From positions 75,660 to 139,659 of the forward strand of contig CADBIY010000002.1 of NCBI GenBank assembly GCA_902794895.1: a DNA stretch of 64,000 bases, given 5' to 3'. Below are positions 1 to 64,000 of this stretch, one piece after another. The translations under genes and the position numbers were made by a program. The notes beneath the pieces are model-generated. The model saw only the letters and a list, made by a program, of their open reading frames with translations, ran no database searches and was not told where the DNA came from. The stretch is from Candidatus Avelusimicrobium vaccinum (GTDB lineage Bacteria > Elusimicrobiota > Elusimicrobia > Elusimicrobiales > Elusimicrobiaceae). Every line of letters begins with the position of its first letter. Position 1 is the stretch's first letter.

Positions 1-70
1 TTAAACGTTTTGCTTCTTCCTGCGCAATCAAAATAATTTTTTGCGCATTTTCGGTAAATCTTTTAGCCAT
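1..70 (-). CDS. clpC: ClpC-type Clp ATPase, N-terminus only
   Basis: Only the first 23 codons are inside the window; the gene runs off the left edge. The reverse-strand translation starts MAKRFTENAQKIILIAQEEA, which matches the conserved beginning of the ClpC/ClpA N-domain (family pattern FTERAQKVLxLAQEEA). ClpC is a Hsp100 unfoldase that feeds proteins to ClpP. Reading back on the minus strand, a TATAAT box (about 109-116) and a GGAGG run precede the start. The call rests on a short stretch, but the stretch is very characteristic. Confidence 0.82.
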   Translation of the reverse strand, partial: MAKRFTENAQKIILIAQEEAKRL

Positions 71-135
71 AAAAATCCAAAAACCCCTTAATAAACGATT
101 ACCTCCATTATATAAAAATAACACCCGTTTGAGTG

Positions 136-149
136 GCCTATGCATAGGC
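136..149. promoter_or_regulatory. 14-bp perfect palindrome between clpC and kdsC
   Basis: GCCTATGCATAGGC is a perfect inverted repeat. It lies between the divergent clpC and kdsC promoters and 24 nt upstream of the kdsC -10 box, so it is placed like an operator. No regulator can be assigned. Confidence 0.4.
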
Positions 150-170
150 ACGTACACGCAGAAAGGTTTT

Positions 171-179
171 TGGTATAAT
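171..179 (+). promoter_or_regulatory. Extended -10 promoter of the kdsC operon (leaderless)
   Basis: TGGTATAAT is a perfect extended -10 element (TGn plus TATAAT). It ends 7 nt before the kdsC ATG and no Shine-Dalgarno is present, so the transcript should begin at or next to the AUG. Confidence 0.65.
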
Positions 180-186
180 ACTATAT

Positions 187-783
187 ATGGAAAACGCAAA
201 ACAACGAGCCCAAAAAATTAAGGCCATTTTAACAGATGTAGACGGCATTTTAACCGATGGAAAAGTTAATTTCTTCCTCACGCAAGAAGGTAAAATAGAT
301 GAATTTAAATCTTTTCATACACAGGACGGTGTAGCCGCGCTTTTGTGCCGCAAAGCCGGCCTTATTTTAGGAATTATTACCGGCCGCCGACACCCTACTA
401 CCGTCAGACGCGCGGAAATTTTGGGATATACCTATATGTATCAAGGTTTTCTCACCAAACTGGGGCCATTAAACGATATTTTAAAACGTGAAAATTTAAC
501 CGCTGAAGAAGTTGCTTATATCGGCGACGATATTACCGATTTACCGTTACTGAAACAAGTGGGTTTTGCCGCGACGGTAGCCGATGCTGTACCTTCGGTC
601 AAGGCCGCTGCGCATTATATTACCCAACGTAAAGGTGGGCAAGGGGCTTACCGCGAAATTATTGATTTTATTTTAGATGCTCAGGGTAAATTAACTCCGC
701 TTACGGAAAATATGGCCGGGGGCTGGAATTTTGAAAGCAAACCCGAAATGAAAATTGTAACTTCTCAGGAAGGGCTGGCGTAA
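187..783 (+). CDS. kdsC: 3-deoxy-D-manno-octulosonate 8-phosphate phosphatase (KdsC)
   Basis: KdsC removes the phosphate from KDO-8-phosphate, giving the KDO used in the lipopolysaccharide inner core. The 198-residue protein is a HAD-superfamily phosphatase. Motif I DVDGILTDG is at about residues 17-25 (catalytic Asp17 and Asp19), the threonine motif GIITGR at about 62-67, and the acidic motif GDDITDLP at about 113-120. There is no cap domain, as expected for tetrameric KdsC. The tail after residue 165 is longer than in most KdsC proteins. It heads a tight operon with tmk, holB and metG (3-, 2- and 9-nt gaps). It implies a Gram-negative envelope. Confidence 0.9.
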   Translation: MENAKQRAQKIKAILTDVDGILTDGKVNFFLTQEGKIDEFKSFHTQDGVAALLCRKAGLILGIITGRRHPTTVRRAEILGYTYMYQGFLTKLGPLNDILKRENLTAEEVAYIGDDITDLPLLKQVGFAATVADAVPSVKAAAHYITQRKGGQGAYREIIDFILDAQGKLTPLTENMAGGWNFESKPEMKIVTSQEGLA

Positions 784-786
784 CGC

Positions 787-1404
787 ATGAAAAAAGGCAA
801 ATTTATTGTATTGGAAGGGCCGGACCGTTGCGGCAAATCTACCCAAGCAAAAATGCTGGTCAATCATTTGATTGCACAGGGAAAAGATGTGATTTTAACC
901 CGGGAGCCGGGCGGAACCGATACAGCCGAAAAAATCCGGCAGATTGTTTTGGAACCGGGGTTAGATATACGCCCCATGACGGAACTGCTTTTATACGAAT
1001 CTTCCCGTGCCCAACACACGCAGGAAAAAATTATTCCGGCCTTGGAACAAGGTAAAATTGTCATTTGTGAGCGTTATACCATGTCCACATGTGCCTACCA
1101 AGGCTACGGACGCGGTATTGATTTGAAAATTATTGATACCTTAAACAAAATTGCCACACTGGGCACCACGCCGGATTTAACTCTCGTTTTTTTAATGTCC
1201 GATAAATATTTTATTGAACGCGGCGAATATCTTTTTGATGACCGTTTGGAACAGGAAGACCGCGCCTTCCGCGAAAAAATGCGTAAGGGTTATTTGGAAA
1301 TGCTTACCCGCACTCCCAATGCCTATTTAATTGACGCAGACAAAAATATCCAAATGATTCAAGAAGAAGTTTTATCCTTAATCACAAAACACCGGATTAT
1401 TTAG
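787..1404 (+). CDS. tmk: Thymidylate kinase
   Basis: It phosphorylates dTMP to dTDP with ATP in the cytoplasm, for dTTP synthesis. The P-loop GPDRCGKST is at residues 11-19, the nucleobase-binding segment ERYTMSTCAYQG matches the family DRYxxSxxAYQG, and a LID-like RLEQEDRAF segment follows. At 205 residues the length is typical. It starts 3 nt after the kdsC stop, so it is translationally linked. The usual Asp of the DRY motif is Glu here. Placement directly before holB is a common bacterial arrangement. Confidence 0.95.
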   Translation: MKKGKFIVLEGPDRCGKSTQAKMLVNHLIAQGKDVILTREPGGTDTAEKIRQIVLEPGLDIRPMTELLLYESSRAQHTQEKIIPALEQGKIVICERYTMSTCAYQGYGRGIDLKIIDTLNKIATLGTTPDLTLVFLMSDKYFIERGEYLFDDRLEQEDRAFREKMRKGYLEMLTRTPNAYLIDADKNIQMIQEEVLSLITKHRII

Positions 1405-1406
1405 TT

Positions 1407-2423
1407 ATGCCTTTTGATGCAATTTTAGGGCAATCTAAGGCCCATACTTATTTAAAGATGCTAGCCCGTACCCAGCAGGTTCCGGGGGCGTTTTTATTTT
1501 ACGGGCCGGACGGCGTTGGGAAAGCAAAAACGGCGCTGGAATTTGCCAAAGCGCTGAATTGCCAAGATCCGTTGTCCCGCCAACAAGGAGATAGTTGCGG
1601 GGTGTGCGCCTCCTGCAAAGCCATTGAACAAGGTACGCATCCGGATGTTACGTTTGCTGACTTTATTTATCAAGCGCGGTTAGAAGTAAAAAAAGATTTT
1701 TCCAGCAAAGGATACCAAGAAGAATTGGAAAAAGAAATTGCCAAGCAACAGCATATTAACGTAGACACGATTCGTGAAATTACGGCGAAATCCCAACAAA
1801 AACCGGTAGGGACCGGTTGGAAAGTGCTGATTATTGACCAAGCCCAAACCATGCAAACAGCCGCCGCAAATGCGCTACTCAAATTTATTGAAGAACCGCC
1901 GCAAAAAACGGTTTGGATTTTAATTACCAATAAACGAACGGCTATGCTTAAAACCATTTTATCGCGTTGCCAACCGCTCGGCTTTGCCCCTTTGCAGGAT
2001 CAGCAAGTGCTGCAGATTTTACAACAGACCGATACCCCCGTTGAATATCCGGATTTATGTGCCCGGTACAGCGGAGGGTCGGTTTCGGGCGCATTAAAGG
2101 CCGATCAAGCATTAACCCTTTTATCGGCGGCTGAATTTGGCCCAAACGGGGCAGATGCCGCCGGGCCGAGTGCCGTCTCGGCAGGACTTTCCCGCACGCT
2201 TGTTTCATCCCGGCAGGAAGCCGGTGCGATTCTGGATGTATTAACACAAGCCCTACATCATGCTTGGCTCAATGCCACAACTGATACGCACAAACAACAA
2301 TACCAGCAAACGTTGATACGATTTCAAAATTATAAACGCAGTCTCACGCGCAATGTTTCCCCGGCTTTAGTAGTTGAAACAGCGCTAATGAGTTTGGACG
2401 GCTTAAAGGTGTCCGTTTTTTAG
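1407..2423 (+). CDS. holB: DNA polymerase III clamp-loader delta-prime subunit
   Basis: Delta-prime is the structural, non-hydrolysing subunit of the clamp loader that opens the sliding clamp. In the 338-residue protein the P-loop is degenerate (GPDGVGKAKTA, about residues 33-43, with Ala in place of the usual Thr/Ser after GK), and the Walker B position reads DQAQ. Both fit an ATPase-inactive delta-prime. Four cysteines (C52, C64, C67, C70, including CGVCASC) form the zinc module of the family. An SRC motif (LSRCQP) lies near residue 187. DnaX-like gamma/tau is the alternative, but the weak P-loop, the length and the position after tmk favour HolB. Confidence 0.88.
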   Translation: MPFDAILGQSKAHTYLKMLARTQQVPGAFLFYGPDGVGKAKTALEFAKALNCQDPLSRQQGDSCGVCASCKAIEQGTHPDVTFADFIYQARLEVKKDFSSKGYQEELEKEIAKQQHINVDTIREITAKSQQKPVGTGWKVLIIDQAQTMQTAAANALLKFIEEPPQKTVWILITNKRTAMLKTILSRCQPLGFAPLQDQQVLQILQQTDTPVEYPDLCARYSGGSVSGALKADQALTLLSAAEFGPNGADAAGPSAVSAGLSRTLVSSRQEAGAILDVLTQALHHAWLNATTDTHKQQYQQTLIRFQNYKRSLTRNVSPALVVETALMSLDGLKVSVF

Positions 2424-2432
2424 GAGATTAAC

Positions 2433-3941
2433 ATGAGCAAAAAATTCTATATTACCACCCCTATTTATTACGTAAATTCCGTACCGCATATTGGGCATGC
2501 GTATACGACCATTGCACTAGATATTTTAGCCCGCTACAAACGCCAACAAGGTTTTGACGTTCGGTTTTTAACCGGCACGGATGAACACGGGGCAAATATT
2601 GAAAAATCTGCTGCGGCTAAAGGCGTATCCCCCAAAGCGTGGACAGACGAAGTTTCCGCTAAATATAAAGAAATGTGGAAAACGCTCAACATCTCCTATG
2701 ATGATTTTATCCGCACCACAGATGCCAAGCACGAACATGTCGTGCAAGCCATTTTTGAAAAACTACTCAAAAGCGGCGATATTTATTTAGGTTCTTATTC
2801 GGGCAAATATTGCTTATCGTGCGAGCAATACTATAACGAAAGTGAAATTTTGGAAGGCAACCTTTGTCCGATACACAAAAAACCTTTAACCGAAGTACAC
2901 GAAGAAACGTACTTCTTTAAACTCTCGCGCTACGAAAAGCCGCTCCTTAAATTTTATGAGGAAAACCCGGAATTTTTAAGTCCCAAATACCGCGCAAACG
3001 AAATCATCAATTTTGTCAAAAGCGGTCTGCAAGATTTGTCCGTTACACGCACGAAAGTCGCGTGGGGCATTCCGGTTCCCAGCAACCCCAAACACACGAT
3101 TTACGTATGGTTTGATGCGCTCATCAACTATATTTCCGCCGCCGGAGTGGGCACTCTTTTATGTGAAGATAAAGCCGAACACGAAGCGCAATTAAAACAA
3201 ATCCGCGCTGAAAAATTTGACGATTTATGGCCGGCGGATTTACACATGGTCGGCAAGGAAATTTTCCGCTTTCACTCGGTCATTTGGCCGGCGGTATTGA
3301 TGGCCTTAAATTTGCCGCTACCCAAAAAAGTGTTTGCACACGGTTGGTGGACGGTAGAAGGTGAAAAAATGTCCAAATCGCGCGGCAACATTGTCGATCC
3401 GGCTGAAGTAGCCGCTAAATACGGCGTGGACCCGGTACGCGCGTTTTTGTTCCGCGAAGTTCCCTTTGGGCAAGACGGCGATTTTTCTATGGAAAGTTTT
3501 AAAAACCGCTATAATTCCGATTTGGCTAACAACATTGGAAACTTACTATCGCGCACGCTTAATATGGCGGCCAAAAATATCGGAGAATTACCGGAAAAAA
3601 TAGAAGGCAATTATCCGCTGCTGGCGAAATCGGCCGAAGTGGAAAAAGCGATTGACAATGCCTATAATGAATTGGCGTTTGATAAAGTACTGGAACATAT
3701 TTACGGGTACGCAAGCGAACTGAATAAATTAGTCAATGACACGAAACCGTGGGAACTTGCCAAAACGGACCCGGCAAAAGCCAACGAAATTTTACTTGAA
3801 CTGGTAGCGTGTCTGCGCAAAGTAGCGTTATGGCTGGAACCGTTTATGCCGACGGTTGCCCAAGAAATGCAAAAGCGTCTGCAAGCCGGAAAGATTGAAA
3901 AATATCCGCCGCTTTTTCCGCGGCTGGAAGAAAAGAAATAA
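2433..3941 (+). CDS. metG: Methionyl-tRNA synthetase
   Basis: It charges tRNA-Met with methionine. The 502-residue class I synthetase has the HIGH box in PHIGHAYTT (about residues 18-25), the KMSKS loop in GEKMSKSRGN (near residue 310) and a zinc knuckle with CLSC followed by C-x2-H. It lacks the C-terminal EMAP/Arc1p-like dimerisation domain of E. coli MetG, so it is the short form. AGGAGATTAAC supplies a ribosome-binding site before the ATG. It is the last gene of the kdsC operon and is closed by a strong hairpin at 3948-3974. Confidence 0.96.
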   Translation: MSKKFYITTPIYYVNSVPHIGHAYTTIALDILARYKRQQGFDVRFLTGTDEHGANIEKSAAAKGVSPKAWTDEVSAKYKEMWKTLNISYDDFIRTTDAKHEHVVQAIFEKLLKSGDIYLGSYSGKYCLSCEQYYNESEILEGNLCPIHKKPLTEVHEETYFFKLSRYEKPLLKFYEENPEFLSPKYRANEIINFVKSGLQDLSVTRTKVAWGIPVPSNPKHTIYVWFDALINYISAAGVGTLLCEDKAEHEAQLKQIRAEKFDDLWPADLHMVGKEIFRFHSVIWPAVLMALNLPLPKKVFAHGWWTVEGEKMSKSRGNIVDPAEVAAKYGVDPVRAFLFREVPFGQDGDFSMESFKNRYNSDLANNIGNLLSRTLNMAAKNIGELPEKIEGNYPLLAKSAEVEKAIDNAYNELAFDKVLEHIYGYASELNKLVNDTKPWELAKTDPAKANEILLELVACLRKVALWLEPFMPTVAQEMQKRLQAGKIEKYPPLFPRLEEKK

Positions 3942-3947
3942 AATATT

Positions 3948-3974
3948 AAAAGGCTTCCGCAAGGAAGCCTTTTC
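3948..3974. terminator. Bidirectional terminator between metG and recG
   Basis: An 11-bp stem AAAAGGCTTCC / GGAAGCCTTTT closes on a GCAA tetraloop. It carries A- and T-runs on the two sides, so it can end both convergent genes. Confidence 0.9.
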
Positions 3975-3977
3975 TAG

Positions 3978-6074
3978 TTAACTTAAATCAATTAAGTGCC
4001 AGTTTTGTTGGTAAAGTTCCCTCAGTTTCCGCCGGAAAAGTGCGTGTTCGGGCTGGGTAAGTTCCGGGTCTGCGCTTAATAATTCATCGCGGTCCTCAAT
4101 GGCCTGATACAAAATATCTTTATCTTTAAAAATATCCCCGGCCTTAAATTCCAGTTCCCCGCTTTGGCGCGTGCCCAAAATTTCCCCCGGCCCGCGCAGT
4201 TGCATATCGCGCTCGCCAATTTTAAAGCCGTCGCGCGTGGAGCAAATAATATCCACCCGTTCTTTGGCTACACTGCCCGCGTGCTGGGGCACTAACACAC
4301 AATAACTTTCATGCGATCCACGACCGACGCGTCCGCGCAACTGGTGCAAACTGGCTAGTCCAAACCGCTCGGCATTTTCAATCACCATCACCGTCGCATT
4401 GGGCACATCAATACCTACTTCTATAACAGGTGTAGCAACTAAAATATCCGTATGATGCACAGCGAAATCTGCCATTATATTTTCTTTTTCTGCTTGATTC
4501 ATTTGCCCGTGTAGCATGGCTAAACGGAACTGAGGAAATACTTTTTTTAATTTTTCAAATTCTTCCGTTACCGCCTTGGCAGAAACTTTTTCACTTTCTT
4601 CAATCAGCGGAAACACGATATAGGCCTGCCGCCCGTTTTGCACTTCCCGGCGCACCAAATCATAGGCGAGTTTAGAAGTGGCTGTTTCCGTTTGAATCGG
4701 CTGACGGCCCGGGGGTAATTCGTTTAAAGTGGATACTTCCAAATCGCCGTAGAATGCCAGCGCGAGCGTGCGCGGAATGGGGGTGGCCGTCATAGTCAGT
4801 AAATCCAATTTAGAAGTTTTTTCTTTGAGTTTACTGCGTTGTTTTACACCGAAGCGGTGCTGTTCGTCAATGACCGCTAAACGCAACTCCTTAAATTTTA
4901 CGTCATCTTGAATGACCGAATGCGTCCCCACCAAAATGTGTATCTTTCCTTCCGCCAGTTCCTTGAGAATTTTTTTCTTGGCCGCGGCTTTCGTGCTGGA
5001 AGTTAACACCGCTACATTGACGGGTAAATCTTTTAAAATACGCTTAAAGGTTAAAAAATGTTGCTCGGCTAAAATTTCCGTCGGGGCCATTAAAGCGGCT
5101 TGATAACCGTTTTCAACCGCCAGGAGCATAGCACACAACGCCACCACGGTTTTGCCCGAGCCCACATCCCCCTGTAAAAGCCGGTTCATAGGGCGGACAG
5201 AACACAAATCGTTAAAAATTTCATTGATTACTTTTTTTTGACTATTTGTAAAATTAAATCCTAACTGTTCGCGAAACGGAGTAAGTAAATTTTTTTTGAT
5301 TTCATAATGATAATCTTTGGCTAAAATTTTTGTTTGCGTGCGTTTAATTCCCCACGCAGTAGCCAACAGTAAAAATTCCTCGTAAGCAAGGCGACGGCGC
5401 GCACTATCTAATTCGGCTTGCGAATTCGGAAAATGAATGGCTTTTAAGGCCTGCGGCGCACTTAATAATTTCCGTTTTGTAAGTAGCGAGGGGGGCAAAA
5501 TTTCCGGCTCACTGCTTAATGAATCGGTTTGCAAGGCCTCGTGCATAAACAAACGAAATTGCTTGTTGGTAAGCCCCTCTGTCAGCGCGTAAATGGGTGT
5601 AAGGCGCCCGGCGTGCAGTTGGGTTAACACGTCCTCTACCGCGTACGCTTCTTCCACGGTTACTTTATTGCCGAAAAAATTATTTTTGTTTTCCCGCCGG
5701 CCGATTACCCACACTTCATTATTAATATGAAAATCTTTTTTCAGCGCGCCGAACGGGTCAAATCGAAAGCCGCGATACATCCGTTTTTTAAACCAGGTAC
5801 ACTCTATTTGGTTTCCTTTTTCATCTTCCAAAAATGCCTTAAAAATAAGCACACTGCGGGCGGGAATTTCCTGTGTGCGCAGTACGCGGCCTTTAAAAAC
5901 TACTAAACTATCCGAATTATATTCATTGGGGGTAGAGCCCAACCGCCGGTCCTGATACGTACGCGGATAATAATGCAGTAAATCTTCCACCGTGGCAATT
6001 CCCAATTTATCAAATAGTTTTGCCTTAGCGGGGCCGATCCCTTTTAAATATTGAATATGAGTTGTGTTGGGCAT
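3978..6074 (-). CDS. recG: ATP-dependent DNA helicase RecG
   Basis: RecG remodels stalled replication forks and Holliday junctions. The protein is 698 residues when started at MPNTTHIQYLKGIG; a longer in-frame start at 6155 would add a hydrophobic stretch foreign to RecG and run into the next gene's leader. It opens with a helix-hairpin-helix-like segment (KGIGPAKAKLF), then the OB-fold wedge domain. The helicase core follows, with QGDVGSGKTVVAL (Walker A), IDEQHRFGVKQR (the DExH box typical of RecG) and RGRVGRG (motif VI). The gene is divergent from the MscS-like gene and convergent with metG. Confidence 0.95.
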   Translation of the reverse strand: MPNTTHIQYLKGIGPAKAKLFDKLGIATVEDLLHYYPRTYQDRRLGSTPNEYNSDSLVVFKGRVLRTQEIPARSVLIFKAFLEDEKGNQIECTWFKKRMYRGFRFDPFGALKKDFHINNEVWVIGRRENKNNFFGNKVTVEEAYAVEDVLTQLHAGRLTPIYALTEGLTNKQFRLFMHEALQTDSLSSEPEILPPSLLTKRKLLSAPQALKAIHFPNSQAELDSARRRLAYEEFLLLATAWGIKRTQTKILAKDYHYEIKKNLLTPFREQLGFNFTNSQKKVINEIFNDLCSVRPMNRLLQGDVGSGKTVVALCAMLLAVENGYQAALMAPTEILAEQHFLTFKRILKDLPVNVAVLTSSTKAAAKKKILKELAEGKIHILVGTHSVIQDDVKFKELRLAVIDEQHRFGVKQRSKLKEKTSKLDLLTMTATPIPRTLALAFYGDLEVSTLNELPPGRQPIQTETATSKLAYDLVRREVQNGRQAYIVFPLIEESEKVSAKAVTEEFEKLKKVFPQFRLAMLHGQMNQAEKENIMADFAVHHTDILVATPVIEVGIDVPNATVMVIENAERFGLASLHQLRGRVGRGSHESYCVLVPQHAGSVAKERVDIICSTRDGFKIGERDMQLRGPGEILGTRQSGELEFKAGDIFKDKDILYQAIEDRDELLSADPELTQPEHALFRRKLRELYQQNWHLIDLS

Positions 6075-6133
6075 AAGGTCTACTTTTATTTTACCAATAA
6101 ATGGTACAATTAGAAAAAAGGAGGCAACCAAAA

Positions 6134-6814
6134 ATGAATTTAGAAACAATTTCACAACAGATCAGTACCCACTTTTTGCAGTTGGGTCAAAACAGTTTAA
6201 AAGTATTGGGTTCTCTTTTAATTGCTGTTTTAATTTTAGTATTGGGATTATATATTTCCCGTTGGGTAGGATCTTTTACCAAAAAATTTCTGGGGAAAAT
6301 TGGCTTTGACAACAAAACTTCCAAATTGGGTATTAACGAATTATGCGTACGCTTTGGGTTAGGCAAATCCCCCACCTATATTATTGCATTTGTGCTGGCG
6401 TGGGCGGTAATTTTCTATTCCATTGTACTGGCAGCAGAGGCCTTGCATTTAATAGTGATCCGCAATTTGTTCACCCGGTTTTTGGAATTTATTCCTACGG
6501 CATTTGTATCGCTACTTATTTTGTTTGCCGGCTTACTGCTTGGTAAATTGGTGGGAAACATTATCGATAACTCCGCGAAAGCCAATAATTTAAAAGGCGG
6601 ATTCTTTATTTCCCGCATAGTGAACGCGTTTATCGTATTTTTCTGTACATTAGTAGCGATAGAAAATTTAGGATTTGCCAACTACCTGGTTAATAACGTG
6701 GTAATTATTGTACTGGCTTCCCTGGGGCTCGCGTTTGCGATTGGAGTAGGCTTGGGATCCAAAACTATTATTGAAGAATTCTTACGCGAGTTATTTAAAA
6801 AGGAAGAAAAATAA
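6134..6814 (+). CDS. Small membrane protein with conserved TM helices (MscS-like)
   Basis: This 226-residue integral membrane protein has about four or five hydrophobic segments. It ends with a glycine-rich helix (LASLGLAFAIGVGLGSKTII) that resembles the pore-lining helix of mechanosensitive channels and the 'conserved TM helix' family. It lacks the cytoplasmic beta domain of a full MscS, so channel activity is only a possibility. The start was placed at MNLETISQQ because AAAGGAGG lies just before it; an upstream in-frame ATG at 6101 has no such site. A TACAAT box at about 6095-6100 is a plausible -10. Confidence 0.7.
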   Translation: MNLETISQQISTHFLQLGQNSLKVLGSLLIAVLILVLGLYISRWVGSFTKKFLGKIGFDNKTSKLGINELCVRFGLGKSPTYIIAFVLAWAVIFYSIVLAAEALHLIVIRNLFTRFLEFIPTAFVSLLILFAGLLLGKLVGNIIDNSAKANNLKGGFFISRIVNAFIVFFCTLVAIENLGFANYLVNNVVIIVLASLGLAFAIGVGLGSKTIIEEFLRELFKKEEK

Positions 6815-6829
6815 TTTAGTTTTCCACTA

Positions 6830-6860
6830 AAAACCCCCGGCCTAATGACCGGGGGTTTTT
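6830..6860. terminator. Terminator between the MscS-like gene and rpsT
   Basis: AAAACCCCCGG pairs with CCGGGGGTTTT around an 8-nt loop and is followed by T residues. It serves both converging genes. Confidence 0.88.
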
Positions 6861-6873
6861 CAGTTATAAAAAC

Positions 6874-7152
6874 TTATTTGGAAGCCTTGTTAGCGGCTTT
6901 TGCCAAGCGAGATTTCTTGCGGGCTGCTGTTTTCCAGTGAATTACTTTCTTTTTAGCGGCCTTGTCAATGCAAGATTCGGCTTTTTTCAAGTCTTCTTTG
7001 AGCGTGGCGGCTTTCGCTTTGGCGGAAGCGTTCACAGTTTTGGTGGCCAAGCGGATCTTTTTGGTTAAGCCTTTATTGGCGGAAGTCCGTTTTTCGGCTT
7101 GGCGTTGCGCTTTGATGGCGCTTGTATGTCTACCAGTTTTTAATTTTGCCAT
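6874..7152 (-). CDS. rpsT: 30S ribosomal protein S20
   Basis: S20 is a primary-binding protein of the small ribosomal subunit that contacts 16S rRNA. The 92-residue, Lys/Ala-rich helical protein starts MAKLKTGRHTSAIKAQRQAE and keeps the family pattern of alternating basic helices. It is monocistronic: its own promoter is at 7192-7221 and a shared terminator lies at 6830-6860. AGAGGAATAA precedes the start codon. Confidence 0.93.
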   Translation of the reverse strand: MAKLKTGRHTSAIKAQRQAEKRTSANKGLTKKIRLATKTVNASAKAKAATLKEDLKKAESCIDKAAKKKVIHWKTAARKKSRLAKAANKASK

Positions 7153-7191
7153 TTAATTTATTCCTCTATATAGAAAAATCGGGTTATTCTT

Positions 7192-7221
7192 ATTTTATCT
7201 TATTGTGAGGGGAACGGTCAA
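7192..7221 (-). promoter_or_regulatory. rpsT promoter
   Basis: On the minus strand TTGACC (-35, 7221-7216) is followed after 18 nt by TAAAAT (-10, 7197-7192). This is a normal housekeeping promoter with a leader of about 35 nt and a ribosome-binding site. Confidence 0.7.
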
Positions 7222-7244
7222 CCATTTTTTGTATAGTTGCGAAA

Positions 7245-7253
7245 TGCTACAAT
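7245..7253 (+). promoter_or_regulatory. Extended -10 promoter of uvrC (leaderless)
   Basis: TGCTACAAT ends 6 nt before the uvrC ATG. No Shine-Dalgarno fits in the remaining space, so transcription and translation should start at nearly the same base. Confidence 0.6.
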
Positions 7254-7259
7254 AACTGT

Positions 7260-8633
7260 ATGGATCCCCGTATTGATATTTTACCAAATAAACCCGGCGT
7301 GTATATCATGCGCGACCGCGTGGGGACCATTATTTATGTGGGCAAGGCCAAAAATTTATCCGACCGCGTAAAACAATATTTCCAAGAATCAAACCTATAT
7401 TCACGCGGCTGGAAACTTCCTTCGCTACTACCCCTGATTGCCAAAATTGATTACGTTACATGCGCCAGCGAGCGCGATGCATTGGTGCTGGAAGAAAAAC
7501 TCATCAAACAATACCAACCGTTTTTTAATTCCATGGGTAAAGACGGGAAAAGTTATCCCTATTTAAAACTGACTATGGGCGAAGATTATCCGCGTTTACA
7601 TATTACGCGCCGCGTGGTAAAAGGGAAAGACCTCTACTACGGGCCGTATCCTAAATCCAGCATTGTTAAAAGTTTGATGCGGTTTTTATGGAAGAGCAAA
7701 TATGCGCCTTTACGCCCGTGCAAATGGAGTTTTTCGCGCGAAAAAGAATTAGCCGCCCAAAAAATCAACACCTGTATTTATTACCACACCGGCCAATGCC
7801 CGTCCCCGTGCGCGGGCAAAATTTCGTATGAAGATTACCGCCAAAATGCCCAGCGTATGGCTGATTTTTTAGACGGCAATTTTGGAACCGTAGCTGAAAA
7901 AATTACTGCGCTTATGCAAGCGTGTTCCGCAAAAATGGAATATGAACAAGCCGCCGTTTACCGCAACTTTTTGCAAGCCATGCAACACATGCAAGAGCGT
8001 GTGCTGGTAGGACGTTTTAAGGACGAACAAATCACCACCGCCATGCAAAATACCGATAAACTAAAACGCTTGGCCGAAGTCATTGGCATGCACAAACTGC
8101 CGGCACACATTGAAGCATTTGATAACTCCCATTTATTCGGACGCGAAGCAGTGGGCTGTATGGTGTGCTACATTAACGGCGAAAAAAACCACGAACATTA
8201 CCGACGCTTTAAAATCCGCTCCAAACTGCCGGAACGCGGCGGAAGCGATTTTACCATGATGGAAGAGAGTGTTTTCCGCCGATTGCGCCAAATCAAGCGC
8301 GACCCGGCCCAAACGCCCGATTTGATTTTGTTAGACGGCGGCAAAAGCCAGATTACCGCCGCCATGAACGCCTTTGACCGGGCGGGAATTTTTATTCCGT
8401 TTATTGCGCTGGCCGAAACGCACGAAGGGATTTATTTACCCGGTGCGGAAGAAAGTATTAAACTCCCTATCGGAGACCCGGCCTTAAATTTGCTCATGGA
8501 AATCCGCGACGAGGTGCACCGCTTTGCTATTACCTACCACCGCAAATTGCGTAATAAAGCCGAACTGCACGGGCACGAAAAACAGGAAGGCTTATTAGAC
8601 GGCAAAGACCCCGCCGGACGGGACTGCGATTAA
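7260..8633 (+). CDS. uvrC: Compact UvrC-type excinuclease subunit C
   Basis: UvrC makes the two incisions of nucleotide excision repair. The GIY-YIG nuclease is at the N-terminus (GVYIMRDRVGTIIYVGKAKN, about residues 13-32), followed by the cysteine cluster (TCIYYHTGQCPSPC) and the UVR motif that binds UvrB (near residues 215-245). The RNase H-like 3-prime-side nuclease follows with its acidic residues (EAFDNSH, LILLDGGKSQ) and the histidine in RDEVHRFAITYHRK. At 457 residues it is about 140 shorter than usual UvrC. The linker between UVR and RNase H domains is largely absent and the C-terminal tandem helix-hairpin-helix is missing. Other frames after residue 440 do not restore an HhH, so the shortening seems real. 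Confidence 0.88.
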   Translation: MDPRIDILPNKPGVYIMRDRVGTIIYVGKAKNLSDRVKQYFQESNLYSRGWKLPSLLPLIAKIDYVTCASERDALVLEEKLIKQYQPFFNSMGKDGKSYPYLKLTMGEDYPRLHITRRVVKGKDLYYGPYPKSSIVKSLMRFLWKSKYAPLRPCKWSFSREKELAAQKINTCIYYHTGQCPSPCAGKISYEDYRQNAQRMADFLDGNFGTVAEKITALMQACSAKMEYEQAAVYRNFLQAMQHMQERVLVGRFKDEQITTAMQNTDKLKRLAEVIGMHKLPAHIEAFDNSHLFGREAVGCMVCYINGEKNHEHYRRFKIRSKLPERGGSDFTMMEESVFRRLRQIKRDPAQTPDLILLDGGKSQITAAMNAFDRAGIFIPFIALAETHEGIYLPGAEESIKLPIGDPALNLLMEIRDEVHRFAITYHRKLRNKAELHGHEKQEGLLDGKDPAGRDCD

Positions 8634-8683
8634 AAATAAGTAACACTTGATTCGAAATGAATGAACCAATCCACTAATCGTTT

Positions 8684-9237
8684 TTAGAAATACCAACAGG
8701 TACAGGCCCCTCCACAACTTTCTTTACCCGTGGAATTCGATTGCGTGAGCGATTTACAAATACTACCAAACCGTTTTTCTTGATAAGCACAACACATATT
8801 ACTTCCTCTTTTACGTTCAATATCTTTACGGGACCACACGCGTAATGCTAAGACCGCTCTATTCTTACTATTGCTTAGTGTTCCCAATACCGAAACAGAC
8901 GAAGGAATATAATTACCACTTGAATTTGTATATCCCGACGAATATTCTAACGTATATTCCCATTTGCCGGAAGTAACTTTATTGTTGTTTTTTTTGAAAT
9001 CGGCAGGCAAGTTTTCCAATTCTAAAAAGGAAGAAGGTTTTTTCGGTAAGTCAACTGATACACTTCCATACTTTTACGAATTTCATTAATGGTAATCCAT
9101 CCTTCCGAGGCACGTGCCCGCCAAATAGCCATTTCAAAACTAGGCCACGCCGCTGACGATAAAATACCCACAATTAGTACCACTACTAATAATTCTACCA
9201 ATGTGAAGCCTGACCGGCTTAAATTTTGTTTTTTCAT
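8684..9237 (-). pseudogene. Type IV pilin-like protein split by a frameshift
   Basis: The first part (9237-9022) has a class III prepilin leader and the hydrophobic N-terminal helix SGFTLVELLVVVLIVGIL, typical of PilA/pseudopilins. It stops after about 71 codons. The second part (to 8684) continues in another frame as LELENLPADFKK... and ends in a Cys-rich tail. Adding one A to the six-A run near 9030 joins both parts into about 184 residues, a normal pilin length. So either the gene is broken, the run is miscalled, or it slips. An AAGGAG site and a good promoter (9256-9285) precede it. Without the shift the product is only the N-terminal helix. Confidence 0.8.
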
Positions 9238-9255
9238 ACACACTCCTTGTGTTTT

Positions 9256-9285
9256 ATAATAGTAACAACATTAGCAGTGTATCAA
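9256..9285 (-). promoter_or_regulatory. Promoter of the pilin-like gene
   Basis: On the minus strand TTGATA (9285-9280) and TATTAT (9261-9256) are 18 nt apart, followed by AAGGAG and the ATG at 9237. A 12-15-nt A-run lies just upstream of the -35. Confidence 0.6.
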
Positions 9286-9304
9286 AAAAAAAAAACGAGT
9301 CAAG

Positions 9305-9525
9305 TGCTTGCCACACGGGCAGATCGCGGCGAACGATTACTTGATTCTTTTTCACAATAGACCGCGAATAGCGCAAATAAGGTTCAACGCAGGAATGCTT
9401 GCCACACGGGCAGATCGCGGCGAACGATTACTTGATTCTTTTTCACAATAGACCGCGAATAGCGCAAATAAGGCTCAACACAGGAATGCTTGCCGCACGG
9501 GCAGATCGCAGGGCAAACGATTATA
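9305..9525. repeat. 91-bp tandem repeat, about 2.4 copies
   Basis: Units begin with TGCTTGCC at 9305, 9396 and 9487, so the period is exactly 91 bp. The first two copies differ at only a few bases near their ends. The third is cut off after about 40 bp and is more diverged. Each unit holds small inverted repeats (TGCC...GGCA and ATCG...CGAT). The array fills the gap between the pilin promoter and the convergent terminator at 9586. An open frame across it is not a gene, because it simply follows the repeat period. Confidence 0.9.
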
Positions 9526-9585
9526 CCTCCGTTTTTTACCATAAAAGACAGATAACTTTTACTTTTTTACCGATAAAAAGGGAAC

Positions 9586-9625
9586 AAAAAGCCCGGACAG
9601 TCAAAAACCGTCCGGGGCTTTTTAA
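9586..9625. terminator. Terminator downstream of the NupG-like gene
   Basis: AAAAAGCCCGGAC pairs with GTCCGGGGCTTTTT (one bulge) around an 11-nt loop. It is placed to end the minus-strand transporter gene. Confidence 0.8.
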
Positions 9626-9638
9626 ATCAAACTGTTGA

Positions 9639-10937
9639 TTAATTCTGCGGGGTATGTTTGTATTTAAAACAAATCGCAAACAAGATCGCCACCACCAGTG
9701 AGAATCCCGCAAAGATAAACCACGAGTGGCTCCACCCGCTCATAATCTGTTGGGAAATCGCCGCCGGGTAAACCCCGTTAATCATATCGGCCGGATTCAT
9801 GTGCGAATTGACGAGCGTGTTAATCACTTTTTGAGCCGCTAACGAACCTATCGCCGCCCCAAAGCCGTTGGTCATCAACATAAATACGCCCTGTGCGCTA
9901 GAGCGGATAGAGGGATCCGTTTCTTGGTCTACATACAAAGAACCGGAAACGTTAAAGAAGTCAAAGGCCACCCCATACACAATCATAGACGCTACTAAAA
10001 ATACCACACCTACAAAAGTAGTCGGATTGCCAACCCCCAACAAACCAAAGCGCAATACCCAGGCAAACATACTGATTAACATCACTTTCTTAATACCAAA
10101 GCGTTTTAAGAAGAACGGAATCAGCAAAATACATAACGTTTCTGAAATTTGGGAAAGAGAAACAAGGGCCGTGGCATTATTGGCACCCCAAGAGCCCGTA
10201 TAACCTTCCAACGCGTTAAATCCGGTAATAAAAGGTCCGGCAAATCCGTTCGTGATTTGTAAAGACATCCCTAAAAGCATGGAGAAGATAAAGAAAACAG
10301 CCATTTTCTTTTCTTTGAATAATGCAAATGCTTTTAAACCCAATGCTTCGGATAAACTTTTCGCTTTTTCGGTACTGACCGGGCAAGCCGGAAGTGTGAA
10401 GGAATAAAGCCCCAAGAGAATCCCCAAAATAGCAGAGAAATACCATTGGGTATAACTGGTTTGGAAACCGGCAAAGTTGGTCGTCCACATGGCGCAAATA
10501 AAACCGACCGTTCCAAAAACGCGGATCGGCGGAAATACTTTGACGGTATCTAATCCCTGTTGGCGCAAAGCCGTATATGCGACCGAGTTGGATAAAGCCA
10601 ACGTCGGCATATAGAAAGCAACGCTTAACGTATAAAGGGTAAACAGTGCCGCAAAATTAATCGTAGGCTGTGCACCCATATAGGCAGATCCCGCAATACA
10701 GACCGCCGCTATTAAATGGCATAGCCCTAACATTTTTTGGGCAGGGATCCAACGGTCTGCCACGATACCGATAACCGCCGGCATAAAAAGAGACACAAAA
10801 CCTTGTGTCGCATAGAACCAACCAATATTACCGGCAAATCCAGCCCCGGCCAGGAAAATACCCATAGACGTCAGGTATGCACCCCAGACAGCAAACTGGA
10901 GGAAATTCATAATTGTTAAGCGAATTTTGATATTCAT
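9639..10937 (-). CDS. NupG-like nucleoside:H+ symporter (MFS)
   Basis: This 432-residue major facilitator protein has twelve predicted hydrophobic helices and starts MNIKIRLTIMNFLQFAVWGA. That opening, and the WFYATQGFVSLFMPAVIGIVADRW segment after helix 2 (quoted here only as the VADRW landmark), match the nucleoside:H+ symporter family (NupG/XapB). It would import nucleosides across the inner membrane. A longer in-frame start at 11219 would overlap yajQ and add non-family sequence, so the start at 10937 is preferred even though its ribosome-binding site is weak. The upstream gap to yajQ contains a CGGGA...TCCCG dyad. Confidence 0.82.
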   Translation of the reverse strand: MNIKIRLTIMNFLQFAVWGAYLTSMGIFLAGAGFAGNIGWFYATQGFVSLFMPAVIGIVADRWIPAQKMLGLCHLIAAVCIAGSAYMGAQPTINFAALFTLYTLSVAFYMPTLALSNSVAYTALRQQGLDTVKVFPPIRVFGTVGFICAMWTTNFAGFQTSYTQWYFSAILGILLGLYSFTLPACPVSTEKAKSLSEALGLKAFALFKEKKMAVFFIFSMLLGMSLQITNGFAGPFITGFNALEGYTGSWGANNATALVSLSQISETLCILLIPFFLKRFGIKKVMLISMFAWVLRFGLLGVGNPTTFVGVVFLVASMIVYGVAFDFFNVSGSLYVDQETDPSIRSSAQGVFMLMTNGFGAAIGSLAAQKVINTLVNSHMNPADMINGVYPAAISQQIMSGWSHSWFIFAGFSLVVAILFAICFKYKHTPQN

Positions 10938-11084
10938 ATATTTCTCAACCGGGAGTGGGATCCCGCACGCACAACTTGCTAACCTCCGTAAATTCAGCGG
11001 ACAAACCGCCGTTAAAACCATTGTACAAAAAAAGATATAATATAGGAAATCAAACCGGACAGGAATTGTCCCAGGAGGTCCAAC

Positions 11085-11579
11085 ATGGCAGATTACAGTT
11101 TTGATGTGGTTTCTAAGGTGGATTTGAACGTCATTGCGGAAGCCGTCAGCGCCGCTAATAAGGAAATTACCAACCGCTACGATTTTAAAGGCACTAATTC
11201 TTCGATTGAACTCAATCAAAAAGATAACGAATTGAAACTTTCCTCCAGCGACGAATATAAAGTAAATACCCTGCGCGATATTATTTTCACCCGTATCGCC
11301 AAACGCGGTATCCCGCTAAAAAATATGCAACCCCAAAAAATAGAAGCGGCTTTGGGCGGCACTGCCAAACAAGCGGTCAAAATCCAACAAGGCATCCCTG
11401 CCGAAAAAGCCAAACAGATTTCCAAAGCCATTAAAGATGCTAAATTAAAAGTTTCGGCCTCTATTCAAGGGGACCAACTTCGGGTATCTTCTAAATCTAA
11501 AGACGAATTACAAAACACCATGGCACTTCTCCGTAATGGAGATTACGGGGTGGAACTCCAATTCACCAATTACCGGTAA
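11085..11579 (+). CDS. yajQ: YajQ family nucleotide-binding protein
   Basis: YajQ proteins are small cytoplasmic proteins of two ferredoxin-like folds; some bind cyclic di-GMP and act as regulators. The 164-residue sequence starts MADYSFDVVSKVDLNVIAEA and contains the conserved NRYDFKG block near residue 32 and the QGDQLRVSSKSKDELQ block near residue 128. AGGAGG sits 7 nt before the ATG. A TATAAT box lies at 11036-11041. A GGACA...TGTCC dyad (11057-11071) lies in the leader between the two. It is followed after 6 nt by the TPR gene. A GGDEF protein at 42291 could supply cyclic di-GMP. Confidence 0.93.
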   Translation: MADYSFDVVSKVDLNVIAEAVSAANKEITNRYDFKGTNSSIELNQKDNELKLSSSDEYKVNTLRDIIFTRIAKRGIPLKNMQPQKIEAALGGTAKQAVKIQQGIPAEKAKQISKAIKDAKLKVSASIQGDQLRVSSKSKDELQNTMALLRNGDYGVELQFTNYR

Positions 11580-11585
11580 AAATCT

Positions 11586-12848
11586 ATGAAAAAAATTATC
11601 GCATTTTTATTAATGATGTTTTCTTTCCCCGCTTGGGTACTCGCTTTTTCTGCCCAAGCCGAACTTGATTTCTATAAAAAAGAACTTAACGCTTTCCCGG
11701 TTGAAAATACCCGCGAACACCGCGCTTTTGCCCAATCCTTAGCGGCAGATCTGGACGGTTGGATTCGCAGAAACCCTACAAATGCAGCCGTGCAAGATGC
11801 TTTATTAATGCAGGCCCGCTTGTATTTGCGTGCACAGAAACCGGGAGCCGCGGTAGTAGCCCTTTTTAAATTACGCCGCGAATTTCCAACGGTTAGTGCC
11901 CAAGCACTCAAACCGATCCTAACAGAAGCCGTGCAACAAGGATTGGATAAAGATTCCCAAACGAAAGCGATTCAATTATTTTCTTCCGCGCTTCCTACCG
12001 CAGAAACCGCGGCAACCGCACGCCAGGCAGATGCCTTATATCAACTTTCCAAGTTATCCGGGAAAACATTTTATGAGCCTGCGCAAAGTGCCTTTGAAAA
12101 TTTTTTCGTGCAATATCCTACCTACGAAAAAAACAATGAAGTAGAATTATGGTATGGAGACTTGCACCGTATGAACGGCAATTACTTAGCGGCCATTTTT
12201 CAATATAGAAAAGCCGGGGACCTGTACGAAGAAAACACTTATAAAGCCGCCAGTTTGCGTCTAGCGGGTGATATTTACGCAGATAATCTAAAAGATACTG
12301 CCGCCGCCATGGAAATGTATTCCCGCGTGTTACATGAGTTCCCGAACTCATCTGAAATTGGAATTGTTTATAAACACATGGCTATTTTGGATGAAAACAA
12401 TAAACAATACGAAAGCGCGCTTATTAATTACGATAAGGCCATTGAAAAACTGGGAACTTCTCTCGAAGCCTACGAAGCGTACCTGGGCAAGGCCGAAGTA
12501 ATGGAAAAAAATAAAGACTACGAAAATGCATATCAGCAATTTACACGGACCGGTAAATTATATGCGGCTTTTCCCCAACAAGCGGCAAATGCATATGAAA
12601 AAGCCGCGGAAATAGCCGCCAAACGGTTACGCGACTCGGCCCGCTATACCCAATCGTTAGAAAAAGTATTATTAGTCTATCCGGCTAATTCGCAAGCACC
12701 GAAACTGATGTATGAGTTGGCCTCCTCGTATGAAAAACAAGGAAAAAACACGCAGGCCTTAGCCTCTTACAAACAACTCGTGTTAAAATACCCCGCCGAT
12801 AAATATGCCAACAAAGCCCAAGGCCGTATTGCCAAATTAAGTAAATAA
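11586..12848 (+). CDS. Exported TPR-repeat protein
   Basis: This 420-residue protein has an N-terminal signal peptide (basic MKK, hydrophobic core, cleavage near VLAFSAQA at about residue 23) and then helical TPR-like repeats throughout. Clear repeats are near residues 210-320 and at the C-terminus (LMYELASSYEKQGKNTQALA, then YKQLVLKYPADKYANKAQGR). The pattern of repeats ending in 'YP' resembles BamD/YbgF-type periplasmic scaffold proteins. No lipobox cysteine is seen, so it is probably a soluble periplasmic protein. It is co-transcribed with yajQ and closed by a terminator. The partner is unknown. Confidence 0.75.
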   Translation: MKKIIAFLLMMFSFPAWVLAFSAQAELDFYKKELNAFPVENTREHRAFAQSLAADLDGWIRRNPTNAAVQDALLMQARLYLRAQKPGAAVVALFKLRREFPTVSAQALKPILTEAVQQGLDKDSQTKAIQLFSSALPTAETAATARQADALYQLSKLSGKTFYEPAQSAFENFFVQYPTYEKNNEVELWYGDLHRMNGNYLAAIFQYRKAGDLYEENTYKAASLRLAGDIYADNLKDTAAAMEMYSRVLHEFPNSSEIGIVYKHMAILDENNKQYESALINYDKAIEKLGTSLEAYEAYLGKAEVMEKNKDYENAYQQFTRTGKLYAAFPQQAANAYEKAAEIAAKRLRDSARYTQSLEKVLLVYPANSQAPKLMYELASSYEKQGKNTQALASYKQLVLKYPADKYANKAQGRIAKLSK

Positions 12849-12861
12849 GATATGTTTAGGT

Positions 12862-12895
12862 AAAAAACCCGAACTAAAAAGTTCGGGTTTTTTAA
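12862..12895. terminator. Terminator after the TPR gene
   Basis: AAAAAACCCGAAC pairs with GTTCGGGTTTTTT around a 6-nt loop. It can serve the convergent SEC-C gene as well. Confidence 0.9.
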
Positions 12896-12914
12896 TTAAG
12901 AATATTAGCTGTGT

Positions 12915-13310
12915 TTACAGATCTTTACCACAACATTTCTTATACTTTTTACCGCTTCCGCATGGGCACGGATCATTACGTCCAATACGCGGACCTTCAT
13001 GCACCACCGTTTCCACTTTAGCCGTTGCCCCCCCTTGTTCGGCGCGGAGTTCCGCTTCGTGTTGTTTCATCCATTTTTTCATCTGGCGAATGCTTTTAAA
13101 GTCGACTCCGTCCTTTTCCATACGCTTGGCAATATCAACAAAGCGTTTTTTTATTTCCGGATCTTTCAACTTTCCTTTCAGCATACTGGGCAAGGCATCA
13201 ATTTCCCGCTCGATACGCTCTTCAATAGACTCTTTTTTCTTTTCCGTTTTCTCTGCGGCAGGCGCAGCGACACCGGCTTCCTGTTTTTTCTTAAACGGAT
13301 TCCAAATCAT
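12915..13310 (-). CDS. SEC-C zinc-motif protein
   Basis: A 131-residue protein. Residues 25-100 are highly charged and helical (likely coiled coil), and the C-terminus carries the SEC-C motif [16 protein letters not shown], the zinc-binding element found at the end of SecA. It is not SecA; it is one of the small adaptor-like SEC-C proteins whose partners are usually unknown. AGGAG lies before the ATG. It is the last gene of a minus-strand run after two ATPases. Confidence 0.8.
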
Positions 13311-13319
13311 AGTAACTCC

Positions 13320-13880
13320 TTACTTTAACAATGCTTCTACAAAATTTTTGATTAGTTCGGCTTTTTCAAAAAAATGTTCTTTACCGCCAATCACCGTACG
13401 ATTGGGATGTTTTTCCCAAATCTTTTTGATTTTTTCGTCAATTTCAAAGGCCTGTTCCAAACTTTCCGTACGCACATGAGTCGATTCGTAAAAATCTTTA
13501 TGGGGCGGCGGCGATAAGTGTAATACCGCATCATAACGAGCCAATTCCGCCTCCAAGGTCGTATTCATCGCCTTAAAAAAATCTTCCGGTCCGTACGGCC
13601 AATACACGGCCCCATCAATAGAACCCCGGTCGCAAATAATCACTTTAGCATTGGAAGTACGCTCGGCCAAGCGCTCCAACTGATGCACCGTATAAAAAAT
13701 GATATTTTGCGCGTGTTCAATATGGATCGGGCTGTTATCTTTACGCGGAAATCCGCCGCTATAAATTAAGGTAGCCGCTTCCGGAACAATCGCTACATCT
13801 GCGCCGAAAGTTTCCTGTAATAACGAAAGCGCCGTTGTTTTTCCGCCGCTGGGACCGCCGGTTAATACAATTTTTTTCAT
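13320..13880 (-). CDS. P-loop ATPase/kinase-like protein, copy 2
   Basis: A 186-residue single-domain P-loop protein with Walker A GGPSGGKTT near residues 8-16, a VPEAATLIYSGGFPR segment (about 32-46), and a Walker B-like VIICDRGSIDG near residues 85-95. This layout matches the NadR/AAA_28-like ATP-binding family, which resembles nucleotide or small-molecule kinases. The substrate is unknown. It is about 70% identical by eye to the next upstream gene (13885-14454), so the two are a recent tandem duplication. An AAGGATAACG site precedes the start. Confidence 0.75.
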   Translation of the reverse strand: MKKIVLTGGPSGGKTTALSLLQETFGADVAIVPEAATLIYSGGFPRKDNSPIHIEHAQNIIFYTVHQLERLAERTSNAKVIICDRGSIDGAVYWPYGPEDFFKAMNTTLEAELARYDAVLHLSPPPHKDFYESTHVRTESLEQAFEIDEKIKKIWEKHPNRTVIGGKEHFFEKAELIKNFVEALLK

Positions 13881-13884
13881 AACG

Positions 13885-14454
13885 TTATCCTTTAATAATT
13901 TTTTCTACAAAATTTTTAATTGCTTCCGCTTTTTCAAAAAAGTGCTCTGTTCCGCCAATAATCATGCGGTTGGGATGTTTTTCCCAAATTTTCAAAATGC
14001 GTTCATCAATAGCAAATGCTTCATCCAAACTTTCCGTACGCACTTGGGTAGACTGGTAAAAAGCCGGATTTTTCGGCGGCGATAAATGCAATACCGCATC
14101 ATAACGTGCCAACTCTGCTTCAAGTGAAGTGTTCATTTGTTTGAAAAAATCTTCCACTCCGGCAGGCCAATAGACGGCTGCATCAACAGTCCCGCGGTCA
14201 CATACAATCAGCGACGCATCCGACGAATTTTCTGCTAACCATTCCATTTGTTGGGTGGCATAATAAATAATGCGCTGGGCTGCCTCAATATGCACCCGGC
14301 TATTATCTTTACGCGGAAATCCGCCGCTAAAAATTAGGGTGGCCGCTTCTTTTACCAGTTCCACTTGAGGGCCAAATGTTTCTTTTAAGACGGATAAAGC
14401 CGTCGTCTTCCCACTATTGGGGCCGCCTGTTAACGCTATTTTTTTACGCTTCAT
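13885..14454 (-). CDS. P-loop ATPase/kinase-like protein, copy 1
   Basis: A 189-residue paralogue of the neighbouring gene, with Walker A GGPNSGKTT, the KEAATLIFSGGFPR block, IVCDRGTVDAAVYWP and the shared C-terminal EKHPNRMIIGGTEHFFEKAE block. The start at 14454 is chosen because GGAGGAACCCC precedes it; it overlaps the end of the M23 peptidase gene by 11 nt, indicating coupled translation. Retention of every motif in both copies suggests that both are active, perhaps on different substrates. Confidence 0.75.
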   Translation of the reverse strand: MKRKKIALTGGPNSGKTTALSVLKETFGPQVELVKEAATLIFSGGFPRKDNSRVHIEAAQRIIYYATQQMEWLAENSSDASLIVCDRGTVDAAVYWPAGVEDFFKQMNTSLEAELARYDAVLHLSPPKNPAFYQSTQVRTESLDEAFAIDERILKIWEKHPNRMIIGGTEHFFEKAEAIKNFVEKIIKG

Positions 14455-15724
14455 GGGGTTCCTCCGCAGCGGATGCCTTTTGTTTTCCGGCTTGCGCCGC
14501 ATTCAGTTCTTTTAAGTATAACACTTTTAATTCATCAAATTCTTTCCGTTTTTCGGCCGGCACATCCCGCACCGCCGAATTGCGGTTTTTCATCTTCAGA
14601 AAATCCAAAAATTTATTTCCCTCTTTAATACGGAAATCCAAGTGTGGGCCCGTGGATAAACCGGTGCTTCCCACATAGCCGACCGTTTGGCCTTGTTTAA
14701 CACGTGCCCCGGCCTTAATGCCTTTCCCGTAACTTTTTAAATGAGCATACATGGTCGTAAAATTATTGGCATGTTTGATTTCCACCAAATTACCAAATCC
14801 CCCCTTGCGCCCGGCAAATTTAATAGTGCCATCTGCCACTGCTTGTACGGGTGTCCCCACCGGGGCGGCGTAATCAATCCCCAAGTGCGGACGGCGAATG
14901 TTCAAAATCGGGTGTAAGCGTCCATACGAAAAATGGGAAGAAATACGGTAATTACGAAAACTGATGGGGGATCTTAAAAACATTTTTTTGCTAATTTTAC
15001 CGGTTTCATCATAAAACTCATCTTCAAAATAAAATGCATAGGTGGTATCACCCGAGCCGGCCCGTTTATAAGAGGCCGCTAATAAATCCTGGCTGACAAT
15101 TTCACCTTCCGGCGAAAAGTTTTCTTCCCATAAGGCCGCATATTCATCTCCATTACGTGTATCGGTATTAAAATCAATCGTCCAGGAAAACGCATCTGTA
15201 AAATCCATAATTAACGGTTGTTTTAATCCTTGGGATAACATGGAATTAAACAACGAATTATGCACGCTCCCGGCTGCTGTTTTCACACGGGTTTTTAATT
15301 CCACATCACTAACCCCGGCCACCAAACCACCATCCACATTGGCTACAAAATATCGTTTAAAACCTTGGCTTAATAACAACATCACTAATTGTCCGTTTTC
15401 CACCGAAACGGAATAAGCATCTTTTTTTTGTAAGCGGCGTAAATTAACTACACCGGATAATTTATCCACAATGCGTGCCACTTGCTGTTTATCAATACCG
15501 GCATCCGATAAGGCCACATAAATCGGTTTTTCCCCTACGGTATATTCCTGCACCGGAATTTCACGGGTAAATAAAATTTCTTGTTCTTGCTGTTTTTTTT
15601 GTCTGGTAACTTGTACGGCAACCCAAGTAGACAAAACAATAATCCCCAAGGTAATTCCGTAAAATAAAAAATCTTGATACCGACGGTAATGAGTGGTTAA
15701 AAATGTAAATTTGCCTATTTTCAT
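14444..15724 (-). CDS. M23 family (LytM-type) peptidoglycan peptidase
   Basis: A 426-residue envelope protein: a short cytoplasmic N-terminus, one membrane helix (about residues 21-41, FLFYGITLGIIVLSTWVAV), a LysM/OapA-like region and a C-terminal M23 domain. The zinc-site motif HLGIDYAAPVGTP is near residue 285 and GYVGSTGLSTGPHLDFRI near residue 350. M23 enzymes cut peptidoglycan cross-links. The final motif reads HLD where most members have HLH, so the third zinc ligand would be Asp, or activity may differ. It precedes the two P-loop ATPase genes in the same direction. Confidence 0.87.
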   Translation of the reverse strand: MKIGKFTFLTTHYRRYQDFLFYGITLGIIVLSTWVAVQVTRQKKQQEQEILFTREIPVQEYTVGEKPIYVALSDAGIDKQQVARIVDKLSGVVNLRRLQKKDAYSVSVENGQLVMLLLSQGFKRYFVANVDGGLVAGVSDVELKTRVKTAAGSVHNSLFNSMLSQGLKQPLIMDFTDAFSWTIDFNTDTRNGDEYAALWEENFSPEGEIVSQDLLAASYKRAGSGDTTYAFYFEDEFYDETGKISKKMFLRSPISFRNYRISSHFSYGRLHPILNIRRPHLGIDYAAPVGTPVQAVADGTIKFAGRKGGFGNLVEIKHANNFTTMYAHLKSYGKGIKAGARVKQGQTVGYVGSTGLSTGPHLDFRIKEGNKFLDFLKMKNRNSAVRDVPAEKRKEFDELKVLYLKELNAAQAGKQKASAAEEPHEA

Positions 15725-15766
15725 GTTTCCAAAAAGCGGGGGCAGTTTTACTGCCCCCTTCAGGTT

Positions 15767-16684
15767 TTATTTTTGATCTTTTAAGAACGAACAAAGCGCG
15801 ATAGCATTGAGTTTTACTTTCGGATCATCCGCGCGGGACGGCAAGATAACCGGAATTTTTGGGCCGACGAGTACAGCCGCCGCTTCCATATGGTCGCCAA
15901 AAAAGGCCAATGCTTTATAAAGCGGGTTCGCCGCATCTAAATCCGGCAACATTAAAATATCCGCATCTCCGGCTACGCTAGCGCCTTTAATTCCTTTTTC
16001 GGCTGCTTTTTCAGGCGATAAGGAAATGTACAAATCATACGGACCTTCCACTTTGCACCCGGTAATTTTTCCTTCCGCATTCATTTGAGCCAAGGCCGCA
16101 GCATCTACGGTGCTGGGGATTTTTTCATTTACTTTTTCCACCGGACACACGCAGGCCACTTTTGGATTTTCCAGCCCAAGTTTATGCATGGTATCTACCG
16201 CATTTTGAATAATTTTTACTTTTTGTTCCAAGGTAGGAGCAATCACAACAGCCGAATCGGTAACTGCAAACGGTTTTTTGTATTTCGGCGTGCTGAAAAG
16301 AACAAAGTGGGAAAGCAAGGCTCCTTCCGGCACTAAATGGGCTTCTTTATTTAAAATGGCTTTCATGTAATATTTCGTATCTACTAAACCTTTAATCAAA
16401 AAGTCCCCTTTTCCGGCTAAAATTTGGTCTACAGCCAATTTACACATGGTCGGAACATCTTCGCAATCAATAAATTCAAATTTACTTTCGTTGAGTCCGG
16501 CGGCGGCTACCATTTCCTTTACTGCGGTAATCGGTCCGATTAAAATACCATGGGAAATAAGCCCGTTATCATCTGCCATTTTAATCGCTTGAAGGGCCTC
16601 TTTATTATTGGCACCCGGTACCACCACACGGTTCGATTTTCCTTTCACTTGCGAAATTAAATCCGCAAAACTATTAAATTTCAT
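15767..16684 (-). CDS. ptb: Phosphate butyryltransferase
   Basis: It converts butyryl-CoA (or branched acyl-CoA) plus phosphate to the acyl-phosphate. The 305-residue protein belongs to the phosphate acetyl/butyryl-transferase family: it starts MKFNSFADLISQVKGKSNRV, with VVPGANNKEALQA near residue 22 and conserved DILMLPDLDAANPLYKA and AAVLVGPKIPVILPSRADD blocks toward the C-terminus. The short length and the adjacent butyrate kinase favour Ptb over Pta. AAGGAG precedes the ATG. With buk it would yield ATP by substrate-level phosphorylation. Confidence 0.9.
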   Translation of the reverse strand: MKFNSFADLISQVKGKSNRVVVPGANNKEALQAIKMADDNGLISHGILIGPITAVKEMVAAAGLNESKFEFIDCEDVPTMCKLAVDQILAGKGDFLIKGLVDTKYYMKAILNKEAHLVPEGALLSHFVLFSTPKYKKPFAVTDSAVVIAPTLEQKVKIIQNAVDTMHKLGLENPKVACVCPVEKVNEKIPSTVDAAALAQMNAEGKITGCKVEGPYDLYISLSPEKAAEKGIKGASVAGDADILMLPDLDAANPLYKALAFFGDHMEAAAVLVGPKIPVILPSRADDPKVKLNAIALCSFLKDQK

Positions 16685-16716
16685 ACATTATTCTCCTTAT
16701 AAATAATTCATTTAAA

Positions 16717-17844
16717 TCAGTTATATTGCTTTACAATATGCGAGTTCTCTAGCGCACGTTTGGCCGCAGCCCGCAAAGCATCTTTTTCCTCACTGCCGGG
16801 GAACACATACACCGGGGCAATCCAACCCGTATATTGACTGATACGCTGCGGAATATACTTACTGAACATAAGTCCGCCGGTTAAGGCAATAAATTCCACT
16901 TTTCCTTCCAAAACAACCGCCATTTCCCCAATGGCTTTGGATAATTGATAAATCAATGCTTCCAATGCCAATTTGGCTTCTTCGCGGGAACAAGCAATTA
17001 AACTGCCCGGCCGTTTTTTGCCATGGGCAATAAATTCTTCTAATTCTTTGACGTCGGAAGTGCCTGTATAGGCCACTAAACCGCCTTTGCCACGCATTTT
17101 AAAACGGATTTCACGTTCGGTATATTGACCGGAAAAACACATCTGTACTAATTTGGAGCCAGGGGTGCTTCCGCTGCGTTGCGGCGTCATGGGGCCATCC
17201 CCTTCAAAACCGTTTGTTACGTCAATCACACGCCCCTTGCGGTGCGCGCCAACAGATACCCCGCCCCCACCATGGCAAACGATACAATTTACATCCTCAT
17301 AGAGTTTTCCGCGTTTGCCTGCAATTAAACGGGCCACCCGTTTTTGGCTGAGTGCATGGAAAATGGATATACGCGGGTTTTCCGGCATGCCGGAATAACG
17401 CGCCACCGGTTCCAATTCGTCTACAATTACCGGATTGGCAATAAAACTTGGACAACCGGCATATTTGGCAATATCGCGGGCTAAAATTCCGCCTAAATTA
17501 CTGGCATGGCTTCCGTATTTACCGGTAGATAAATCTTTGATCATGGGTTCATTGACGGCATAAACCCCCCCTTCCAACGCGTGCAACAATCCCCCGCGGC
17601 CAATAACGGCATCTATTTCTTTAAGCGGAATTTTATGATCCAATAAATAGTCGAGAATTAACTTGCGGCGGAGCGGAATTTGTGCGGTAACATTTTGGCC
17701 TTCATAGGGTTCTAAATCGGTCATAGAATAACGCATAGTTACCTCAAATACCGGTTTATTGCCGCGATAGTAACCGATATCGTCCGAAGTAGACCCCGGA
17801 TTAATGACCAAAATATTAAAATCCGTACGCGTCTTTGGTGTCAT
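16717..17844 (-). CDS. buk: Butyrate kinase
   Basis: It transfers phosphate from butyryl-phosphate to ADP, giving butyrate (or a branched acid) and ATP. The 375-residue acetokinase-family protein has the N-terminal LVINPGSTS motif (about residues 11-19), VIGRGGLLHALEGGVYAVN near residue 82, CHGGGGVSVGAHRKG near 190, and FEGDGPMTPQRSG and ALTGGLMFS further on. All are Buk hallmarks. It is followed by ptb after 32 nt. Its promoter has the -10 only 6 nt before the ATG, so the mRNA is probably leaderless. Confidence 0.93.
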   Translation of the reverse strand: MTPKTRTDFNILVINPGSTSDDIGYYRGNKPVFEVTMRYSMTDLEPYEGQNVTAQIPLRRKLILDYLLDHKIPLKEIDAVIGRGGLLHALEGGVYAVNEPMIKDLSTGKYGSHASNLGGILARDIAKYAGCPSFIANPVIVDELEPVARYSGMPENPRISIFHALSQKRVARLIAGKRGKLYEDVNCIVCHGGGGVSVGAHRKGRVIDVTNGFEGDGPMTPQRSGSTPGSKLVQMCFSGQYTEREIRFKMRGKGGLVAYTGTSDVKELEEFIAHGKKRPGSLIACSREEAKLALEALIYQLSKAIGEMAVVLEGKVEFIALTGGLMFSKYIPQRISQYTGWIAPVYVFPGSEEKDALRAAAKRALENSHIVKQYN

Positions 17845-17850
17845 AGTTAT

Positions 17851-17859
17851 ATTCTAACA
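17851..17859 (-). promoter_or_regulatory. Extended -10 promoter of buk-ptb (leaderless)
   Basis: On the minus strand TGTTAGAAT is an extended -10 element ending 6 nt before the buk ATG. There is no Shine-Dalgarno. Confidence 0.6.
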
Positions 17860-17884
17860 AATATCTATGGTTTTCGCAGTCTTT

Positions 17885-18601
17885 TTACCGCACGCGTTGG
17901 CTTAACCGTTCCGCTAACGATTTTAAAAAGAAAAGTTGAATTTCGCTAATCGGTAAATCCCCAATCAACCGACGTAAAAAGGCTTTACGTTGCTGAGGTG
18001 TCAAATCCGGGCGTAAATCCGCTTGTTCACACAAACGGTACACCCGTTCCACTAAAATTTCTTTTTGAGAATCTGTCGGGGCTTTGAGCGATTGTTTTTC
18101 TATTGAACGAAGCGGCGTAAAACCGGCTTGTTGGGAAAGTTCATAACACGTTAAAATAACCGCTTGGGCTAAATTAATAGAAGGTTGTTTGGAAACGGTG
18201 GGAATATTTAATACAGCCCGGCACCGTTCTATATCTTCTCCGCTTAACCCGGTTTTTTCGTTTCCGAAAACAAGGGCAATTTTGCCTTCCGGCAAGGTAT
18301 GTAGATAAGCGTTAAGATGCGGAGAGGTAACAATCGGCTGCTCCAAATGGCGGTTTCGCAAGGCCGTTGCGGCCAGGGAATACACCGTATCCGCAAGGGC
18401 TTCTTCTAAACTTGAAAACTGATGAGCCGATTGCATAATATCTTCTGCGCCTACGGCACTAACGGCTTCCCGCCAGGCAACCGCAAACGGCTCAACCACG
18501 CGTAAGTCGGACAAACCGAAATTGGCCATGGCCCGCGCCGCCGCCCCGATATTATTGGGATCACGCGGGCGAACGAGAACGATACAAAACGTGTGCTTCA
18601 T
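17885..18601 (-). CDS. TrmJ/TrmH-family RNA 2-prime-O-methyltransferase
   Basis: A SPOUT methyltransferase of 238 residues. It has IVLVRPRDPNNIGAAARAMANFG at the N-terminus (landmark NIGAAARAMANFG), a LVFGNEKTGLS block near residue 110 and IPTVSKQPSINLAQAV near 135, which are motifs 1-3 of the TrmH/TrmJ family. The closest match by eye is TrmJ, which methylates position 32 of tRNAs; another tRNA or rRNA target is possible. The ATG overlaps the lpdA stop (ATGA), so the two genes are translationally coupled. Confidence 0.85.
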   Translation of the reverse strand: MKHTFCIVLVRPRDPNNIGAAARAMANFGLSDLRVVEPFAVAWREAVSAVGAEDIMQSAHQFSSLEEALADTVYSLAATALRNRHLEQPIVTSPHLNAYLHTLPEGKIALVFGNEKTGLSGEDIERCRAVLNIPTVSKQPSINLAQAVILTCYELSQQAGFTPLRSIEKQSLKAPTDSQKEILVERVYRLCEQADLRPDLTPQQRKAFLRRLIGDLPISEIQLFFLKSLAERLSQRVR

Positions 18602-19965
18602 CGGGCTAAGGCCTCCCCCAAGGATTCTGCCAGGGTGGGATGGGCAAAAATAACTTTTTTCAGTTGTTCCACCGTCATGCCTGCTTGTAAGGCAACCCCG
18701 GCCACCGCAATTAATTCCGTTGATTGCGCCCCTACAAAACTCGCTCCCAGCAGTTGACCGGTTTCAGCGTTGCTAAACCACTCGACATAACCGTCGGTCA
18801 TTTCTTGTGCAACGGCACGCCCGTTGGCCAGGAAAAATGATTTATGTACTTTTAGCGGAATATGTTGCGCTTGTGCCTGAACACGGGAAATTCCTACTGC
18901 CGCAATTTCCGGAGAGGTATAAATAGCGCGCGGAACACGGGTATTATCATACACGGCAGGAACACCGCATAAGTTGGAAGCCGCCACTTCCCCTTGCCGC
19001 GTGGCCGCATGAGCCAAAAGCATCAGTCCGGTAACATCCCCGGCAGCATAAATATTGTTTTTAAGTTGTAACGTTTGCGGATCTACTTTTACCCCTTTAC
19101 GATCCCATGTTACACCGATATTTTCTAACTTTAATTCCGCCAAATTTGCACAACGGCCAATCGCGGCTAATACGGCTTGCGTTTGAATTTTTTCCTGGTT
19201 GGATAAAACAAGTTCAAATCCGGTGTCGGTTTTATGAGCAGACACTGCGCTCACTCCGGTATGCAACCCAATTCCTTTTTTAGCAAACTGTTGCATTAAG
19301 ATACGGGCCGCATTTTCATCTTCCAGCGGTAAAATCCGCGGTTGCATTTCTATAATATGTACTTCTACCCCCAATGTATGCATTAGATCCGCCATTTCAC
19401 AGCCGATTACCCCACCGCCGACAATGGCTAAAGAATGGGGCAGTTCTTTCATAGAGAAAATGGTCGAGTTATCCAGAATTTCACCGCGTAATTGATCAAA
19501 TGGCGCCGGATAAAACGCTTCCGTCCCAACCGCGATAATAATACCGTCTGCCTGCAGGATCTGTTGGCCCGCTTCAGTTTGAACGGCTACTTGATGTTCA
19601 TCTATAAAACTGGCTGTTCCCTGTAAGACAGTGACCCCGGCCTTTTTAAGCAAAAAAGCAATGCCTTGTACTAATTTTGCGGTTGCCTTTTGTTGGCGTG
19701 CCTGTATTTTCTGCCAATCCCGGGAGGCTATTAATTTTTCTACGGTTTCAGCCGCACCGTCAGTGCCTAAAGCACCCAAAACGCGCACTTGTTCCAAACG
19801 GTGCGCTATATCCAAAAGCGATTTGGAAGGAATGCAGCCATAGTTCAAACATACGCCGCCTAATTTATGTTTTTCAATTAAAGTAACCTGCGCCCCTAAA
19901 CGGGCCGCTTGTAATGCAGCCGGATAACCTGCCGGGCCTCCACCAATAACAACTATTTTTTTCAT
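18598..19965 (-). CDS. lpdA: Dihydrolipoyl dehydrogenase
   Basis: The E3 flavoenzyme re-oxidises dihydrolipoamide in 2-oxoacid dehydrogenase or glycine-cleavage complexes. The 455-residue protein has the FAD motif GGGPAGYPAA (about residues 8-17), the redox-active disulfide GGVCLNYGCIPSKS (Cys pair four residues apart, near 40-45), the NAD motif VGGGVIGCEMA, the second FAD motif YAAGDVTG and the C-terminal HPTLAESLGE with the catalytic His-Glu pair. The start at MKKIVVIGGG is preferred; a GTG five codons upstream is the alternative. No E1/E2 genes are nearby. Confidence 0.92.
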   Translation of the reverse strand: MKKIVVIGGGPAGYPAALQAARLGAQVTLIEKHKLGGVCLNYGCIPSKSLLDIAHRLEQVRVLGALGTDGAAETVEKLIASRDWQKIQARQQKATAKLVQGIAFLLKKAGVTVLQGTASFIDEHQVAVQTEAGQQILQADGIIIAVGTEAFYPAPFDQLRGEILDNSTIFSMKELPHSLAIVGGGVIGCEMADLMHTLGVEVHIIEMQPRILPLEDENAARILMQQFAKKGIGLHTGVSAVSAHKTDTGFELVLSNQEKIQTQAVLAAIGRCANLAELKLENIGVTWDRKGVKVDPQTLQLKNNIYAAGDVTGLMLLAHAATRQGEVAASNLCGVPAVYDNTRVPRAIYTSPEIAAVGISRVQAQAQHIPLKVHKSFFLANGRAVAQEMTDGYVEWFSNAETGQLLGASFVGAQSTELIAVAGVALQAGMTVEQLKKVIFAHPTLAESLGEALAR

Positions 19966-20037
19966 ATATTTTTCCCCCACTGTTAACTCTATTTATTTTA
20001 CCATTAAAAACAGTATAATAAAGAAATAGATAAAACT

Positions 20038-20724
20038 ATGCAAAATACAACTAAACCTTTGCAGGCCGGACATCGGGACCGGCTTCGAAAAAAATTTCTC
20101 ACTGCAGGAATGGATTCTTTTTTGGATCATGAAGTATTGGAATTACTGCTTACTTATTCCATTCCCCGTAAAGATACAAAACCCATTGCTTGGAAATTAC
20201 TGAAAAGTTTCGGTTCCCTGTCCAATGTGTTGGATGCAACCGCACAAGATTTAATGCGCGTAGACGGCATCGGGCCACAAACCGCCGCGTTAATTCCGTT
20301 CACACGTGCTCTTCTAAAACGTTACGCACTAAGTGAAGTAAAAAGCCGCCCCGGCGGTACCACACCGGAAGCCATCATGAATTATTGCAAGGCTTCCCTA
20401 TCGGATAAAAAAGAAGAATTTCTTCAAATTCTATTTTTATCTACCCGTCACACCATTATCGGCTCTAAAATTATTTCTACCGGACACCGGGATAAAATTG
20501 AAGTGGCACCGCGCGATATAATCGGAGATGCCTTGGCGGCTAAAGCAGCCCATATTATTATTGTACACAATCATCCCTCCGGAGATCCGGAACCCTCCCC
20601 GGAAGATATCACGTTTACAAACAATTTAGTACAAGCGGCTTATTTTATGGGAGTCGGTGTATCCGACCATATTATTGTAGGCAAAGGGAAAATGTTTAGT
20701 TTTCGCGAACACCGGATGTTATAA
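20038..20724 (+). CDS. radC: RadC family protein (JAB/MPN domain)
   Basis: The 228-residue protein has the N-terminal UPF0758 helix-hairpin-helix region (LMRVDGIGPQTAALI, about residues 76-90) and a C-terminal JAMM-type metal site (HNHPSGDPEPSPED, about 181-194). RadC proteins were once linked to DNA repair, but their true role is unsettled. A TATAAT box at 20014-20019 gives a leader of about 12 nt. The gene is divergent from lpdA and convergent with comF, with only 2 nt between the stops. Confidence 0.92.
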   Translation: MQNTTKPLQAGHRDRLRKKFLTAGMDSFLDHEVLELLLTYSIPRKDTKPIAWKLLKSFGSLSNVLDATAQDLMRVDGIGPQTAALIPFTRALLKRYALSEVKSRPGGTTPEAIMNYCKASLSDKKEEFLQILFLSTRHTIIGSKIISTGHRDKIEVAPRDIIGDALAAKAAHIIIVHNHPSGDPEPSPEDITFTNNLVQAAYFMGVGVSDHIIVGKGKMFSFREHRML

Positions 20725-20726
20725 TT

Positions 20727-21464
20727 TTATTCCCGTGCAAAGGTGTATGCCAGCACCTTTTTAGCACCGGCTTGCCGCAATGCACGCGCACATCCTTCCA
20801 ACGTAGCCCCGGTTGTGGCAACATCATCTATCAGCAAAATGGTTTTCCCTTTTACCACGCCCGGTGCAATACACGCAAACGCGCCGGACATATTGGCCAA
20901 CCGCCCTTGCCGGTTTAATTTTGTTTGGCTGGCGGTATCGCGCGTACGGACTAAACAGGTAGCGTTGCTTTCCAAACCAAGTTGCAACGAAAACGAACGT
21001 GCGAGCAATTCACTTTGGTTGTAACCGCGTTTACGCAATTTGCGCGGGTGAAGCGGAACGGGAACAATCAAATTCACTTCTGCCAATTCCGGATATTGGG
21101 CAAATTGTTTGAACATGCTTTCACCCATAAATGCGGCTAGATAATCGGCCTGTTTATATTTTAGCCCATGCACTAAAGCACGCGAAGAAGTATTAAAAAT
21201 AAATGCGGATCGAATCATTTTGCAGGTATACTTTTTCGCCTTGCTGCCGCGGCAGGCATAACAGGAAGCCCCGCCACTTTTAAGCACCACCCCGCAGCGT
21301 TTACAAATATACGGGCCCGGCTTCTTAAGTTGATGTGTACAAAGGGGGCATAAAGGACCGTTTTCTTGGGCGGATAAATCGCATCCGCAGGCAAAACAGG
21401 TTCGCGGAAATAGAAGATGTAAAAGATACTGAACACTTTGTCCAAGAATTTTTCTTGTTTGCAT
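20727..21464 (-). CDS. comF: ComF family phosphoribosyltransferase-like protein
   Basis: A 245-residue protein with an N-terminal zinc ribbon (CFACGCDLSAQ, CPLC, CKRCG and CYAC pairs, residues about 18-70) and a C-terminal type I PRTase domain with the PRPP loop LLIDDVATTGATLEG near residue 205. ComF/GntX proteins take part in DNA uptake in competent bacteria. It starts 4 nt after the stop of the SprA-like gene, so the two share a transcript. The functional link is unclear. Confidence 0.9.
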   Translation of the reverse strand: MQTRKILGQSVQYLLHLLFPRTCFACGCDLSAQENGPLCPLCTHQLKKPGPYICKRCGVVLKSGGASCYACRGSKAKKYTCKMIRSAFIFNTSSRALVHGLKYKQADYLAAFMGESMFKQFAQYPELAEVNLIVPVPLHPRKLRKRGYNQSELLARSFSLQLGLESNATCLVRTRDTASQTKLNRQGRLANMSGAFACIAPGVVKGKTILLIDDVATTGATLEGCARALRQAGAKKVLAYTFARE

Positions 21465-21468
21465 AGGG

Positions 21469-24400
21469 CTAGAATTGTACGGTTACATTAGCCGCTACAT
21501 TGTAGGCAGTATAATCTTCCGTTTTTACATACGCATGGTCCAATACCGTCAAGCCGCCGGATAGTGTAAAGCGCAAATTACGGGAAAATTCATAATCTAA
21601 TGAAGTAGTAGCATCAAACATTTTATAGTTTTCTTTCACTTCTACCGGCGATTTTTTATCCTTGTAACTAAACGTCGTATTCCAAATAACACGGTTGGTA
21701 GCGGAATAGATCCGGTTCATAAACGGAAGTTTAATACCATGCGGTAAATTAAAGTCCCACCGCAAGTTTAAACTCGGTATTGTTTCCGTAGAACTCTCGC
21801 TCAGTTTTCCATACACGAGCCATTTATCAAACGAATTGTGCGTAATTTTGGGAGTTACACGTAAGGATTTAATGTAAAAAGAAGTCTGGGCAGAAAAACT
21901 GCTTTCCGCAATACGCTCCAAACTGGTGTGACGGCGCAAATCATTTTTATCTGAATTTTTGCGGGTGTAATTAAGCACCGTATCAAAATAATTAAACAGC
22001 ATAAACCGCAAATCGCCCCCATATTGGGTAGTAAGTTGGTCATCTGTCCCTTTATTTTCCTGTTCAATGCGGCTATAACGTAATTTTAAGTTGGAAGCAC
22101 TCAACCAACTGCCGGCGTAAATAAATTTTTCCAAATCAGAAATGGAAAATGTTAAATCCGGAAGCGTGGTGTTGGTGGAATCATATTCTGTACCGGTTTG
22201 ATTATTGGTTTGGAATGTTTTGCTAATGTTATTAATGACCGAGACTGTTTGCAACGGAGCGGCCATTCCAGTCAATTCATACTTCGAAAACGGATTCCAA
22301 CGCTGGGTAGTGGTAAAGGTATCACGCAACGTACGCGTTTTTAGATAACCGTGGCTGCCCACCCCTTTCAAGGAATGGCGGATCCATAACTCCTTGCGGG
22401 AATCAAAACCACTGTCCACATCTGCCCAGGCATCTGCGTCCTGCAAACGGTATCCCGAAGAAATTACAAAAGTACTAAACAATTTACTTTTGGGCATTAA
22501 ATCATTCCCGTTTAAGGTAAATGAAACCCCGCCGTCTGCACTGCGGTTAACCGTTTTTACTTGCCCAACCCCGGCATTGATACTGGCTTTGGCAGTTAAA
22601 TTATTACTTTCTACGGTGTTGATAGTATAACTGGCGGCAGGAGCAAACCATTTGGCAATTTTCCAAGTAGAATTAAAACCGGTGTTTTGGGTCATGGCTT
22701 TATCATAGTGAAGTTTTTCAGTGGACAACGTTTCGTAACGGGTACGGTCTTCGGTACTTTTCCGCAAACTGTAAGACGGCGTAATAGAGAACGATTGGGT
22801 TGGTTGATAGGTAATTTTTACATTCATTTTATGTGTATCTTCATCCGTATTATACGTAGAATCAGTATGACGGGAAGCATCATATTCCACCGAGGATTTT
22901 GTAAAATAATATCCGGCTGAAATATTTTTGAAAGATGCCGTATTATGGGAGATCGTAGTCCCATAGGTGCGTGCCTCATCTTTGCGTTTCATTAAATCGT
23001 AATCAACTTGGTCTAACGTATATTCCAACCCGATTTTAGGAAGGTTTTCTTTAATAAAATCTCCGCGCACCACCGCATTGGTACGTTCTACGCGCCCTTT
23101 ATCCAATAAACTAATAGTGTTGTATTCGGTAGTATCTGTAATAAGCGGCGTTTTTACCGTGCTGCGTGATAAGTTGGCTTGCATAGGAAAATGTTTTACC
23201 CGGTCCACTTTCACAAAATATTCTTCCTGGGTCGTTTCCTGCTGTTTGGAAACGGTAAGCGGCGTTTCAAAATTTCCATCTTGGTGCTTATATTTTGCGC
23301 CGGCACTTCCCCAACCGTCCCATTTGACCACCACATCCCCTTTGTAAGCATCCCCTTTGAGGGTAATGGCTTCCGCCAAATGAATAACGTTGAGCCACAC
23401 TTTACTGGCAGTTGTGGTATTTTCCGCACCGGCCATAATTAAACTGACTTCCCGGAAATTAAGCAGACCGTTTGGAACGCGGACATTTTCCACGGTCACT
23501 CCGTAGGACGGATCGGACACATTGACAAAGGAATCAACAATGCCATCGCCGTTGCCATCTATCATTTTGACCGAAATTAACCGCCAACCATCAAAATCCG
23601 CTGTTAACGGAACTTTAATTTTATCGTAATTTTTTTCAGTACCCACTTTAAGAAAGAAGTTTCCGTTTTCCGTGCCATCATTATATAACAAGAACCGGAA
23701 TTCGCGGTGTTGGGAAAAGTCCATACTCTTAAAATTACGGCTCGTGGAACAAATATTTTCCGTACAACCGGCAGTTAAGGATAACTGCAAAGCCTGATCC
23801 ATCGCATTAGCACTATCCATAGTGCTGCGATAGTTGTTAATAGAGCCGTACAGATAATTAAATACCCGCAAACCGTCTCCGGAACGGTCGTTAAAGATCG
23901 GTTCATAACGCGAATCATCCACGTTATTAATTCCGGAAATAGAAAATTGAGACGAATCCGCTTCCGTCTGCCACGAAGTGCCGGATAAACCTACATTGGC
24001 AATTTTAATTTGCCCTTTTTCCTTGGTTCCCGCCCCTTTGCGAAGGGTAATACGCACATGACGGACTGCGGTCCATTCGCTTCTGTTGGCAATAACAACC
24101 GGTTGGGAATACGTTTGCCAGGTAGTATTTTTACCCGGTTCCGGCTGCCCAACATGCTGAATTTCCGTTCCGGCATAGCCAAAGTTTCCTGCACCGCCCC
24201 AACTGGCTAGTGAATCTGTACTATCCAATTTTCCGTTACCGTTCAAATCTTGTGTATCAATACGTCCGTTGGGTTGTGATTCCGGGTTAAAAACGTTATT
24301 CACAAACGGATTATAACGTTGTTCGGTACCATCCGGATTGACATACAACCAGCCGATATCTTCATTGGGCGCCAAGGTATTTAAACAGCGAATATCTTCC

Positions 24401-26757
24401 GTCTTCGGAGCATTGGTTCCGCATTGGGTCGTCATCCCGTTGGAATTATCGGAATCTTCTTTAATGTTTCCAAAGGTAATGTTCACGTCCGGTCCACCTT
24501 CTTCGCCAAGCATCGTTAAATTAAAAGAATTTTTGGATGACAAATCCAACCCACTGGTGCTAAGCGGATAAACGATAGATACTTCGTTGAGATCCGCATA
24601 CGCACCGGTGCTGCGGCTAAAGTCGTAATCAATCACGAGAACCTGTTGTTTGTCGTCCCGGTTGGCAATCGCATGCGGATTAATTTCTAAAGAGGGAAGT
24701 TCTTGCGTATCCCAACGAATGGCATCTAAAAAGTTCGGTTTATCATTGGGGTTGGAGGCAAAAATCCAATCGTAAAATACGCGCGAGCCCGACACCTGTT
24801 CTGTCGCTTCGTTCATGCTATCAATCATGGCATAACCGAACATATTTTGTTTTTTCTCACTGCGGGCCACTTCCGCACTAAAATCTACGGAGACCGGATC
24901 CGCAATTTTAATATCACGTCCGTTGATGTCGGCTCCGTAAACGGTTAACTCCTTACTGTATGCACCGATTTGCGGAACCGTATTTGGTTTTTCGCCCCCT
25001 TCGCGCAGCATAGTGGCGCCCATGACGATTTTGTCAAATAATTTATAATCCAACCGCCCGCCCAGTACGGAACTGTTGGCACTGCTTCCGTTGACAGTAT
25101 CATACGTAATATCAATGACGGAATTTTCCGTTACCATATCGCCTTTGTAAAAAGTGATAAAGCCGGACGTATAATCAATATAATAATCGTTGTTACGGGT
25201 AAGTTGGCGGCCATTAAGTTTAACCACTTCTGAATGAATTACCATGTCCGCTTCTACAAAATACGTTTTAACGGTACTTTCATATTGGACTTTGAAGGTG
25301 CGGTTACGCGAAGAAGTGGGAGTGGGGTTATAAAGCCCCAAATCATCCGTCATGCGGCTGTCCAATTCAAATACCCCTTTATCAAAATCTACTTCAATAG
25401 TCGTAGGATATACTTGAACCGGAGCAGCGGATGCACCCACTTCCTGTCCGTTTGCGTCCAGCAAGCGTAAAATAAAATTGCCTTTCCCGTTATCTTGCGT
25501 AATTTTTTGCGCCCCGATATTATAAAACCGCTTAATTTCCATCTTATTAGCCGTTTCCGCACCAGATAAATCTTCCCATATTTTTTCATTTTCGGTTTTA
25601 ATAAGTTTAATAGTACCTGGAGTATCCCCAAACGCACTCAAATACTCCCCTTTGGTATTGCGGTAATCCACGGCCAAAACACTAGCCGCGGTAATGGAAC
25701 GTTTAAATTCAATAATCCCGCGTGCATAGTCTACTGTATAATCCACCCCGCGGGTGAGAAGTTGCCATTGGGCACTATAACGTTGCGTACCTTTATAATC
25801 GGTCGCATCTTTGGTTACCGGCACATAATCGCCTATTGAAGAGGTATTACTATATAAATAAATTTCTTCACTACCCGGGGAAATATTTCCTACATTGTTG
25901 TACCAATCACTATACGCCGTTGTATCCGCCATAGGGTGGATATTTCCGCCGAAGGTTAAATCGTAATACGTACGGCGGATATAAGAAGTGTCTGCCACCG
26001 ATACAATTTCCGACACACTTCCGCCTACGAACTGCTTTTGCTTGCTGGAACCTTTCGTTTGGGAACCGATTAGATACAAGTTAGCATTTTTATGTTGCAG
26101 GTGCATTTTGGCTCCGAATAATTGCTTTTCGTACGCAATAAATTCAGTCTGTGGCAAAGCCAAATTAATATCCCCAAATTCTGCTGATTGCACCAACTCT
26201 CCCGGTTTACCGCGGTATGCGACTGAGAGTGTTTTTTCTTCTTCCCGCTGGTCATCATAGTCAATATCCACAAACACCCGGTCCATAATTTTTCCTTGCA
26301 TTTTGAGTTGCAGTTCTTGGGCCATTTCGGTGGTGTGCTGGTTGCGGGCAGTAACATTATTATTTGCATCTTGTTTGTATTTTTTGGCCGCCATTTTCAT
26401 TCCCAGCACATAGCGCCCGGTTAGCGCAATACTGGTTCCGTACAAAGGCAGGGATAAGGTGGGATTTAACAAGGTTAAGTCGGGAATCGGTTCCGGCTCT
26501 TTGTCTAGCGCATAGGCTCCGTCTACCGAAGTGACTGCCTGACGCCAAAAGGCATCTGTATATTTGAGCAGTTGGGCATCATCCGGCGGTTCTTCCAGCG
26601 TAAGTTCCCGGTCCCGTGCGGCGGCTTGTTCTTCTTCAAAAATGGCATATTTGTTTTTATCTACTAATTGATATGGCAAATCATCCGTCCCCCAGGCCGG
26701 AGTCGGAATACATTGGATAAATACCGCAAGCGCAACAAGCAACCGCAGCATTTTCAT
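21469..26757 (-). CDS. SprA-like giant outer-membrane beta-barrel protein
   Basis: A 1,762-residue exported protein with a signal peptide (MKMLRLLVALAVFIQCIPTPAW, cut near AWGTDD). Residues 161-220 hold a VDIDYDDQREEEKTLSVAYR-type block followed by GKPGELVQSAEFGDINLALP and a QLFGAKMHLQ block. These are characteristic of SprA/Sov, the translocon barrel of the type 9 secretion system. Further on are Ca-binding-like Asp/Asn loops (DLNGNGKLDSTDS, DGNGDGIVDS) as in SprA. The C-terminal 600 residues are alternating beta-strand sequence ending in Phe, as outer-membrane barrels do. It is shorter than Bacteroidota SprA (about 2,400). No other type 9 component is in the window. It is divergent from lptF-lptG. 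Confidence 0.75.
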   Translation of the reverse strand: MKMLRLLVALAVFIQCIPTPAWGTDDLPYQLVDKNKYAIFEEEQAAARDRELTLEEPPDDAQLLKYTDAFWRQAVTSVDGAYALDKEPEPIPDLTLLNPTLSLPLYGTSIALTGRYVLGMKMAAKKYKQDANNNVTARNQHTTEMAQELQLKMQGKIMDRVFVDIDYDDQREEEKTLSVAYRGKPGELVQSAEFGDINLALPQTEFIAYEKQLFGAKMHLQHKNANLYLIGSQTKGSSKQKQFVGGSVSEIVSVADTSYIRRTYYDLTFGGNIHPMADTTAYSDWYNNVGNISPGSEEIYLYSNTSSIGDYVPVTKDATDYKGTQRYSAQWQLLTRGVDYTVDYARGIIEFKRSITAASVLAVDYRNTKGEYLSAFGDTPGTIKLIKTENEKIWEDLSGAETANKMEIKRFYNIGAQKITQDNGKGNFILRLLDANGQEVGASAAPVQVYPTTIEVDFDKGVFELDSRMTDDLGLYNPTPTSSRNRTFKVQYESTVKTYFVEADMVIHSEVVKLNGRQLTRNNDYYIDYTSGFITFYKGDMVTENSVIDITYDTVNGSSANSSVLGGRLDYKLFDKIVMGATMLREGGEKPNTVPQIGAYSKELTVYGADINGRDIKIADPVSVDFSAEVARSEKKQNMFGYAMIDSMNEATEQVSGSRVFYDWIFASNPNDKPNFLDAIRWDTQELPSLEINPHAIANRDDKQQVLVIDYDFSRSTGAYADLNEVSIVYPLSTSGLDLSSKNSFNLTMLGEEGGPDVNITFGNIKEDSDNSNGMTTQCGTNAPKTEDIRCLNTLAPNEDIGWLYVNPDGTEQRYNPFVNNVFNPESQPNGRIDTQDLNGNGKLDSTDSLASWGGAGNFGYAGTEIQHVGQPEPGKNTTWQTYSQPVVIANRSEWTAVRHVRITLRKGAGTKEKGQIKIANVGLSGTSWQTEADSSQFSISGINNVDDSRYEPIFNDRSGDGLRVFNYLYGSINNYRSTMDSANAMDQALQLSLTAGCTENICSTSRNFKSMDFSQHREFRFLLYNDGTENGNFFLKVGTEKNYDKIKVPLTADFDGWRLISVKMIDGNGDGIVDSFVNVSDPSYGVTVENVRVPNGLLNFREVSLIMAGAENTTTASKVWLNVIHLAEAITLKGDAYKGDVVVKWDGWGSAGAKYKHQDGNFETPLTVSKQQETTQEEYFVKVDRVKHFPMQANLSRSTVKTPLITDTTEYNTISLLDKGRVERTNAVVRGDFIKENLPKIGLEYTLDQVDYDLMKRKDEARTYGTTISHNTASFKNISAGYYFTKSSVEYDASRHTDSTYNTDEDTHKMNVKITYQPTQSFSITPSYSLRKSTEDRTRYETLSTEKLHYDKAMTQNTGFNSTWKIAKWFAPAASYTINTVESNNLTAKASINAGVGQVKTVNRSADGGVSFTLNGNDLMPKSKLFSTFVISSGYRLQDADAWADVDSGFDSRKELWIRHSLKGVGSHGYLKTRTLRDTFTTTQRWNPFSKYELTGMAAPLQTVSVINNISKTFQTNNQTGTEYDSTNTTLPDLTFSISDLEKFIYAGSWLSASNLKLRYSRIEQENKGTDDQLTTQYGGDLRFMLFNYFDTVLNYTRKNSDKNDLRRHTSLERIAESSFSAQTSFYIKSLRVTPKITHNSFDKWLVYGKLSESSTETIPSLNLRWDFNLPHGIKLPFMNRIYSATNRVIWNTTFSYKDKKSPVEVKENYKMFDATTSLDYEFSRNLRFTLSGGLTVLDHAYVKTEDYTAYNVAANVTVQF

Positions 26758-26850
26758 AAGACGGAAAAATACCTCATCATTTCATTCTATAAAATTTATG
26801 CAACCGTCAATCATTATTTTCATGCAATTGTCCAATACGCTTTCTTTATT

Positions 26851-26859
26851 TGCTAGAAT
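26851..26859 (+). promoter_or_regulatory. Extended -10 promoter of lptF-lptG (leaderless)
   Basis: TGCTAGAAT ends 7 nt before the ATG of lptF. There is no Shine-Dalgarno. Confidence 0.6.
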
Positions 26860-26866
26860 AAAAGAT

Positions 26867-27961
26867 ATGCGTGTTTCCATTTTTACCCGGTATATCGCCA
26901 AAAGTTTACTGACCTTTTTTGCAGGTATAGTAGGCGTGCTGACCTTTGTTATTTTTATGAACCACTTTATTAAAGTGGTGGGCATTGCCATGGAATATGG
27001 TACCGGAATCGGGTGGATTATCGCTTCGCTGCTGAGTATTTTACCAGACGTATTCTGTTTAAGTGCACCAATGGCATTCCAAATTGCGGTCCTGCTTACC
27101 TTAACGAATATGAGCGAACAAGGCGAATTGATTGCCTTACGCGCGGCAGGATTTTCGTTCCAGGAAATTGTACGCCCGTTATTGGTATGTGCCATTGCAC
27201 TTTCCGCGTTACTCGTGATCATGGGTAACTGGCTGACACCCAAAAGTTATAAAAAATTTTTAGACCGCAAAGAAGAAGCCTACCGTAAAATTACCAAAGT
27301 TACCTTGGAGCCCCGTACATTTATGGACCTGGGGGATTGGGATTTGTATGTGGAAGATTTGGATCCCTCTTCCAATACGGCACAACAAATTCATCTCATC
27401 CGTAAAAACGATAACGGAGCCCTCAGTACAAAAGTAAATGCTTCCTCCGGCCGGATTATTTTAAGCGATACGGCCATTGGTTTGCAACTCAAAGACGGAC
27501 AAATGCAGCGCGTATCCGAAAAGGATCCTTCTTCGATAATTGCGGCTAATTTTGATAATTACACCATGAGTATTTCGCTCTTAAAAGAACGTTCCCGACG
27601 CTTGAAAGTAGGCGAAATGACAACGACCAAACTTTTACGCAAACTGCGTAAAGAACCGCTGGATACTAAAACCGCTAACGAATACCGAACCGGTATCAGC
27701 ATGCGCAACGTATTGGCATTATCCCCCCTTATTTTACTGTTTGTCAGTTGCCCGATTGGGTTTTCTATCGGCAAGCGGACCAATAAAGGATGGGGCATGT
27801 TGTGGAGTGTAGTAATTATTTTTACGTTCTACCTATTGATGACCCTGGGATTATCCCTGGGTAAAAAATATGTATGGCTATCGTATCCGGGGCCGTGGTT
27901 GCCGGTATTTTTAGGGATATTTGTAGCCCGCTGGCTTTGGAAAAAGAGGTTAAACATCTAA
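26867..27961 (+). CDS. lptF: LptF/LptG-family LPS export permease (first copy)
   Basis: An inner-membrane component of the Lpt ABC exporter that lifts LPS from the inner membrane toward the outer membrane. The 364-residue protein has three N-terminal helices (starting MRVSIFTRYIAKSLLTFFAG), a periplasmic beta-jellyroll domain (about residues 125-260) and three C-terminal helices, which is the YjgP/YjgQ architecture. The start at 26867 follows an extended -10; an in-frame upstream ATG at 26798 lies before that promoter and is unlikely. The stop overlaps the next start (TAATG). F versus G cannot be told apart by eye. Confidence 0.88.
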   Translation: MRVSIFTRYIAKSLLTFFAGIVGVLTFVIFMNHFIKVVGIAMEYGTGIGWIIASLLSILPDVFCLSAPMAFQIAVLLTLTNMSEQGELIALRAAGFSFQEIVRPLLVCAIALSALLVIMGNWLTPKSYKKFLDRKEEAYRKITKVTLEPRTFMDLGDWDLYVEDLDPSSNTAQQIHLIRKNDNGALSTKVNASSGRIILSDTAIGLQLKDGQMQRVSEKDPSSIIAANFDNYTMSISLLKERSRRLKVGEMTTTKLLRKLRKEPLDTKTANEYRTGISMRNVLALSPLILLFVSCPIGFSIGKRTNKGWGMLWSVVIIFTFYLLMTLGLSLGKKYVWLSYPGPWLPVFLGIFVARWLWKKRLNI

Positions 27962-29052
27962 TGCATCCGCGGTTAATTAATACCTATATTGCCAAAAAAT
28001 TTTGGGTCCCGTTCTTCTTTGCCATGGGCGTTTTTGCGGCGCTTGTCGTATTGGGGGATATGTTTGAAAAAATGAAAAATCTCGGCAACGGGATTACCAC
28101 CATGTGGGATATTTTTTCGTATGCGTTGGCTACTTTCCCCAATTGGTTAGCCACCATTATGCCGGTTGCCTGTTTATTAGGGGCCATTTCCGTTATTTCC
28201 GAAATGGTGGCAAACGGCGAGTGGACGGCCTGCGTGGCCGGCGGATTTTCTCCCAAGCAATTATTTAAACCGATTATTGCGTGTATTTTAGTAGTAGCCG
28301 GGGCAACGATGTTACTGCAGGAATTTGTCGTTCCGCCGCTTAACGTAAAAGCCAATTATATTTACTACACCCGCATGAAACCGCGCCCCAACTATAACCA
28401 ATATTTAGAAAACGACGTGCTGATTAAAATTTCTCCTACTCAAATGCTGTATGCAAAAACGGTCGATCTTACCGCTGGTACGATGACGAAAGTTTCGGTG
28501 GATACTTATAATGACAGTTGGGATATTGCCAACCAAATTGTCGCTGAACAAATGGTGTGGAACAAAGACAAGCAAAGTTGGTTATTCGCGGACGGAATCC
28601 GCCGCACTTTTGTGGGGAACATGGATACGCAAGAAGAGCGTTTTGAATCGGCAGAATCTCCTTTTACGATCCGGCCGGAAGAAATGTCTATCGGACGTGT
28701 GTATGAAAATTTAATGGGCATTCGTGATTTAACCAAACGCATCCGCTTCCATAAACAAACGGGGATTGCCTCTTACTCTGCGGAAACCATGCGCCAATCG
28801 AAATTAGCCACTCCGTTCGCTACGATTATTATGTGTTTGCTTGGGATGCCGTTTGCCATTAGCACGCGCCGCAAAAGTAAAATTGTCAATATTTTAACTT
28901 CCATGGTTATTGCGTTTACCTTCTGGTGGCTGATGTCAATGTGCACCTCTATGGGTGAAAACGGATACATTAACCCGTATTTAGCGGGTTGGGGGCCGGT
29001 ACTGATTTTTGGCGTGGTTGTATTTTTTGAATTTAAGTGGTTGCGGTTGTAG
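27961..29052 (+). CDS. lptG: LptF/LptG-family LPS export permease (second copy)
   Basis: The 363-residue partner permease has the same six-helix plus periplasmic-domain layout, beginning MHPRLINTYIAKKFWVPFFF. Its ATG overlaps the lptF stop by one base, so the two are co-translated at matched levels, as expected for a heterodimer. The periplasmic domain includes YYTRMKPRPNYNQYLENDVL. It is followed by about 300 bp of hairpin-rich DNA rather than a simple terminator. A barrel-type outer-membrane gene lies back to back with this operon. Confidence 0.88.
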   Translation: MHPRLINTYIAKKFWVPFFFAMGVFAALVVLGDMFEKMKNLGNGITTMWDIFSYALATFPNWLATIMPVACLLGAISVISEMVANGEWTACVAGGFSPKQLFKPIIACILVVAGATMLLQEFVVPPLNVKANYIYYTRMKPRPNYNQYLENDVLIKISPTQMLYAKTVDLTAGTMTKVSVDTYNDSWDIANQIVAEQMVWNKDKQSWLFADGIRRTFVGNMDTQEERFESAESPFTIRPEEMSIGRVYENLMGIRDLTKRIRFHKQTGIASYSAETMRQSKLATPFATIIMCLLGMPFAISTRRKSKIVNILTSMVIAFTFWWLMSMCTSMGENGYINPYLAGWGPVLIFGVVVFFEFKWLRL

Positions 29053-29065
29053 ATTTTTTATTATA

Positions 29066-29330
29066 CTGTTAAAAACAGGAGGAGTTGCAGTACCGCGCAA
29101 GCGCGTGAAAATACAATTTCTACTATATTTGATCCGTATTTAAATACGGATTGTTTGATACAAATTTCAACCAGGTCAAATATAGTCGTTTGAGGTACAA
29201 AGTAAATGGAGTAATTACCCATTTATTTTGTACCGAGTGTTTATCGTATCACGATAAACCACGGCTATTTTATTTGGGTAACTTGGTTGGCCCGGATATA
29301 ATGGCCGTTTTTATTATCCCCGGACCCAAA
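29066..29330 (+). ncRNA. Candidate structured RNA or palindromic element, unassigned
   Basis: This gene-free stretch is packed with inverted repeats. They include CTGT...ACAG (29067-29078); CGCG-CAAG-CGCG (29094-29105); an 11-bp pair ACTATATTTGA (29122-29132) with TCAAATATAGT (29176-29186), which encloses the perfect 20-bp palindrome ATCCGTATTTAAATACGGAT (29132-29151) and TTTG-ATA-CAAA (29154-29164); a 16-bp pair 29194-29209 with 29219-29234 (one G-T); GTTTATCG-TATCA-CGATAAAC (29239-29259); and a GGCC...GGCC hairpin (29289-29306). The strand is given as + only because it follows lptG. It could be a regulatory RNA, a leader of the 29350 gene or a palindromic mobile unit. It matches no RNA family that I recognise. 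Confidence 0.45.
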
Positions 29331-29349
29331 ACAAACCGAATAAAATGTT

Positions 29350-29595
29350 ATGAAAACAACCAAACCAGTAAAAGAAGATCCGTCGCTACGTGCGCTGAAG
29401 ATTATTGCGCTTTTAAAATATCAAATTCAATCCGCGGAACTACAATTAAATACCGTTGATAAACTGCTTCCCGATTATGAACACGTACCGCAGGCAACGT
29501 TTCAGGCGTTACGTTCTTACCGCGCACAATTGGATTATTTGGAAAATCTCATTTTACTGCCCGAACACGCTGTAGAACCCGATATAATCAGTTAA
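29350..29595 (+). CDS. Small helical protein of unknown function
   Basis: An 81-residue protein, charged at the N-terminus (MKTTKPVKEDPSLRALKIIA), then helical with heptad-like leucines (LLKYQIQSAELQLNTV, YRAQLDYLENLILL). I recognise no family. There is no clear ribosome-binding site before the ATG, and a TATAAT (29297-29302) would give a leader of about 40 nt. It sits at the end of the hairpin-rich region and converges on a response-regulator gene. It is accepted as a gene mainly because its frame is open with sensible composition. Confidence 0.5.
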   Translation: MKTTKPVKEDPSLRALKIIALLKYQIQSAELQLNTVDKLLPDYEHVPQATFQALRSYRAQLDYLENLILLPEHAVEPDIIS

Positions 29596-29611
29596 CCAAG
29601 CGATAAAAATA

Positions 29612-29644
29612 AAAAGGACGTACCCAGCAACGGGATCGCCCTTT
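29612..29644. terminator. Imperfect hairpin between convergent genes
   Basis: AAAGG...CCTTT closes an interrupted stem with CCC...GGG around AGCAAC. It is placed between the 29350 gene and the receiver gene. Symmetric internal mismatches make it a weak call. Confidence 0.4.
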
Positions 29645-29673
29645 CAATAATAGAAATGACTGCCTTTTATGTT

Positions 29674-30030
29674 TTAAATAACACGCTCTACGGCGGCAAT
29701 TAGTTCCCCCGTATCAAACGGTTTATACAGCACACCGTCCGCCCCGCGCTTTTGCGCTTCGGCAAGCACATTATCTTGACGAAGCCCGGTAACCACCAAT
29801 ACTTTCGTCCGCGGATATTTTTTCTTGATGTTTTCCAACATATCAAGTCCGCTTTCCCCCGGGAAAAAGACGTCCAGCAAAATTAAATCTGCCGGCGTTT
29901 TTTCCAGGCCGTTAAACAATTCTTTTCCGTTTTCCGCTTCTAACACAACTTGAAAGCCGGAAGATTCCAATACGTTTTTCAACGCCGAGCGCAAAATACC
30001 TGAATCGTCGGCAAGTGCAATTTTTATCAT
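29674..30030 (-). CDS. Stand-alone response-regulator receiver (CheY-like)
   Basis: A 118-residue single receiver domain. The acidic pair is ADD near residue 7, the phospho-acceptor Asp is in LILLDVFFPGESG (about residue 53), the Thr of VVTGL is near 80 and the Lys of YKPF near 102. It has no output domain, so it acts by protein contact or as a phosphate sink. It starts directly after the stop of the mutase gene upstream and is probably co-transcribed with it. No histidine kinase is nearby. Confidence 0.9.
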   Translation of the reverse strand: MIKIALADDSGILRSALKNVLESSGFQVVLEAENGKELFNGLEKTPADLILLDVFFPGESGLDMLENIKKKYPRTKVLVVTGLRQDNVLAEAQKRGADGVLYKPFDTGELIAAVERVI

Positions 30031-30031
30031 A

Positions 30032-31441
30032 TTATTTCAAATGTGGGGAAACCAATTTTTCGCCAAAATCAAGCAACGCTTGCGTATCTTTTTTAAGTGC
30101 GGTTTCCGCATAAATCCGTACTACCGGCTCCGTGCCGGAAGGACGTACTAACACCCATTCGTCATTATCAAACCAAATTTTGAGTCCGTCAAAGGTGGTA
30201 ATTTCCGCCACTTTGCGGTTATTGATTTTTTTGGGTAATTTCTTGCGAATTTTTTCCGTTAGTTGGGTTTTATCGATTGGTTTGGAAATCGGTATATCTT
30301 TACGCAAGTAAACAGATGCCCCATATTGTTGTGCAATATCCACACACAATTCACTGGCTTTTTTACCGGTAGCCGCCATCACTTCCAAAAAAGCAAGCGC
30401 TACGGTTAAACCGTCCCTGTCCGGCAGATTACCCTTCCAGGCAAAACCGCCTGATTCTTCCACTCCGAAGGCAACATCTTCCAAAGCCATCCGTTCGGCT
30501 ACATGTTTAAAACCAACCGGGACTTCTTCAAATAACATCTGATGTTCACGCGCAATCCGTTTTAGCAAATAGCCCATGGAAGCGGTTTGAACAATTTTGC
30601 CTTTTAATTTTTTATGTTTAATTAAATAGTCGCACAGTACGGCCGAAATTATACACGGCGTTAAATAGATACCTTTTTCATCAATGAGAGCCACCCTGTC
30701 TCCGTCGCCGTCAAAACCAACCCCGAGCGCCGCTTTTTTAGCAACCACTTCTTTTTTCAGCGCCGGAAGATTTTTCTCGACAGGTTCCGGTTGCTCTCCG
30801 CCAAAAGTCGGATCATGTTCGGCCCGCAATGCAATCACCTGTTTAGGCGAAATGATTTTTTCCAAATAACCGGCTGCGGCCCCATACATATAATCGACCA
30901 CAACCTTCCCTTTAAAATTTTTGAGTTTTTTAAGATTTACATGCGAAGACACATATTTAAAATAGATTTCCGTCAAGTCCTTTCGTTCGGCCTTTTGTCC
31001 ATATAAAGAAAGCACAGAATTTTTATCAATAAACTCTTCTACTTCCTTGGTAACGCGGGAAGAAGCCGCTCCGCCGGAAATTTTAATTTTTAGTCCGTTA
31101 TATTGGGCCGGGTTATGGCTGGCGGTAACAACAACGCACAACCAGAATTTGCTGATACTTAAGCAAGAGGCTACCGGGCTGGAAATCGGGCAACTGGATA
31201 GGGTAACATCAATTTTATTGGAACGGAAAATACTGGCAATCGTAGCCGCAAATAAATCCGACATAAACCGGCGGTCGTAACCCACAAACACTTTGGGGAG
31301 TTTTCCGTTCTCGTCACTAGGAGCGTTTTCGCTGATATAATCTGCAAGTGCCTGTGCCACGCGGCGAACATTTTCAAATGTAAAATCCCACGCAATGACT
31401 CCTCTCCAACCGTCTGTACCAAATTTAATTTCTGTTGCCAT
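30032..31441 (-). CDS. Phosphoglucomutase/phosphomannomutase family protein
   Basis: A 469-residue alpha-D-phosphohexomutase. The phosphoserine loop reads VVTASHNPAQYNG (near residue 105), the metal loop DGDGDR near 240, the sugar-specificity loop GVEESGGF near 325, and the phosphate-binding loop RPSGTEPVVRIYAE at the C-terminus. It interconverts hexose 1- and 6-phosphates; whether glucose, mannose or glucosamine is preferred cannot be read here. The start at 31441 follows AGGAG. A second mutase, of the alpha-glucose-specific Pgm type, is at 43397. Confidence 0.88.
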   Translation of the reverse strand: MATEIKFGTDGWRGVIAWDFTFENVRRVAQALADYISENAPSDENGKLPKVFVGYDRRFMSDLFAATIASIFRSNKIDVTLSSCPISSPVASCLSISKFWLCVVVTASHNPAQYNGLKIKISGGAASSRVTKEVEEFIDKNSVLSLYGQKAERKDLTEIYFKYVSSHVNLKKLKNFKGKVVVDYMYGAAAGYLEKIISPKQVIALRAEHDPTFGGEQPEPVEKNLPALKKEVVAKKAALGVGFDGDGDRVALIDEKGIYLTPCIISAVLCDYLIKHKKLKGKIVQTASMGYLLKRIAREHQMLFEEVPVGFKHVAERMALEDVAFGVEESGGFAWKGNLPDRDGLTVALAFLEVMAATGKKASELCVDIAQQYGASVYLRKDIPISKPIDKTQLTEKIRKKLPKKINNRKVAEITTFDGLKIWFDNDEWVLVRPSGTEPVVRIYAETALKKDTQALLDFGEKLVSPHLK

Positions 31442-31515
31442 ATACACTCCTGATAAAAAGGTAAATCCGTCCCAATTTCCGTATATAAAGGTATTTCCTC
31501 TTTCGCCGTTTTAAG

Positions 31516-31630
31516 GCCGCAATAGCACCGTCTATAAAAAGCGTCAAATCGGAATAGAAAATTTATATGTTTGAGCAAAGCGAGTTTATAAATTTTCCCG
31601 ATTTGTCTGATTTTTATGGTGCGTAGCGGC
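31516..31630. repeat. 115-bp imperfect inverted repeat
   Basis: Nested complementary blocks surround the centre at about 31,577: GCCGC/GCGGC, GCACC/GGTGC, ATAAAAA/TTTTTAT, AAATCGG/CCGATTT and AAAATTTATA/TATAAATTTT. It lies upstream of the mutase gene and downstream of tmRNA on the minus strand. It could be a MITE-like palindromic unit or a very long RNA hairpin. No gene is seen inside. Confidence 0.7.
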
Positions 31631-31643
31631 AAATCTTTTTGTT

Positions 31644-31667
31644 ACTTTTTCTGTTTCCAGAAAAAGT
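31644..31667 (-). terminator. tmRNA terminator
   Basis: On the minus strand a 10-bp stem ACTTTTTCTG / CAGAAAAAGT with a GAAA tetraloop starts 7 nt after the tmRNA 3-prime end. Confidence 0.75.
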
Positions 31668-31673
31668 AAAAAG

Positions 31674-32016
31674 TGGAGGTGGGGGGATTCGCACCCCCGT
31701 CCGAACATCTTTTCCTCTCGGGCACTACAAGTTTAGTCCTGCTGAGTAACCGCCGTCTAAAGCGCAGGACAGCACGCCGGCGGTTTAGTTCGTAGGTCTT
31801 AGGCCAAGCAAGACGAACCGCGCCCGCTTGACAGCATTCCATGGTTTGACGGTGTTCCTTTCGCGCATGGAAAACACAAAAGGCACCGTGGACTAAGCGT
31901 TAGCCCAGGCAACTTGATGGTTGTTGCTTATTTTTGTGGCCCTATTTTAGCCGGCCTGGCCAACCGGCACTTGCTCCCGGGCGGCAACAGATACCCGTCG
32001 AATCTATTACACCCCC
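31674..32016 (-). ncRNA. ssrA: Transfer-messenger RNA (tmRNA)
   Basis: tmRNA rescues stalled ribosomes and tags the unfinished protein for proteolysis. The minus strand begins GGGGGTGTAATAGATTCGAC, a typical tmRNA 5-prime end. It finishes with the T-arm GGTGCGAATCCCCCCACC and CTCCA; 5-prime GGGGGUG pairs with 3-prime CACCUCC as the acceptor stem. The tRNA-like ends and about 343 nt length fit one-piece tmRNA. The only frame that meets an early stop in the tag region (31928-31893) reads SNNHQVAWANA and stops at TAG. That tag is an inference, because the usual GCA resume codon would be in a different frame. A TATAAT on the minus strand at 32061-32056 may drive a precursor. Confidence 0.92.
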
Positions 32017-32109
32017 GAAATACGGAAATTGTCAAAGAACTACATTTAAAATGGTATTATATTGTATCATTTTCTTATAACAATTTTTGCATACAAAGGC
32101 AACCCGGGT

Positions 32110-32520
32110 ATGTATTTAACAACCAAACCAACCATTTATTTAATAGACGGGCTTAACCTCGTGCGCAGTTTTTTATACGAGTTTTCTCGCACAGAAGAAG
32201 AAGTAACCGCTGATTTTTTAGATTTTTTGGCGGATATTTCCCAAGATGAAAAATACCTGATGCACACGTACGAAGTTATTTTTGACGGCTCGTTCCGCCC
32301 GGTAGGGCCTTTATACCGGGGCGGTGTACATATTTCATTTACCGAGGGCGATTCTGCCGACCAAATTATTTACGAGCGCGCCGGTTATTTGGCCCAAACC
32401 GGCCAGCGGGTAATAGCCGTTACGGATGACCGCGCGTTACAGGAAGATTTGAAAAGTATCGGTGTAAAAACGCAATTTTGCCGTAAATTTTATAATGGCT
32501 TAAAACGCAGTGAAAAATAG
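32110..32520 (+). CDS. NYN-domain (YacP-like) putative ribonuclease
   Basis: A 136-residue protein of the PIN-like NYN fold. It opens with IYLIDGLNLVRSFLYEF (acidic D-x-x-N motif), has FTEGDSADQIIYERAGYLA in the middle and VIAVTDDRALQEDLKSIGV near the end. These are the conserved Asp positions of YacP/Rae1, which cuts mRNA on the ribosome in Bacillus. The start at 32110 keeps the conserved N-terminus; a TTG at 32062 would add 16 residues. Lying next to tmRNA, it may belong to the same ribosome-quality-control theme, but that is inference. Confidence 0.75.
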   Translation: MYLTTKPTIYLIDGLNLVRSFLYEFSRTEEEVTADFLDFLADISQDEKYLMHTYEVIFDGSFRPVGPLYRGGVHISFTEGDSADQIIYERAGYLAQTGQRVIAVTDDRALQEDLKSIGVKTQFCRKFYNGLKRSEK

Positions 32521-32583
32521 TTTTTGCCTACTGTTATAAAAATTCGTGCAAAACGCTTTATTTTTTGTTAAAATAATTACAGA

Positions 32584-32666
32584 GGGCTGGTGGCGGAATG
32601 GCAGACGCGACAGACTTAAAATCTGTTGACCGCAAGGTCGTGGGGGTTCAAGTCCCCCCCTGCCCA
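32584..32666 (+). tRNA. tRNA-Leu (UAA)
   Basis: An 83-nt type II tRNA with anticodon loop CTTAAAA (anticodon TAA), a short variable arm typical of leucine (GACCGCAAGGTCG), and T-arm GGGGG-TTCAAGT-CCCCC. The acceptor stem GGGCTGG/CCTGCCC carries one T-T mismatch at the fifth pair. CCA is not encoded. An extended -10 (TGTTAAAAT, 32566-32574) precedes it. Confidence 0.93.
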
Positions 32667-32712
32667 CTCTTTTAATCCTGCCATTTAATTTATCCCACCA
32701 GTAGTGAAAAGT

Positions 32713-33381
32713 ATGATTCAAGACATTCAGCGTACTTTGGCTAAAAGTTTCGGTTGGGTTTCTACGGTACTTCCTTTAGGGTTAAAATTTTTTGGAATTG
32801 GCGTTATTGTTTGCGTCATCTTTCTGTTATTTGGTATGAAAACGGTTGGATTGTTTTTTCTGGCCGTGGCTATTTTCTGTGCTTATTTTTTCCGCGATCC
32901 GGAACGTAAGGCTAATTTTACGGATGATGAAATTGCCTGTCCGGCCGACGGGACCGTCCTTTCCATTAAAACCGAGGACGACCCGAACTCCGTCGTCGTT
33001 CGCATTTTCTTATCTATTTTTGATGTACACGTCCAACGGGCTACCGTGAATGGAAAAATCGGCGAAATTTTTTACAATAAAGGTACCTTTTTATTTGCCG
33101 ATCATCCGGATGCAAATAAAAACGAACGCAATTTGATTCAAATTTTCAAAAACGGCGACCCGGCCTGCTTTGCCCATGTGGAGCAAATTACCGGGGCCAT
33201 TGCACGGCGTATTGAATCGTGGCGTCACCCGGGAATGGAAGTAAAAATCGGGGAACGTATTGGACTGGTGCGTTTTGGTTCGCAAGTGGCGGTTTATTTG
33301 CCTAAAGAAAAAGTACGCGTGGTAGTGAAAGAAGGCCAAAAAGTACAGGGCGGACTGACAGTCCTGGCTCTTTGGAAATAA
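32713..33381 (+). CDS. psd: Phosphatidylserine decarboxylase proenzyme
   Basis: It converts phosphatidylserine to phosphatidylethanolamine at the inner membrane. The 222-residue proenzyme is of the short (archaeal-type) class. Two hydrophobic helices lie near residues 20-60, a DPERKANF block follows, then FLSIFDVHVQRATVNGKI (conserved HVQR) near residue 100. The self-cleavage motif is RFGSQVAVYLP near the C-terminus, where the Ser of Gly-Ser becomes the pyruvoyl group. A GTG three codons upstream is a possible alternative start. It is followed after 9 nt by pssA, its metabolic partner. Confidence 0.92.
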   Translation: MIQDIQRTLAKSFGWVSTVLPLGLKFFGIGVIVCVIFLLFGMKTVGLFFLAVAIFCAYFFRDPERKANFTDDEIACPADGTVLSIKTEDDPNSVVVRIFLSIFDVHVQRATVNGKIGEIFYNKGTFLFADHPDANKNERNLIQIFKNGDPACFAHVEQITGAIARRIESWRHPGMEVKIGERIGLVRFGSQVAVYLPKEKVRVVVKEGQKVQGGLTVLALWK

Positions 33382-33390
33382 GAGGATAAT

Positions 33391-34185
33391 ATGGCCGAAG
33401 AAAATATAGAAAAAAAAGTAGTTGCTAAGTTAAAACACACCGGTGCCGTTACGGTACCTTCGCTTTTCACATTAGGGAATTTAGCCTGCGGTTTCTTTTC
33501 GATTTTGGCTTCCGCCAAGGGTAATTTTGCACAAGCCGGATGGCTTATTTTATTTGCCATGGTTTTTGATATGTTTGACGGGCGTATGGCTCGGCTTTTG
33601 GGCACAGAAAGCGAATTTGGCGTAGAAATGGATTCTTTGGCCGATGCAGTATCTTTCTGTACGGCCCCGGCAATGCTGATGTATTTCTTTGTACTGAATA
33701 CGCAACCCGTTTGGGGGGCTCCCATTGCGTGTGTATATGCCTGTTTCGGGGTTTTACGTTTAGCAAAATTTAACGCCATGGCTTTGGCCGGAGAAGGCTC
33801 CAAAAAGTATTTTTCCGGTTTGCCCACCCCGGCTGCAGCGGCTATCTTGGCGTCATTTGCCATTTCGTACAGTATTATGGAAGGGAACATGGGCGGGCAT
33901 AATATCCGTTTATTAACGGTCTATCTGCCGCACTTATATAATTTTGTGTGGTTTGCCATGTTAGTTTTGTCACTTTTAATGGTGTCTAACATTCCGTATG
34001 CAGCCTTTAAAAACAAACGCGAAAAACGCATGGGCGTTTGGACATTACTACTGATTGTATTTTTGGTGGTTATGCTCATCCGTTTTCCGCAAGATGTAAT
34101 TTTTATTGTGTTTAGCCTTTATGTTTTATTTGGGCTGTTAGCGGTATTGTTTCGTGCATTTGGCAAAATTAAAGTAGAAAAATAA
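33391..34185 (+). CDS. pssA: CDP-diacylglycerol-serine O-phosphatidyltransferase
   Basis: It makes phosphatidylserine from CDP-diacylglycerol and serine, the substrate of the psd product next door. The 264-residue membrane enzyme has the CDP-alcohol phosphotransferase signature D-G-x2-A-R-x8-G-x3-D-x3-D, visible as FDGRMARLLGTESEFGVEMD plus SLAD at about residues 52-75. Some seven hydrophobic helices follow (positions approximate). GAGGATAAT serves as ribosome-binding site. Together with psd it shows phosphatidylethanolamine as a membrane lipid. Confidence 0.93.
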   Translation: MAEENIEKKVVAKLKHTGAVTVPSLFTLGNLACGFFSILASAKGNFAQAGWLILFAMVFDMFDGRMARLLGTESEFGVEMDSLADAVSFCTAPAMLMYFFVLNTQPVWGAPIACVYACFGVLRLAKFNAMALAGEGSKKYFSGLPTPAAAAILASFAISYSIMEGNMGGHNIRLLTVYLPHLYNFVWFAMLVLSLLMVSNIPYAAFKNKREKRMGVWTLLLIVFLVVMLIRFPQDVIFIVFSLYVLFGLLAVLFRAFGKIKVEK

Positions 34186-34200
34186 ATTTAACACTATACA

Positions 34201-34236
34201 AAAAATCTCCGGAATTTTAGTTCCGGAGATTTTTTT
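34201..34236 (+). terminator. Terminator of psd-pssA
   Basis: AAAAATCTCCGGAA pairs with TTCCGGAGATTTTT around a 6-nt loop and is followed by T residues. Confidence 0.9.
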
Positions 34237-34243
34237 ATTGCGG

Positions 34244-34272
34244 TAGTTTATTTAAACTATACTCTATAGAGT
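34244..34272. promoter_or_regulatory. Two adjacent palindromes
   Basis: TAGTTTATTTAAACTA (34244-34259) and ACTCTATAGAGT (34261-34272) are perfect dyads one base apart. They lie just past the pssA terminator, in a 180-bp gap before the convergent 34416 gene. No promoter or gene is evident around them, so the role is unknown. Confidence 0.4.
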
Positions 34273-34415
34273 GATTGCATAAATACATCTTGGTTTTTTT
34301 GCATCGTAATACTGCAATTCCTGCCAATGGAAATGAAACGGATCGAGAGCATTTCAATTTCTTCGCTTTAATTCGTGTTTTCTTCCTTCGAAAAAACTTT
34401 TTGTAAAATTACACT

Positions 34416-36704
34416 CTACTGGCAGAGATATTTCAACCCGTCTAAAAACAAATCTCGGGCCCTCTTTCCTTTCCCAAAATTAACAGATTTATTGCATAAA
34501 ATTTTCATTCCATCATCCAATGTTTCAAAAAACTCATAATGGAAATGGCCGTTGACCTGCTCATGAGCAACATAGCGCAGCATAGCGTTATTCGGTAATG
34601 ACAGAAAAGGCATGCCCGTAGTATCGAAGAAATTGAGCCCTCTCATTCCACATGTCACAAGCTGGGAAATCAAGTCTCTGCCGACAAGGTCTTTTAACTG
34701 AGTCCCCACCACATCTATAGTAGTCTCGAGTTCAGGCATCCACTGCCCCTTTCTATACACAGCCCTTAAGAACCCGTCATAATTGGAACGCATCACACCA
34801 ATCTTTCCGATTCGTTCAAGATTGGGGAAATTCTTCTTCTTGGCTAATTCTTGCCAAAACTCCTGTGTAAGCTCCCCGCCGCCATTGTTATATTGTTGCT
34901 TGAGCGTTTGTATGATATTCTTTTCTTGCTGCGTCAAGTTTTTAAGAGCATTTTGGGTTGCTTCATCTCCTTTGTTGAATATATCCTCAAAGTTGCGGGC
35001 ATGCTTGTTCCTGTTGGGAGTACTTCTGCGGAAATTGTTACAACTTTGCCGTAGCGCCGTTTGAAATGCTTGGGCAGTGTCAACAGATGTTGCGCCCGCC
35101 ACGGAAGACAGCATAACCATATTCTCTCGTAATGCTTCGGATTCCAAAACGACTTCTATGGTCACAACATCCCCTAACGCATTGGTCAGTTGCTTTGTAA
35201 TAATCCATTCACCATTATTGTTTAGGCCATCTCTTATTACACTTGCCGTTGCTCCCGCAAATAATTCCTCCACTTCGCCGTCTTCCGTTTCCAAATTATG
35301 CCGTAGTAAATTATTAAAGGCTCGCTGCGCCATCGGGCTAAGCGCCTGCTTAAAAGCAATACCAACTACAATAATCGCCCCAACCACTAACGCTGCTTCT
35401 GAAAGAGCTGCCCCCTCTAAAGCAGTTGCCAGTTCCGTGCTGGGTAATACCGCTACGACAACCATACCTGCTTCAAATCCCGACCCGGATGATGCGATCG
35501 ATTCCGTAGCTTGACGAAGTTTTTCGGCCGGAGAATCGTATAATCTACTTGTTAGGTAAAGTAGTACTTGATAGACGGCTAAATCTTCTCGATTTTCCTT
35601 TGATAAATTTTTATTTACTCCCGCAAACACGGTAAGCAATTGTGTCTTATCAGCATCCGAAAGAGAAAATTTACCACTTTCCACCCCAACAATAGCTTGG
35701 GCAGCTGCCCACTTTACACGAAGCGGATAGTTCCCCCTAATAAATTTAAAAATTCGTTCTTTTTCATTGGCCGCAATCGATTTCGCGTACAATACAAAGC
35801 TGAAATTTAATAAATAAGCAGATACATAATTTGAATCGCTTGGATTAGCGCTCCCTTTTACAAGTTCTTCTATATATGCCGTTAAATCTGCTCCTTGCTC
35901 ATAAGTTTTTAGCAATTTTTCTAATAAGGCTCTCAACTGCGCATTGGATTTTTTACCCTGGCTTTCTTGCAAGGCACGGGGCCAACCCGGCAATAGTGGG
36001 GCCGTTGGGATGGCACGTGAGCCGCCAGATTCATCCGAATATCCTCCAGGTTGTCCTCCTTTTATAAACAAACTTAACTGATCATACAACCTCTGCTCCC
36101 AACGAATCGTCCATTTCTGGGCAGTTTGTTGTTCCGGTGACAACTCGGCGATCAATTTTTCAAATTCGGCTTTTCCCTCTAAAGCCAACTGCATCATTTC
36201 CTCGTTAAATGCATTGCGATTTCCTTGAAAATACAGAAGTGCAAACCGAAAACAGGAAGGGTTATGTCTCCTATTCCTTATCCGCTCTTGTAGCGACAAA
36301 TCATTACAAAAATAGCGTTCCCCACTGACATATTGCGGCATTACTTGAGTTAGAGTACCGTTCAAATAATTAATATAGTCCACAATGGCATAACTGCGTT
36401 TCCAAGATTGGATTTTTTGAGCTAGTTTTTCTGTTTGTTCATTAGACATCCGGCAGGAATGACGTATTTCTTGACGCTGTCCTTCCAGCCACGTCACAGC
36501 ACTTTCCACGCAAGACCACGTAACGCTATTGTTATCAATACGCTTGGTCATCTCTTCAAAGGTACACTCGTTTTTCTGCGCTAATTGTTCATTTACAGAC
36601 TTTTCAATACGGGAAGATAGATTCCCCGCCTTTAGGGATTCTGCCCACAACGGGGCCGGAAAAGTTAACAATACACTTAATATTAAGCTTAAAAGTATTC
36701 GCAT
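34416..36704 (-). CDS. Large exported protein of unknown function
   Basis: A 762-residue protein with a clear signal peptide (MRILLSLILSVLLTFPAPLW, cut after WAES). The mature part is mostly helical. Residues about 30-380 are charged with scattered cysteines. A hydrophobic Ala/Val-rich stretch near 410-450 (VVVAVLPSTELATALEG, LVVGAIIVVGIAF) could span a membrane. The C-terminal third begins near residue 540 with a QSCNNFRRSTPNRNKHARNF segment and ends in a globular region (HEQVNGHFHYEFFETLDDG). A hydrophobic segment before a C-terminal domain is seen in some secreted toxins, but no toxin motif is recognised. AGAGGTG precedes the ATG. Function unknown. Confidence 0.7.
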   Translation of the reverse strand: MRILLSLILSVLLTFPAPLWAESLKAGNLSSRIEKSVNEQLAQKNECTFEEMTKRIDNNSVTWSCVESAVTWLEGQRQEIRHSCRMSNEQTEKLAQKIQSWKRSYAIVDYINYLNGTLTQVMPQYVSGERYFCNDLSLQERIRNRRHNPSCFRFALLYFQGNRNAFNEEMMQLALEGKAEFEKLIAELSPEQQTAQKWTIRWEQRLYDQLSLFIKGGQPGGYSDESGGSRAIPTAPLLPGWPRALQESQGKKSNAQLRALLEKLLKTYEQGADLTAYIEELVKGSANPSDSNYVSAYLLNFSFVLYAKSIAANEKERIFKFIRGNYPLRVKWAAAQAIVGVESGKFSLSDADKTQLLTVFAGVNKNLSKENREDLAVYQVLLYLTSRLYDSPAEKLRQATESIASSGSGFEAGMVVVAVLPSTELATALEGAALSEAALVVGAIIVVGIAFKQALSPMAQRAFNNLLRHNLETEDGEVEELFAGATASVIRDGLNNNGEWIITKQLTNALGDVVTIEVVLESEALRENMVMLSSVAGATSVDTAQAFQTALRQSCNNFRRSTPNRNKHARNFEDIFNKGDEATQNALKNLTQQEKNIIQTLKQQYNNGGGELTQEFWQELAKKKNFPNLERIGKIGVMRSNYDGFLRAVYRKGQWMPELETTIDVVGTQLKDLVGRDLISQLVTCGMRGLNFFDTTGMPFLSLPNNAMLRYVAHEQVNGHFHYEFFETLDDGMKILCNKSVNFGKGKRARDLFLDGLKYLCQ

Positions 36705-36805
36705 AAACACCTCTGTACTTCCTATTATACTTAGATTTTACAGCAAAACAAGGGAAAACCGGCCTACATTGGCTCTGGGCCTTTACGCCCAAAATTCATC
36801 ACTTA

Positions 36806-37720
36806 CTACCAATTTTTGTGCCGCCAGAACATCATCACCAACCACACTAAAATTAAACAAACCCCCATCAGCATCCAAAATGCATCCGGGTGGTCCGCCA
36901 GCGGCAGGGCAACGTTCATACCGTATACACTAACAACTAAGGTGGGTACCATCATCCAAATGGTAATAACATTTAATTTTTTGATTAGTAAATTCAAATT
37001 ATTGCTGACAATCGATGCGCGTGCCCCTAGCAGTTGGGCCAAAATGTTGGAATAAATATCCGCCTGTGTTTTGCACTGCATATTTTCTACAATCATATCA
37101 TCTAACATTTCTTCGTCTTTTTCTTCAAAACCGATACGGGCGGACAAGTTACGCATTTTTTCAAACACAAATCCGTTTGAAGTAATGGCTTCGGCATAAT
37201 ACACCAAACTTTTTTCCAAACTAAATAAATTTTGCAGATAGGTATTATCCATTGCCTCGGTGGTTTTATCTTCAATTTCTTCCGAAATCATATGGATAAT
37301 ACGCAAGTGTTCCACGTAATGCGAAATAGAATTATAAACCAATTTTAAAAAAATCTCTTTAATCGAAGAAACACTTTGGAAGCGCTTCCCTACAAAAAGC
37401 GGAATATCCTCGGCAAGCACAATCACCAATTTTTGTTCAAACAGGAACATGCCTACGGAAGCAACTTTAAATTCCAACTGGTCTTTACCGGAATAATTCT
37501 TTGGGCGTTTATAAATCATTACAATATGTTCCGGTTCAAACTCAAGCCGTGGAAGTTCATCCGGGTCTAACGCAGAAGCCAACGTATGCTCATCAATTTG
37601 ATACTGATCTACCAAAAAGCGCTGTTCTTGTGCATCAGGGTTCGTATACACATATACCTGCGCATTTTCTCCGTTTACTTCTACCAGTTTTTTATTTGAA
37701 ATAATGTATTTCTTCAACAT
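36806..37720 (-). CDS. corA: CorA-family divalent-cation (Mg2+) channel
   Basis: A 304-residue protein with a large cytoplasmic N-terminal domain and two C-terminal membrane helices. The signature YGMNV, with the GMN selectivity filter of CorA, sits at the end of the first helix (near residue 272). The extended acidic-helical region before it (EEIEDKTTEAMDN, EEKDEEMLDDMIVENM) matches the CorA stalk. It imports Mg2+ (or Co2+/Ni2+). The start at MLKKYIISNK is favoured by GGAAGAGACGG upstream. Its promoter holds a dyad in the spacer (37759-37788). Confidence 0.88.
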   Translation of the reverse strand: MLKKYIISNKKLVEVNGENAQVYVYTNPDAQEQRFLVDQYQIDEHTLASALDPDELPRLEFEPEHIVMIYKRPKNYSGKDQLEFKVASVGMFLFEQKLVIVLAEDIPLFVGKRFQSVSSIKEIFLKLVYNSISHYVEHLRIIHMISEEIEDKTTEAMDNTYLQNLFSLEKSLVYYAEAITSNGFVFEKMRNLSARIGFEEKDEEMLDDMIVENMQCKTQADIYSNILAQLLGARASIVSNNLNLLIKKLNVITIWMMVPTLVVSVYGMNVALPLADHPDAFWMLMGVCLILVWLVMMFWRHKNW

Positions 37721-37758
37721 AGCCGTCTCTTCCGAAAACATTTGTTTCGTTTCTTTTT

Positions 37759-37788
37759 ATGATACCACCTGTTAGGGTGGGTTGTAAA
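37759..37788 (-). promoter_or_regulatory. corA promoter with a dyad in the spacer
   Basis: On the minus strand TTTACA (37788-37783) and TATCAT (37764-37759) are 18 nt apart. The spacer carries CCACC-ctaaca-GGTGG, an inverted repeat that a regulator could bind between the boxes. Confidence 0.5.
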
Positions 37789-37794
37789 GATTTT

Positions 37795-39150
37795 TTAGTT
37801 ATTTTTACACTTGGCTTGGGCTAATTCTTTAGCCAAATATTGGTGGGTCTCGCTCACTACTTCCCGGCGAAGCAACCACAAGCCTAACAGATTAGGAATA
37901 CACATCACCGCAATGGCTGTATCGGCCAGTTCCCAAACTAGTTTCGGACTCAAAAAACCACCGATACACATAACCGACAACCACACCACATATACCGGTT
38001 TCTCGATGGATTTATGGATGCAAAACTGTACCGATTTAGCCGTATAAAAACTCCATCCTACTAACGTGCTAAATGCAAATAACGATAAGGAAAGAAGTAA
38101 TAATAAAGGGCCGGCCCGTAGCGTACCGAATGCTTGTTGCGCCAAATCCGCCCCAAAAAATTGACCGCTTTGCCAGTCTCCGGCAATCACCACTGCCACC
38201 CCGGAAAGCAAACAAATTACCAGTGTATCCCAAAACACAGTCGTTGCAGATACAAGCCCTTGACGGACCGGATTCGGTGTTTGTGCAGCCGCCGCGGCGA
38301 TCGCACCGCTACCACTACCCGCTTCGTTAGAAAGCACCCCGCGCGACACCCCGTAACGGATGGCTTCTTTAAAGGTAATCCCTACGGCTCCCCCCAAAAG
38401 GGCTGTACCGCTAAAAGCACTTTTAAAAATACAGGCAATTGCCCAAGGCAGTTTAGGCAAATGAATAAAAATAACTACGCAACATAGCCCAATATACAAA
38501 ATAGCCATAAAAGGAACTAACCACTTGCATACGGCCGCTATTTTTTGCACGCCGCCCAAAATAACTAAAGCCGTTAAAAAGACTAATCCTGCCGTCGTCC
38601 AATAAGACGGTACCTGTAGTACCGAAGCGTAAATCGCCGCCAGCGAATTGGTCTGGATAAGTGCATCTGCAAATCCCATTAAAGCGGTAGCAGCGGCAAA
38701 TGTAAAGGCCCACTTTTTCATTTTTAAACCGTTTTGCAGAACATACATGGGCCCGCCGACATACTCACCTTTTTCATTTTTTTCGCGGTATTTTACCGCC
38801 AGTACGGACTCGGCATATTTGGTAGCCATGGCAAAGAAAGCAGAAAAAATCATCCAAAACAAGGCACCCGGGCCTCCGGTAGATATAGCAGCCGCTACCC
38901 CTACAATGTTTCCCGTACCCACCATGGCGGCTAAAGCCAATACCAACGCCCCGAAACTGCTGATAACTCCGGCAGAAGCACTTTTTTTGATAGACAAAGA
39001 AACGGATGCAAGCAGATGCCGTTGAATGAATTTCAATTTAACGGTAAAATAAATGCTGAATCCCAAAATAAGGGCCAGCATCGGCCCCCCCCATAAAAAG
39101 GAGTTAAACCGAACTACGTAGTTAGTAAATTGTTCCAAAAACACTGTCAT
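37795..39150 (-). CDS. Sodium:alanine symporter (AGCS family)
   Basis: A 451-residue inner-membrane protein with ten to eleven hydrophobic helices. It shows the AGCS signature region GGPMYVLQNGLKMKKWAF near residue 130 and GVSRGVLSNEAGSGSGAIAAAAAQT near residue 275, of which the core SNEAGSGSG is characteristic. It would import alanine or glycine with Na+. The start at MTVFLEQFTN (39150) is chosen. An in-frame start eight codons upstream falls inside the hairpin that ends the kinase gene. The ribosome-binding site is weak (TATAGG). Confidence 0.9.
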   Translation of the reverse strand: MTVFLEQFTNYVVRFNSFLWGGPMLALILGFSIYFTVKLKFIQRHLLASVSLSIKKSASAGVISSFGALVLALAAMVGTGNIVGVAAAISTGGPGALFWMIFSAFFAMATKYAESVLAVKYREKNEKGEYVGGPMYVLQNGLKMKKWAFTFAAATALMGFADALIQTNSLAAIYASVLQVPSYWTTAGLVFLTALVILGGVQKIAAVCKWLVPFMAILYIGLCCVVIFIHLPKLPWAIACIFKSAFSGTALLGGAVGITFKEAIRYGVSRGVLSNEAGSGSGAIAAAAAQTPNPVRQGLVSATTVFWDTLVICLLSGVAVVIAGDWQSGQFFGADLAQQAFGTLRAGPLLLLLSLSLFAFSTLVGWSFYTAKSVQFCIHKSIEKPVYVVWLSVMCIGGFLSPKLVWELADTAIAVMCIPNLLGLWLLRREVVSETHQYLAKELAQAKCKNN

Positions 39151-39162
39151 CCTATACACACA

Positions 39163-39190
39163 AAACGGCCCCATTTACAAGCAGCCGTTT
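39163..39190 (-). terminator. Hairpin between the kinase gene and the alanine symporter gene
   Basis: AAACGGC pairs with GCCGTTT around a 14-nt loop. On the minus strand it ends with TTTTG. It is only a moderate terminator and may allow read-through into the symporter gene. Confidence 0.5.
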
Positions 39191-39196
39191 CCCTAA

Positions 39197-40687
39197 TTAA
39201 TAATGCGTTTTTTCTAAATCTTCTTGCAAGGGCTCAATGGCCTGCAAACGGCTCCAGAACTCATCAATATTTTGGATGCGTTCTTTCGGATCTTCCTTCA
39301 AGGCATCTGCTAAGAGACCGTCTACTTCAGCCGGGATGAAAGGAGCCAGTTTAGAGGGAGGTACAATTTTTTTATTTGCAATATCAAATCCCTTCACTGT
39401 CCATGGAACCTGCCCGACAAGGGCTTCATACAAACAAAGTGCTAACGAATAAATATCCGATTGCTTACGCATAAATCCCTTTTGCTGTTCGGGCGCCATA
39501 TAAGCCGGTGTTCCCGCCACGGTGCGCGCACCGGTATCGTTATCGGCTAGTTTTTTGGCTACTCCAAAATCCATAACTTTGGCTTTATCATCTCCGTAAA
39601 TCATAATATTGCCCGGTTTTAAATCGCAATGAATAATATCTTGGGCATGGGCATAATGGAGACCGCGGCAAACATACTCAAAAATCTGCTTTGCTTTTGA
39701 AAAAGGCAAACGCCCGTCAATATCAAGCCGGGTTTCCAGCGTTTGTCCGTCTACGTATTCAAACACTAAATATAAGGCACTTTCCGATTCAATGACCGTG
39801 TAAATTTCCACAATACACGGATGTCGCAGTAAAGCCACCAACCGTGCTTCGGCTAAAAATTGCTCCCGCACGTATGCGCTGCGTACCAGTTCTGGCCGCA
39901 CACGCTTAATAGCCACCTTGCGTTTAAGCACTTTATCATAGGCCTCATACACGGTTCCCATGCCGCCTTCCCCGATCTGCCGAATAAAATCATATTGTTC
40001 CTTAATTTCAACTTCCCGGCGGGAAAATGCGTTTTTGGGACGGCGGAATACATCTTCATAACGCCAATAAACATATAATAGAATGGCCGCCAATACAGCC
40101 AGAAAATACAAAATCAGCCACGAAGATGATTTTGTAGATTGCGTGGTAACCGGCTTTTCTTCTTTCGGCTTGGGCAGAGACATTTTTTCCCGCAGTTCGT
40201 CTTGCAAATCTTTGGCTAAGCGGGAAGAAGGATTTAATTTTAAAGCCGTTTCCAAATCAATTTGGCAACGTTCGTATTGTTCTTGTTGCAAATAAGCCCC
40301 TGCACGCAAAATATAAGGGCGGGAATCTTGCGGAGCCAACGCGATGGCCTGCCCCGCAGAATAAATAACATCATCATATTTTTCTAATCCGTCGTATGCA
40401 ATCGCAAGTAAAAGCGGGAAACGGTTATCTAAAAAATTTTTGGCGGTTAATTCGTTAATGCGTTTAACGACATCTTCAAATTGTTGGTTTTTTAATTTTT
40501 CATTTAACGAAGCCACTTCTGCATTACGGGCTTTTTGATCAAATGCTTTTGTTTTGGCAGATACATTGGTCTGGGCAGAAAAATTTCCGCCCACCAATAA
40601 TGGCACAGCGGCTTTTTCTTCAGCGGCATACACAGCAAAAGCGCCCCATAACAATACCAACATTCCCAATATACACCGTTTCAGCAT
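39197..40687 (-). CDS. Membrane Ser/Thr protein kinase with exported TPR domain
   Basis: A 496-residue protein. A signal-like N-terminus (MLKRCILGMLVLLWGAFAVYA) is followed by TPR repeats at about residues 60-170, a membrane helix near 189-207 (WLILYFLAVLAAILLYVYW), and a C-terminal Hanks-type kinase. The kinase has IGEGGMGTVYEAYD (Gly loop), VAIKR (Lys), HCDLKPGN (catalytic loop) and MDFGVAKK. Residue order puts the TPR part outside and the kinase in the cytoplasm, so TPR binding could be a signal input. The catalytic loop is HCD rather than HRD, so activation may not need loop phosphorylation. Its promoter is of the leaderless type. Confidence 0.88.
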   Translation of the reverse strand: MLKRCILGMLVLLWGAFAVYAAEEKAAVPLLVGGNFSAQTNVSAKTKAFDQKARNAEVASLNEKLKNQQFEDVVKRINELTAKNFLDNRFPLLLAIAYDGLEKYDDVIYSAGQAIALAPQDSRPYILRAGAYLQQEQYERCQIDLETALKLNPSSRLAKDLQDELREKMSLPKPKEEKPVTTQSTKSSSWLILYFLAVLAAILLYVYWRYEDVFRRPKNAFSRREVEIKEQYDFIRQIGEGGMGTVYEAYDKVLKRKVAIKRVRPELVRSAYVREQFLAEARLVALLRHPCIVEIYTVIESESALYLVFEYVDGQTLETRLDIDGRLPFSKAKQIFEYVCRGLHYAHAQDIIHCDLKPGNIMIYGDDKAKVMDFGVAKKLADNDTGARTVAGTPAYMAPEQQKGFMRKQSDIYSLALCLYEALVGQVPWTVKGFDIANKKIVPPSKLAPFIPAEVDGLLADALKEDPKERIQNIDEFWSRLQAIEPLQEDLEKTHY

Positions 40688-40693
40688 ATAGAT

Positions 40694-40702
40694 ATTCTAG
40701 CA
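40694..40702 (-). promoter_or_regulatory. Extended -10 promoter of the kinase gene (leaderless)
   Basis: On the minus strand TGCTAGAAT ends 6 nt before the ATG, the same arrangement as at lptF and buk. Confidence 0.6.
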
Positions 40703-40760
40703 CAAAGAAAAAAGAAAAGGTGGACTTTTTCGGTTATTTTCACAGATCCCTAATAATTCA

Positions 40761-40766
40761 TATAAT
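40761..40766 (+). promoter_or_regulatory. -10 box of murI (leaderless)
   Basis: A perfect TATAAT ends 6 nt before the murI ATG. There is no TG extension and no ribosome-binding site. Confidence 0.6.
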
Positions 40767-40772
40767 AGAATT

Positions 40773-41567
40773 ATGAACAAACAAGCCATTGGCATTTTTG
40801 ATTCCGGACTAGGCGGCTTAACTATTTTAAAAGCATTGCGCCAACAACTTCCCCACGAAGATTTTATTTATTTTGGCGATACGGCCAATGTTCCTTACGG
40901 TGCAAAATCGAAACAAACCGTTACCCGTTTTGCCACCGCCATTGCTCATTTTTTGGAAGCGCAACAGGTGAAGTTAATTGTAGTTGCCTGTAATACGGCT
41001 TCCGCGCTGGCATTAGCCGAACTGCGCCGCCAATGCAAGGTGCCTGTATTAGGGGTTATTGAGCCCGGGGCTATTGCCGCCGCTAATGCTACCCGTAACC
41101 GCCGGATTGCCGTCCTGGGTACCGAAGCAACTGTACGGAGTAATGCCTATGCCAAAGCCGTGCTTAAAAAATTACCAAATGCCAAAATTTTACAACAACC
41201 GTGTCCGCTTTTTGTACCTTTAGTAGAAGAAAATTGGACTCACACTCCCGCGGCCCGGCTGATTGCACAAACTTACTTGGCTCCCATCAAACGACACCGT
41301 GCAGACACCTTAATTCTCGGATGCACCCATTATCCCATTTTAAAATCATTAATCGGCCAAATTATGGGCAAACAAGTTGCCTTAGTGGATCCTGCCCAAA
41401 TTACTGCCCAAGCCGTGGCCCGGTTTTTAGAACCGGCACACCATCCGGGCCACAAGGGCAAATTAACAGTTTACGCCAGTGACGACCCGGCCCGATTCAA
41501 ACGGTTGGCCAGCCTTTTATTGGGAAGCCCCATTTCAAAAGTTCATTTAAAAAAATTAAACGTATGA
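40773..41567 (+). CDS. murI: Glutamate racemase
   Basis: It makes D-glutamate for peptidoglycan. The 264-residue protein begins with IGIFDSGLGGLTILKAL (catalytic-loop Asp-Ser), has VACNTASALAL near residue 74 (first catalytic Cys) and LILGCTHYPIL near residue 180 (second catalytic Cys). The family length and all motifs are present. Its last codons overlap the pgeF start (ATGA), so the two are co-translated. Confidence 0.95.
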   Translation: MNKQAIGIFDSGLGGLTILKALRQQLPHEDFIYFGDTANVPYGAKSKQTVTRFATAIAHFLEAQQVKLIVVACNTASALALAELRRQCKVPVLGVIEPGAIAAANATRNRRIAVLGTEATVRSNAYAKAVLKKLPNAKILQQPCPLFVPLVEENWTHTPAARLIAQTYLAPIKRHRADTLILGCTHYPILKSLIGQIMGKQVALVDPAQITAQAVARFLEPAHHPGHKGKLTVYASDDPARFKRLASLLLGSPISKVHLKKLNV

Positions 41568-42247
41568 AAATATATACCGATAACCGCTTGCTTTCTGCCG
41601 GGTTTATAGGAGGAACACTCTCTCGCCATAGCGGCAACATGTGTGATTTGTCCGCACAAAATACAATTTATGAACAATTAGAAATTCCTCCGCAAAAAAT
41701 GGCTCATTTCCATCAAACGCATAGTGACCGTATTATCACAATTTCTGATCATAAAAATTTGCCTCCGGTAACCCCGTTACAAGATGCCGACGGTTGGTTA
41801 GTGACTACTTCTGGTTGCGGAGCCGCCATCTTAACGGCAGACTGTGTACCTCTTTTTTTATGGGATACCCAAAGCAAAGCCTTTGCCTTATCACATTGCG
41901 GATGGAGAGGTATTGTTAAAAAATTACCTTTTTTAACAGCAAAGGCATTACTTCAAACAGGAGCAAAACATATTCAAGGATGGCTGGGGCCGCATATCCA
42001 AAGTTGTTGTTTTGAAGTGCAGCAGGAAGTAGCCGATTTATTTATTCCCAAAAGCGTGCTGCATAAAAACGGAAAAATTTTTATCAATTTAAATACCGAA
42101 ATTTTACAGCAATTGCAAGAGGCCGGCTTGGATATTTCCCAAATCAAAACGCCTTATTATTGTACCTGTGGCGATAAAGAAAATTTCTTCTCCTGGCGGC
42201 GGGATCACATCCGCCAAAATCTGTTGTCTTTTATTTACCGCCCTTAA
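41564..42247 (+). CDS. pgeF: PgeF/YfiH-type (Cu-oxidase_4) protein
   Basis: A 227-residue protein of the 'laccase-domain' family. E. coli YfiH members clear mistakes in peptidoglycan precursors (L-Ser in place of L-Ala), and related proteins act as purine-nucleoside phosphorylases. The motif HFHQTHSD near residue 47, TADCVPLFLW near residue 86, HCGWRG near residue 106 and the C-terminal CTCGDKENFFSWRRD are typical metal-site and active-site blocks. The overlap with murI supports a cell-wall role. Confidence 0.88.
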   Translation: MKIYTDNRLLSAGFIGGTLSRHSGNMCDLSAQNTIYEQLEIPPQKMAHFHQTHSDRIITISDHKNLPPVTPLQDADGWLVTTSGCGAAILTADCVPLFLWDTQSKAFALSHCGWRGIVKKLPFLTAKALLQTGAKHIQGWLGPHIQSCCFEVQQEVADLFIPKSVLHKNGKIFINLNTEILQQLQEAGLDISQIKTPYYCTCGDKENFFSWRRDHIRQNLLSFIYRP

Positions 42248-42253
42248 AATTAC

Positions 42254-42283
42254 TTGCATCAACTCTTGCGATTTACATACAAT
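42254..42283 (+). promoter_or_regulatory. Promoter of the receiver-GGDEF gene (leaderless)
   Basis: TTGCAT (42254-42259) and TACAAT (42278-42283) are 18 nt apart. The -10 ends 7 nt before the ATG. Confidence 0.6.
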
Positions 42284-42290
42284 AAACTCT

Positions 42291-43220
42291 ATGGAACATA
42301 CTGCTAAAATTTTACTCGCTGACGATTCGCATGCCATTCGTTTTTTGGTATCCGAGATATTAACCTCTGCCGGATTTGAAGTTATTCAGGCCGAAGACGG
42401 ACAAGAAGCGATTGAAAAAACGTATAAGGAAAATCCCGATTTACTGATTTTAGACTATGAAATGCCGAAAAAAACCGGATTTGAAGTAGTGCGCGAAGTA
42501 CGCAGTCACACCGGGTATTTACATACACCTATTATTATTTTTACGGCCGTAACTGATAAAGAAACAAAGTTGGAAGGGCTCGGTTTAGACATTGATGACT
42601 ATTTAACTAAACCGGCTGACGAAGATGAAATCGTCGCGCGTGTAAAACTTCTTTTAAAACGCAATAAACAAAAAATGGATTCTAACCCGTTAACCCGTTT
42701 GCCCGGGAATCCTTCCATTCAAACCCGAATAGAAGCGGAAATTGCTTCCGGCCGAAAATTTGCCGTCTTATATTGTGATTTAAACAATTTTAAATCCTTC
42801 AATGATAAATATGGATTTGAAGCGGGAGATCAAGTATTAAAAACAGAGGCAGATATTATTGTTAAAGCCGCCGCACAAGATCCTACTTCATTTGTTGGCC
42901 ATATTGGCGGAGATGATTTTATTGTCGTAAGTGCCTTTGATAAAGCCGAACCTATCGCCCGCCAAATTGTGCAGGAAACAGACCGTTTATCCCCCTCTTT
43001 TTATAATGAACAGGACCGCGAGCGCGGATATATGCTTTCTATCAACCGTAAAGGGGAACCGGAACAGTTTAGTTTGCTAGCCATTGGAATTGGAGTTGTC
43101 CATAATACAAAAAAACCGCTTACCTCGTTTGCCCAAGTCAGCAATATTGGGACAGAGTTAAAATGTTTGGCAAAAAAACATCCAGTCGGCAGTTATTATG
43201 TAATGGACCGCAGAAGTTAG
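42291..43220 (+). CDS. Response regulator with GGDEF-like domain
   Basis: A 309-residue protein with an N-terminal receiver (ADDSHAIRF acidic pair, LLILDYEMPKKTG phospho-Asp, TAVTDK, LTKPADEDE Lys) and a C-terminal GGDEF domain. The signature loop reads GGDDF instead of GGDEF/GGEEF, a conservative change at a metal-site residue. The nearby FAVLYCDLNNFKSFND block is intact. It may make cyclic di-GMP, or may only bind it. YajQ at 11085 is a possible receptor. An upstream in-frame ATG at 42168 lies inside pgeF, before the promoter, and is rejected. Confidence 0.88.
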   Translation: MEHTAKILLADDSHAIRFLVSEILTSAGFEVIQAEDGQEAIEKTYKENPDLLILDYEMPKKTGFEVVREVRSHTGYLHTPIIIFTAVTDKETKLEGLGLDIDDYLTKPADEDEIVARVKLLLKRNKQKMDSNPLTRLPGNPSIQTRIEAEIASGRKFAVLYCDLNNFKSFNDKYGFEAGDQVLKTEADIIVKAAAQDPTSFVGHIGGDDFIVVSAFDKAEPIARQIVQETDRLSPSFYNEQDRERGYMLSINRKGEPEQFSLLAIGIGVVHNTKKPLTSFAQVSNIGTELKCLAKKHPVGSYYVMDRRS

Positions 43221-43239
43221 TTTGATTTAGTTTGCTCTA

Positions 43240-43275
43240 AAATCCGGAGGATCCATTGTTCTCCGGATTTTTTTA
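43240..43275 (+). terminator. Terminator of the receiver-GGDEF gene
   Basis: AAATCCGGAG pairs with CTCCGGATTT around an 11-nt loop, followed by TTTTT. Confidence 0.85.
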
Positions 43276-43305
43276 AAAAAGGACCTCTGTTGTTTCTGTT
43301 ATAAA

Positions 43306-43363
43306 AACCCTTTTCTCTTACGATTCCGCTGCTACTTTAATATGAAATCCAAAGAAAAGGGTT
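43306..43363 (-). terminator. Terminator-like hairpin downstream of pgm
   Basis: AACCCTTTTCT (43306-43316) pairs with AGAAAAGGGTT (43353-43363) across a long loop of about 36 nt. Minus-strand reading leads into TTTAT. Confidence 0.5.
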
Positions 43364-43396
43364 CCTTTTTTCAGTTAGAAAACGAATGATCCAAAG

Positions 43397-44941
43397 TTAA
43401 TTCATCAATACTTTTTGGGCGGACGCAATCAGTTCCTCCAAATGCGAGGCATCTTGGAATGTTTCCGCGTAAAATTTCAAGATATTTTCCGTACCGGACG
43501 GACGTGCTAAAAACCACGAATTTTCCAGATACACCTTAATTCCATCGGTATCCCGCACACGGGTAACCTTTTCGCCAGCCACCTCGGTAAGACCCGTAAA
43601 ATCCGTTGCTTTTAACGATTTGACACGCGTTTTCGTCGCTTCATCAGTGGGTACATCCACGCGGGTATAATACGGGGTTCCGAATTGTTCGGTTAATTGG
43701 TGATACTTGCTTGCAATATCCCCTTGCACGGCATTTACTTCCATGAGTAAGCACACCGCCAACATACCGTCTTTTTCCGGCGTCCAACCGCTGACGGACA
43801 TACCGGCACTTTCTTCGCCGGCCAACACATATTTATGATGAACAATACCGTCTACAAAATATTTGAAACCGACGTTTACTTCATCTATCGTCAGGCCGTT
43901 GGCTTTGGCAATCCGGTCCAGCAACGAAGTAGTTCCCAAAGTACGTCCAATCATAGGCGCCTTGATCTTTTCATGTTTAATTAAATAATCGGCCAACACA
44001 CAAAGCGCATGGTTGGGCGGAATTAGCCCGCCCTCCCGCGTGGCACAGCCGAAGCGATCTGCATCCGGGTCACTTGCGCCGGCAAAGTCATAAGACCCGC
44101 TTTTTACCAATTCAATTAACGGTTTCATGGGATAGGGAGACGACGGATCCATACGGATTTTTCCGTCATGATCAATGGGAATAAAATAGAAAGTAGGATC
44201 CTGTTCTTCGCTAACCAACTCCACATTTTTTAAATGGTATTTTTCCTTAATCGCACGGTAAAAATTCAAACTTGCCCCGCCTAACGGATGAATTGCAAAA
44301 CGCAATTTTGAATTCGCAATTTTGGCAAAATCAACTATTTTTCCCAATGCTTCAATGTAAGGTGTAATCAAATCGGTACTTTTAATGAGACCTTTTTCGC
44401 GGGCTTGTTCAAATGCGATCGATTTAATAGTATCCGGTTGTGCCATATATTCATTGGCAATTTTTTCAATACGACCCGTTAATTCACTACCGGCAGGGCC
44501 TCCGTGGGAAGGATTATATTTAAGTCCCATATCCTGCGGCGGATTGTGACTGGCGGTTCCGTTTAACGAAGCACAAACGCGCCCGCTAATAATTTCAAAT
44601 GAAAAAACAGGAGTGGGTAACGCAATGTCAGAAAAGATCACTTCAATACCGTTTCCGGCTAATACTTCCGCACATAAAACTGCTGTATCGTGCGACATCA
44701 GCCGTGTATCGCCCCCCACTAAAATAGGGCCTTCAATTTTATCTTGTTTGTGAATATCGGCCACTGCTTGTGCAATTGCACGTGCATGCGCAGCACAAAA
44801 ACCAGTTCCCAAAGTGCCCCGATGACCCGAAGTTCCGAATTTTACAGCGGCAGGTTGTCCTTGCGGATGGAAGAATGCTTCGCGTAATGCACCCACATCA
44901 ATGCGTTGTTTGGTTAAAGTTCCGGCTAATTCACTTACCAT
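43397..44941 (-). CDS. pgm: Phosphoglucomutase (alpha-D-glucose specific)
   Basis: It interconverts glucose 1- and 6-phosphate. The 514-residue protein matches the E. coli Pgm branch: KFGTSGHRGTLG near residue 36, the phosphoserine loop TASHNPPQDMGLKYNPSHGG near residue 135, the metal loop DPDADRFG near 300, the sugar loop GEESAGMS near 390 and the C-terminal RPSGTENILKFYAE. The start at 44941 (MVSELAGTL) is chosen because GAGGAAATTT lies before it; a GTG four codons earlier overlaps that site. It is the second mutase in the window and is divergent from the barrel-protein gene. Confidence 0.92.
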   Translation of the reverse strand: MVSELAGTLTKQRIDVGALREAFFHPQGQPAAVKFGTSGHRGTLGTGFCAAHARAIAQAVADIHKQDKIEGPILVGGDTRLMSHDTAVLCAEVLAGNGIEVIFSDIALPTPVFSFEIISGRVCASLNGTASHNPPQDMGLKYNPSHGGPAGSELTGRIEKIANEYMAQPDTIKSIAFEQAREKGLIKSTDLITPYIEALGKIVDFAKIANSKLRFAIHPLGGASLNFYRAIKEKYHLKNVELVSEEQDPTFYFIPIDHDGKIRMDPSSPYPMKPLIELVKSGSYDFAGASDPDADRFGCATREGGLIPPNHALCVLADYLIKHEKIKAPMIGRTLGTTSLLDRIAKANGLTIDEVNVGFKYFVDGIVHHKYVLAGEESAGMSVSGWTPEKDGMLAVCLLMEVNAVQGDIASKYHQLTEQFGTPYYTRVDVPTDEATKTRVKSLKATDFTGLTEVAGEKVTRVRDTDGIKVYLENSWFLARPSGTENILKFYAETFQDASHLEELIASAQKVLMN

Positions 44942-44983
44942 AAATTTCCTCACCGATTGAATGTATTACATGCTAAAAATAGG

Positions 44984-45012
44984 TTGCACAAGCACCCATC
45001 TTTTTCTATGAT
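44984..45012 (+). promoter_or_regulatory. Promoter of the outer-membrane protein gene
   Basis: TTGCAC (44984-44989) and TATGAT (45007-45012) are 17 nt apart, giving a leader of about 27 nt that carries AAGGAG. Confidence 0.7.
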
Positions 45013-45045
45013 ATTATATATTTGAATTCTTATCAAGGAGAACGT

Positions 45046-45750
45046 ATGAAGAAAATTGTATTAGTCCTTCTTTTTATTGTATCTGCCATTCTTCCGGCTA
45101 TCGCCGATACGGATTTAGGAGATGATTTCGGAAAACACTTCGGTCCTAATTCCAATTTATCTGCTTATAACAAAGATATTAGCAATTTAATCGGCATGGC
45201 CGATTTTCATAGCGGCAGTGCGCCGGCCTTCCCCGGTTTTGATCTAGGAGTTACCTTTAATGCTATTAAACCTTCGAGCAGCAACAACATTTCTTCCGAA
45301 GATTATTTAATGGCCGGTTTTGTATCTGCCTCAACGCGGATCCCGGTCATTGGTTTAGGCGCTGTGGTACGCGGGACCTATTTTAATGGATTAGAATCCA
45401 TTGGCGGTGGTTTAACCTATCATACAAATGTGTTGGAATTTTTAAATGTATCAGCCGGTGCTTTCTATGATCATGCCCGCACGGATTATTATTCACTAAA
45501 TCACTATTCTGTATCCGTCACGGCTTCCACGTCGTTATTGATTTTTACCCCCTACGCAGGAATTGGTTACGATTATGGCGACATTTCTACCCGTAAATTC
45601 GGTTCCTTAGACCGCAGTTCAAAAGACGGTTCTATGCGTTATACGGTCGGGGTCAATGCCAAAGTCCTTCCGTTTATTTACGTCTTTGCGGCCTATACTA
45701 AAACACAAGGGGACGGAAGCATCAACGGAGGCGTAGGATTTAGTTTTTAA
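45046..45750 (+). CDS. Outer-membrane beta-barrel protein
   Basis: A 234-residue exported protein with a signal peptide (MKKIVLVLLFIVSAILPAIA, cut before DTDLG). The rest is alternating-strand, aromatic-rich sequence (VTASTSLLIFTPYAGIGYDYG, of which the ends are barrel-like), finishing INGGVGFSF. The terminal Phe and turn-strand pattern point to a small outer-membrane barrel of about 8-10 strands. No specific family was identified. AAGGAG precedes the ATG. It has its own strong promoter and is followed 15 nt later by murB. Confidence 0.75.
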   Translation: MKKIVLVLLFIVSAILPAIADTDLGDDFGKHFGPNSNLSAYNKDISNLIGMADFHSGSAPAFPGFDLGVTFNAIKPSSSNNISSEDYLMAGFVSASTRIPVIGLGAVVRGTYFNGLESIGGGLTYHTNVLEFLNVSAGAFYDHARTDYYSLNHYSVSVTASTSLLIFTPYAGIGYDYGDISTRKFGSLDRSSKDGSMRYTVGVNAKVLPFIYVFAAYTKTQGDGSINGGVGFSF

Positions 45751-45764
45751 CTTCGCAATGTGCT

Positions 45765-46676
45765 ATGGATTATAAACAAGAACTGAAAACCTTTTTTGGG
45801 GAAAATTGCCTATGGGAAGAACCCATGTCCCGCCATACCACTTACCGGACCGGTGGCCCGGCGGAAGTCTACGTATACCCCAAAACCCGGGAAGATTGGA
45901 GTTTTGTTTTAAAACTGGCACGCTCCTTTAATATTCCGCTGCACATTATTGGATTTGGTTCTAATATCTTGGTGGGCAGACGCGGAATTGATGGTATTGT
46001 TTGTTCTACGAAACATATGAACGGATTGCATATGGACGGTGAACATATCAAGGCCGAAGCCGGAACCGCGCTGGATAAAGTATGCGAAATGGCTTGCCAA
46101 TCCGGATTAGCCGGCATGGAAAAATTATCCGGCATTCCGGGAAGTATCGGCGGGGCTGTTTATATGAATGCCGGTGCGTTCGGGCAAGAAACCTTTGATT
46201 GTTTGGAATATTTTGATGCCATTGATTGGGAAGGACGGCCGGTTACTTTTTTAAAAGAAGAGATGAAATATGCTTACCGTCACGTGGAAGGAATTGAAAA
46301 CTACATTATTCTTTCGGCCAGTTTTAAGTTGCAAAAAACCTCTTTTGCCCCACTAGTAGAAACACGTAATACCATTCTCCACAAGCGATTAGAAAAACAA
46401 CCCTTGGAATATCCCTCCGCCGGAAGTGTTTTTAAACGCCCGGCAAATGACTATGCCTCCCGTTTGATTGATGACACAGGCTTGCGCGGGCTTTCTGTTG
46501 GGGGAGCCAAAGTATCCGAAAAACATGCCGGATTCATCATCAATTTTAATCATGCTACTCCCGAAGATATCAAAACTTTGATAGACCAAGTACGGCAAAA
46601 AGTAAAGGAAAAACATGGGGTGGAATTGGAATTAGAGCAAATTTTATGGGGAGAATTTAACGATTCTAACCACTAA
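45765..46676 (+). CDS. murB: UDP-N-acetylenolpyruvoylglucosamine reductase
   Basis: It reduces UDP-GlcNAc-enolpyruvate to UDP-MurNAc with NADPH and FAD in the cytoplasm. The 303-residue type II MurB has RHTTYRTGGPAEVYVYPKT near residue 24, IGFGSNILVG near 64, LSGIPGSIGGAVYMNAGAFG near 122, and PLEYPSAGSVFKRP near 212 (catalytic Ser). The C-terminal VSEKHAGFIIN block is also present. No good ribosome-binding site is seen, so it may be coupled to the upstream gene. Confidence 0.95.
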   Translation: MDYKQELKTFFGENCLWEEPMSRHTTYRTGGPAEVYVYPKTREDWSFVLKLARSFNIPLHIIGFGSNILVGRRGIDGIVCSTKHMNGLHMDGEHIKAEAGTALDKVCEMACQSGLAGMEKLSGIPGSIGGAVYMNAGAFGQETFDCLEYFDAIDWEGRPVTFLKEEMKYAYRHVEGIENYIILSASFKLQKTSFAPLVETRNTILHKRLEKQPLEYPSAGSVFKRPANDYASRLIDDTGLRGLSVGGAKVSEKHAGFIINFNHATPEDIKTLIDQVRQKVKEKHGVELELEQILWGEFNDSNH

Positions 46677-46687
46677 AAAACAAGTCC

Positions 46688-46717
46688 TTGACGAAACACG
46701 CTGTTTTAAGATACAAT
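46688..46717 (+). promoter_or_regulatory. Promoter of tRNA-Asp
   Basis: TTGACG and TACAAT are 18 nt apart. The -10 ends 27 nt before the mature tRNA. Confidence 0.7.
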
Positions 46718-46744
46718 ATAAGTACGAAAGAATTTGAGTTGTTT

Positions 46745-46819
46745 GGAGTCGTGGTGTAGCCTGGTTAACACGCTGCCCTGTCAAGGCAGAGACCGCGAGT
46801 TCGAATCTCGTCGACTCCG
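46745..46819 (+). tRNA. tRNA-Asp (GUC)
   Basis: A 75-nt cloverleaf. Acceptor GGAGTCG pairs with CGACTCC, the anticodon arm CTGCC-CTGTCAA-GGCAG gives anticodon GTC, the T-arm loop is TTCGAAT and the discriminator is G. It marks the end of the housekeeping backbone. Confidence 0.96.
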
Positions 46820-46844
46820 TATTTTAGTTTTTGATTTTTAGCAT

Positions 46845-46885
46845 AAATCCCCGTTAGAGTTTAACTCCGACGGGGATTTTTTTGT
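46845..46885 (+). terminator. Terminator after tRNA-Asp
   Basis: AAATCCCCGT pairs with ACGGGGATTT around a 15-nt loop, followed by TTTTT. The next 200 bp up to 47,087 hold no gene that I can support. Confidence 0.85.
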
Positions 46886-47087
46886 GGGAAACTGATAGCA
46901 TACGCTTTTTGGCGGGTTTCTTTGCTTTTTTGGAAATATTCTCTTTTTATGCTGACAAGAGCAGGTTGGAAGTCGCGCATAATCAAAAACGAAACACTTG
47001 TCATCATTCTTGAAGCACTAAGCTATAGATAATAAATAATTGTTCGAGTTGTTTCTTAATTATTTTGTATTATATTTAAGATATCTT

Positions 47088-48251
47088 ATGAATACTATTA
47101 AAGCCTTTATTGACGAATGTGGAACTAACGATCTCAAAACGCAAAAAGATGGGAACTTGGATTTATTTATCTCTGTCGCTATTTTAGTGCCGGAGGAAAC
47201 ATATCCGCAAATCAATGAGCAGATGCAAGAAATAATCAACAAAGTGGCTGGAGGGCATCTCAAAAGTAATAATATTCGAGCCAATCACTCGCGACGACTA
47301 CAAATCCTTCAAAAAATCCAAGATGTTCCTTTTGGTTATTACGCTTGTGTAGTAGATAAAACAGCCATTTATGAAGACTCTGGATTAGCATATAAGCGTT
47401 CCTTTTATAAATTTATTAGTCAAAAAATTTATCGTACACTAGGTACATCAATTTGTGATTTGGAAATTTATATGGACGAATTAGGGGGACCAGACTTTCA
47501 AGAAACTTTTAAAGAATATTTGAAACGTAAAGGGCTACCCAATTTATTTACGAACTTTACCCATCGTTTTGTTAAAGATGAAAATTATCCATTAATTCAA
47601 TTAGCTGACTTTATTGCTGGAACACTAAGTTACTGTTTTGAACCTCAACGAAAGTCAGAATATTCCCTCCAATTTCGTCACTTGTTACAGAACAAGGAAA
47701 CGGATATTGATTTTTGGCCTCTGCGTCAACAAGACAAGACTACTCCAGTTCCTGATAATTCTTTTGACGAGCAAATTTATAGTTTAGTAATCAATAATGC
47801 CATTAATCTAGAAACGAACATGCGAAAGGAGCATATGACCACAGATGATGTAGCTTTACTAAAAGTATTACGAATTTTATTGTTTAATAAGTTATATGAA
47901 GATGATAAGGTTATTACAGCGCAAAATCTCCAACAAAAATTATCTCTTCAAAATATTGATGTTTCAGAAAATGATATTTCGAGAAAGATATTACCACAAT
48001 TGCGTGATTACGGAATCATTATTTCCGGAACAGCAAAAGGATATCGATTGGCAACTACCTTGAAGCAAGTACAGGATTATATCTCTCATAATAAAGACAT
48101 TATCTTCCCAATGCTCAAACGTCTCAATATTGCTCGGCAAAAAATTAAATTAGCGACCGCCAATCGATTGGATATCATTAACGAAATTACTGAAAGGAAA
48201 TTGAGTGATATTCTAAATATAGAAAAAGAAAGAGAACAATTTGAGCCCTAG
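47088..48251 (+). CDS. DUF3800-family protein with C-terminal winged-helix-like region
   Basis: A 387-residue protein. The N-terminal 200 residues match the DUF3800 pattern: FIDECGTNDL (acidic, near residue 8), IYMDELGG near 125 and PLIQLADFIAGTLSY near 168, which are the spaced acids of an RNase H-like fold seen in many mobile elements and defence loci. The C-terminal half contains a helix-turn-helix-like segment (ITAQNLQQKLSLQNIDVSEN, then IISGTAKGYRL as a wing). Composition is clearly more AT-rich than the backbone. A TATTAT box 14 nt before the ATG is the probable -10. It is the first gene of the accessory region. Confidence 0.72.
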   Translation: MNTIKAFIDECGTNDLKTQKDGNLDLFISVAILVPEETYPQINEQMQEIINKVAGGHLKSNNIRANHSRRLQILQKIQDVPFGYYACVVDKTAIYEDSGLAYKRSFYKFISQKIYRTLGTSICDLEIYMDELGGPDFQETFKEYLKRKGLPNLFTNFTHRFVKDENYPLIQLADFIAGTLSYCFEPQRKSEYSLQFRHLLQNKETDIDFWPLRQQDKTTPVPDNSFDEQIYSLVINNAINLETNMRKEHMTTDDVALLKVLRILLFNKLYEDDKVITAQNLQQKLSLQNIDVSENDISRKILPQLRDYGIIISGTAKGYRLATTLKQVQDYISHNKDIIFPMLKRLNIARQKIKLATANRLDIINEITERKLSDILNIEKEREQFEP

Positions 48252-48256
48252 TTAAA

Positions 48257-49873
48257 TTACATTTTGAAAATGTGTTCTTGTTCTCCCCAATCCGAGGCGC
48301 GGATAGAAAGCAATTTTTTGAGCGTACAATCGGCAGGCTGGGTGCCATTTAGGACAGAGCGCACGATTCTGGGTGATAAAAAACTCAAATTGAGGATCCG
48401 GCGCACATATTGCACACATACCTTCTCTCTATTGGCTATTTCTTGGGTAGTCTTACCGTCTAATATATCTTGATGCCAAGCATAGGATTGGTTTAAGATT
48501 TTGATAAGTTCAGCATTAGGTCGTTTCTTCGGCTCTACAAATTGCCCCACGATTATCTTTTCTCCGTTGGCTATTGTACCGATATGGTACGGTTCCGTGT
48601 AAGTATTTTCATTCTTCAATTCTTCGGGTTTGAGTTGGTGCATTTCCCGGTTTTCATAAATGGCATTTAATAGTTCAGTTACTCGTTCTTGATATAACGT
48701 GACTTCTATCTTGTTTGGATTTAATTTCACGCGTTTGATTAGTTCTTTTTCTATATTCCGCGTTATCGGATATGATGGTAGCCGTTTGATAATTTCCTTT
48801 TGTTTGCTTACGCCAAACTGTTGGATATACGGGTATATCTTGCTTTTGTCCTTCAAAAATTCACTGAACCAATTATCTATAAACTGTTCTAAGTTAGGAA
48901 GTGAAACCTTACTGACTTTCCCCACCTTGCCCGGCTCTTTGCGGATAAGTGCTTGGCTGACATAATAGCGATACTTTTTACCACTACTACCTGTACTCCA
49001 ACTGGGGCTCATAGCGTTATCTTTATCGTCATATAGTTTGCCGGATAAAAGGCTCTTTTTAGGATCATAATGTTGGCGGTTGATACGATTATCTGCCATT
49101 ACGGCTTGGACCTGTTCAAATAGTTCAGTTGGGATTATGCCTTGGTGTTCCCCCGGATACCATGTGCCTTTATGCCCTACTAAACCAATATATGCTTTAT
49201 TACGTAGGATACAGTTCAAGTTACCTACGGATATATTATGCCCTTGTTTATTTAACCACTCTTTTAGGAGTGTGGTGCTTTTGAGTTTAATATACTTTTC
49301 AAAAATGGCGAGTAGTAACGGTAGTTTTTCCTCATCCGGGTATATCTTCTTATCCTTACGGTAATACCCTAGTGGCGGTTTGCCACCCATCCACATGCCC
49401 TTCTTTTTACTCGCGCTGATTTTATCTCTTATACGCTCCCCGGTTACTTCCCGCTCAAATTGTGCAAATGAGAGTAGCATATTTAATGTGAGCCGCCCCA
49501 TACTGGTGGTGGTATTAAAGTGTTGCGTGATAGATACAAACGAGGCATTATGCTTATCTAACACTTCTACTATTTTGCTAAAGTCCATTAAACTGCGTGT
49601 TAAGCGGTCTATCTTGTATACTACGATAATATCTATAAGTCCGTTTTGAACATCTGCGAGTAGACGTTTTAAGGCTGGGCGTTCCATGTTACCACCTGAA
49701 TACCCGCCGTCATCATACTCCGTGGGCAATAACTGCCAATACTCATGCTTTTGACTTTTGATGTAGGCCTCACATGCTTCTCGTTGAGCCTGCAGACTAT
49801 TAAACTCTTGTTCTAATCCTTCTTCGGTTGATTTTCTAGTGTAGATGGCACAACGTATTTTCTTATCACTCAT
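48257..49873 (-). CDS. Large serine site-specific recombinase
   Basis: A 538-residue large serine recombinase. The catalytic domain begins IRCAIYTRKSTEEGL with the nucleophile Ser in YTRKS (residue 13), and continues with DDGGYSGGNMERPALKRLL, VYKIDRLTRSLMDF and FAQFEREVTGERIRDKI. A recombinase domain (GYYRKDKKIYPDEEK) and a zinc-ribbon/coiled-coil region follow. Such enzymes integrate and excise phage or integrative elements without tRNA-type repeats. The ATG overlaps the stop of the DUF2924 gene (ATGA), and GGAG precedes it. The C-terminal HTH-like stretch (TTQEIANREKVCVQYVRRIL) resembles the proteobacterial phage-type members. Confidence 0.92.
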   Translation of the reverse strand: MSDKKIRCAIYTRKSTEEGLEQEFNSLQAQREACEAYIKSQKHEYWQLLPTEYDDGGYSGGNMERPALKRLLADVQNGLIDIIVVYKIDRLTRSLMDFSKIVEVLDKHNASFVSITQHFNTTTSMGRLTLNMLLSFAQFEREVTGERIRDKISASKKKGMWMGGKPPLGYYRKDKKIYPDEEKLPLLLAIFEKYIKLKSTTLLKEWLNKQGHNISVGNLNCILRNKAYIGLVGHKGTWYPGEHQGIIPTELFEQVQAVMADNRINRQHYDPKKSLLSGKLYDDKDNAMSPSWSTGSSGKKYRYYVSQALIRKEPGKVGKVSKVSLPNLEQFIDNWFSEFLKDKSKIYPYIQQFGVSKQKEIIKRLPSYPITRNIEKELIKRVKLNPNKIEVTLYQERVTELLNAIYENREMHQLKPEELKNENTYTEPYHIGTIANGEKIIVGQFVEPKKRPNAELIKILNQSYAWHQDILDGKTTQEIANREKVCVQYVRRILNLSFLSPRIVRSVLNGTQPADCTLKKLLSIRASDWGEQEHIFKM

Positions 49874-50253
49874 TTTTTCACTCCAAAGAATACATTTCCG
49901 TTCCAACTCTTACCTGTAATGGCCTTGGCTACACCGGATAAACTTTTATAGGTTTTGTGCCTATACAAATAGCCCTGCGGGGTAATTTCTACTTCGTATT
50001 TGGTACCTTGATAGGAACGGACCATTTTGGAGCCCACTTCCAATGTGGCTTTGGAATGGGAATATGCGTTTTTGGCAGCTTGCTTTACTTCATGAAAAAA
50101 GCCAAGTGGAGAAATCTTCTCACGCTTGGCTTGTTCATACCATAACAGGTATTTAATAACTAAACTTCGCCCAATTGGTGGAATAGGTCGGCCTATTACT
50201 TCTAGCCATTTTAGCTCTAATTCCCGCGCGGTTAAATGTGTATAGTTTTGCAT
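49870..50253 (-). CDS. DUF2924-family protein, recombinase partner
   Basis: A 127-residue basic protein with the DUF2924 C-terminal pattern (MVRSYQGTKYEVEITPQGYL, then YKSLSGVAKAITGKSWNGNVFFG). Genes of this family usually sit immediately upstream of large serine recombinases, exactly as here, so it is probably a recombination accessory or DNA-binding factor. The start at 50253 follows AGGAGAAAAC. The 47-bp gap upstream includes a TTGACT box and a CTTCT...AGAAG dyad, so the pair may have its own promoter. Confidence 0.82.
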   Translation of the reverse strand: MQNYTHLTARELELKWLEVIGRPIPPIGRSLVIKYLLWYEQAKREKISPLGFFHEVKQAAKNAYSHSKATLEVGSKMVRSYQGTKYEVEITPQGYLYRHKTYKSLSGVAKAITGKSWNGNVFFGVKK

Positions 50254-50300
50254 GTTTTCTCCTATACACATTACCGCTTCTTCTGGGCCTAGAAGTCAAG

Positions 50301-50966
50301 TTAAAACGTAGTGCCAATATAGTCAATAGCGTTTAATCCGGCGTCAAAACCGTACTCGTAGTAGTCTTCACGCTGGCCTGCTCCCAAATGATGGCATAAA
50401 CACATAATCCAAGGCCCATAATCGTTTTTGGTATAAGTCCGCCACAAACCAAGCATGAGGAGTGGATCCTTAAGCCATTGGCTATATTTCCCTAAAAACA
50501 GTAGAACATCTTGCGCGGTAAAATGCTCTATTAATTGCCGCGGAGCCCCTTTTACAGGATTGGTAATGTAATGCCCGCACATCATTTGACCCATACAAAC
50601 AATTCGGCCGCTAACGGCAGGCGCCCCTGTACGCACATACGTTACCGTTCCTTCATTAGCCCATTTTAGTGCTTGCTGCGTGCGAAAGACAATAAGATTA
50701 GCCAGTTCTATGGGGCTATGATTATAACAGGCAAATTTATCCCAAAAAGCGTCTCCTTCATACGTATTATGATGCCGCAAAAACTTCCGTACGGCTTGCC
50801 GTTTGGGGTACAAGTACCCTTGATGTATTTTCTGCTGGTGGAATAACACTTCATGCTCCGTTACCCGGCCAGTCGCGTACAACGCATCAAATAGCGCTTC
50901 CAATTGTTGGTCTTCATCTTCCTCCGAGCGTTTCCACGCTTGGAACATCTTATATTCTTCTACCAT
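50301..50966 (-). CDS. Protein of unknown function
   Basis: A 221-residue soluble protein with no recognised family. The N-terminus is acidic-helical (RSEEDEDQQLEALFDALYAT), with HQQKIHQGYLYPKRQAVRKF in the middle. The C-terminal half is rich in Cys, His, Trp and Tyr (YGPWIMCLCHHLGAGQREDY). GGGAGG precedes the ATG. It is the first gene after the left-facing promoter of dyad site 1, so it is a probable member of the regulon. Composition is like the backbone. Confidence 0.65.
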   Translation of the reverse strand: MVEEYKMFQAWKRSEEDEDQQLEALFDALYATGRVTEHEVLFHQQKIHQGYLYPKRQAVRKFLRHHNTYEGDAFWDKFACYNHSPIELANLIVFRTQQALKWANEGTVTYVRTGAPAVSGRIVCMGQMMCGHYITNPVKGAPRQLIEHFTAQDVLLFLGKYSQWLKDPLLMLGLWRTYTKNDYGPWIMCLCHHLGAGQREDYYEYGFDAGLNAIDYIGTTF

Positions 50967-50983
50967 ACATTCCTCCCTTAGTT

Positions 50984-51033
50984 AGTATAGAAAACCCCTG
51001 CGACAACCTGTTGTCGCAGGGGTTTTGTATTCT
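50984..51033. promoter_or_regulatory. Dyad site 1 with two divergent promoters
   Basis: GCGACAACCTGTTGTCGC (51000-51017) is a perfect dyad with 8-bp arms. To the right, 10 nt separate it from TATTCT (51028-51033), the -10 of the ankyrin gene. To the left, 10 nt separate it from TATACT (50989-50984, minus strand), the -10 of the 50301 gene. The flanks AAAACCCCT and AGGGGTTTT extend the symmetry to 36 bp. Confidence 0.75.
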
Positions 51034-51061
51034 ATATGTAAAAGATATACAGGAGTAAATT

Positions 51062-51838
51062 ATGCCTAAAATGACACTTGGCGAGGCCGCATATCAAAAT
51101 TCTATGCGCATTGTACGCCAACTTATTGAAGCTGGCGCAGATCCCAATGTATCCGAGGATGGTCTTGTGCCGTTGCGGGAAGCGTGTTTTAATGAAAATA
51201 TCCCTATGATTAAGTATTTGCTAAAACATGGAGCCAACCCGAATGGGCGCGACCCGGACTGCGGACAAAGTATTTTAGAGAGTTTTATTTGGAGTTACAG
51301 ACGCGTTACTCCGCTCGAACGCAAAATTACAAAAATATCAAAAAAACCTTATCCCTATGACCGTCCCGCTAATAGGGCAGTCTTACGACGATTATTGCGT
51401 GCGGGGGCAGACCCGAATTTACCCACCAATGCCTTACGTCCAGTATTTCACGAGGCAATTTTTAAAAATGTTCAACGTGTGGTGGCTATTTTTTTGGAAT
51501 ATGGTGCAGATGTAAATCAACGCGGAAAAGTGCACGACGGTGAAACGCCACTTATGACCGCAGCTTATTTTGCCGATATTTCTATTATGAAAATGCTGCT
51601 TGAGCACGGGGCAGACGTCAATGCGCGTGATGGGGAAGGGCATAACGCCTTGTTTTACGTAGTGGCGGGCATGTGCCCATGGCAAGAGGTACTGACTAGG
51701 TTTAAGTTACTTTTCAAATATGGCATTGATTTGCACGCACAGGACAAACACGGACACAACATTTTGCAACATGGCTCCCGCCTGGATAAAACCACTCGCC
51801 ATTGGCTATACGTACACGGCGTAAAAGAGGGAGAGTAA
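51062..51838 (+). CDS. Ankyrin-repeat protein
   Basis: A 258-residue soluble protein made of about six ankyrin repeats. Examples are IVRQLIEAGADPNVSEDGLV, MIKYLLKHGANPNGRDPDCG, LRRLLRAGADPNLPTNALRP, VVAIFLEYGADVNQRGKVHD and MLLEHGADVNARDGEGHNAL. There is no signal peptide or enzymatic domain, so it should act by protein binding. AGGAG precedes the ATG. It is driven by the right-facing promoter of dyad site 1. A terminator overlaps its stop codon. Confidence 0.88.
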   Translation: MPKMTLGEAAYQNSMRIVRQLIEAGADPNVSEDGLVPLREACFNENIPMIKYLLKHGANPNGRDPDCGQSILESFIWSYRRVTPLERKITKISKKPYPYDRPANRAVLRRLLRAGADPNLPTNALRPVFHEAIFKNVQRVVAIFLEYGADVNQRGKVHDGETPLMTAAYFADISIMKMLLEHGADVNARDGEGHNALFYVVAGMCPWQEVLTRFKLLFKYGIDLHAQDKHGHNILQHGSRLDKTTRHWLYVHGVKEGE

Positions 51839-51854
51839 TCACTCTCCCTTTTTT
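51829..51854. terminator. Terminator between ankyrin and AAA+ genes
   Basis: GGGAGAGT pairs with ACTCTCCC around AATC and is followed by six T. The stem overlaps the last codons of the ankyrin gene. Confidence 0.85.
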
Positions 51855-51856
51855 AA

Positions 51857-53824
51857 CTACATTGTAAAACCAATTCGCCCTCCCGATCGATTTTGCTTTA
51901 ATTTTTGCTCAGTTTCCAGCATTTCTTTTAGCGCATAAAAATCATGCGCGTGGCCCAATATTTCTGCCTTATTTTTCACAAGGGCAAAGTCTCCGGGCGT
52001 TAGTTTATTTAGGCCAACCACATCTTTTTCGTCAATCATTACATGGAAGAAGAACATAAAGGCACATACCACTTGCTGAGGAGTCAAAAAATCATACTTA
52101 ATTTTAAAACTAAACCGCCGCAAACTGGCCGGGTCTAGCGTGTCCATGAGGTTGGTGGTGCAAATAAACGGATACGGGTGCGATTCCATCCAAGTCAACA
52201 TTTCGTTTACACCGGATATTTCCCATGAGTGAGAAGCCGTGGCACGGTCCCGCAAGAAACTATCGGCCTCATCAAAAATTAAGAGCGATTTATTCTCTTT
52301 GGCCTGCGCAAAGGCCTCGGCGATATTTTGTTCTGTTCCACCAACCCATTTGGACAGCAAATCTGATGCCCTACGGTGTAGCACATCTAAGCCCAATTCT
52401 TGCGCTAAATACCGTGCATAGGCCGATTTGCCCGTACCGCTGGCCCCATATAAGCAAAGTGAAAAATTAAGCCGCCCTAAACGTTTAATCTGCTGAGTAA
52501 GCAAATCTAAATTCATATCCGCATTGATAAGGGCAGTCTCAAATTCGGCAGCCTCTGTATTTTCCTCCGGTTTTTTGTAGCCACCGTTAAGGGCTTGCGT
52601 CATAAAAGACAAGTGCTCTTTTACGGTATTTAAATCTCCTTTAGCCATATGGGCCGCCTGCGCCGCACCGGCAATCATGGAAGGCGGCACTTCGTACTTT
52701 TTGGCAAGTTTTAATGTATCTTCCTTGCCGCACGAAATTTTGTTCTCTGTTAGATATTTATTCCAAATTTTTTGGCGCACCTCCATGGGCGGCTTATTAA
52801 AACACACCGCCAACGTAAAACGACGGATAAAAGCCGGGTCCATGCGGTGGATTTTATTGGTCGTCCAAATGACGGGAACTTCGTTATTTTCCAACAGGTT
52901 ATTTATTTCCATTTTGCTAGTACGGGTTTCTAGGCTGGAAAACATATCTTCGCCTTCGTCAAAGAGGACACACGCGTTTTTAACATTTTTAAGCAAAAAT
53001 TGGTTGCGGTAGAACTGTTGCAAGCGATAGTTTTTCTCGGCTTCCCCTTCATTACAAACACCCACGGGGTATAAGTCCAACTTGGCCGATTGCGCCAGCA
53101 CCTTGGCAAAACTGGTTTTTCCGGTACCGGGCACTCCATATAAGAGGATATTAAATCCCTTAGTGTGTTTGGCACGTTTCATAAGCCGCAATGCTAAATT
53201 TGCAGCCTCTACGTACGAAAAATCCTTTGCCGTAAATTCGTCGTTAGCGTCCAAAGGGGCACCGATAAGTGCTTTATAACGGGCTTCATCATCTTTATGT
53301 ATCGTATTGATAAATTCTCGTGCCCATCCGGTCAACTGGTACCCTGAATTGAAACGTAGATGGGATAAAATTCCTAATTTAATAAGAGGGGCACTTTCTT
53401 TTAAAACACTACACCCCGCCCCACAAGGCAACCCGGCAATGACTTCTAAAACTTCTTCTTTTTCTATCAAATCGTGCGAAAACCAACCTAATGTCCGGCG
53501 CAATAAATCATTATTGAGCACCGCCACTAAAAATTTAAGGATACGCACTTCTTCCGGTTTTAATTGGAATAATTTCTCCAAATAAACAACATTTTCCTCT
53601 TGAAAAGAATGTTTTTGTTTGAGGTATTGAGTACTCATTTTTGCCATGGCACACACAAGGGCTTCTTTTTTGACTTCTTTTACAGCTTTGTGCAAAAAAA
53701 GGCCACCCGGTTTCATGAGATTGATTCTACACAAATTTTCTTTGCATTCACGCCATTGTTCTAATACGGGCAATAATTCGTGCAAATAATAAACAGTTTG
53801 ATATTCTTGATAGGTGCATTTCAT
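51857..53824 (-). CDS. Double AAA+ ATPase with N-terminal winged-helix-like domain
   Basis: A 655-residue protein. Residues 1-180 are helical and end in a winged-helix-like segment (SAPLIKLGILSHLRFNSGYQ). The first AAA+ module has GVPGTGKTS (about residue 230) and VLFDEGEDM; the second has GASGTGKSA (about 470) and LLIFDEADSF. Sensor and arginine-finger segments read TTNKIHRMDPAFIRRF and TTNLMDTLDPASLRRF. The layout resembles a Cdc48-type unfoldase but without the Cdc48 N-domain. Whether it acts on proteins or nucleic acids cannot be read. AAGGAG precedes the ATG. It is preceded by dyad site 2. Confidence 0.85.
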   Translation of the reverse strand: MKCTYQEYQTVYYLHELLPVLEQWRECKENLCRINLMKPGGLFLHKAVKEVKKEALVCAMAKMSTQYLKQKHSFQEENVVYLEKLFQLKPEEVRILKFLVAVLNNDLLRRTLGWFSHDLIEKEEVLEVIAGLPCGAGCSVLKESAPLIKLGILSHLRFNSGYQLTGWAREFINTIHKDDEARYKALIGAPLDANDEFTAKDFSYVEAANLALRLMKRAKHTKGFNILLYGVPGTGKTSFAKVLAQSAKLDLYPVGVCNEGEAEKNYRLQQFYRNQFLLKNVKNACVLFDEGEDMFSSLETRTSKMEINNLLENNEVPVIWTTNKIHRMDPAFIRRFTLAVCFNKPPMEVRQKIWNKYLTENKISCGKEDTLKLAKKYEVPPSMIAGAAQAAHMAKGDLNTVKEHLSFMTQALNGGYKKPEENTEAAEFETALINADMNLDLLTQQIKRLGRLNFSLCLYGASGTGKSAYARYLAQELGLDVLHRRASDLLSKWVGGTEQNIAEAFAQAKENKSLLIFDEADSFLRDRATASHSWEISGVNEMLTWMESHPYPFICTTNLMDTLDPASLRRFSFKIKYDFLTPQQVVCAFMFFFHVMIDEKDVVGLNKLTPGDFALVKNKAEILGHAHDFYALKEMLETEQKLKQNRSGGRIGFTM

Positions 53825-53858
53825 AATTTTGTTCTCCTTTTATCGTTAGATTATGTAT

Positions 53859-53892
53859 AGTGTAGAAAAGGTATGCGACAGCACTATGTCGC
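53859..53892 (-). promoter_or_regulatory. Dyad site 2 with promoter of the AAA+ gene
   Basis: GCGACAGCACTATGTCGC (53875-53892) has GCGACA/TGTCGC arms. On the minus strand 10 nt separate it from TACACT (53864-53859), the presumed -10. The other side has no -10-like hexamer at this spacing. Confidence 0.68.
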
Positions 53893-53905
53893 ACCAAAGC
53901 CACAA

Positions 53906-53935
53906 AAAAGACCTAGTTAAAATGCTAGGTCTTTT
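53906..53935 (-). terminator. Terminator of the 53967-56035 operon
   Basis: AAAAGACCTAG pairs with CTAGGTCTTTT around an 8-nt loop. On the minus strand TTTTTT follows the stem. Confidence 0.85.
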
Positions 53936-53966
53936 GAGGAAAGTAGCGGTACAAATCAACAAAATG

Positions 53967-54752
53967 CTAATTTAATTGTTTATAATATTTCACCAGATTT
54001 TCCCATTTTTCAGCTTCTTCAGCTGACGATTCCATCCGTCTCTTAGCCATTTCCTCAAATTTTTCTTTATTAACCAAATCCCCTAGTAAGGTAGCGGCAT
54101 ACTCTAATTTTTCTATATCTTTGATTGTCCCCTCAAACACAAATCCTTCCTTTCCCCTACTTGTACGATATTGCGTAAGATCAATGATATAGCGGTACGG
54201 AGCAAACATAAAATCAGAACGATGAGTTGTGTTTTTATCATGCCAATGTTTCAAGTTATATCTTGGCCCTCTATACAAACTAATGTTAGAAGGCCGTTGA
54301 TTCAAATTATTTTTAAATTCTATTTTCCCTTCTAACTCTTTTACTAATTCTTTATCAGTGTCTCTATATGTTTTATTACTGATTTTTAGTGCGGGCAATA
54401 TGCCTTTATTTAAAATATTGATTGGCCCATAAATATATTTCCATTTACCTTGAAATTGATATTTGATTCCACGGACTAAAACACCGCCATATATTTTATC
54501 TCCATTACCAAAAGTAATATCCATACCCGATTGATGAAAACATAATTTTCCATTTTCGCGTTGTTTATCTTTTTTGTAAATAAATTTATCTTGGTGTTGT
54601 GCGTTATCATCACAATAAAATTCCAACTCGGTAAAATAAAATTCTTTAGCTCTAGCCTTCAAATAGCAATTAAAAAACAAATACTTCGCTAAATCTGTAA
54701 ACCTCTCTGCCGGAGATAACGTTAAATTAATTTTGTTATATAAATCTATCAT
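53967..54752 (-). CDS. Unknown protein, possibly related to 3-methyladenine glycosylases
   Basis: A 261-residue, Lys/Tyr-rich soluble protein of low GC. The middle has FTELEFYCDDNAQHQDKFIY, then CFHQSGMDITFGNGDKIYGG and VLVRGI. This order (an E-x-Y with following His, a short Y/F-rich block, then LVRGI) recalls the alkyladenine DNA glycosylase family pattern, but the match is weak and is offered only as a lead. The ATG overlaps the end of the deiminase-like gene by 17 nt. It is the last gene of the operon under the left arm of dyad site 3. Confidence 0.5.
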   Translation of the reverse strand: MIDLYNKINLTLSPAERFTDLAKYLFFNCYLKARAKEFYFTELEFYCDDNAQHQDKFIYKKDKQRENGKLCFHQSGMDITFGNGDKIYGGVLVRGIKYQFQGKWKYIYGPINILNKGILPALKISNKTYRDTDKELVKELEGKIEFKNNLNQRPSNISLYRGPRYNLKHWHDKNTTHRSDFMFAPYRYIIDLTQYRTSRGKEGFVFEGTIKDIEKLEYAATLLGDLVNKEKFEEMAKRRMESSAEEAEKWENLVKYYKQLN

Positions 54753-55608
54753 ATTCCCTCGTCAAACAATGTACGGCACCGCCATAAGGCGCTATTTTAC
54801 TACAATCTACCTGCACCAGCGGTTTATTGGTATACTCTTTCATTATACTAATAACTTTGTCATCCTCGGGTAAATCAAACTGGGGCACAAAAACCGCACG
54901 GGAAGTCTCCAAAAAATTTACATAAAGTCCGTTAGCACTTAGCCAATTCTCCTCATCTAACTTGCATAAGAGAGGCACCCTATCCCAATTTTCTCGTTGA
55001 GCATAGCCGCGTAGCAAGGATGTTGCTCTATCGTTAAGCAAAGATCCGGTTGTAAGGCCGCCATATAACTCTACCGTTCCTTCCATCAAAAAACCGCCCA
55101 AAAACTGTATATATCCGTCTATATGACCAATTTTATCGCCTTTTTGCTGCGGTAGCCATACTATTTCCTGCACACCGAGCGCACGCTTTAATTCTTGCTC
55201 CACATGTTCCTTTTGCTCGGGGTTTGATTTACGGAAAATTGTTTGTTTTTCCAAGCAAAATGCCTGTTTTTTGTCAGGGGACAGCACGATATTACCCCCG
55301 TCTATACGCACGTCACATAGTTTAGCATGAGGAAAAGCGCTCCGTACCAGCATACGGATAGCATCCGTAAATTTAGGCGTGTAATTAGCATAGCGCGGAT
55401 CAAAAAATTGCTGATATAACTCTCCGGTTTGCACGTTTTGCACGGGCAGAAAGTCGCGTACCCAAATATCGGGTAGTTCCAATGAACGCACTTCGTGATA
55501 TTCTCTCAACTGCGACACAAAATGCTCATAAAATTTCGTGTGTCCGGGGTATGTCTGCTCCGTGTACCAAGTGGGTTTAGCCACACAAATCACTTCATTT
55601 TTCGTCAT
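54736..55608 (-). CDS. Agmatine/peptidyl-arginine deiminase-like protein
   Basis: A 290-residue cytoplasmic protein of the guanidino-group modifying superfamily. Its sequence carries the family series: LPDIWVRDFLPVQN (residues about 44-57, the Trp-x-Arg-Asp motif), RIDGGNIVLSPD near 102, KIGHIDGYIQFLGG near 158 (His-x-Asp catalytic pair), LYVNFLETSRAVFVPQFDLP near 227, and PYGGAVHCLTREY at the end (catalytic Cys). Secreted peptidyl-arginine deiminases carry a signal peptide, which is absent here. Substrate (arginine, agmatine or a protein) unknown. GGAGG precedes the ATG, which overlaps the upstream gene by 14 nt. Confidence 0.82.
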   Translation of the reverse strand: MTKNEVICVAKPTWYTEQTYPGHTKFYEHFVSQLREYHEVRSLELPDIWVRDFLPVQNVQTGELYQQFFDPRYANYTPKFTDAIRMLVRSAFPHAKLCDVRIDGGNIVLSPDKKQAFCLEKQTIFRKSNPEQKEHVEQELKRALGVQEIVWLPQQKGDKIGHIDGYIQFLGGFLMEGTVELYGGLTTGSLLNDRATSLLRGYAQRENWDRVPLLCKLDEENWLSANGLYVNFLETSRAVFVPQFDLPEDDKVISIMKEYTNKPLVQVDCSKIAPYGGAVHCLTREYDRFI

Positions 55609-56035
55609 GTATCCACCTCCAAAACACTTCTTTTTTATGCTCGGCTGGGATTATGCTGTGATGATTGGGCCAGTAATACTCCATATCAATTACGGCCACC
55701 GCATCTATTACGCTACGCGGCATGAGGTATCCACTCCCCATTACCCGTACCAGTAAATCCAAATCAACAAGCTCTTGCCACGCTTCCTCATGTTTCAAAT
55801 ATAGCGTTGGCACATTGAGATCCTTTTCCAGCTGCGAAATGAACAACGGTTGTGGCTTTAACTGGTATACATAGTAATAACTAAACACCAGTTTGGCTAC
55901 ATTGGACAGGGGCGGCAAAAAACTGTCCAGTTCCGCAAGCGCTTTTTTTACCTCCGGTTGTTCCAGCGCCGCAAGACCGTCTTGTTCCACGCCGTCCAAA
56001 ATAGCGTCGAAATACTTAAACAGACTAAACGTCAT
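55595..56035 (-). CDS. Small protein resembling the winged-helix part of the AAA+ protein
   Basis: A 146-residue protein with no clear family. Residues 60-140 read like a winged-helix unit: FISQLEKDLNVPTLYLKHEE, then WQELVDLDLLVRVMGSGYLM. The arrangement resembles the end of the N-terminal domain in the AAA+ protein at 51857, which suggests a shared module or an adaptor; this is inference. The start at 56035 is preferred because GGAG lies before it in a 27-nt leader. An ATG at 56062 has no Shine-Dalgarno and lies 6 nt after the -10 of dyad site 3, so a leaderless start is possible. It heads the operon. Confidence 0.6.
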   Translation of the reverse strand: MTFSLFKYFDAILDGVEQDGLAALEQPEVKKALAELDSFLPPLSNVAKLVFSYYYVYQLKPQPLFISQLEKDLNVPTLYLKHEEAWQELVDLDLLVRVMGSGYLMPRSVIDAVAVIDMEYYWPNHHSIIPAEHKKEVFWRWIHDEK

Positions 56036-56068
56036 AATGAACTCCATTTCCTTATTTGTCATAGGACT

Positions 56069-56118
56069 AGGATAACAAACTCTTGCGACAACACCTTGTC
56101 GCCCCTATGTGCTATACT
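56069..56118. promoter_or_regulatory. Dyad site 3 with two divergent promoters
   Basis: GCGACAACACCTTGTCGC (56085-56102). To the right 10 nt separate it from TATACT (56113-56118), which also carries a TGC extension, for the WYL regulator operon. To the left 10 nt separate it from TATCCT (56074-56069, minus strand) for the deiminase-like operon. One dyad between two divergent operons is a classic autoregulatory layout. Confidence 0.8.
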
Positions 56119-56135
56119 TTTTGTAAGAGGGAACT

Positions 56136-57056
56136 ATGCAAAAAGAAATGCAAAACAAACTAACACGCCTTTTGTATGAATTGAACGCCCTGGATAAGGG
56201 GGCTATCCGCCTAAAAGATATGGCAGAAGAAGTGGGGGTTGCCGTACGCACCCTCCAACGCGACATGAACGAAATTGAGGATGCCAACTTCCCGCTGTGG
56301 AACCCCGAGCCGGGAGTGTATGCGTTTATAGAAGGGTTTTCCTTGGAGCGCATGCAGTTATCCAGCGCGGAGGCGTCTATCTTGGTGGTGATGAGTGATA
56401 TTGCCTCATCCTTGGGTGGCAATTTTGGGCAGTCGTTTGAAGCGCTTAAATTACGTCTGACCGAAGGCACACAAAACAATCCATTTTTTATTAAAATGAC
56501 GCCAGGTGAGCAATACAAGCAAACACCCATTACACGCACGTTGGAAGATTCTATCCGTGCACGCGAGTGGGTGACCGTATGCTACAAAGGCGGCAAACAA
56601 GCATGCTATGCGGTACGGCCTTTGAAACTGTTGTGGAGTGAGGGTTTTTGGTATTTACTTTCGCTGACGGATGATGACAAACTGTTAAAATTCCGCCTGG
56701 AAAAGATTTCCTCCGCCAAAGAAATGGGCAAGTTTTTTAAGTACGACAAAAATATAGACAAAACTCTCAAAGAAAGCACGAACGTATGGTTTGAAAAAGA
56801 ACGCCCTTTGGCGGTGCAGTTGGAAGTATCGGCCGAGTGCGCGCATTTCTTTAAGCAAAAAAACTATTTTCCGCTACAAAAGTTGGAAAAAGAACTCAAA
56901 GACGGGCGCATTGTTATCTCGTGCAAAGCCGCCAAAGAAGAAGAAATTTTGCCCACCATTTTGCATTGGCTACCACATATTAAGGTACTTTCCCCCGCCA
57001 CTTTACACACGCGTGTAAAAGACGTATTAAACGACTATTTAAGGAGCGTAAAATGA
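56136..57056 (+). CDS. WYL-domain transcriptional regulator
   Basis: A 306-residue regulator. The N-terminal helix-turn-helix is at about residues 18-45 (IRLKDMAEEVGVAVRTLQRD). The WYL domain follows from about residue 130 (REWVTVCYKGGKQACYAVRP, LKLLWSEGFWYLLSLTDDDK, FRLEKISSAKEM), with the conserved W-Y-L read as WYLLSL. A C-terminal extension follows. WYL regulators sense single-stranded DNA or nucleotides in known cases and often govern DNA-damage or defence genes. It lies directly beside dyad site 3, so autoregulation is likely. GAGGGAAC is the ribosome-binding site. The next gene overlaps its stop. Confidence 0.88.
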   Translation: MQKEMQNKLTRLLYELNALDKGAIRLKDMAEEVGVAVRTLQRDMNEIEDANFPLWNPEPGVYAFIEGFSLERMQLSSAEASILVVMSDIASSLGGNFGQSFEALKLRLTEGTQNNPFFIKMTPGEQYKQTPITRTLEDSIRAREWVTVCYKGGKQACYAVRPLKLLWSEGFWYLLSLTDDDKLLKFRLEKISSAKEMGKFFKYDKNIDKTLKESTNVWFEKERPLAVQLEVSAECAHFFKQKNYFPLQKLEKELKDGRIVISCKAAKEEEILPTILHWLPHIKVLSPATLHTRVKDVLNDYLRSVK

Positions 57057-58093
57057 AAGAAAAGATAAGCAAGAATTTGAAAAAACTGTGCACTCAAATA
57101 AATAGAAATCCTTTATGGCATTTATGTCGTTCTAATACAGAAAATGCAATTTCAAATTTTTGGGCATACTTAATAGAACTGACAGGGAGTGCTGAAATTA
57201 TATTAGGACCCAAATATAATAAAAAGATATCTAAGGTGATTAGAGAACATGATCACATGGACATACAAATTTATTTTAATGGAGAGGGAACCCCTGAAAT
57301 TATAATAGAAAACAAGGTCAAATCTCTTGCAAGTAAAAAACAAATTGAAGATTATCAGAAGAAATATCGCCTTAGCAAATTTTTCCTCATTACTCCTAAT
57401 GGAGAAAAGGAGTTTAAACAACCTAACACTACTTGGCTTTCATATCAAAAAATACGCAATAACATCCAAAAATATAAACTGAAACACAAACTGACTGGTG
57501 AAGTGTATGATAATTTTTTAAATTTATTGTTGCAAATTAAAGAAATTGCATCTTTGTCTTCTGAATGTTGTGACTACTGCTTATTATGGGGAGAAAATCA
57601 ACAACCTGATAGAGATGAGTTTATCAAAATGTTAACAGAAGAAAAAGTATATGCTTTAATTACTAAAACATTAGTTCAAAAATATATCAAAAAATTTGAG
57701 CTTAAGCTGCCCAATGCTCCTTTTATTGAAATAGGATTCTCGCGCGGAACTCCACTATTTTCATGGAAATGGGAATATGACAAAAATAATCTATGTGGAA
57801 TACAAGTTCAAAATCGACAATTACGTTATTTTATCGAAAGTAAAAACAAAAAGGAATCTCCAAATGAAAAAATATTAATAAAATGGTTAAAAGAATGTGG
57901 TTATAAAGATGGAATTAAAGATTCTAAGTTACATAAAACAAATAGGAAATTTAATACTTTTTCAGGATTTTTTATCTATAAATATTACACTATTTTGAAA
58001 GAAGAAAAGTTAGATAAAAAATTAAATAACCTCATTAGAAATGTAGAAAGAATTAAACAGATCAAAAGTCCATTCTGTGAAAAAGGAGTGTAA
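57053..58093 (+). CDS. PD-(D/E)XK nuclease-like protein
   Basis: A 346-residue, AT-rich, Lys/Asn-rich protein. The N-terminal half carries a PD-(D/E)XK core: an Asp in HMDIQIYFN, the E-x-K in IIIENKVKSLASKKQ, then QIEDYQKKY (the Gln-x3-Tyr motif after the core), at about residues 65-105. This matches the PDDEXK_4 type found in mobile elements and defence loci. The C-terminal half shows no family. The ATG overlaps the stop of the WYL gene (ATGA), so the two are co-translated. Composition points to a separate origin from the regulator gene. Confidence 0.75.
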   Translation: MKEKISKNLKKLCTQINRNPLWHLCRSNTENAISNFWAYLIELTGSAEIILGPKYNKKISKVIREHDHMDIQIYFNGEGTPEIIIENKVKSLASKKQIEDYQKKYRLSKFFLITPNGEKEFKQPNTTWLSYQKIRNNIQKYKLKHKLTGEVYDNFLNLLLQIKEIASLSSECCDYCLLWGENQQPDRDEFIKMLTEEKVYALITKTLVQKYIKKFELKLPNAPFIEIGFSRGTPLFSWKWEYDKNNLCGIQVQNRQLRYFIESKNKKESPNEKILIKWLKECGYKDGIKDSKLHKTNRKFNTFSGFFIYKYYTILKEEKLDKKLNNLIRNVERIKQIKSPFCEKGV

Positions 58094-58094
58094 A

Positions 58095-58292
58095 ATGAAG
58101 AAAATTTACTTAATTTTGGCTTTACTGGTGGCCGCCGGAGTGGGATATGGTGCGGCGCAAATACAAATCAAAATGGAACAAGTTAAAACGATTACCCAAT
58201 ATGCCGGAGCCCCCATTTCCCGCTATGATTTAGGCGATACGGAGTGCTTTGTGGAATCCACCAGCCACAGCATGTTTTGTTTGAGGAAATAA
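58095..58292 (+). CDS. Small single-pass membrane protein
   Basis: A 65-residue protein. Residues 2-22 are a membrane helix or uncleaved signal (KKIYLILALLVAAGVGYGAA), followed by about 40 polar residues with two cysteines (DTECFVESTSHSMFCLRK). The GGAG site is excellent and the gene lies between two nuclease-like genes, 2 nt after the first. Its N-terminus points inward, leaving the polar part outside. It could be a membrane anchor or effector of the cassette. No family recognised. Confidence 0.65.
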   Translation: MKKIYLILALLVAAGVGYGAAQIQIKMEQVKTITQYAGAPISRYDLGDTECFVESTSHSMFCLRK

Positions 58293-58344
58293 GGTATTGA
58301 CGCACATAATTAAAAGGCCAGAAAGAAGAAAGGGAGACAATGAA

Positions 58345-59580
58345 ATGAACAAAGCTATTATTCTAACAAGAATGTATGCAGGTGAATATCTTAAAAATAA
58401 TATTGGTCATGAAATTATTAACCTATTTAGAGACGATAAAGGGAAAAATTACATTTATATAAATGAAGACGGGAAAATTACGCCCCAATTTAACGACAAT
58501 GTGCATGCGATTTTTCTTGTTAGTTGGGTTGAAAAGGGCGTAATGGAAATCCTCGCCAAAGCAGAAGATTTAGAACAAGTCTTATATAAAACTAACAATA
58601 TTGACGAGGAAAGTAGTCGACAAATTAAATTTATAGAAAGCCATGATATTAAATACGGTGGTGTTCTTTTGCACAAGGTATATGGAGAAAAAAAGGCTGA
58701 AAAAATATGTATCACATTCAAAACCAATAAATTAAGAAAAGTCAAAGAACCCTTATACTTAATACAAGATAAAACAAAATTAGACATGTATAAAAAACAA
58801 AAATATATTTTCTTGCCCGAGCCCCATTTTTCATCCCAAAGTTTGAAAATTTATTATTCGGAAAAAGAGCTACCGAAAGATTATAAAATTTTAAAAGAAA
58901 CTTTAGAAAACAATACATTATGGCAAGGCAACAATACTACAAAACAGTTAGATATAAATAATGGAAATTTAATGCGACAATCTCATAACTTCCTTTCAAT
59001 AATAAAAAAAGAAGATGACGAACTTGTTTTTTCCAATATAATGGCATATCTTTTTGAACAAAATAAAATTCTATTTATGGAATTTGCAAAAAAAGTTCTC
59101 AATATTAAATTCAGCAATAAATTTACTGTATATAGAGAAAAAGACAACATTGACTTATGGATAGAAGATGATAGCTCCATTATAATTATTGAAAATAAAA
59201 TTAAGTCAAAAATTAACGGAGCGAAATACGATATTTATAATAAAAAAAATCAAAGTCAACTAAGCAAATATTATAAAAATGCACAAAAAGAAGCCAATGA
59301 AAATGGCAAGAAATTGCATTGTTTTATCTTTTCGCCTAATTATAATCTCATTAATTTAGAAGATTACGAATCTGGAAAGCATTATTCCCTTATCAAATAT
59401 AGCCAAATACATAATTTTTATTTTAGTAATGCTGGCAGAATGTTGCATACCAATTATGCACGTGAATTTATAGAGGCTTTAGAATTACATTCAAAAACTT
59501 CAGCAGAGTACAATTTTGAAATTATGAGAAATAGATTAATTTCAAAAATTAGAGGGATATTAGATAATTCTCATTTATAA
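58345..59580 (+). CDS. Second PD-(D/E)XK nuclease-like protein
   Basis: A 411-residue, very AT-rich protein. The C-terminal part has the nuclease core: Asp in NIDLWIEDDSS, E-x-K in IIIIENKIKSKING and NQSQLSKYYKNAQ (near residues 275-320), matching the PDDEXK_4 pattern of the 57053 gene. The N-terminal 250 residues are of unknown function (GHEIINLFRDDKGKNYIYIN, IFLVSWVEKGVMEILA). The start at 58345 follows AGGGAG with 8 nt spacing; a TTG at 58297 would add 16 basic residues. It ends the WYL operon at a strong terminator. Confidence 0.72.
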   Translation: MNKAIILTRMYAGEYLKNNIGHEIINLFRDDKGKNYIYINEDGKITPQFNDNVHAIFLVSWVEKGVMEILAKAEDLEQVLYKTNNIDEESSRQIKFIESHDIKYGGVLLHKVYGEKKAEKICITFKTNKLRKVKEPLYLIQDKTKLDMYKKQKYIFLPEPHFSSQSLKIYYSEKELPKDYKILKETLENNTLWQGNNTTKQLDINNGNLMRQSHNFLSIIKKEDDELVFSNIMAYLFEQNKILFMEFAKKVLNIKFSNKFTVYREKDNIDLWIEDDSSIIIIENKIKSKINGAKYDIYNKKNQSQLSKYYKNAQKEANENGKKLHCFIFSPNYNLINLEDYESGKHYSLIKYSQIHNFYFSNAGRMLHTNYAREFIEALELHSKTSAEYNFEIMRNRLISKIRGILDNSHL

Positions 59581-59588
59581 TTTTGCAA

Positions 59589-59615
59589 CTCCCCCGGTAA
59601 TGCCGGGGGATTTTT
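59589..59615. terminator. Terminator between the nuclease operon and the micropeptides
   Basis: CTCCCCCGG pairs with CCGGGGGA around TAATG, then ATTTTT. It serves both converging units. Confidence 0.85.
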
Positions 59616-59625
59616 AAATTCTTTT

Positions 59626-59703
59626 CTAAAAATCTATTTGGGCTATAGCCATTAGAAAAATAAACATGGCCACACCTAATACAATAACACCTAAAACGCT
59701 CAT
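59626..59703 (-). CDS. Tiny membrane peptide C (25 aa)
   Basis: Minus-strand reading frame of 25 codons, MSVLGVIVLGVAMFIFLMAI then AQIDF and TAG. It is a single membrane helix with a short polar end. A near-perfect ribosome-binding site AAGGAG lies 5 nt before the ATG, the strongest reason to accept so short a gene. It is the last of three tandem micropeptides leading from dyad site 4. Confidence 0.6.
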   Translation of the reverse strand: MSVLGVIVLGVAMFIFLMAIAQIDF

Positions 59704-59731
59704 AACTACTCCTTTCCGTATATTCCTAGCG

Positions 59732-59797
59732 TTACCGGGTGGCTGAGTCCAACCAAAACCCAATAATGCCCACAATAATCATTAGCAAAATTTCCAT
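59732..59797 (-). CDS. Tiny membrane peptide B (21 aa)
   Basis: Minus-strand reading frame of 21 codons, beginning MEILLMIIVGIIGFWLDSAT. It is a single membrane helix followed by a short charged tail. AGGGGGAG lies 3 nt before the ATG, a tight but usable spacing. The opening MEI...IVGII resembles peptide A, which suggests duplication. Confidence 0.55.
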   Translation of the reverse strand: MEILLMIIVGIIGFWLDSATR

Positions 59798-59815
59798 ATA
59801 CTCCCCCTCACACAA

Positions 59816-59902
59816 TTATTCTATACGGCTTAACTTGTCAATTATAAATCCCAAAATAAATCCAAATACAAGGACTACAAGCACTATGCCTACAATTTCC
59901 AT
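59816..59902 (-). CDS. Tiny membrane peptide A (28 aa)
   Basis: Minus-strand reading frame of 28 codons, beginning MEIVGIVLVVLVFGFILGFI and ending in a basic-acidic tail (DKLSRIE). It is one membrane helix with the positive charges after it. AGGAGAAAAT precedes the ATG. It is the first gene after dyad site 4, about 28 nt downstream of its TATCCT -10. Single-helix peptides of this size occur as type I toxins or as small regulators of membrane complexes. Neither is shown here. Confidence 0.6.
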   Translation of the reverse strand: MEIVGIVLVVLVFGFILGFIIDKLSRIE

Positions 59903-59929
59903 ATTTTCTCCTAAATACTTCTTGTATTT

Positions 59930-59963
59930 AGGATAACAAAAGCGGGCGACAACATATTGTCAC
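59930..59963 (-). promoter_or_regulatory. Dyad site 4 with promoter of the micropeptides
   Basis: GCGACAACATATTGTCAC (59946-59963), one base off perfect symmetry. On the minus strand 10 nt separate it from TATCCT (59935-59930). The GCGGGcgaca...tgtcACCCGT flanks extend the symmetry slightly. Confidence 0.72.
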
Positions 59964-59991
59964 CCGTTTTGTTTGTCCGTCAGAGCTGTTT

Positions 59992-61044
59992 TTACTGTTT
60001 CTTAGTCTTAAGGTCTAATACTTGCCCTTTGATATACTCGTAGGCTTTGGGATTCTTGGGGTCGGTTTTTTGGGCCTGGGCCACCACCTCTAACGCCTTA
60101 TCAAATTGCCCCTCATACGCATACATCAAAGCCGCAAAATGGGTTTGCATGGCCTTGTTGTTAATACCCGCGTTAAATAGCCGGATTGCGCTTTCATGCT
60201 GCTTATTTAATATGGCAAAATAAATGCAGTACGTAAGAAGCGTAGAATCCAGTTTATCTTGTTCAAACCCATCCAAGGCATATTTCAAAGCACCTTTATA
60301 ATCTTTTTGGGTATAGCAAATTAGGGCCGCTTGTTTATAAGGCCATACATCTTTTGGGTCATCCTTAATAAGTTTGGCACACTCTTTTAAGGCCTCGCGG
60401 TGTTGTTGCCCCAACCAATGGAAACGAATCATAATTTTTTGAAGTTCACGCTCTTGCCACTTGCGATAGGCACTATTCCTAAAACCTTTATCATCAGCAA
60501 CCTTATTAAATTCTGCAAGTGTCAGTAAAATTTGCAAAGGGGCACGATTTAAACTCCCGTCATCTAAAAAGATAGATAAGACGTTTTCCTTGCTAGCATT
60601 CATCGGCTCCCACTTCCCCGCGGCTTCTTTACGTTTTTTCTGCTCCTTGCGCCCAGCCTTTTCAACCTCTTTTTGAATAGGCAGCACCCATTTACTGGGT
60701 TTGCCTAGTCCTTCGGTAAGCGCATCTAGTGCATCCACAAAATCCAGCGCATTTTCTTTAGTGATGTTAAATTTAGCCCACTCAAAATCATCCCGCACAC
60801 GGTAATTTACATTTTGCGGATTGGGCTTATACAGCGTTAGCCCAGCCTGCTCTAGGGTTTCTATATCGCGCTGAATGGTGCGGCGGCTTACGCCACATTC
60901 CTTAGCGGCGTGATCCAAATTTAGCACACCCTGATTTAAGTCAATCATCAGTTTAATCAGGCGCGAGAGCCCCTTTTTCACGTCCTCATTTTTCTGCTTT
61001 GTTGCCTTTTTAGGCAATTTAGAAAAGTCTTTCTTTGTTTTCAT
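59992..61044 (-). CDS. HTH regulator fused to TPR-like repeats
   Basis: A 350-residue protein. A basic N-terminal tail is followed by a helix-turn-helix of the DeoR/HTH_11 type (VLNLDHAAKECGVSRRTIQR, about residues 40-59), a wing (GLTLYKPNPQNVNYRV) and then helical TPR-like repeats from about 200 (LKECAKLIKDDPKDVWPYKQ, YKGALKYALDGFEQDKLD, AKALEVVAQAQ-type units). There is no WYL domain, although its HTH resembles that of the WYL regulator. AAGGAG precedes the ATG. It lies downstream of the DUF2779 nuclease gene in the same direction, 12 nt after its stop. Confidence 0.75.
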   Translation of the reverse strand: MKTKKDFSKLPKKATKQKNEDVKKGLSRLIKLMIDLNQGVLNLDHAAKECGVSRRTIQRDIETLEQAGLTLYKPNPQNVNYRVRDDFEWAKFNITKENALDFVDALDALTEGLGKPSKWVLPIQKEVEKAGRKEQKKRKEAAGKWEPMNASKENVLSIFLDDGSLNRAPLQILLTLAEFNKVADDKGFRNSAYRKWQERELQKIMIRFHWLGQQHREALKECAKLIKDDPKDVWPYKQAALICYTQKDYKGALKYALDGFEQDKLDSTLLTYCIYFAILNKQHESAIRLFNAGINNKAMQTHFAALMYAYEGQFDKALEVVAQAQKTDPKNPKAYEYIKGQVLDLKTKKQ

Positions 61045-61056
61045 AATTTATCTCCT

Positions 61057-62523
61057 TTATTGTACGCTATCCCGTAGCGCGTCCACTAGTTTTACCATGG
61101 CCCAGGTATCTTGTTCGCAATATTTAAGCAAATCTTTGCGTAGTTGCTCTAACTCGGCGGGCGGTAATTTTTCCGAGTATAACACATCAAAGGCATCCAT
61201 GGCATCGCCGCCGTTGGCAACAGCCATGCCTTCGTAAGTCATATTGGGAACGAGGGCGGGTAAGACCTTCTTGATAGACCAACTACAATGCATTTTAGGG
61301 TGCAAGAAATCCTGCTTAAACGGGTCGCCGGTGTCCATAAAGCGTTCCGTCATGTCCAAAAGGCGTTTAGCATCACTACCCGGCATAGGCAAATCGTGCG
61401 CCATTTCTTTCATGCGTGTCTTTTCAAAAGCCGCATTGTGGGCCAATATAGTGCCACTATTGCCGATATATTTAAGTAAGGCATCTACGCAACCATAGCG
61501 CGGATCCTCTTTTCCCGTAGAAAGATACTCATAATGCTCAAACTTGCCGTTTGGCTCATGTTGCACATGAAGCGAGAATTGGAACGGGATTTGCTGATAG
61601 GGGCGCGAATATTTCCACAAGGGGACAACGGGTTGCGTCGTCTCAAAATCCAAATAATAAAGCGGGTACTCCAGTTTATTAAGCCACGCGGCCACCGCCG
61701 CATGGTCAATATAGGTCTTACCCGTGCGTAATACCTCTACCCAACGGTTATATTTTTCATTATCAAAACTATTCGGCGGCAAATCGGCCACACGCACAAT
61801 TCCCTGCGCCATAAACTTGCGCGCTCGGTTGCCGCGTAACAAGGCAAACACGGAATCTTGCGGAATATCTTTCCAGCAATAGTCGTGGCACTCACAATCC
61901 GCACACCCGCTTTTGTCCAGTTCGACCGTCGGTTCGGGACCCACTAGCAATTTCTTAATATCCTCTAAATTTTCTTCAATATCCTCATCCGAGGAAAGCT
62001 CGCTATCCATGGGTGTTAAAAGGAAAAGTTGTTGCAGGTCCGGCTCATCCGTTTCCATAAAATAGTCGCTATTGATGTGCATTAAATAACAATGCTCCGG
62101 CGTAACCCCACAATGCGTAAGCACATAGCGTTGGATAGAGATGTCGTCCACATAAATGGGATCAATTTCGCGCCCGCTACTTTTTACTTCCACTAAATTC
62201 CACCCGGTAGGTGTTTTTTCCAAAATATCCACAAATACCAAAATACCATTATAGTCAAAAGCGGCCTCGTAGATAGCCGGAACACCTTGCGCCATGAGTT
62301 CCTGCGTGCGTTTAATGGCTTCTTGTGGGTTTTGGTAGCCATCTTTAACCAGTACCCCACTTGGGAAGCGTTTCCAAGCCAGTTCGCCGATTTGGTGTCC
62401 TCTATCAAATATTTTTTGCAAAGCAGGACTTGGCGGCGTAAGCACTTCTTTTTTATTGCGGTACAGCCACAAGCGTTTAGGGCAACTGCGGTATTTTGTG
62501 TATTGTGATTTGGATAAATTCAT
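61057..62523 (-). CDS. DUF2779-type protein: Cas4-like plus DnaQ-like nuclease fusion
   Basis: A 488-residue protein. The N-terminal part opens like Cas4/RecB-family nucleases (SKSQYTKYRSCPKRLWLYRN, with its first Cys) and has the core Asp in ILVFVDILEK, E-x-K in LVEVKSSGREI, and a Cys cluster (GCADCECHDYC, near residue 205) that could hold an iron-sulfur cluster with the first Cys. The C-terminal part has YYLDFETTQPVVPL near 293, LAHNAAFEKTRMKEM near 360 and CEQDTWAMVKLVDAL at the end, the acidic pattern of a DEDD 3-prime exonuclease. The pairing matches the DUF2779 architecture. Function is probably nucleic-acid processing. AGAGG precedes the ATG. Confidence 0.8.
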   Translation of the reverse strand: MNLSKSQYTKYRSCPKRLWLYRNKKEVLTPPSPALQKIFDRGHQIGELAWKRFPSGVLVKDGYQNPQEAIKRTQELMAQGVPAIYEAAFDYNGILVFVDILEKTPTGWNLVEVKSSGREIDPIYVDDISIQRYVLTHCGVTPEHCYLMHINSDYFMETDEPDLQQLFLLTPMDSELSSDEDIEENLEDIKKLLVGPEPTVELDKSGCADCECHDYCWKDIPQDSVFALLRGNRARKFMAQGIVRVADLPPNSFDNEKYNRWVEVLRTGKTYIDHAAVAAWLNKLEYPLYYLDFETTQPVVPLWKYSRPYQQIPFQFSLHVQHEPNGKFEHYEYLSTGKEDPRYGCVDALLKYIGNSGTILAHNAAFEKTRMKEMAHDLPMPGSDAKRLLDMTERFMDTGDPFKQDFLHPKMHCSWSIKKVLPALVPNMTYEGMAVANGGDAMDAFDVLYSEKLPPAELEQLRKDLLKYCEQDTWAMVKLVDALRDSVQ

Positions 62524-62551
62524 ACGTACCTCTTAACTAATCTTACTACTT

Positions 62552-62857
62552 CTAAAAGGCAAAAAACAAAATACTGAGTAATTTGCCATCTTTATCGTAT
62601 AAATCACAAGAATAGGCCAAATCTTTTTTGGTCCATTCCTTCCACTTATTATCTTCGTCTTTTATGAAAAAGTGCAATTTCCCTTTTTCATCCTTTTGCT
62701 GACGGATTTCAAAGTAAAAATCATCATTATCCCACATTCGTCCCCACACAACTTTTTCCCATGGGATACCATTTTGAATCATTCCTTCCGGCCCTCCATG
62801 CGCATGCATAAGGTCCAAAAAACGTTGCATATTTCCTCTAATAGATTCAAATTTCAT
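62552..62857 (-). CDS. Small protein sharing the YDxYDKxGxLIS tail
   Basis: A 101-residue soluble protein starting MKFESIRGNMQRFLDLMHAH with AAGGAGG before the ATG. The C-terminal half carries IKDEDNKWKEWTKKDLAYSC and then DLYDKDGKLLSI, the same tail motif found in the two genes upstream. No function is known. This is the last member of a three-gene tandem family. Confidence 0.6.
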   Translation of the reverse strand: MKFESIRGNMQRFLDLMHAHGGPEGMIQNGIPWEKVVWGRMWDNDDFYFEIRQQKDEKGKLHFFIKDEDNKWKEWTKKDLAYSCDLYDKDGKLLSILFFAF

Positions 62858-62875
62858 ATTAATCCTCCTTACACC

Positions 62876-63625
62876 TCAAATGATTAAATTACCTCTCTTA
62901 TATAACTGACAGGGATGAATAGCACGAGAAATCAAATTGCCTTTTTTATCATACAAATCATAATATTTAATGACGGAAGCCATATCATGGTGTACATCAG
63001 ATCCATAAGGAAAGGTTATGAACATAGGATAAAATGCCTTAAATATAAATTCTCCATCCTCGTCACTCCATTTTACAGCGTAGGTCATTATGGGGCCTAC
63101 AATGATACGGATACATTTTCTATTAAAGCAGTTCCCTTTGAATCTTTTCTTGAATCGATGCCACCAAGAGCATTTATCATGTGTCCCCCATACCGCCTTA
63201 TACACATCTTCCAATTTAAATGATGGTGGCAATTTTGCTTTAAAATTTCGTAGCAGCTTTATTTTCCGTTTTAATTTTTTTTCTTTACCTTTCGTTTCCT
63301 TTTTTGACGTCAACCTTCCCAATAGTTCCAAATCTCCGGTCCTTAGAAATGCCCAATACGCTGAATCTTCCCAAGAGGGACAATACTGCCTTTTGTTGTA
63401 CCACTGTTTGTCATATAGATAAAATACAAACAAAATACCCAATATAGTAAAACGCAAACGCCATCCATATCTATCAAAATAATAATCTTGCTTACATAAC
63501 TCAATCCCCAATTCCCACACATATCCTTTGTAGAGGATATCTATATCGATTTGTTTATTTTTCCAAAATGGAATATGTTGTATTTGCTTAGAAAAGTAGA
63601 TTTTTTCAATATATTTCCAAAACAT
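62876..63625 (-). CDS. Putative single-pass membrane protein with YDxYDKxGxLIS tail
   Basis: A 249-residue, AT-rich, aromatic- and Lys-rich protein. A hydrophobic stretch near residues 55-70 (FTILGILFVFYLYD) is the only likely membrane segment. The C-terminal third (RFKKRFKGNCF, TYAVKWSDEDGEFIFKA, YDLYDKKGNLISRAIH) aligns with the partial gene upstream. AAGGAG precedes the ATG. No family recognised. Confidence 0.6.
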   Translation of the reverse strand: MFWKYIEKIYFSKQIQHIPFWKNKQIDIDILYKGYVWELGIELCKQDYYFDRYGWRLRFTILGILFVFYLYDKQWYNKRQYCPSWEDSAYWAFLRTGDLELLGRLTSKKETKGKEKKLKRKIKLLRNFKAKLPPSFKLEDVYKAVWGTHDKCSWWHRFKKRFKGNCFNRKCIRIIVGPIMTYAVKWSDEDGEFIFKAFYPMFITFPYGSDVHHDMASVIKYYDLYDKKGNLISRAIHPCQLYKRGNLII

Positions 63626-63668
63626 AAAACTCCTTTATGTAATCGTTTGCGTGGTCGATTATATTTCT

Positions 63669-64000
63669 TCAAAAGTAGATGATGTTCCCAATATGTTCAT
63701 AAAGTACATTCCCATATTTATCACTTAAATACCACCGCATTCCACTCGGGGAATATATTTCATGTTTCTTGTAATCATCCGCTTTACTAATCAAATTACC
63801 TTCTTTATCATAAAAATCGTACTCGGCGATAATTTCTGGCAAGAAATATGGTCCGGAAAGCATTCCTCCGATTTCCTCATTAAATAGACCTAAAACCATA
63901 TTCCCGCCGTCCCATTTGGCGGTATAAACCTTCGCTAGGCCAAAACCCACAGCAAAATATTCTTTGGCAATGCTGAAACATTTTTTAAACCGATCGCATA
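63669..64000 (-). CDS. Partial protein with YDxYDKxGxLIS tail
   Basis: The frame is open to the right edge of the window, so the N-terminus is missing; about 110 residues are visible. The shared blocks are RFKKCFSIAKEYF, VYTAKWDGGNMVLGLFNEE and YDFYDKEGNLISKADDYKK, which align with the 62876 gene. It extends about 30 residues beyond that gene's tail (SPSGMRWYLSDKYGNVLYEH). A GTG within the frame at 63950 could be mistaken for a start. Confidence 0.6.
   Translation of the reverse strand, partial: CDRFKKCFSIAKEYFAVGFGLAKVYTAKWDGGNMVLGLFNEEIGGMLSGPYFLPEIIAEYDFYDKEGNLISKADDYKKHEIYSPSGMRWYLSDKYGNVLYEHIGNIIYF

Follow-up and report, generated by a model that had tools for sequence, protein, structure and literature searches.

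A SprA/Sov relative in Elusimicrobiota and a candidate type 9-like export route with paired cargo and porV genes

The sprA-like gene and its neighbours

The window analyzed here, a stretch of 64,000 nt, comes from a member of the Elusimicrobiaceae (phylum Elusimicrobiota), outside the Bacteroidota. It harbors a large open reading frame with an ATG start and no internal stops, which occupies exactly the span given in Table 1. The original prediction had taken the product for a SprA/Sov-type protein with a signal peptide and a Phe-terminal barrel. The blocks that it quoted, DYDDQREEEKTLSVAYRGKP, AEFGDINLALP and QLFGAKM, are all found in the translation, the N-terminus is signal-like as judged by eye, and the last residue is a Phe, as in the aligned relatives, whose C-termini read LTIQF or alike.

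Table 1. The sprA-like gene, its sequence features and the flanking genes (positions within the window).
Feature	Position	Strand	Evidence or remark
comF-like gene, directly downstream of sprA	20727..21464	-	Pfam; conserved neighbour, export role not claimed
sprA-like gene, outer-membrane translocon homolog	21469..26757	-	1762 aa; TIGR04189, profile A1, fold match to SprA
C-terminal VTVQF, barrel-type ending, terminal Phe	21472..21486	-	F1762 invariant in 21/21
Best TIGR04189 stretch, residues 105-261, DYDDQ...FGDI...QLFGAKM block	25975..26445	-	TIGR04189 match
Probable signal peptide, residues 1-23	26689..26757	-	Hydrophobic N-terminus, judged by eye on the translation
lptF-like gene, divergent from sprA	26798..27961	+	PF03739, E 4.9e-66
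lptG-like gene, divergent from sprA	27874..29052	+	PF03739, E 7.9e-69; true start probably inside the ORF

TIGR04189, the NCBIfam model of the type 9 secretion system (T9SS) translocon SprA/Sov, matched the 1762-aa protein with an E value of 7.3e-28 and 96.4 bits, its equivalog cut-off being 200. Profile A1 is an alignment of 21 proteins, namely the window protein and 20 from across the phylum that are 27-46% identical to it. Each of these matched TIGR04189 individually (21/21, best E 9.6e-51), and residues 105-261 contain nearly all the N-terminal columns that are strongly conserved in A1. Searched against the PDB, A1 recovered the SprA of Flavobacterium johnsoniae (6h3i) at E 5.3e-38, with three collinear significant stretches (query residues 146-257, 476-583, and 805-1299 corresponding to chain residues 154-267, 670-779, and 1158-1735). 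Pfam assigned the protein to no family at E<=1, and a single-sequence phmmer search of the PDB did not recover SprA and gave one chance antibody match only, so the relationship to SprA is one that is visible by the NCBIfam model, by profile or by fold. The SprA_N model (PF14349) found nothing in the genome from which the window comes (hereafter the own genome), and the controls were equally silent.

Residues 96-1290 were modeled with AlphaFold (pLDDT 74.3, pTM 0.56). With this model as the query, the top Foldseek matches were the four solved SprA chains (E 1.2e-51 to 1.9e-39), followed by the next structure at 9.4e-8. In VIA-align, the model reached Z scores of 22.2, 20.5, and 20.4 against three SprA chains and 17.4 against the best unrelated barrel; the rmsd of 9-11 Å (10.5 Å over 712 aligned residues for 6h3j, Z 22.2) is large because the model holds part of the barrel only. 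The translocon barrel fold is therefore present in this partial-barrel model, and the SprA/Sov assignment of the original prediction is borne out by TIGR04189, by A1 and by Foldseek: the protein is a true relative of SprA/Sov by profile and by predicted fold. The match covers several parts of SprA and is not restricted to barrel repeats, and partner genes of the PorV family and proteins with type 9-like C-terminal sorting domains (CTDs) exist, as described below.

Two local resemblances were observed besides. Part of the region around residues 637-1133 of the model resembles family 11 carbohydrate-binding modules (Z around 13, 155-160 residues, about 3 Å). A hairpin at residues ~332-384, DYTVDYARGIIEF, resembles a phage tail tube protein (NF052337, matched in 9/21 relatives, best E 1.5e-6) and also has a weak match in PHROGs. 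The NF052337 match is short, covers a hairpin and is not taken as a sign of phage origin.

The relatives of the protein confirm a host outside the Bacteroidota and point to the Elusimicrobiota: among the best 80 of 276, 72 carry Elusimicrobi- names, 8 are labelled just 'bacterium', and no other named phylum occurs among these 80. TIGR04189 was matched in 105/119 Elusimicrobiota genomes, or 95/103 of the better genomes, and its cut-off was passed in none of the 119. The 14 genomes that gave no match all belong to family f9, nine of them to genus g19. The divergent lptF-lptG pair and the comF gene behind sprA lie where they had been predicted, and Pfam supports their identities. This arrangement recurs across the phylum, comF adjoining sprA in 18/21 fetched loci and 64/69 assessable named loci and the lptF/G genes in 18/21 and 64/70, respectively; at one locus (L037), the lptFG genes are exceptional in having the same orientation as sprA. 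The comF-sprA-lptFG setting looks ancestral to the Elusimicrobiota.

PorV-family carriers and C-terminal sorting domains

No PorV or CTD gene was found in the 64,000 nt of the window itself. Genome-wide, the PorV family model NF033709 was matched in 112/119 genomes of the phylum, often at least 16 times per genome, and above its curated cut-off in 74/119; in several families PorV-family genes lie near sprA. The own genome encodes one PorV homolog of 357 aa, which scored 80.2 bits in the genome search and 87.7 bits as a protein (cut-off 90). A second match to the PorV model (G000:C8) was rejected as PorV because it scores better as a FadL relative, and a single PorV is therefore counted in this genome. 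The own-genome type of PorV was present in all 40 Elusimicrobiaceae genomes searched, strongly in 38 and weakly in G126 and G129.

In several families, the surroundings of sprA include a gene for an M6-type metalloprotease that ends in a type 9-like CTD (L040, L047, L048, L049, L051, L054, and L055). The ends of these proteases carry the motif NYPNP...WDGKN...VA.GIYLY...KTGKLAI.R, and the NCBIfam and Pfam models of T9SS sorting domains (TIGR04183 and PF18962) detect them below cut-off. A CTD profile (A2) built from eight protease ends gave matches in 95/119 genomes, where they terminate frames that can reach about 4000 aa. No CTD was seen at E<=0.001 in 12/33 Elusimicrobiaceae genomes, so A2 is weak in that family. 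In a wider set of loci (28/30 parsable), a Lys or Arg lies six residues from the end in 26/28 CTDs. The near-C-terminal Lys of type A CTDs is almost invariant and functionally important (PMC10994853, partial text) and is located in the last strand (PMC11285876, partial text). The CTD of the own genome was modeled with a pLDDT of 72.7, and the best match of the model was the C-terminal domain of PorU (Foldseek E 1.4e-4; Z 9.4 over 100 residues, 2.8 Å). The PorZ CTD gave Z 8.1 and the RemA CTD Z 8.0 (74/76 residues, 1.7 Å); as unrelated Ig-like domains reached Z scores of up to 8.7, the CTD fold by itself is not decisive.

Among the best 150 CTD and the best 150 PorV matches listed, 16 CTDs had a PorV gene within 1 kb downstream on the same strand and the other three arrangements were found 0 times, where a rough estimate for these best 150 matches per search gives 0.14 such pairs by chance. 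We also inspected 20 of 46 candidate PorV loci, one per genome and best PorV score first. A CTD-encoding ORF lies directly upstream of porV in 13/20 and further upstream in the same cluster in 1 more; 6 are without it, one of them (L229) with masked bases upstream. The cargo gene thus precedes porV far above chance.

In the own genome, the pair is made of a 1646-aa ORF and a porV gene that starts 177 bases downstream of it (G000:C20:1-9392, L186). The 1646-aa protein has a signal-like N-terminus and an end that reads PNP...RCRWDRTNQHGKKVARGVYFGLV...KVVKVLVP; its last part matched the C-terminal part of the PorZ model at E 3.4e-6, and FlgD-Ig-like stretches are also found internally. Downstream of porV follow tadE, cpaB, a pilus secretin gene and a cpaE-like ATPase gene. 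The order porV then tadE was found in 30/30 Elusimicrobiaceae loci (L188-L217), with a CTD-ending ORF right upstream of porV in 21/30 and too little upstream DNA in the other 9. When aligned, the 21 family CTD ends matched the phylum CTD profile with a probability of 97.7%, and a Lys five residues from the end is invariant in 21/21. In the family of the window, about one recognised cargo-PorV pair, at the head of a Tad pilus operon, seems to be all that is left of the route; pilus and type 9-like cargo may work together, the link to the Tad pilus being positional only. A contig end just upstream of porV, inside the 3' end of the cargo gene or close to it, was observed in 9/30 loci (L189, L190, L191, L193, L198, L203, L210, L212, and L215), where the assembly break perhaps marks a repeat or a variable stretch.

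The three components could also be followed in genus g19, with inputs taken by hand from the SprA, PorV, and CTD genome searches. At E<1e-6, the 10 genomes with SprA have PorV in 10/10 and CTDs in 9/10, and the 10 genomes in which SprA is missing or weak (G101) have them in 0/10 and 0/10. The Fisher p values of 1.1e-5 (PorV) and 1.2e-4 (CTD) ignore kinship and hold for a threshold that was set with the data already in view; with E<=0.001 instead, PorV is seen in 3/10 and CTDs in 2/10 of the second group. General genome reduction is a confounder, since g19 genomes are reduced, six of the second ten are at most 90% complete and the tree is ignored. The five SprA-less f9 genomes outside g19 (G008, G048, G093, G107, and G117) all have PorV matches, and G048 and G117 have CTDs as well; as these two assemblies consist of about 110 and about 280 contigs, respectively, their lack of SprA could be due to assembly gaps.

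Sortase, motor and ring searches

The general C25 peptidase model PF01364 found nothing in the own genome and was matched in 1/119 genomes of the phylum. This sole C25 (gingipain-type) match, in G006, is in two pieces on two contigs (G006:C83:8486-8974 and G006:C55:15182-15640; L238 and L239). Matches to the PorU model were obtained in 76/119 genomes and rejected as PorU, because none of those listed starts before position 836 of the 1095 in the model, with most starting beyond 950, and they correspond to the CTD end. The PorU sortase, the attachment module of many T9SS, was not found in the own genome and is apparently absent from the Elusimicrobiota route.

The motor and ring were searched for beside controls that included no T9SS-positive genome. 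The GldM and GldN models gave no match at E<=0.001 in the 119 genomes (best E 0.0046 and 0.0041, respectively). GldL was matched in 2/119 at E<1e-3, which is noise-like, and 5/14 controls match too. No motor-like gene adjoins sprA in 21 loci. Hence the partner genes foreseen in the original prediction were recovered in part: PorV-family and type 9-like CTD proteins are encoded in the genome, and neither the PorU catalytic domain nor PorN/GldM-type proteins were found there.

A candidate type 9-like route and its comparison with known systems

The SprA homolog, the PorV-family homolog, the CTD and the tight cargo-porV pairing can be read directly from the sequences. From these, we consider it probable that Elusimicrobiota possess a type 9-like export route with dedicated cargo-carrier pairs and no PorU sortase, in which the SprA homolog would be the translocon. 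Such a route likely works like a T9SS. Because translocon, carrier and signal are found and the sortase is not, it is better described as a T9SS variant than as a plain member of the Bacteroidota type. In F. johnsoniae, it is within the pore of SprA that loops of PorV engage the CTD of the cargo; cargo and PorV then exit together by a lateral opening, and energy is required for release of the cargo from the translocon (PMC10994853, partial text). By analogy, the SprA-like protein would have an export role, with transport, docking and direction as follows. The signal peptide would take the cargo across the inner membrane. From the periplasm, the Ig-like domain at the C-terminus of the cargo would then move into the SprA barrel and bind loops of a PorV-family barrel docked there, and the PorV-cargo complex would exit sideways into the outer membrane, which would place the cargo on the cell surface. 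The cargo would then stay held by its PorV, neither cut nor linked to LPS. As many cargo genes have a porV neighbour and a sortase was not found, permanent holding by the carrier is probably the simplest reading. The CTDs of PorU and PorZ of Porphyromonas gingivalis are likewise uncut and stay bound to PorV or PorQ (PMC10202324, partial text).

Several observations weigh against this explanation. Both the own SprA (96/200 bits) and the own PorV (87.7/90 bits) score below their cut-offs, five f9 genomes have PorV yet lack SprA, Ig folds come near the PorU-CTD score, and the motor was not found. A more specific version is offered only tentatively and with less than even confidence: a sortase-free and perhaps GldLM-free type 9 system outside the FCB group, whose cargo would sit permanently on its own PorV and which, in gut Elusimicrobiaceae, would be reduced to one pair within the Tad operon, type 9-like export thereby supplying a surface protein for the pilus.

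The failure to find sortase and motor could have another reason, namely that the phylum has a complete ordinary T9SS whose GldKLMN motor/ring and sortase are too diverged for Bacteroidota models. As SprA scores less than half its cut-off, faster-evolving components could escape detection, and the Gld searches were controlled without a T9SS-positive genome. We nevertheless regard this as unlikely, since even the general C25 model matches one genome of the 119, GldM and GldN match none at E<=0.001, the GldL matches are of the kind given by 5/14 controls, and motor-like genes are missing beside sprA in 21 loci.

That the SprA homolog was recruited for another outer-membrane task, for example lipid or barrel assembly beside LptFG, with PorV and CTD proteins acting elsewhere, would fit its conserved neighbours, lptFG and comF, which are not secretion genes, and the placement of cargo and porV on another contig, beside Tad genes, in the window's family. 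It is very improbable given that g19 loses SprA, PorV and CTDs together and that several families have PorV-family and CTD genes in the vicinity of sprA. We give still less credence to a misassignment, in which the supposed CTDs and PorV proteins would be FlgD-like Ig domains and FadL-like barrels of a generic kind that are merely co-located. FlgD and other Ig folds do match the CTD domain, and the PorV model gives a weak match to a FadL-type protein in the own genome too, but the domain is the very last of its protein and carries a basic residue close to the end, its gene lies ahead of porV far more often than by chance, and 74/119 genomes have a PorV match above the curated cut-off.

Abby et al. 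(2016) placed T9SS in Bacteroidetes only (PMC4793230, partial text), and another account allows it for the FCB phyla and calls it absent elsewhere (PMC11285876, partial text). T9SS in Elusimicrobiota is not described in the available parts of PMC7031533, PMC12204202, and PMC8542988, and no published account of T9SS or SprA in this phylum was found in one open-access library. That a phylum so far not listed among its users encodes the SprA pore, PorV barrels and export-tag proteins suggests a wider distribution and a greater variability of the type 9 machine than assumed, and a core present in 105/119 Elusimicrobiota genomes would alter the age and spread of T9SS. A natural version with neither a recognisable sortase nor a recognised motor makes testable what the minimum cargo-moving set is and what the energy serves, and the numerous cargo-PorV pairs offer a natural set from which the recognition code could be read.

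Compared with the T9SS of Bacteroidota (F. johnsoniae, P. gingivalis), the Elusimicrobiota share the SprA-family barrel and the PorV-family carrier, and their cargo has a signal peptide, a C-terminal Ig-like domain and a near-terminal Lys/Arg. The SprA of the window, with 1762 residues, is about 640 shorter than that of F. johnsoniae (2403 residues). In contrast to the Bacteroidota systems, the phylum lies outside the FCB group, has no PorU-type peptidase and no motor/ring that was found, and harbors numerous PorV paralogs, with a cargo gene often having one of its own next to it. The closest T9SS CTD folds to that of the own genome are those of P. gingivalis PorU and PorZ, although the Elusimicrobiota cargo is neither a peptidase nor an LPS-delivery protein and its permanent retention is inferred only. 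The linkage of a cargo gene to a dedicated shuttle-barrel gene is also known from the type B CTD cargo of F. johnsoniae with its cognate PorP/SprF shuttles (PMC12618676, partial text); unlike that system, the carriers of Elusimicrobiota are PorV-family proteins, and the CTD of their cargo comes closest to type A (PorU, PorZ, and RemA).

Follow-up and report, generated by a model that had tools for sequence, protein, structure and literature searches.

Background

The activator DriD, which contains a WYL domain, recognizes the site ATACGAC-N7-GTCGTAT, located over the −35 region and at the same distance from the −10 box at all its promoters; the site also occurs upstream of driD, and the regulator is switched by single-stranded DNA (ssDNA) (PMC12340889). 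PafBC likewise uses ssDNA, and a −26 motif (PMC11804915). Repressors are also found among WYL proteins, as in the case of BrxR and CapW, which are located at defence islands (PMC9122601) and count against assigning an activating sign to a new member. The gene didA is controlled by DriD, and its product DidA (71 aa), like SidA (29 aa), is an inner-membrane inhibitor of division made upon DNA damage (PMC4211646).

The window considered here is the whole stretch of DNA that was analysed, with a length of 64 kb, and belongs to the 1.45-Mb genome of a gut-type bacterium (Elusimicrobiaceae). Annotation usually overlooks proteins of fewer than 30 residues and, to our knowledge, evolutionary proof for them is scarce outside model bacteria. 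For the three peptides described below, both this proof and the switch that would control them could be read from the sequence.

Three small membrane peptides

A previous sequence-only reading had indicated three short frames on the minus strand between 59902 and 59626, and they were found at exactly those positions, downstream of a gene encoding an HTH-TPR protein.

59816..59902, minus strand, P1: 28 aa, MEIVGIVLVVLVFGFILGFIIDKLSRIE; open reading frame with a Shine-Dalgarno (SD) site and an orthologue in G069
59732..59797, minus strand, P2: 21 aa, MEILLMIIVGIIGFWLDSATR; present in five species, 24 aa long in three of them
59626..59703, minus strand, P3: 25 aa, MSVLGVIVLGVAMFIFLMAIAQIDF; present in the same five species, with an invariant AQIDF tail

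P1 and P2 are separated by 18 nt, and P2 and P3 by 28 nt. The SD site and the hydrophobic helix that the same reading attributed to each frame were also present. SD-like sites precede every ATG (TTTAGGAGAAAAT in P1, GAGGGGGAGTAT in P2 and GGAAAGGAGTAGTT in P3), and the uncharged cores comprise 19, 14 and 21 residues, respectively, in peptides with a net charge of −1. The C-terminal ends are KLSRIE in P1, R in P2 and AQIDF in P3, the last in all five species; 15 of the 25 columns of P3 are invariant, including this whole C-terminus. When both strands of the window were mechanically scanned for frames of 18–40 aa that start with ATG, follow an SD-like site and reach a mean hydropathy of at least 1.6 over 15 residues, P1, P2 and P3 were the only ones obtained. 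From these features the three peptides are predicted to span the inner membrane.

Searching Pfam with the peptides gave no significant match, and the search of a P3 profile against the PDB yielded only the photosystem II X protein, at chance level (E 0.4). The peptides show no recognisable sequence kinship to any known family, which counts against the effector role proposed below. The alike tails of P1 and P2 (I.GF..D...R) were considered as a sign of paralogy, a suggestive but weak one (shuffling p 0.012) that was not retained.

Four of 66 genomes of the genus carry P3 (G000, G069, G015 and G070), exactly those with a close orthologue (84–93%) of the HTH-TPR protein. DNA matches at query positions 338–374 in other members of the genus were discarded, as they are merely similar terminators. 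A profile search of 341 genomes of the phylum added G118, from another genus of the same family, the remainder being at chance level. P2 and P3 are together present in 5/341 genomes of the phylum, distributed in two genera, and these are the same five that have the upstream HTH-TPR gene. P1 was found only in G000 and G069; in G015, G070 and G118, from which it is absent, P2 holds the first place. The HTH-TPR protein of G118 is 92% identical to that of this locus in spite of the different genus, which points to transfer between genera. Records of the relatives bearing the locus carry the names uncultured Elusimicrobium, Elusimicrobiales or Elusimicrobiaceae bacterium; among the four, two derive from the isolates RUG130 and RUG540, while roe deer rumen is given as the source in the name of one.

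Conservation of the frames in relatives and the balance of synonymous and non-synonymous changes had been proposed as checks in the sequence-only reading, and the frames passed both. Comparison of G000 with G015 gave dN 0.16 and dS 1.33 (Fisher p 2e-7), with G070 dN 0.22 and dS 1.09 (p 5e-5), and with G069, using all three frames, dN 0.036 and dS 0.20 (p 0.0015). The resulting dN/dS of about 0.12–0.3 indicates purifying selection on codons, and in a six-frame comparison the true frame had the most synonymous codon changes in every species pair. P1 taken separately showed four synonymous changes and one non-synonymous between G000 and G069 (L050), the sole species pair available for it, and P2 alone one and three in this pair, which is uninformative. 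In G070 a 157-aa gene (L051:5557-6030, minus strand) lies between P2 and P3, both of which are intact. Judged on amino-acid conservation, purifying selection and a gene order shared by five species, P1–P3 are almost certainly real small proteins.

Promoter and operon

The dyad site upstream of the peptides (site 4) that had been described in the sequence-only reading does exist, as sites of the GCGACA-N6-TGTCGC type were located at four positions of the window and a fifth lies 766 bases past its end.

59946..59963, minus strand, dyad site 4, WYL-type: GTGACA-ATATGT-TGTCGC, kept in all five species
59930..59935, minus strand, −10 box TATCCT, exactly 10 nt after dyad site 4
56085..56102, dyad site 3, flanked by the WYL gene and the divergent 55595-56062: N10-TATACT in one direction and N10-TATCCT in the other
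53875..53892, minus strand, dyad site 2, before the AAA ATPase gene 51857-53824: N10-TACACT
51000..51017, dyad site 1, divergent: N10-TATTCT and N10-TATACT

The peptide promoter reads TTGTCGC-CCGCTTTTGT-TATCCT and, with the −10 box numbered −12 to −7, its right half-site TTGTCGC occupies about −29 to −23. From this layout, transcription would start near 59923. The general form, GYGACA-N6-TGTCGC followed after 10 nt by the −10 box, is kept in the five species, with TATCCT, TATCTT, TATCCT, TATCCT and TATGCT as −10 boxes. When the genome itself was searched allowing at most two mismatches over the 14 fixed bases and without asking for the −10 box, five good dyad sites appeared within 14 kb of the island and two weak ones elsewhere. 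A TANNNT box at exactly N10 was found in 7/7 dyad directions facing a gene and in none of the three facing a gene end. Genus-wide, dyad-N10-TANNNT gave 131 matches, versus nine with a reversed-pattern control. The base profile of 40 further regions, which were chosen by the dyad pattern itself and are hence not independent, displays a T-A-T-A/C-C-T box and no TTGACA-like −35. Because of this missing hexamer, the dyad promoters look activator-dependent. As read from these patterns, the peptides very probably have a promoter of their own at site 4 under WYL control.

At the same time, the peptides close an accessory operon in which the following genes precede them:

59992..61044, minus strand, HTH-TPR protein, 350 aa; directly upstream of the peptides and strict companion of P2 and P3
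61057..62523, minus strand, DUF2779 protein with a Cas4/RecB-like segment; same operon as the HTH-TPR gene

The distant homologues of the HTH-TPR protein that were checked (30–35%) have no peptides behind them, and none of the phage records encodes this protein.

Two hairpins flank the peptide genes:

59590..59610, plus strand, hairpin behind P3, with its T-run on the plus strand
59909..59933, minus strand, palindrome TCCTAAATAC-aagaa-GTATTTAGGA, overlapping the SD site of P1

It had been suggested that the peptides lie between a regulated promoter and a terminator. The promoter side of this suggestion holds with site 4; the terminator side does not, since the T-run of hairpin 59590-59610 makes it look like a terminator serving the converging gene. 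For the peptides it is a weak terminator at most, and no minus-strand terminator was called behind P3. With the T-run on the plus strand only, transcription of the peptides may continue into the PDDEXK gene 58297-59580, antisense to it.

The palindrome, between the dyad and P1, has a folding energy of −11.6 kcal/mol (z −4.3). G069 and G015 keep its stem with the help of G-U pairs, and in G118 and G070 it is rebuilt or lost. A start near 59923 would fall within the loop, leaving the SD site of P1 free in the RNA from site 4, while a read-through RNA from the HTH-TPR gene would fold the palindrome and hide it. The palindrome may thus hide the SD site in read-through RNA alone, and since the stem is rebuilt or lost in two species this is a side idea. 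As an operator it was rejected, having a single copy in the window and variable loop length and arms, besides its loss in G118/G070; all five species, by contrast, retain the GCGACA dyad.

Candidate regulator

The protein proposed to act on site 4 is encoded as follows:

56136..57056, plus strand, HTH-WYL-WCX regulator, candidate activator of site 4

Pfam WYL and WCX were above their cut-offs and HTH_11 below its own. The dyad pattern was present in all 18 genomes with a close orthologue of this WYL protein (mean of 5.3 matches), and genomes without a WYL match had a mean of 0.35 patterns (p 7e-10). A single-sequence search with the regulator found no relation to DriD or PafC. A profile built from seven orthologues and compared with all solved structures retrieved only DriD (E 3e-4) and PafC (E 0.012), both over nearly the full length, and these modest E-values are to be read as weak but specific. 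Domain set, promoter layout and profile kinship all agree with a DriD/PafBC-type regulon.

The co-occurrence of gene and dyad, the presence of the regulator's own site 3 and the likeness to DriD suggest that the 56136-57056 protein binds site 4, and by analogy with its relatives it would activate rather than repress. The HTH-TPR protein, with an HTH of the same type, could be a second candidate regulator. Following the same analogy, a damage or ssDNA signal for the site-4 promoter is slightly favoured.

The surrounding island

Besides the peptides, the dyad-driven genes of the window are that of the WYL regulator, with PDDEXK-type genes behind it, and those of an AAA ATPase and an ankyrin-type protein, together with a deiminase-like operon. 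The stretch from P3 to the WYL gene holds different nuclease-like genes in each relative. The whole has the appearance of an island for defence or nucleic-acid stress whose cargo is exchangeable. An effector role of the peptides gains support, though not proof, from this context. Elsewhere, many members of the regulon are large cytoplasmic proteins, so co-regulation alone is no pointer to toxicity.

Several neighbouring genes deserve mention on their own. The AAA ATPase (655 aa, 51857-53824, minus strand), behind dyad 2, has IetA/IteA-like similarity, and among the targets of the dyad in the genus its homologues (about 660 aa) are the most frequent. A serine recombinase-like gene (48257-49906, minus strand), near the island edge, is possibly the mover of the element. 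The frame 58095-58292 (plus strand) encodes a signal- or anchor-bearing protein of 65 aa and is beside the WYL gene also in G015 and G070. Directly behind dyad site 5, 0.7 kb beyond the window, there is a 37-aa zinc-ribbon frame (L128:3261-3374, minus strand; MAEQKYECSKCRQMFTF...); nine or more loci have a relative of it in this same position after the dyad. Elsewhere in the genus (L140:2293, minus; L141:1845, plus; L143:2044, plus) the dyad precedes a membrane protein of 58–59 aa (MEYILTLLVAVLIGL...), unrelated to P1–P3 and with its frame broken in G005.

Possible role of the peptides

The best explanation of the whole, which we hold tentatively and place somewhat below an even chance, is that P1–P3 are small membrane effectors triggered by a WYL protein, of the DidA/SidA or TisB kind. 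Following the example of DriD in Caulobacter and PafBC in mycobacteria, a homodimeric WYL protein, most likely that of 56136-57056, would sit on the dyad across the −35 region and bring in RNA polymerase; its trigger is probably ssDNA arising when DNA is damaged or a phage attacks. Once made, the peptides would enter the membrane and arrest growth, most likely either by restraining a membrane machine, for example the divisome, like DidA and SidA, or by lowering membrane energy, like TisB. By comparison with those proteins, a growth-arresting or division-blocking effect is plausible, with a slightly smaller chance. The more specific proposal of a new tandem micropeptide family (P2/P3, with occasional P1), acting in Elusimicrobiaceae as effectors of a WYL-activated, ssDNA-triggered regulon for defence or damage together with the DUF2779 and HTH-TPR proteins, is doubtful.

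A non-toxic role is the alternative that survives best, and we consider it rather improbable. The peptides would be small regulatory subunits tuning a larger membrane protein, in the manner of KdpF, CydX, AcrZ or MgtS, for example in shielding the envelope under stress. Their size and single-helix form fit this role, their tails are acidic or neutral, and the 15 invariant columns among the 25 of P3, AQIDF included, resemble a binding face. However, the conserved neighbourhood contains neither a multi-span membrane protein nor a partner membrane complex of the KdpF/CydX kind beside the peptide genes, and the accessory distribution (5/341 genomes) argues against a housekeeping partner.

The sequence-only reading had also proposed type I-like toxins, an idea that lost ground. 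It would imply type I toxin-antitoxin or membrane-permeabilising toxins, checked by an antisense RNA or a masked ribosome-binding site, as tiny hydrophobic proteins in tandem and an SD site of P1 that can be hidden in a hairpin might suggest. Nevertheless, the hairpin stem is not kept in all five species, a consensus scan of the peptide region, of a type that can miss promoters, gave no sigma-70-like promoter on the opposite strand, and no Rfam antitoxin family exceeded its gathering score there. TisB, ZorO, AapA1 and SprG1 require positive C-terminal residues (PMC11449926); P3, ending in AQIDF and with a net charge of −1, is the only one of the three peptides without a positive residue at that end. 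Toxins of this class are quite unlikely. Apart from such a pair, the peptides may permeabilise the membrane or regulate another protein.

Marginally less credible is that the WYL protein is a repressor like BrxR or CapW, titrated by a phage so that the same peptides are freed as defence effectors. The defence-like neighbourhood (Cas4-like, PDDEXK and IetA-like genes) is in accordance with this, as known WYL repressors are located at such islands (PMC9122601). On the other hand, the dyad promoters have no −35 hexamer, the fixed spacing from dyad to −10 box is the signature of the DriD activator, and the nearest solved relatives are activators. Finally, that P1–P3 are not proteins, and chance frames opened in a conserved structured RNA or promoter remnant, is very improbable and largely refuted: the region folds better than its shuffles (z −2.8), but the true frame displays codon-wise purifying selection and P2 and P3 stayed intact despite the gene inserted in G070.

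Returning to WYL-triggered membrane effectors, if this explanation is true, the WYL damage-sensing logic of Caulobacter and mycobacteria also governs an accessory island of a distant phylum, once more with small membrane proteins at its end. The dyad-N10-TANNNT rule moreover yields a ready list of candidate genes of the same regulon.

Comparison with known systems

Each part of this locus is of a known kind; what is new to us is how the parts are combined, the arrangement in tandem and the phylum, and no paper on the combination was found. BrxR and CapW share with it the WYL regulator, the defence-like island and the inverted-repeat sites, but they are repressors with longer repeats, and the layout here is of the activator type. 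TisB and the type I toxins resemble the peptides in their 20–30 aa approximately, single hydrophobic helix and stress-linked expression, which for the peptides is putative; here no antisense RNA was found by the promoter and Rfam scans, P3 has no positive charge at its C-terminus and the genes form a tandem trio. SidA of Caulobacter, a 29-aa inner-membrane protein made on DNA damage, is comparable in size and in the presumed location and induction, although it is controlled by LexA.

In mycobacteria, PafBC is a WYL/WCX activator whose RecA-NDp promoters have, as here, a −26 half-site followed by a −10 box and no proper −35, but it is a heterodimer with a non-palindromic motif and DNA-repair targets. 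In the DriD system, which is linked to DNA damage, DidA has 71 aa and the spacer is N7, whereas this locus has CGAC-N8-GTCG and three tandem peptides of 21–28 aa on an accessory island, with a damage signal that is presumed. Both have a WYL protein as activator, putative in our case, a near-palindromic CGAC..GTCG over the −35 region at a fixed distance from the −10 box, a site before the regulator's own gene and, as one target, a small membrane protein with a single helix.
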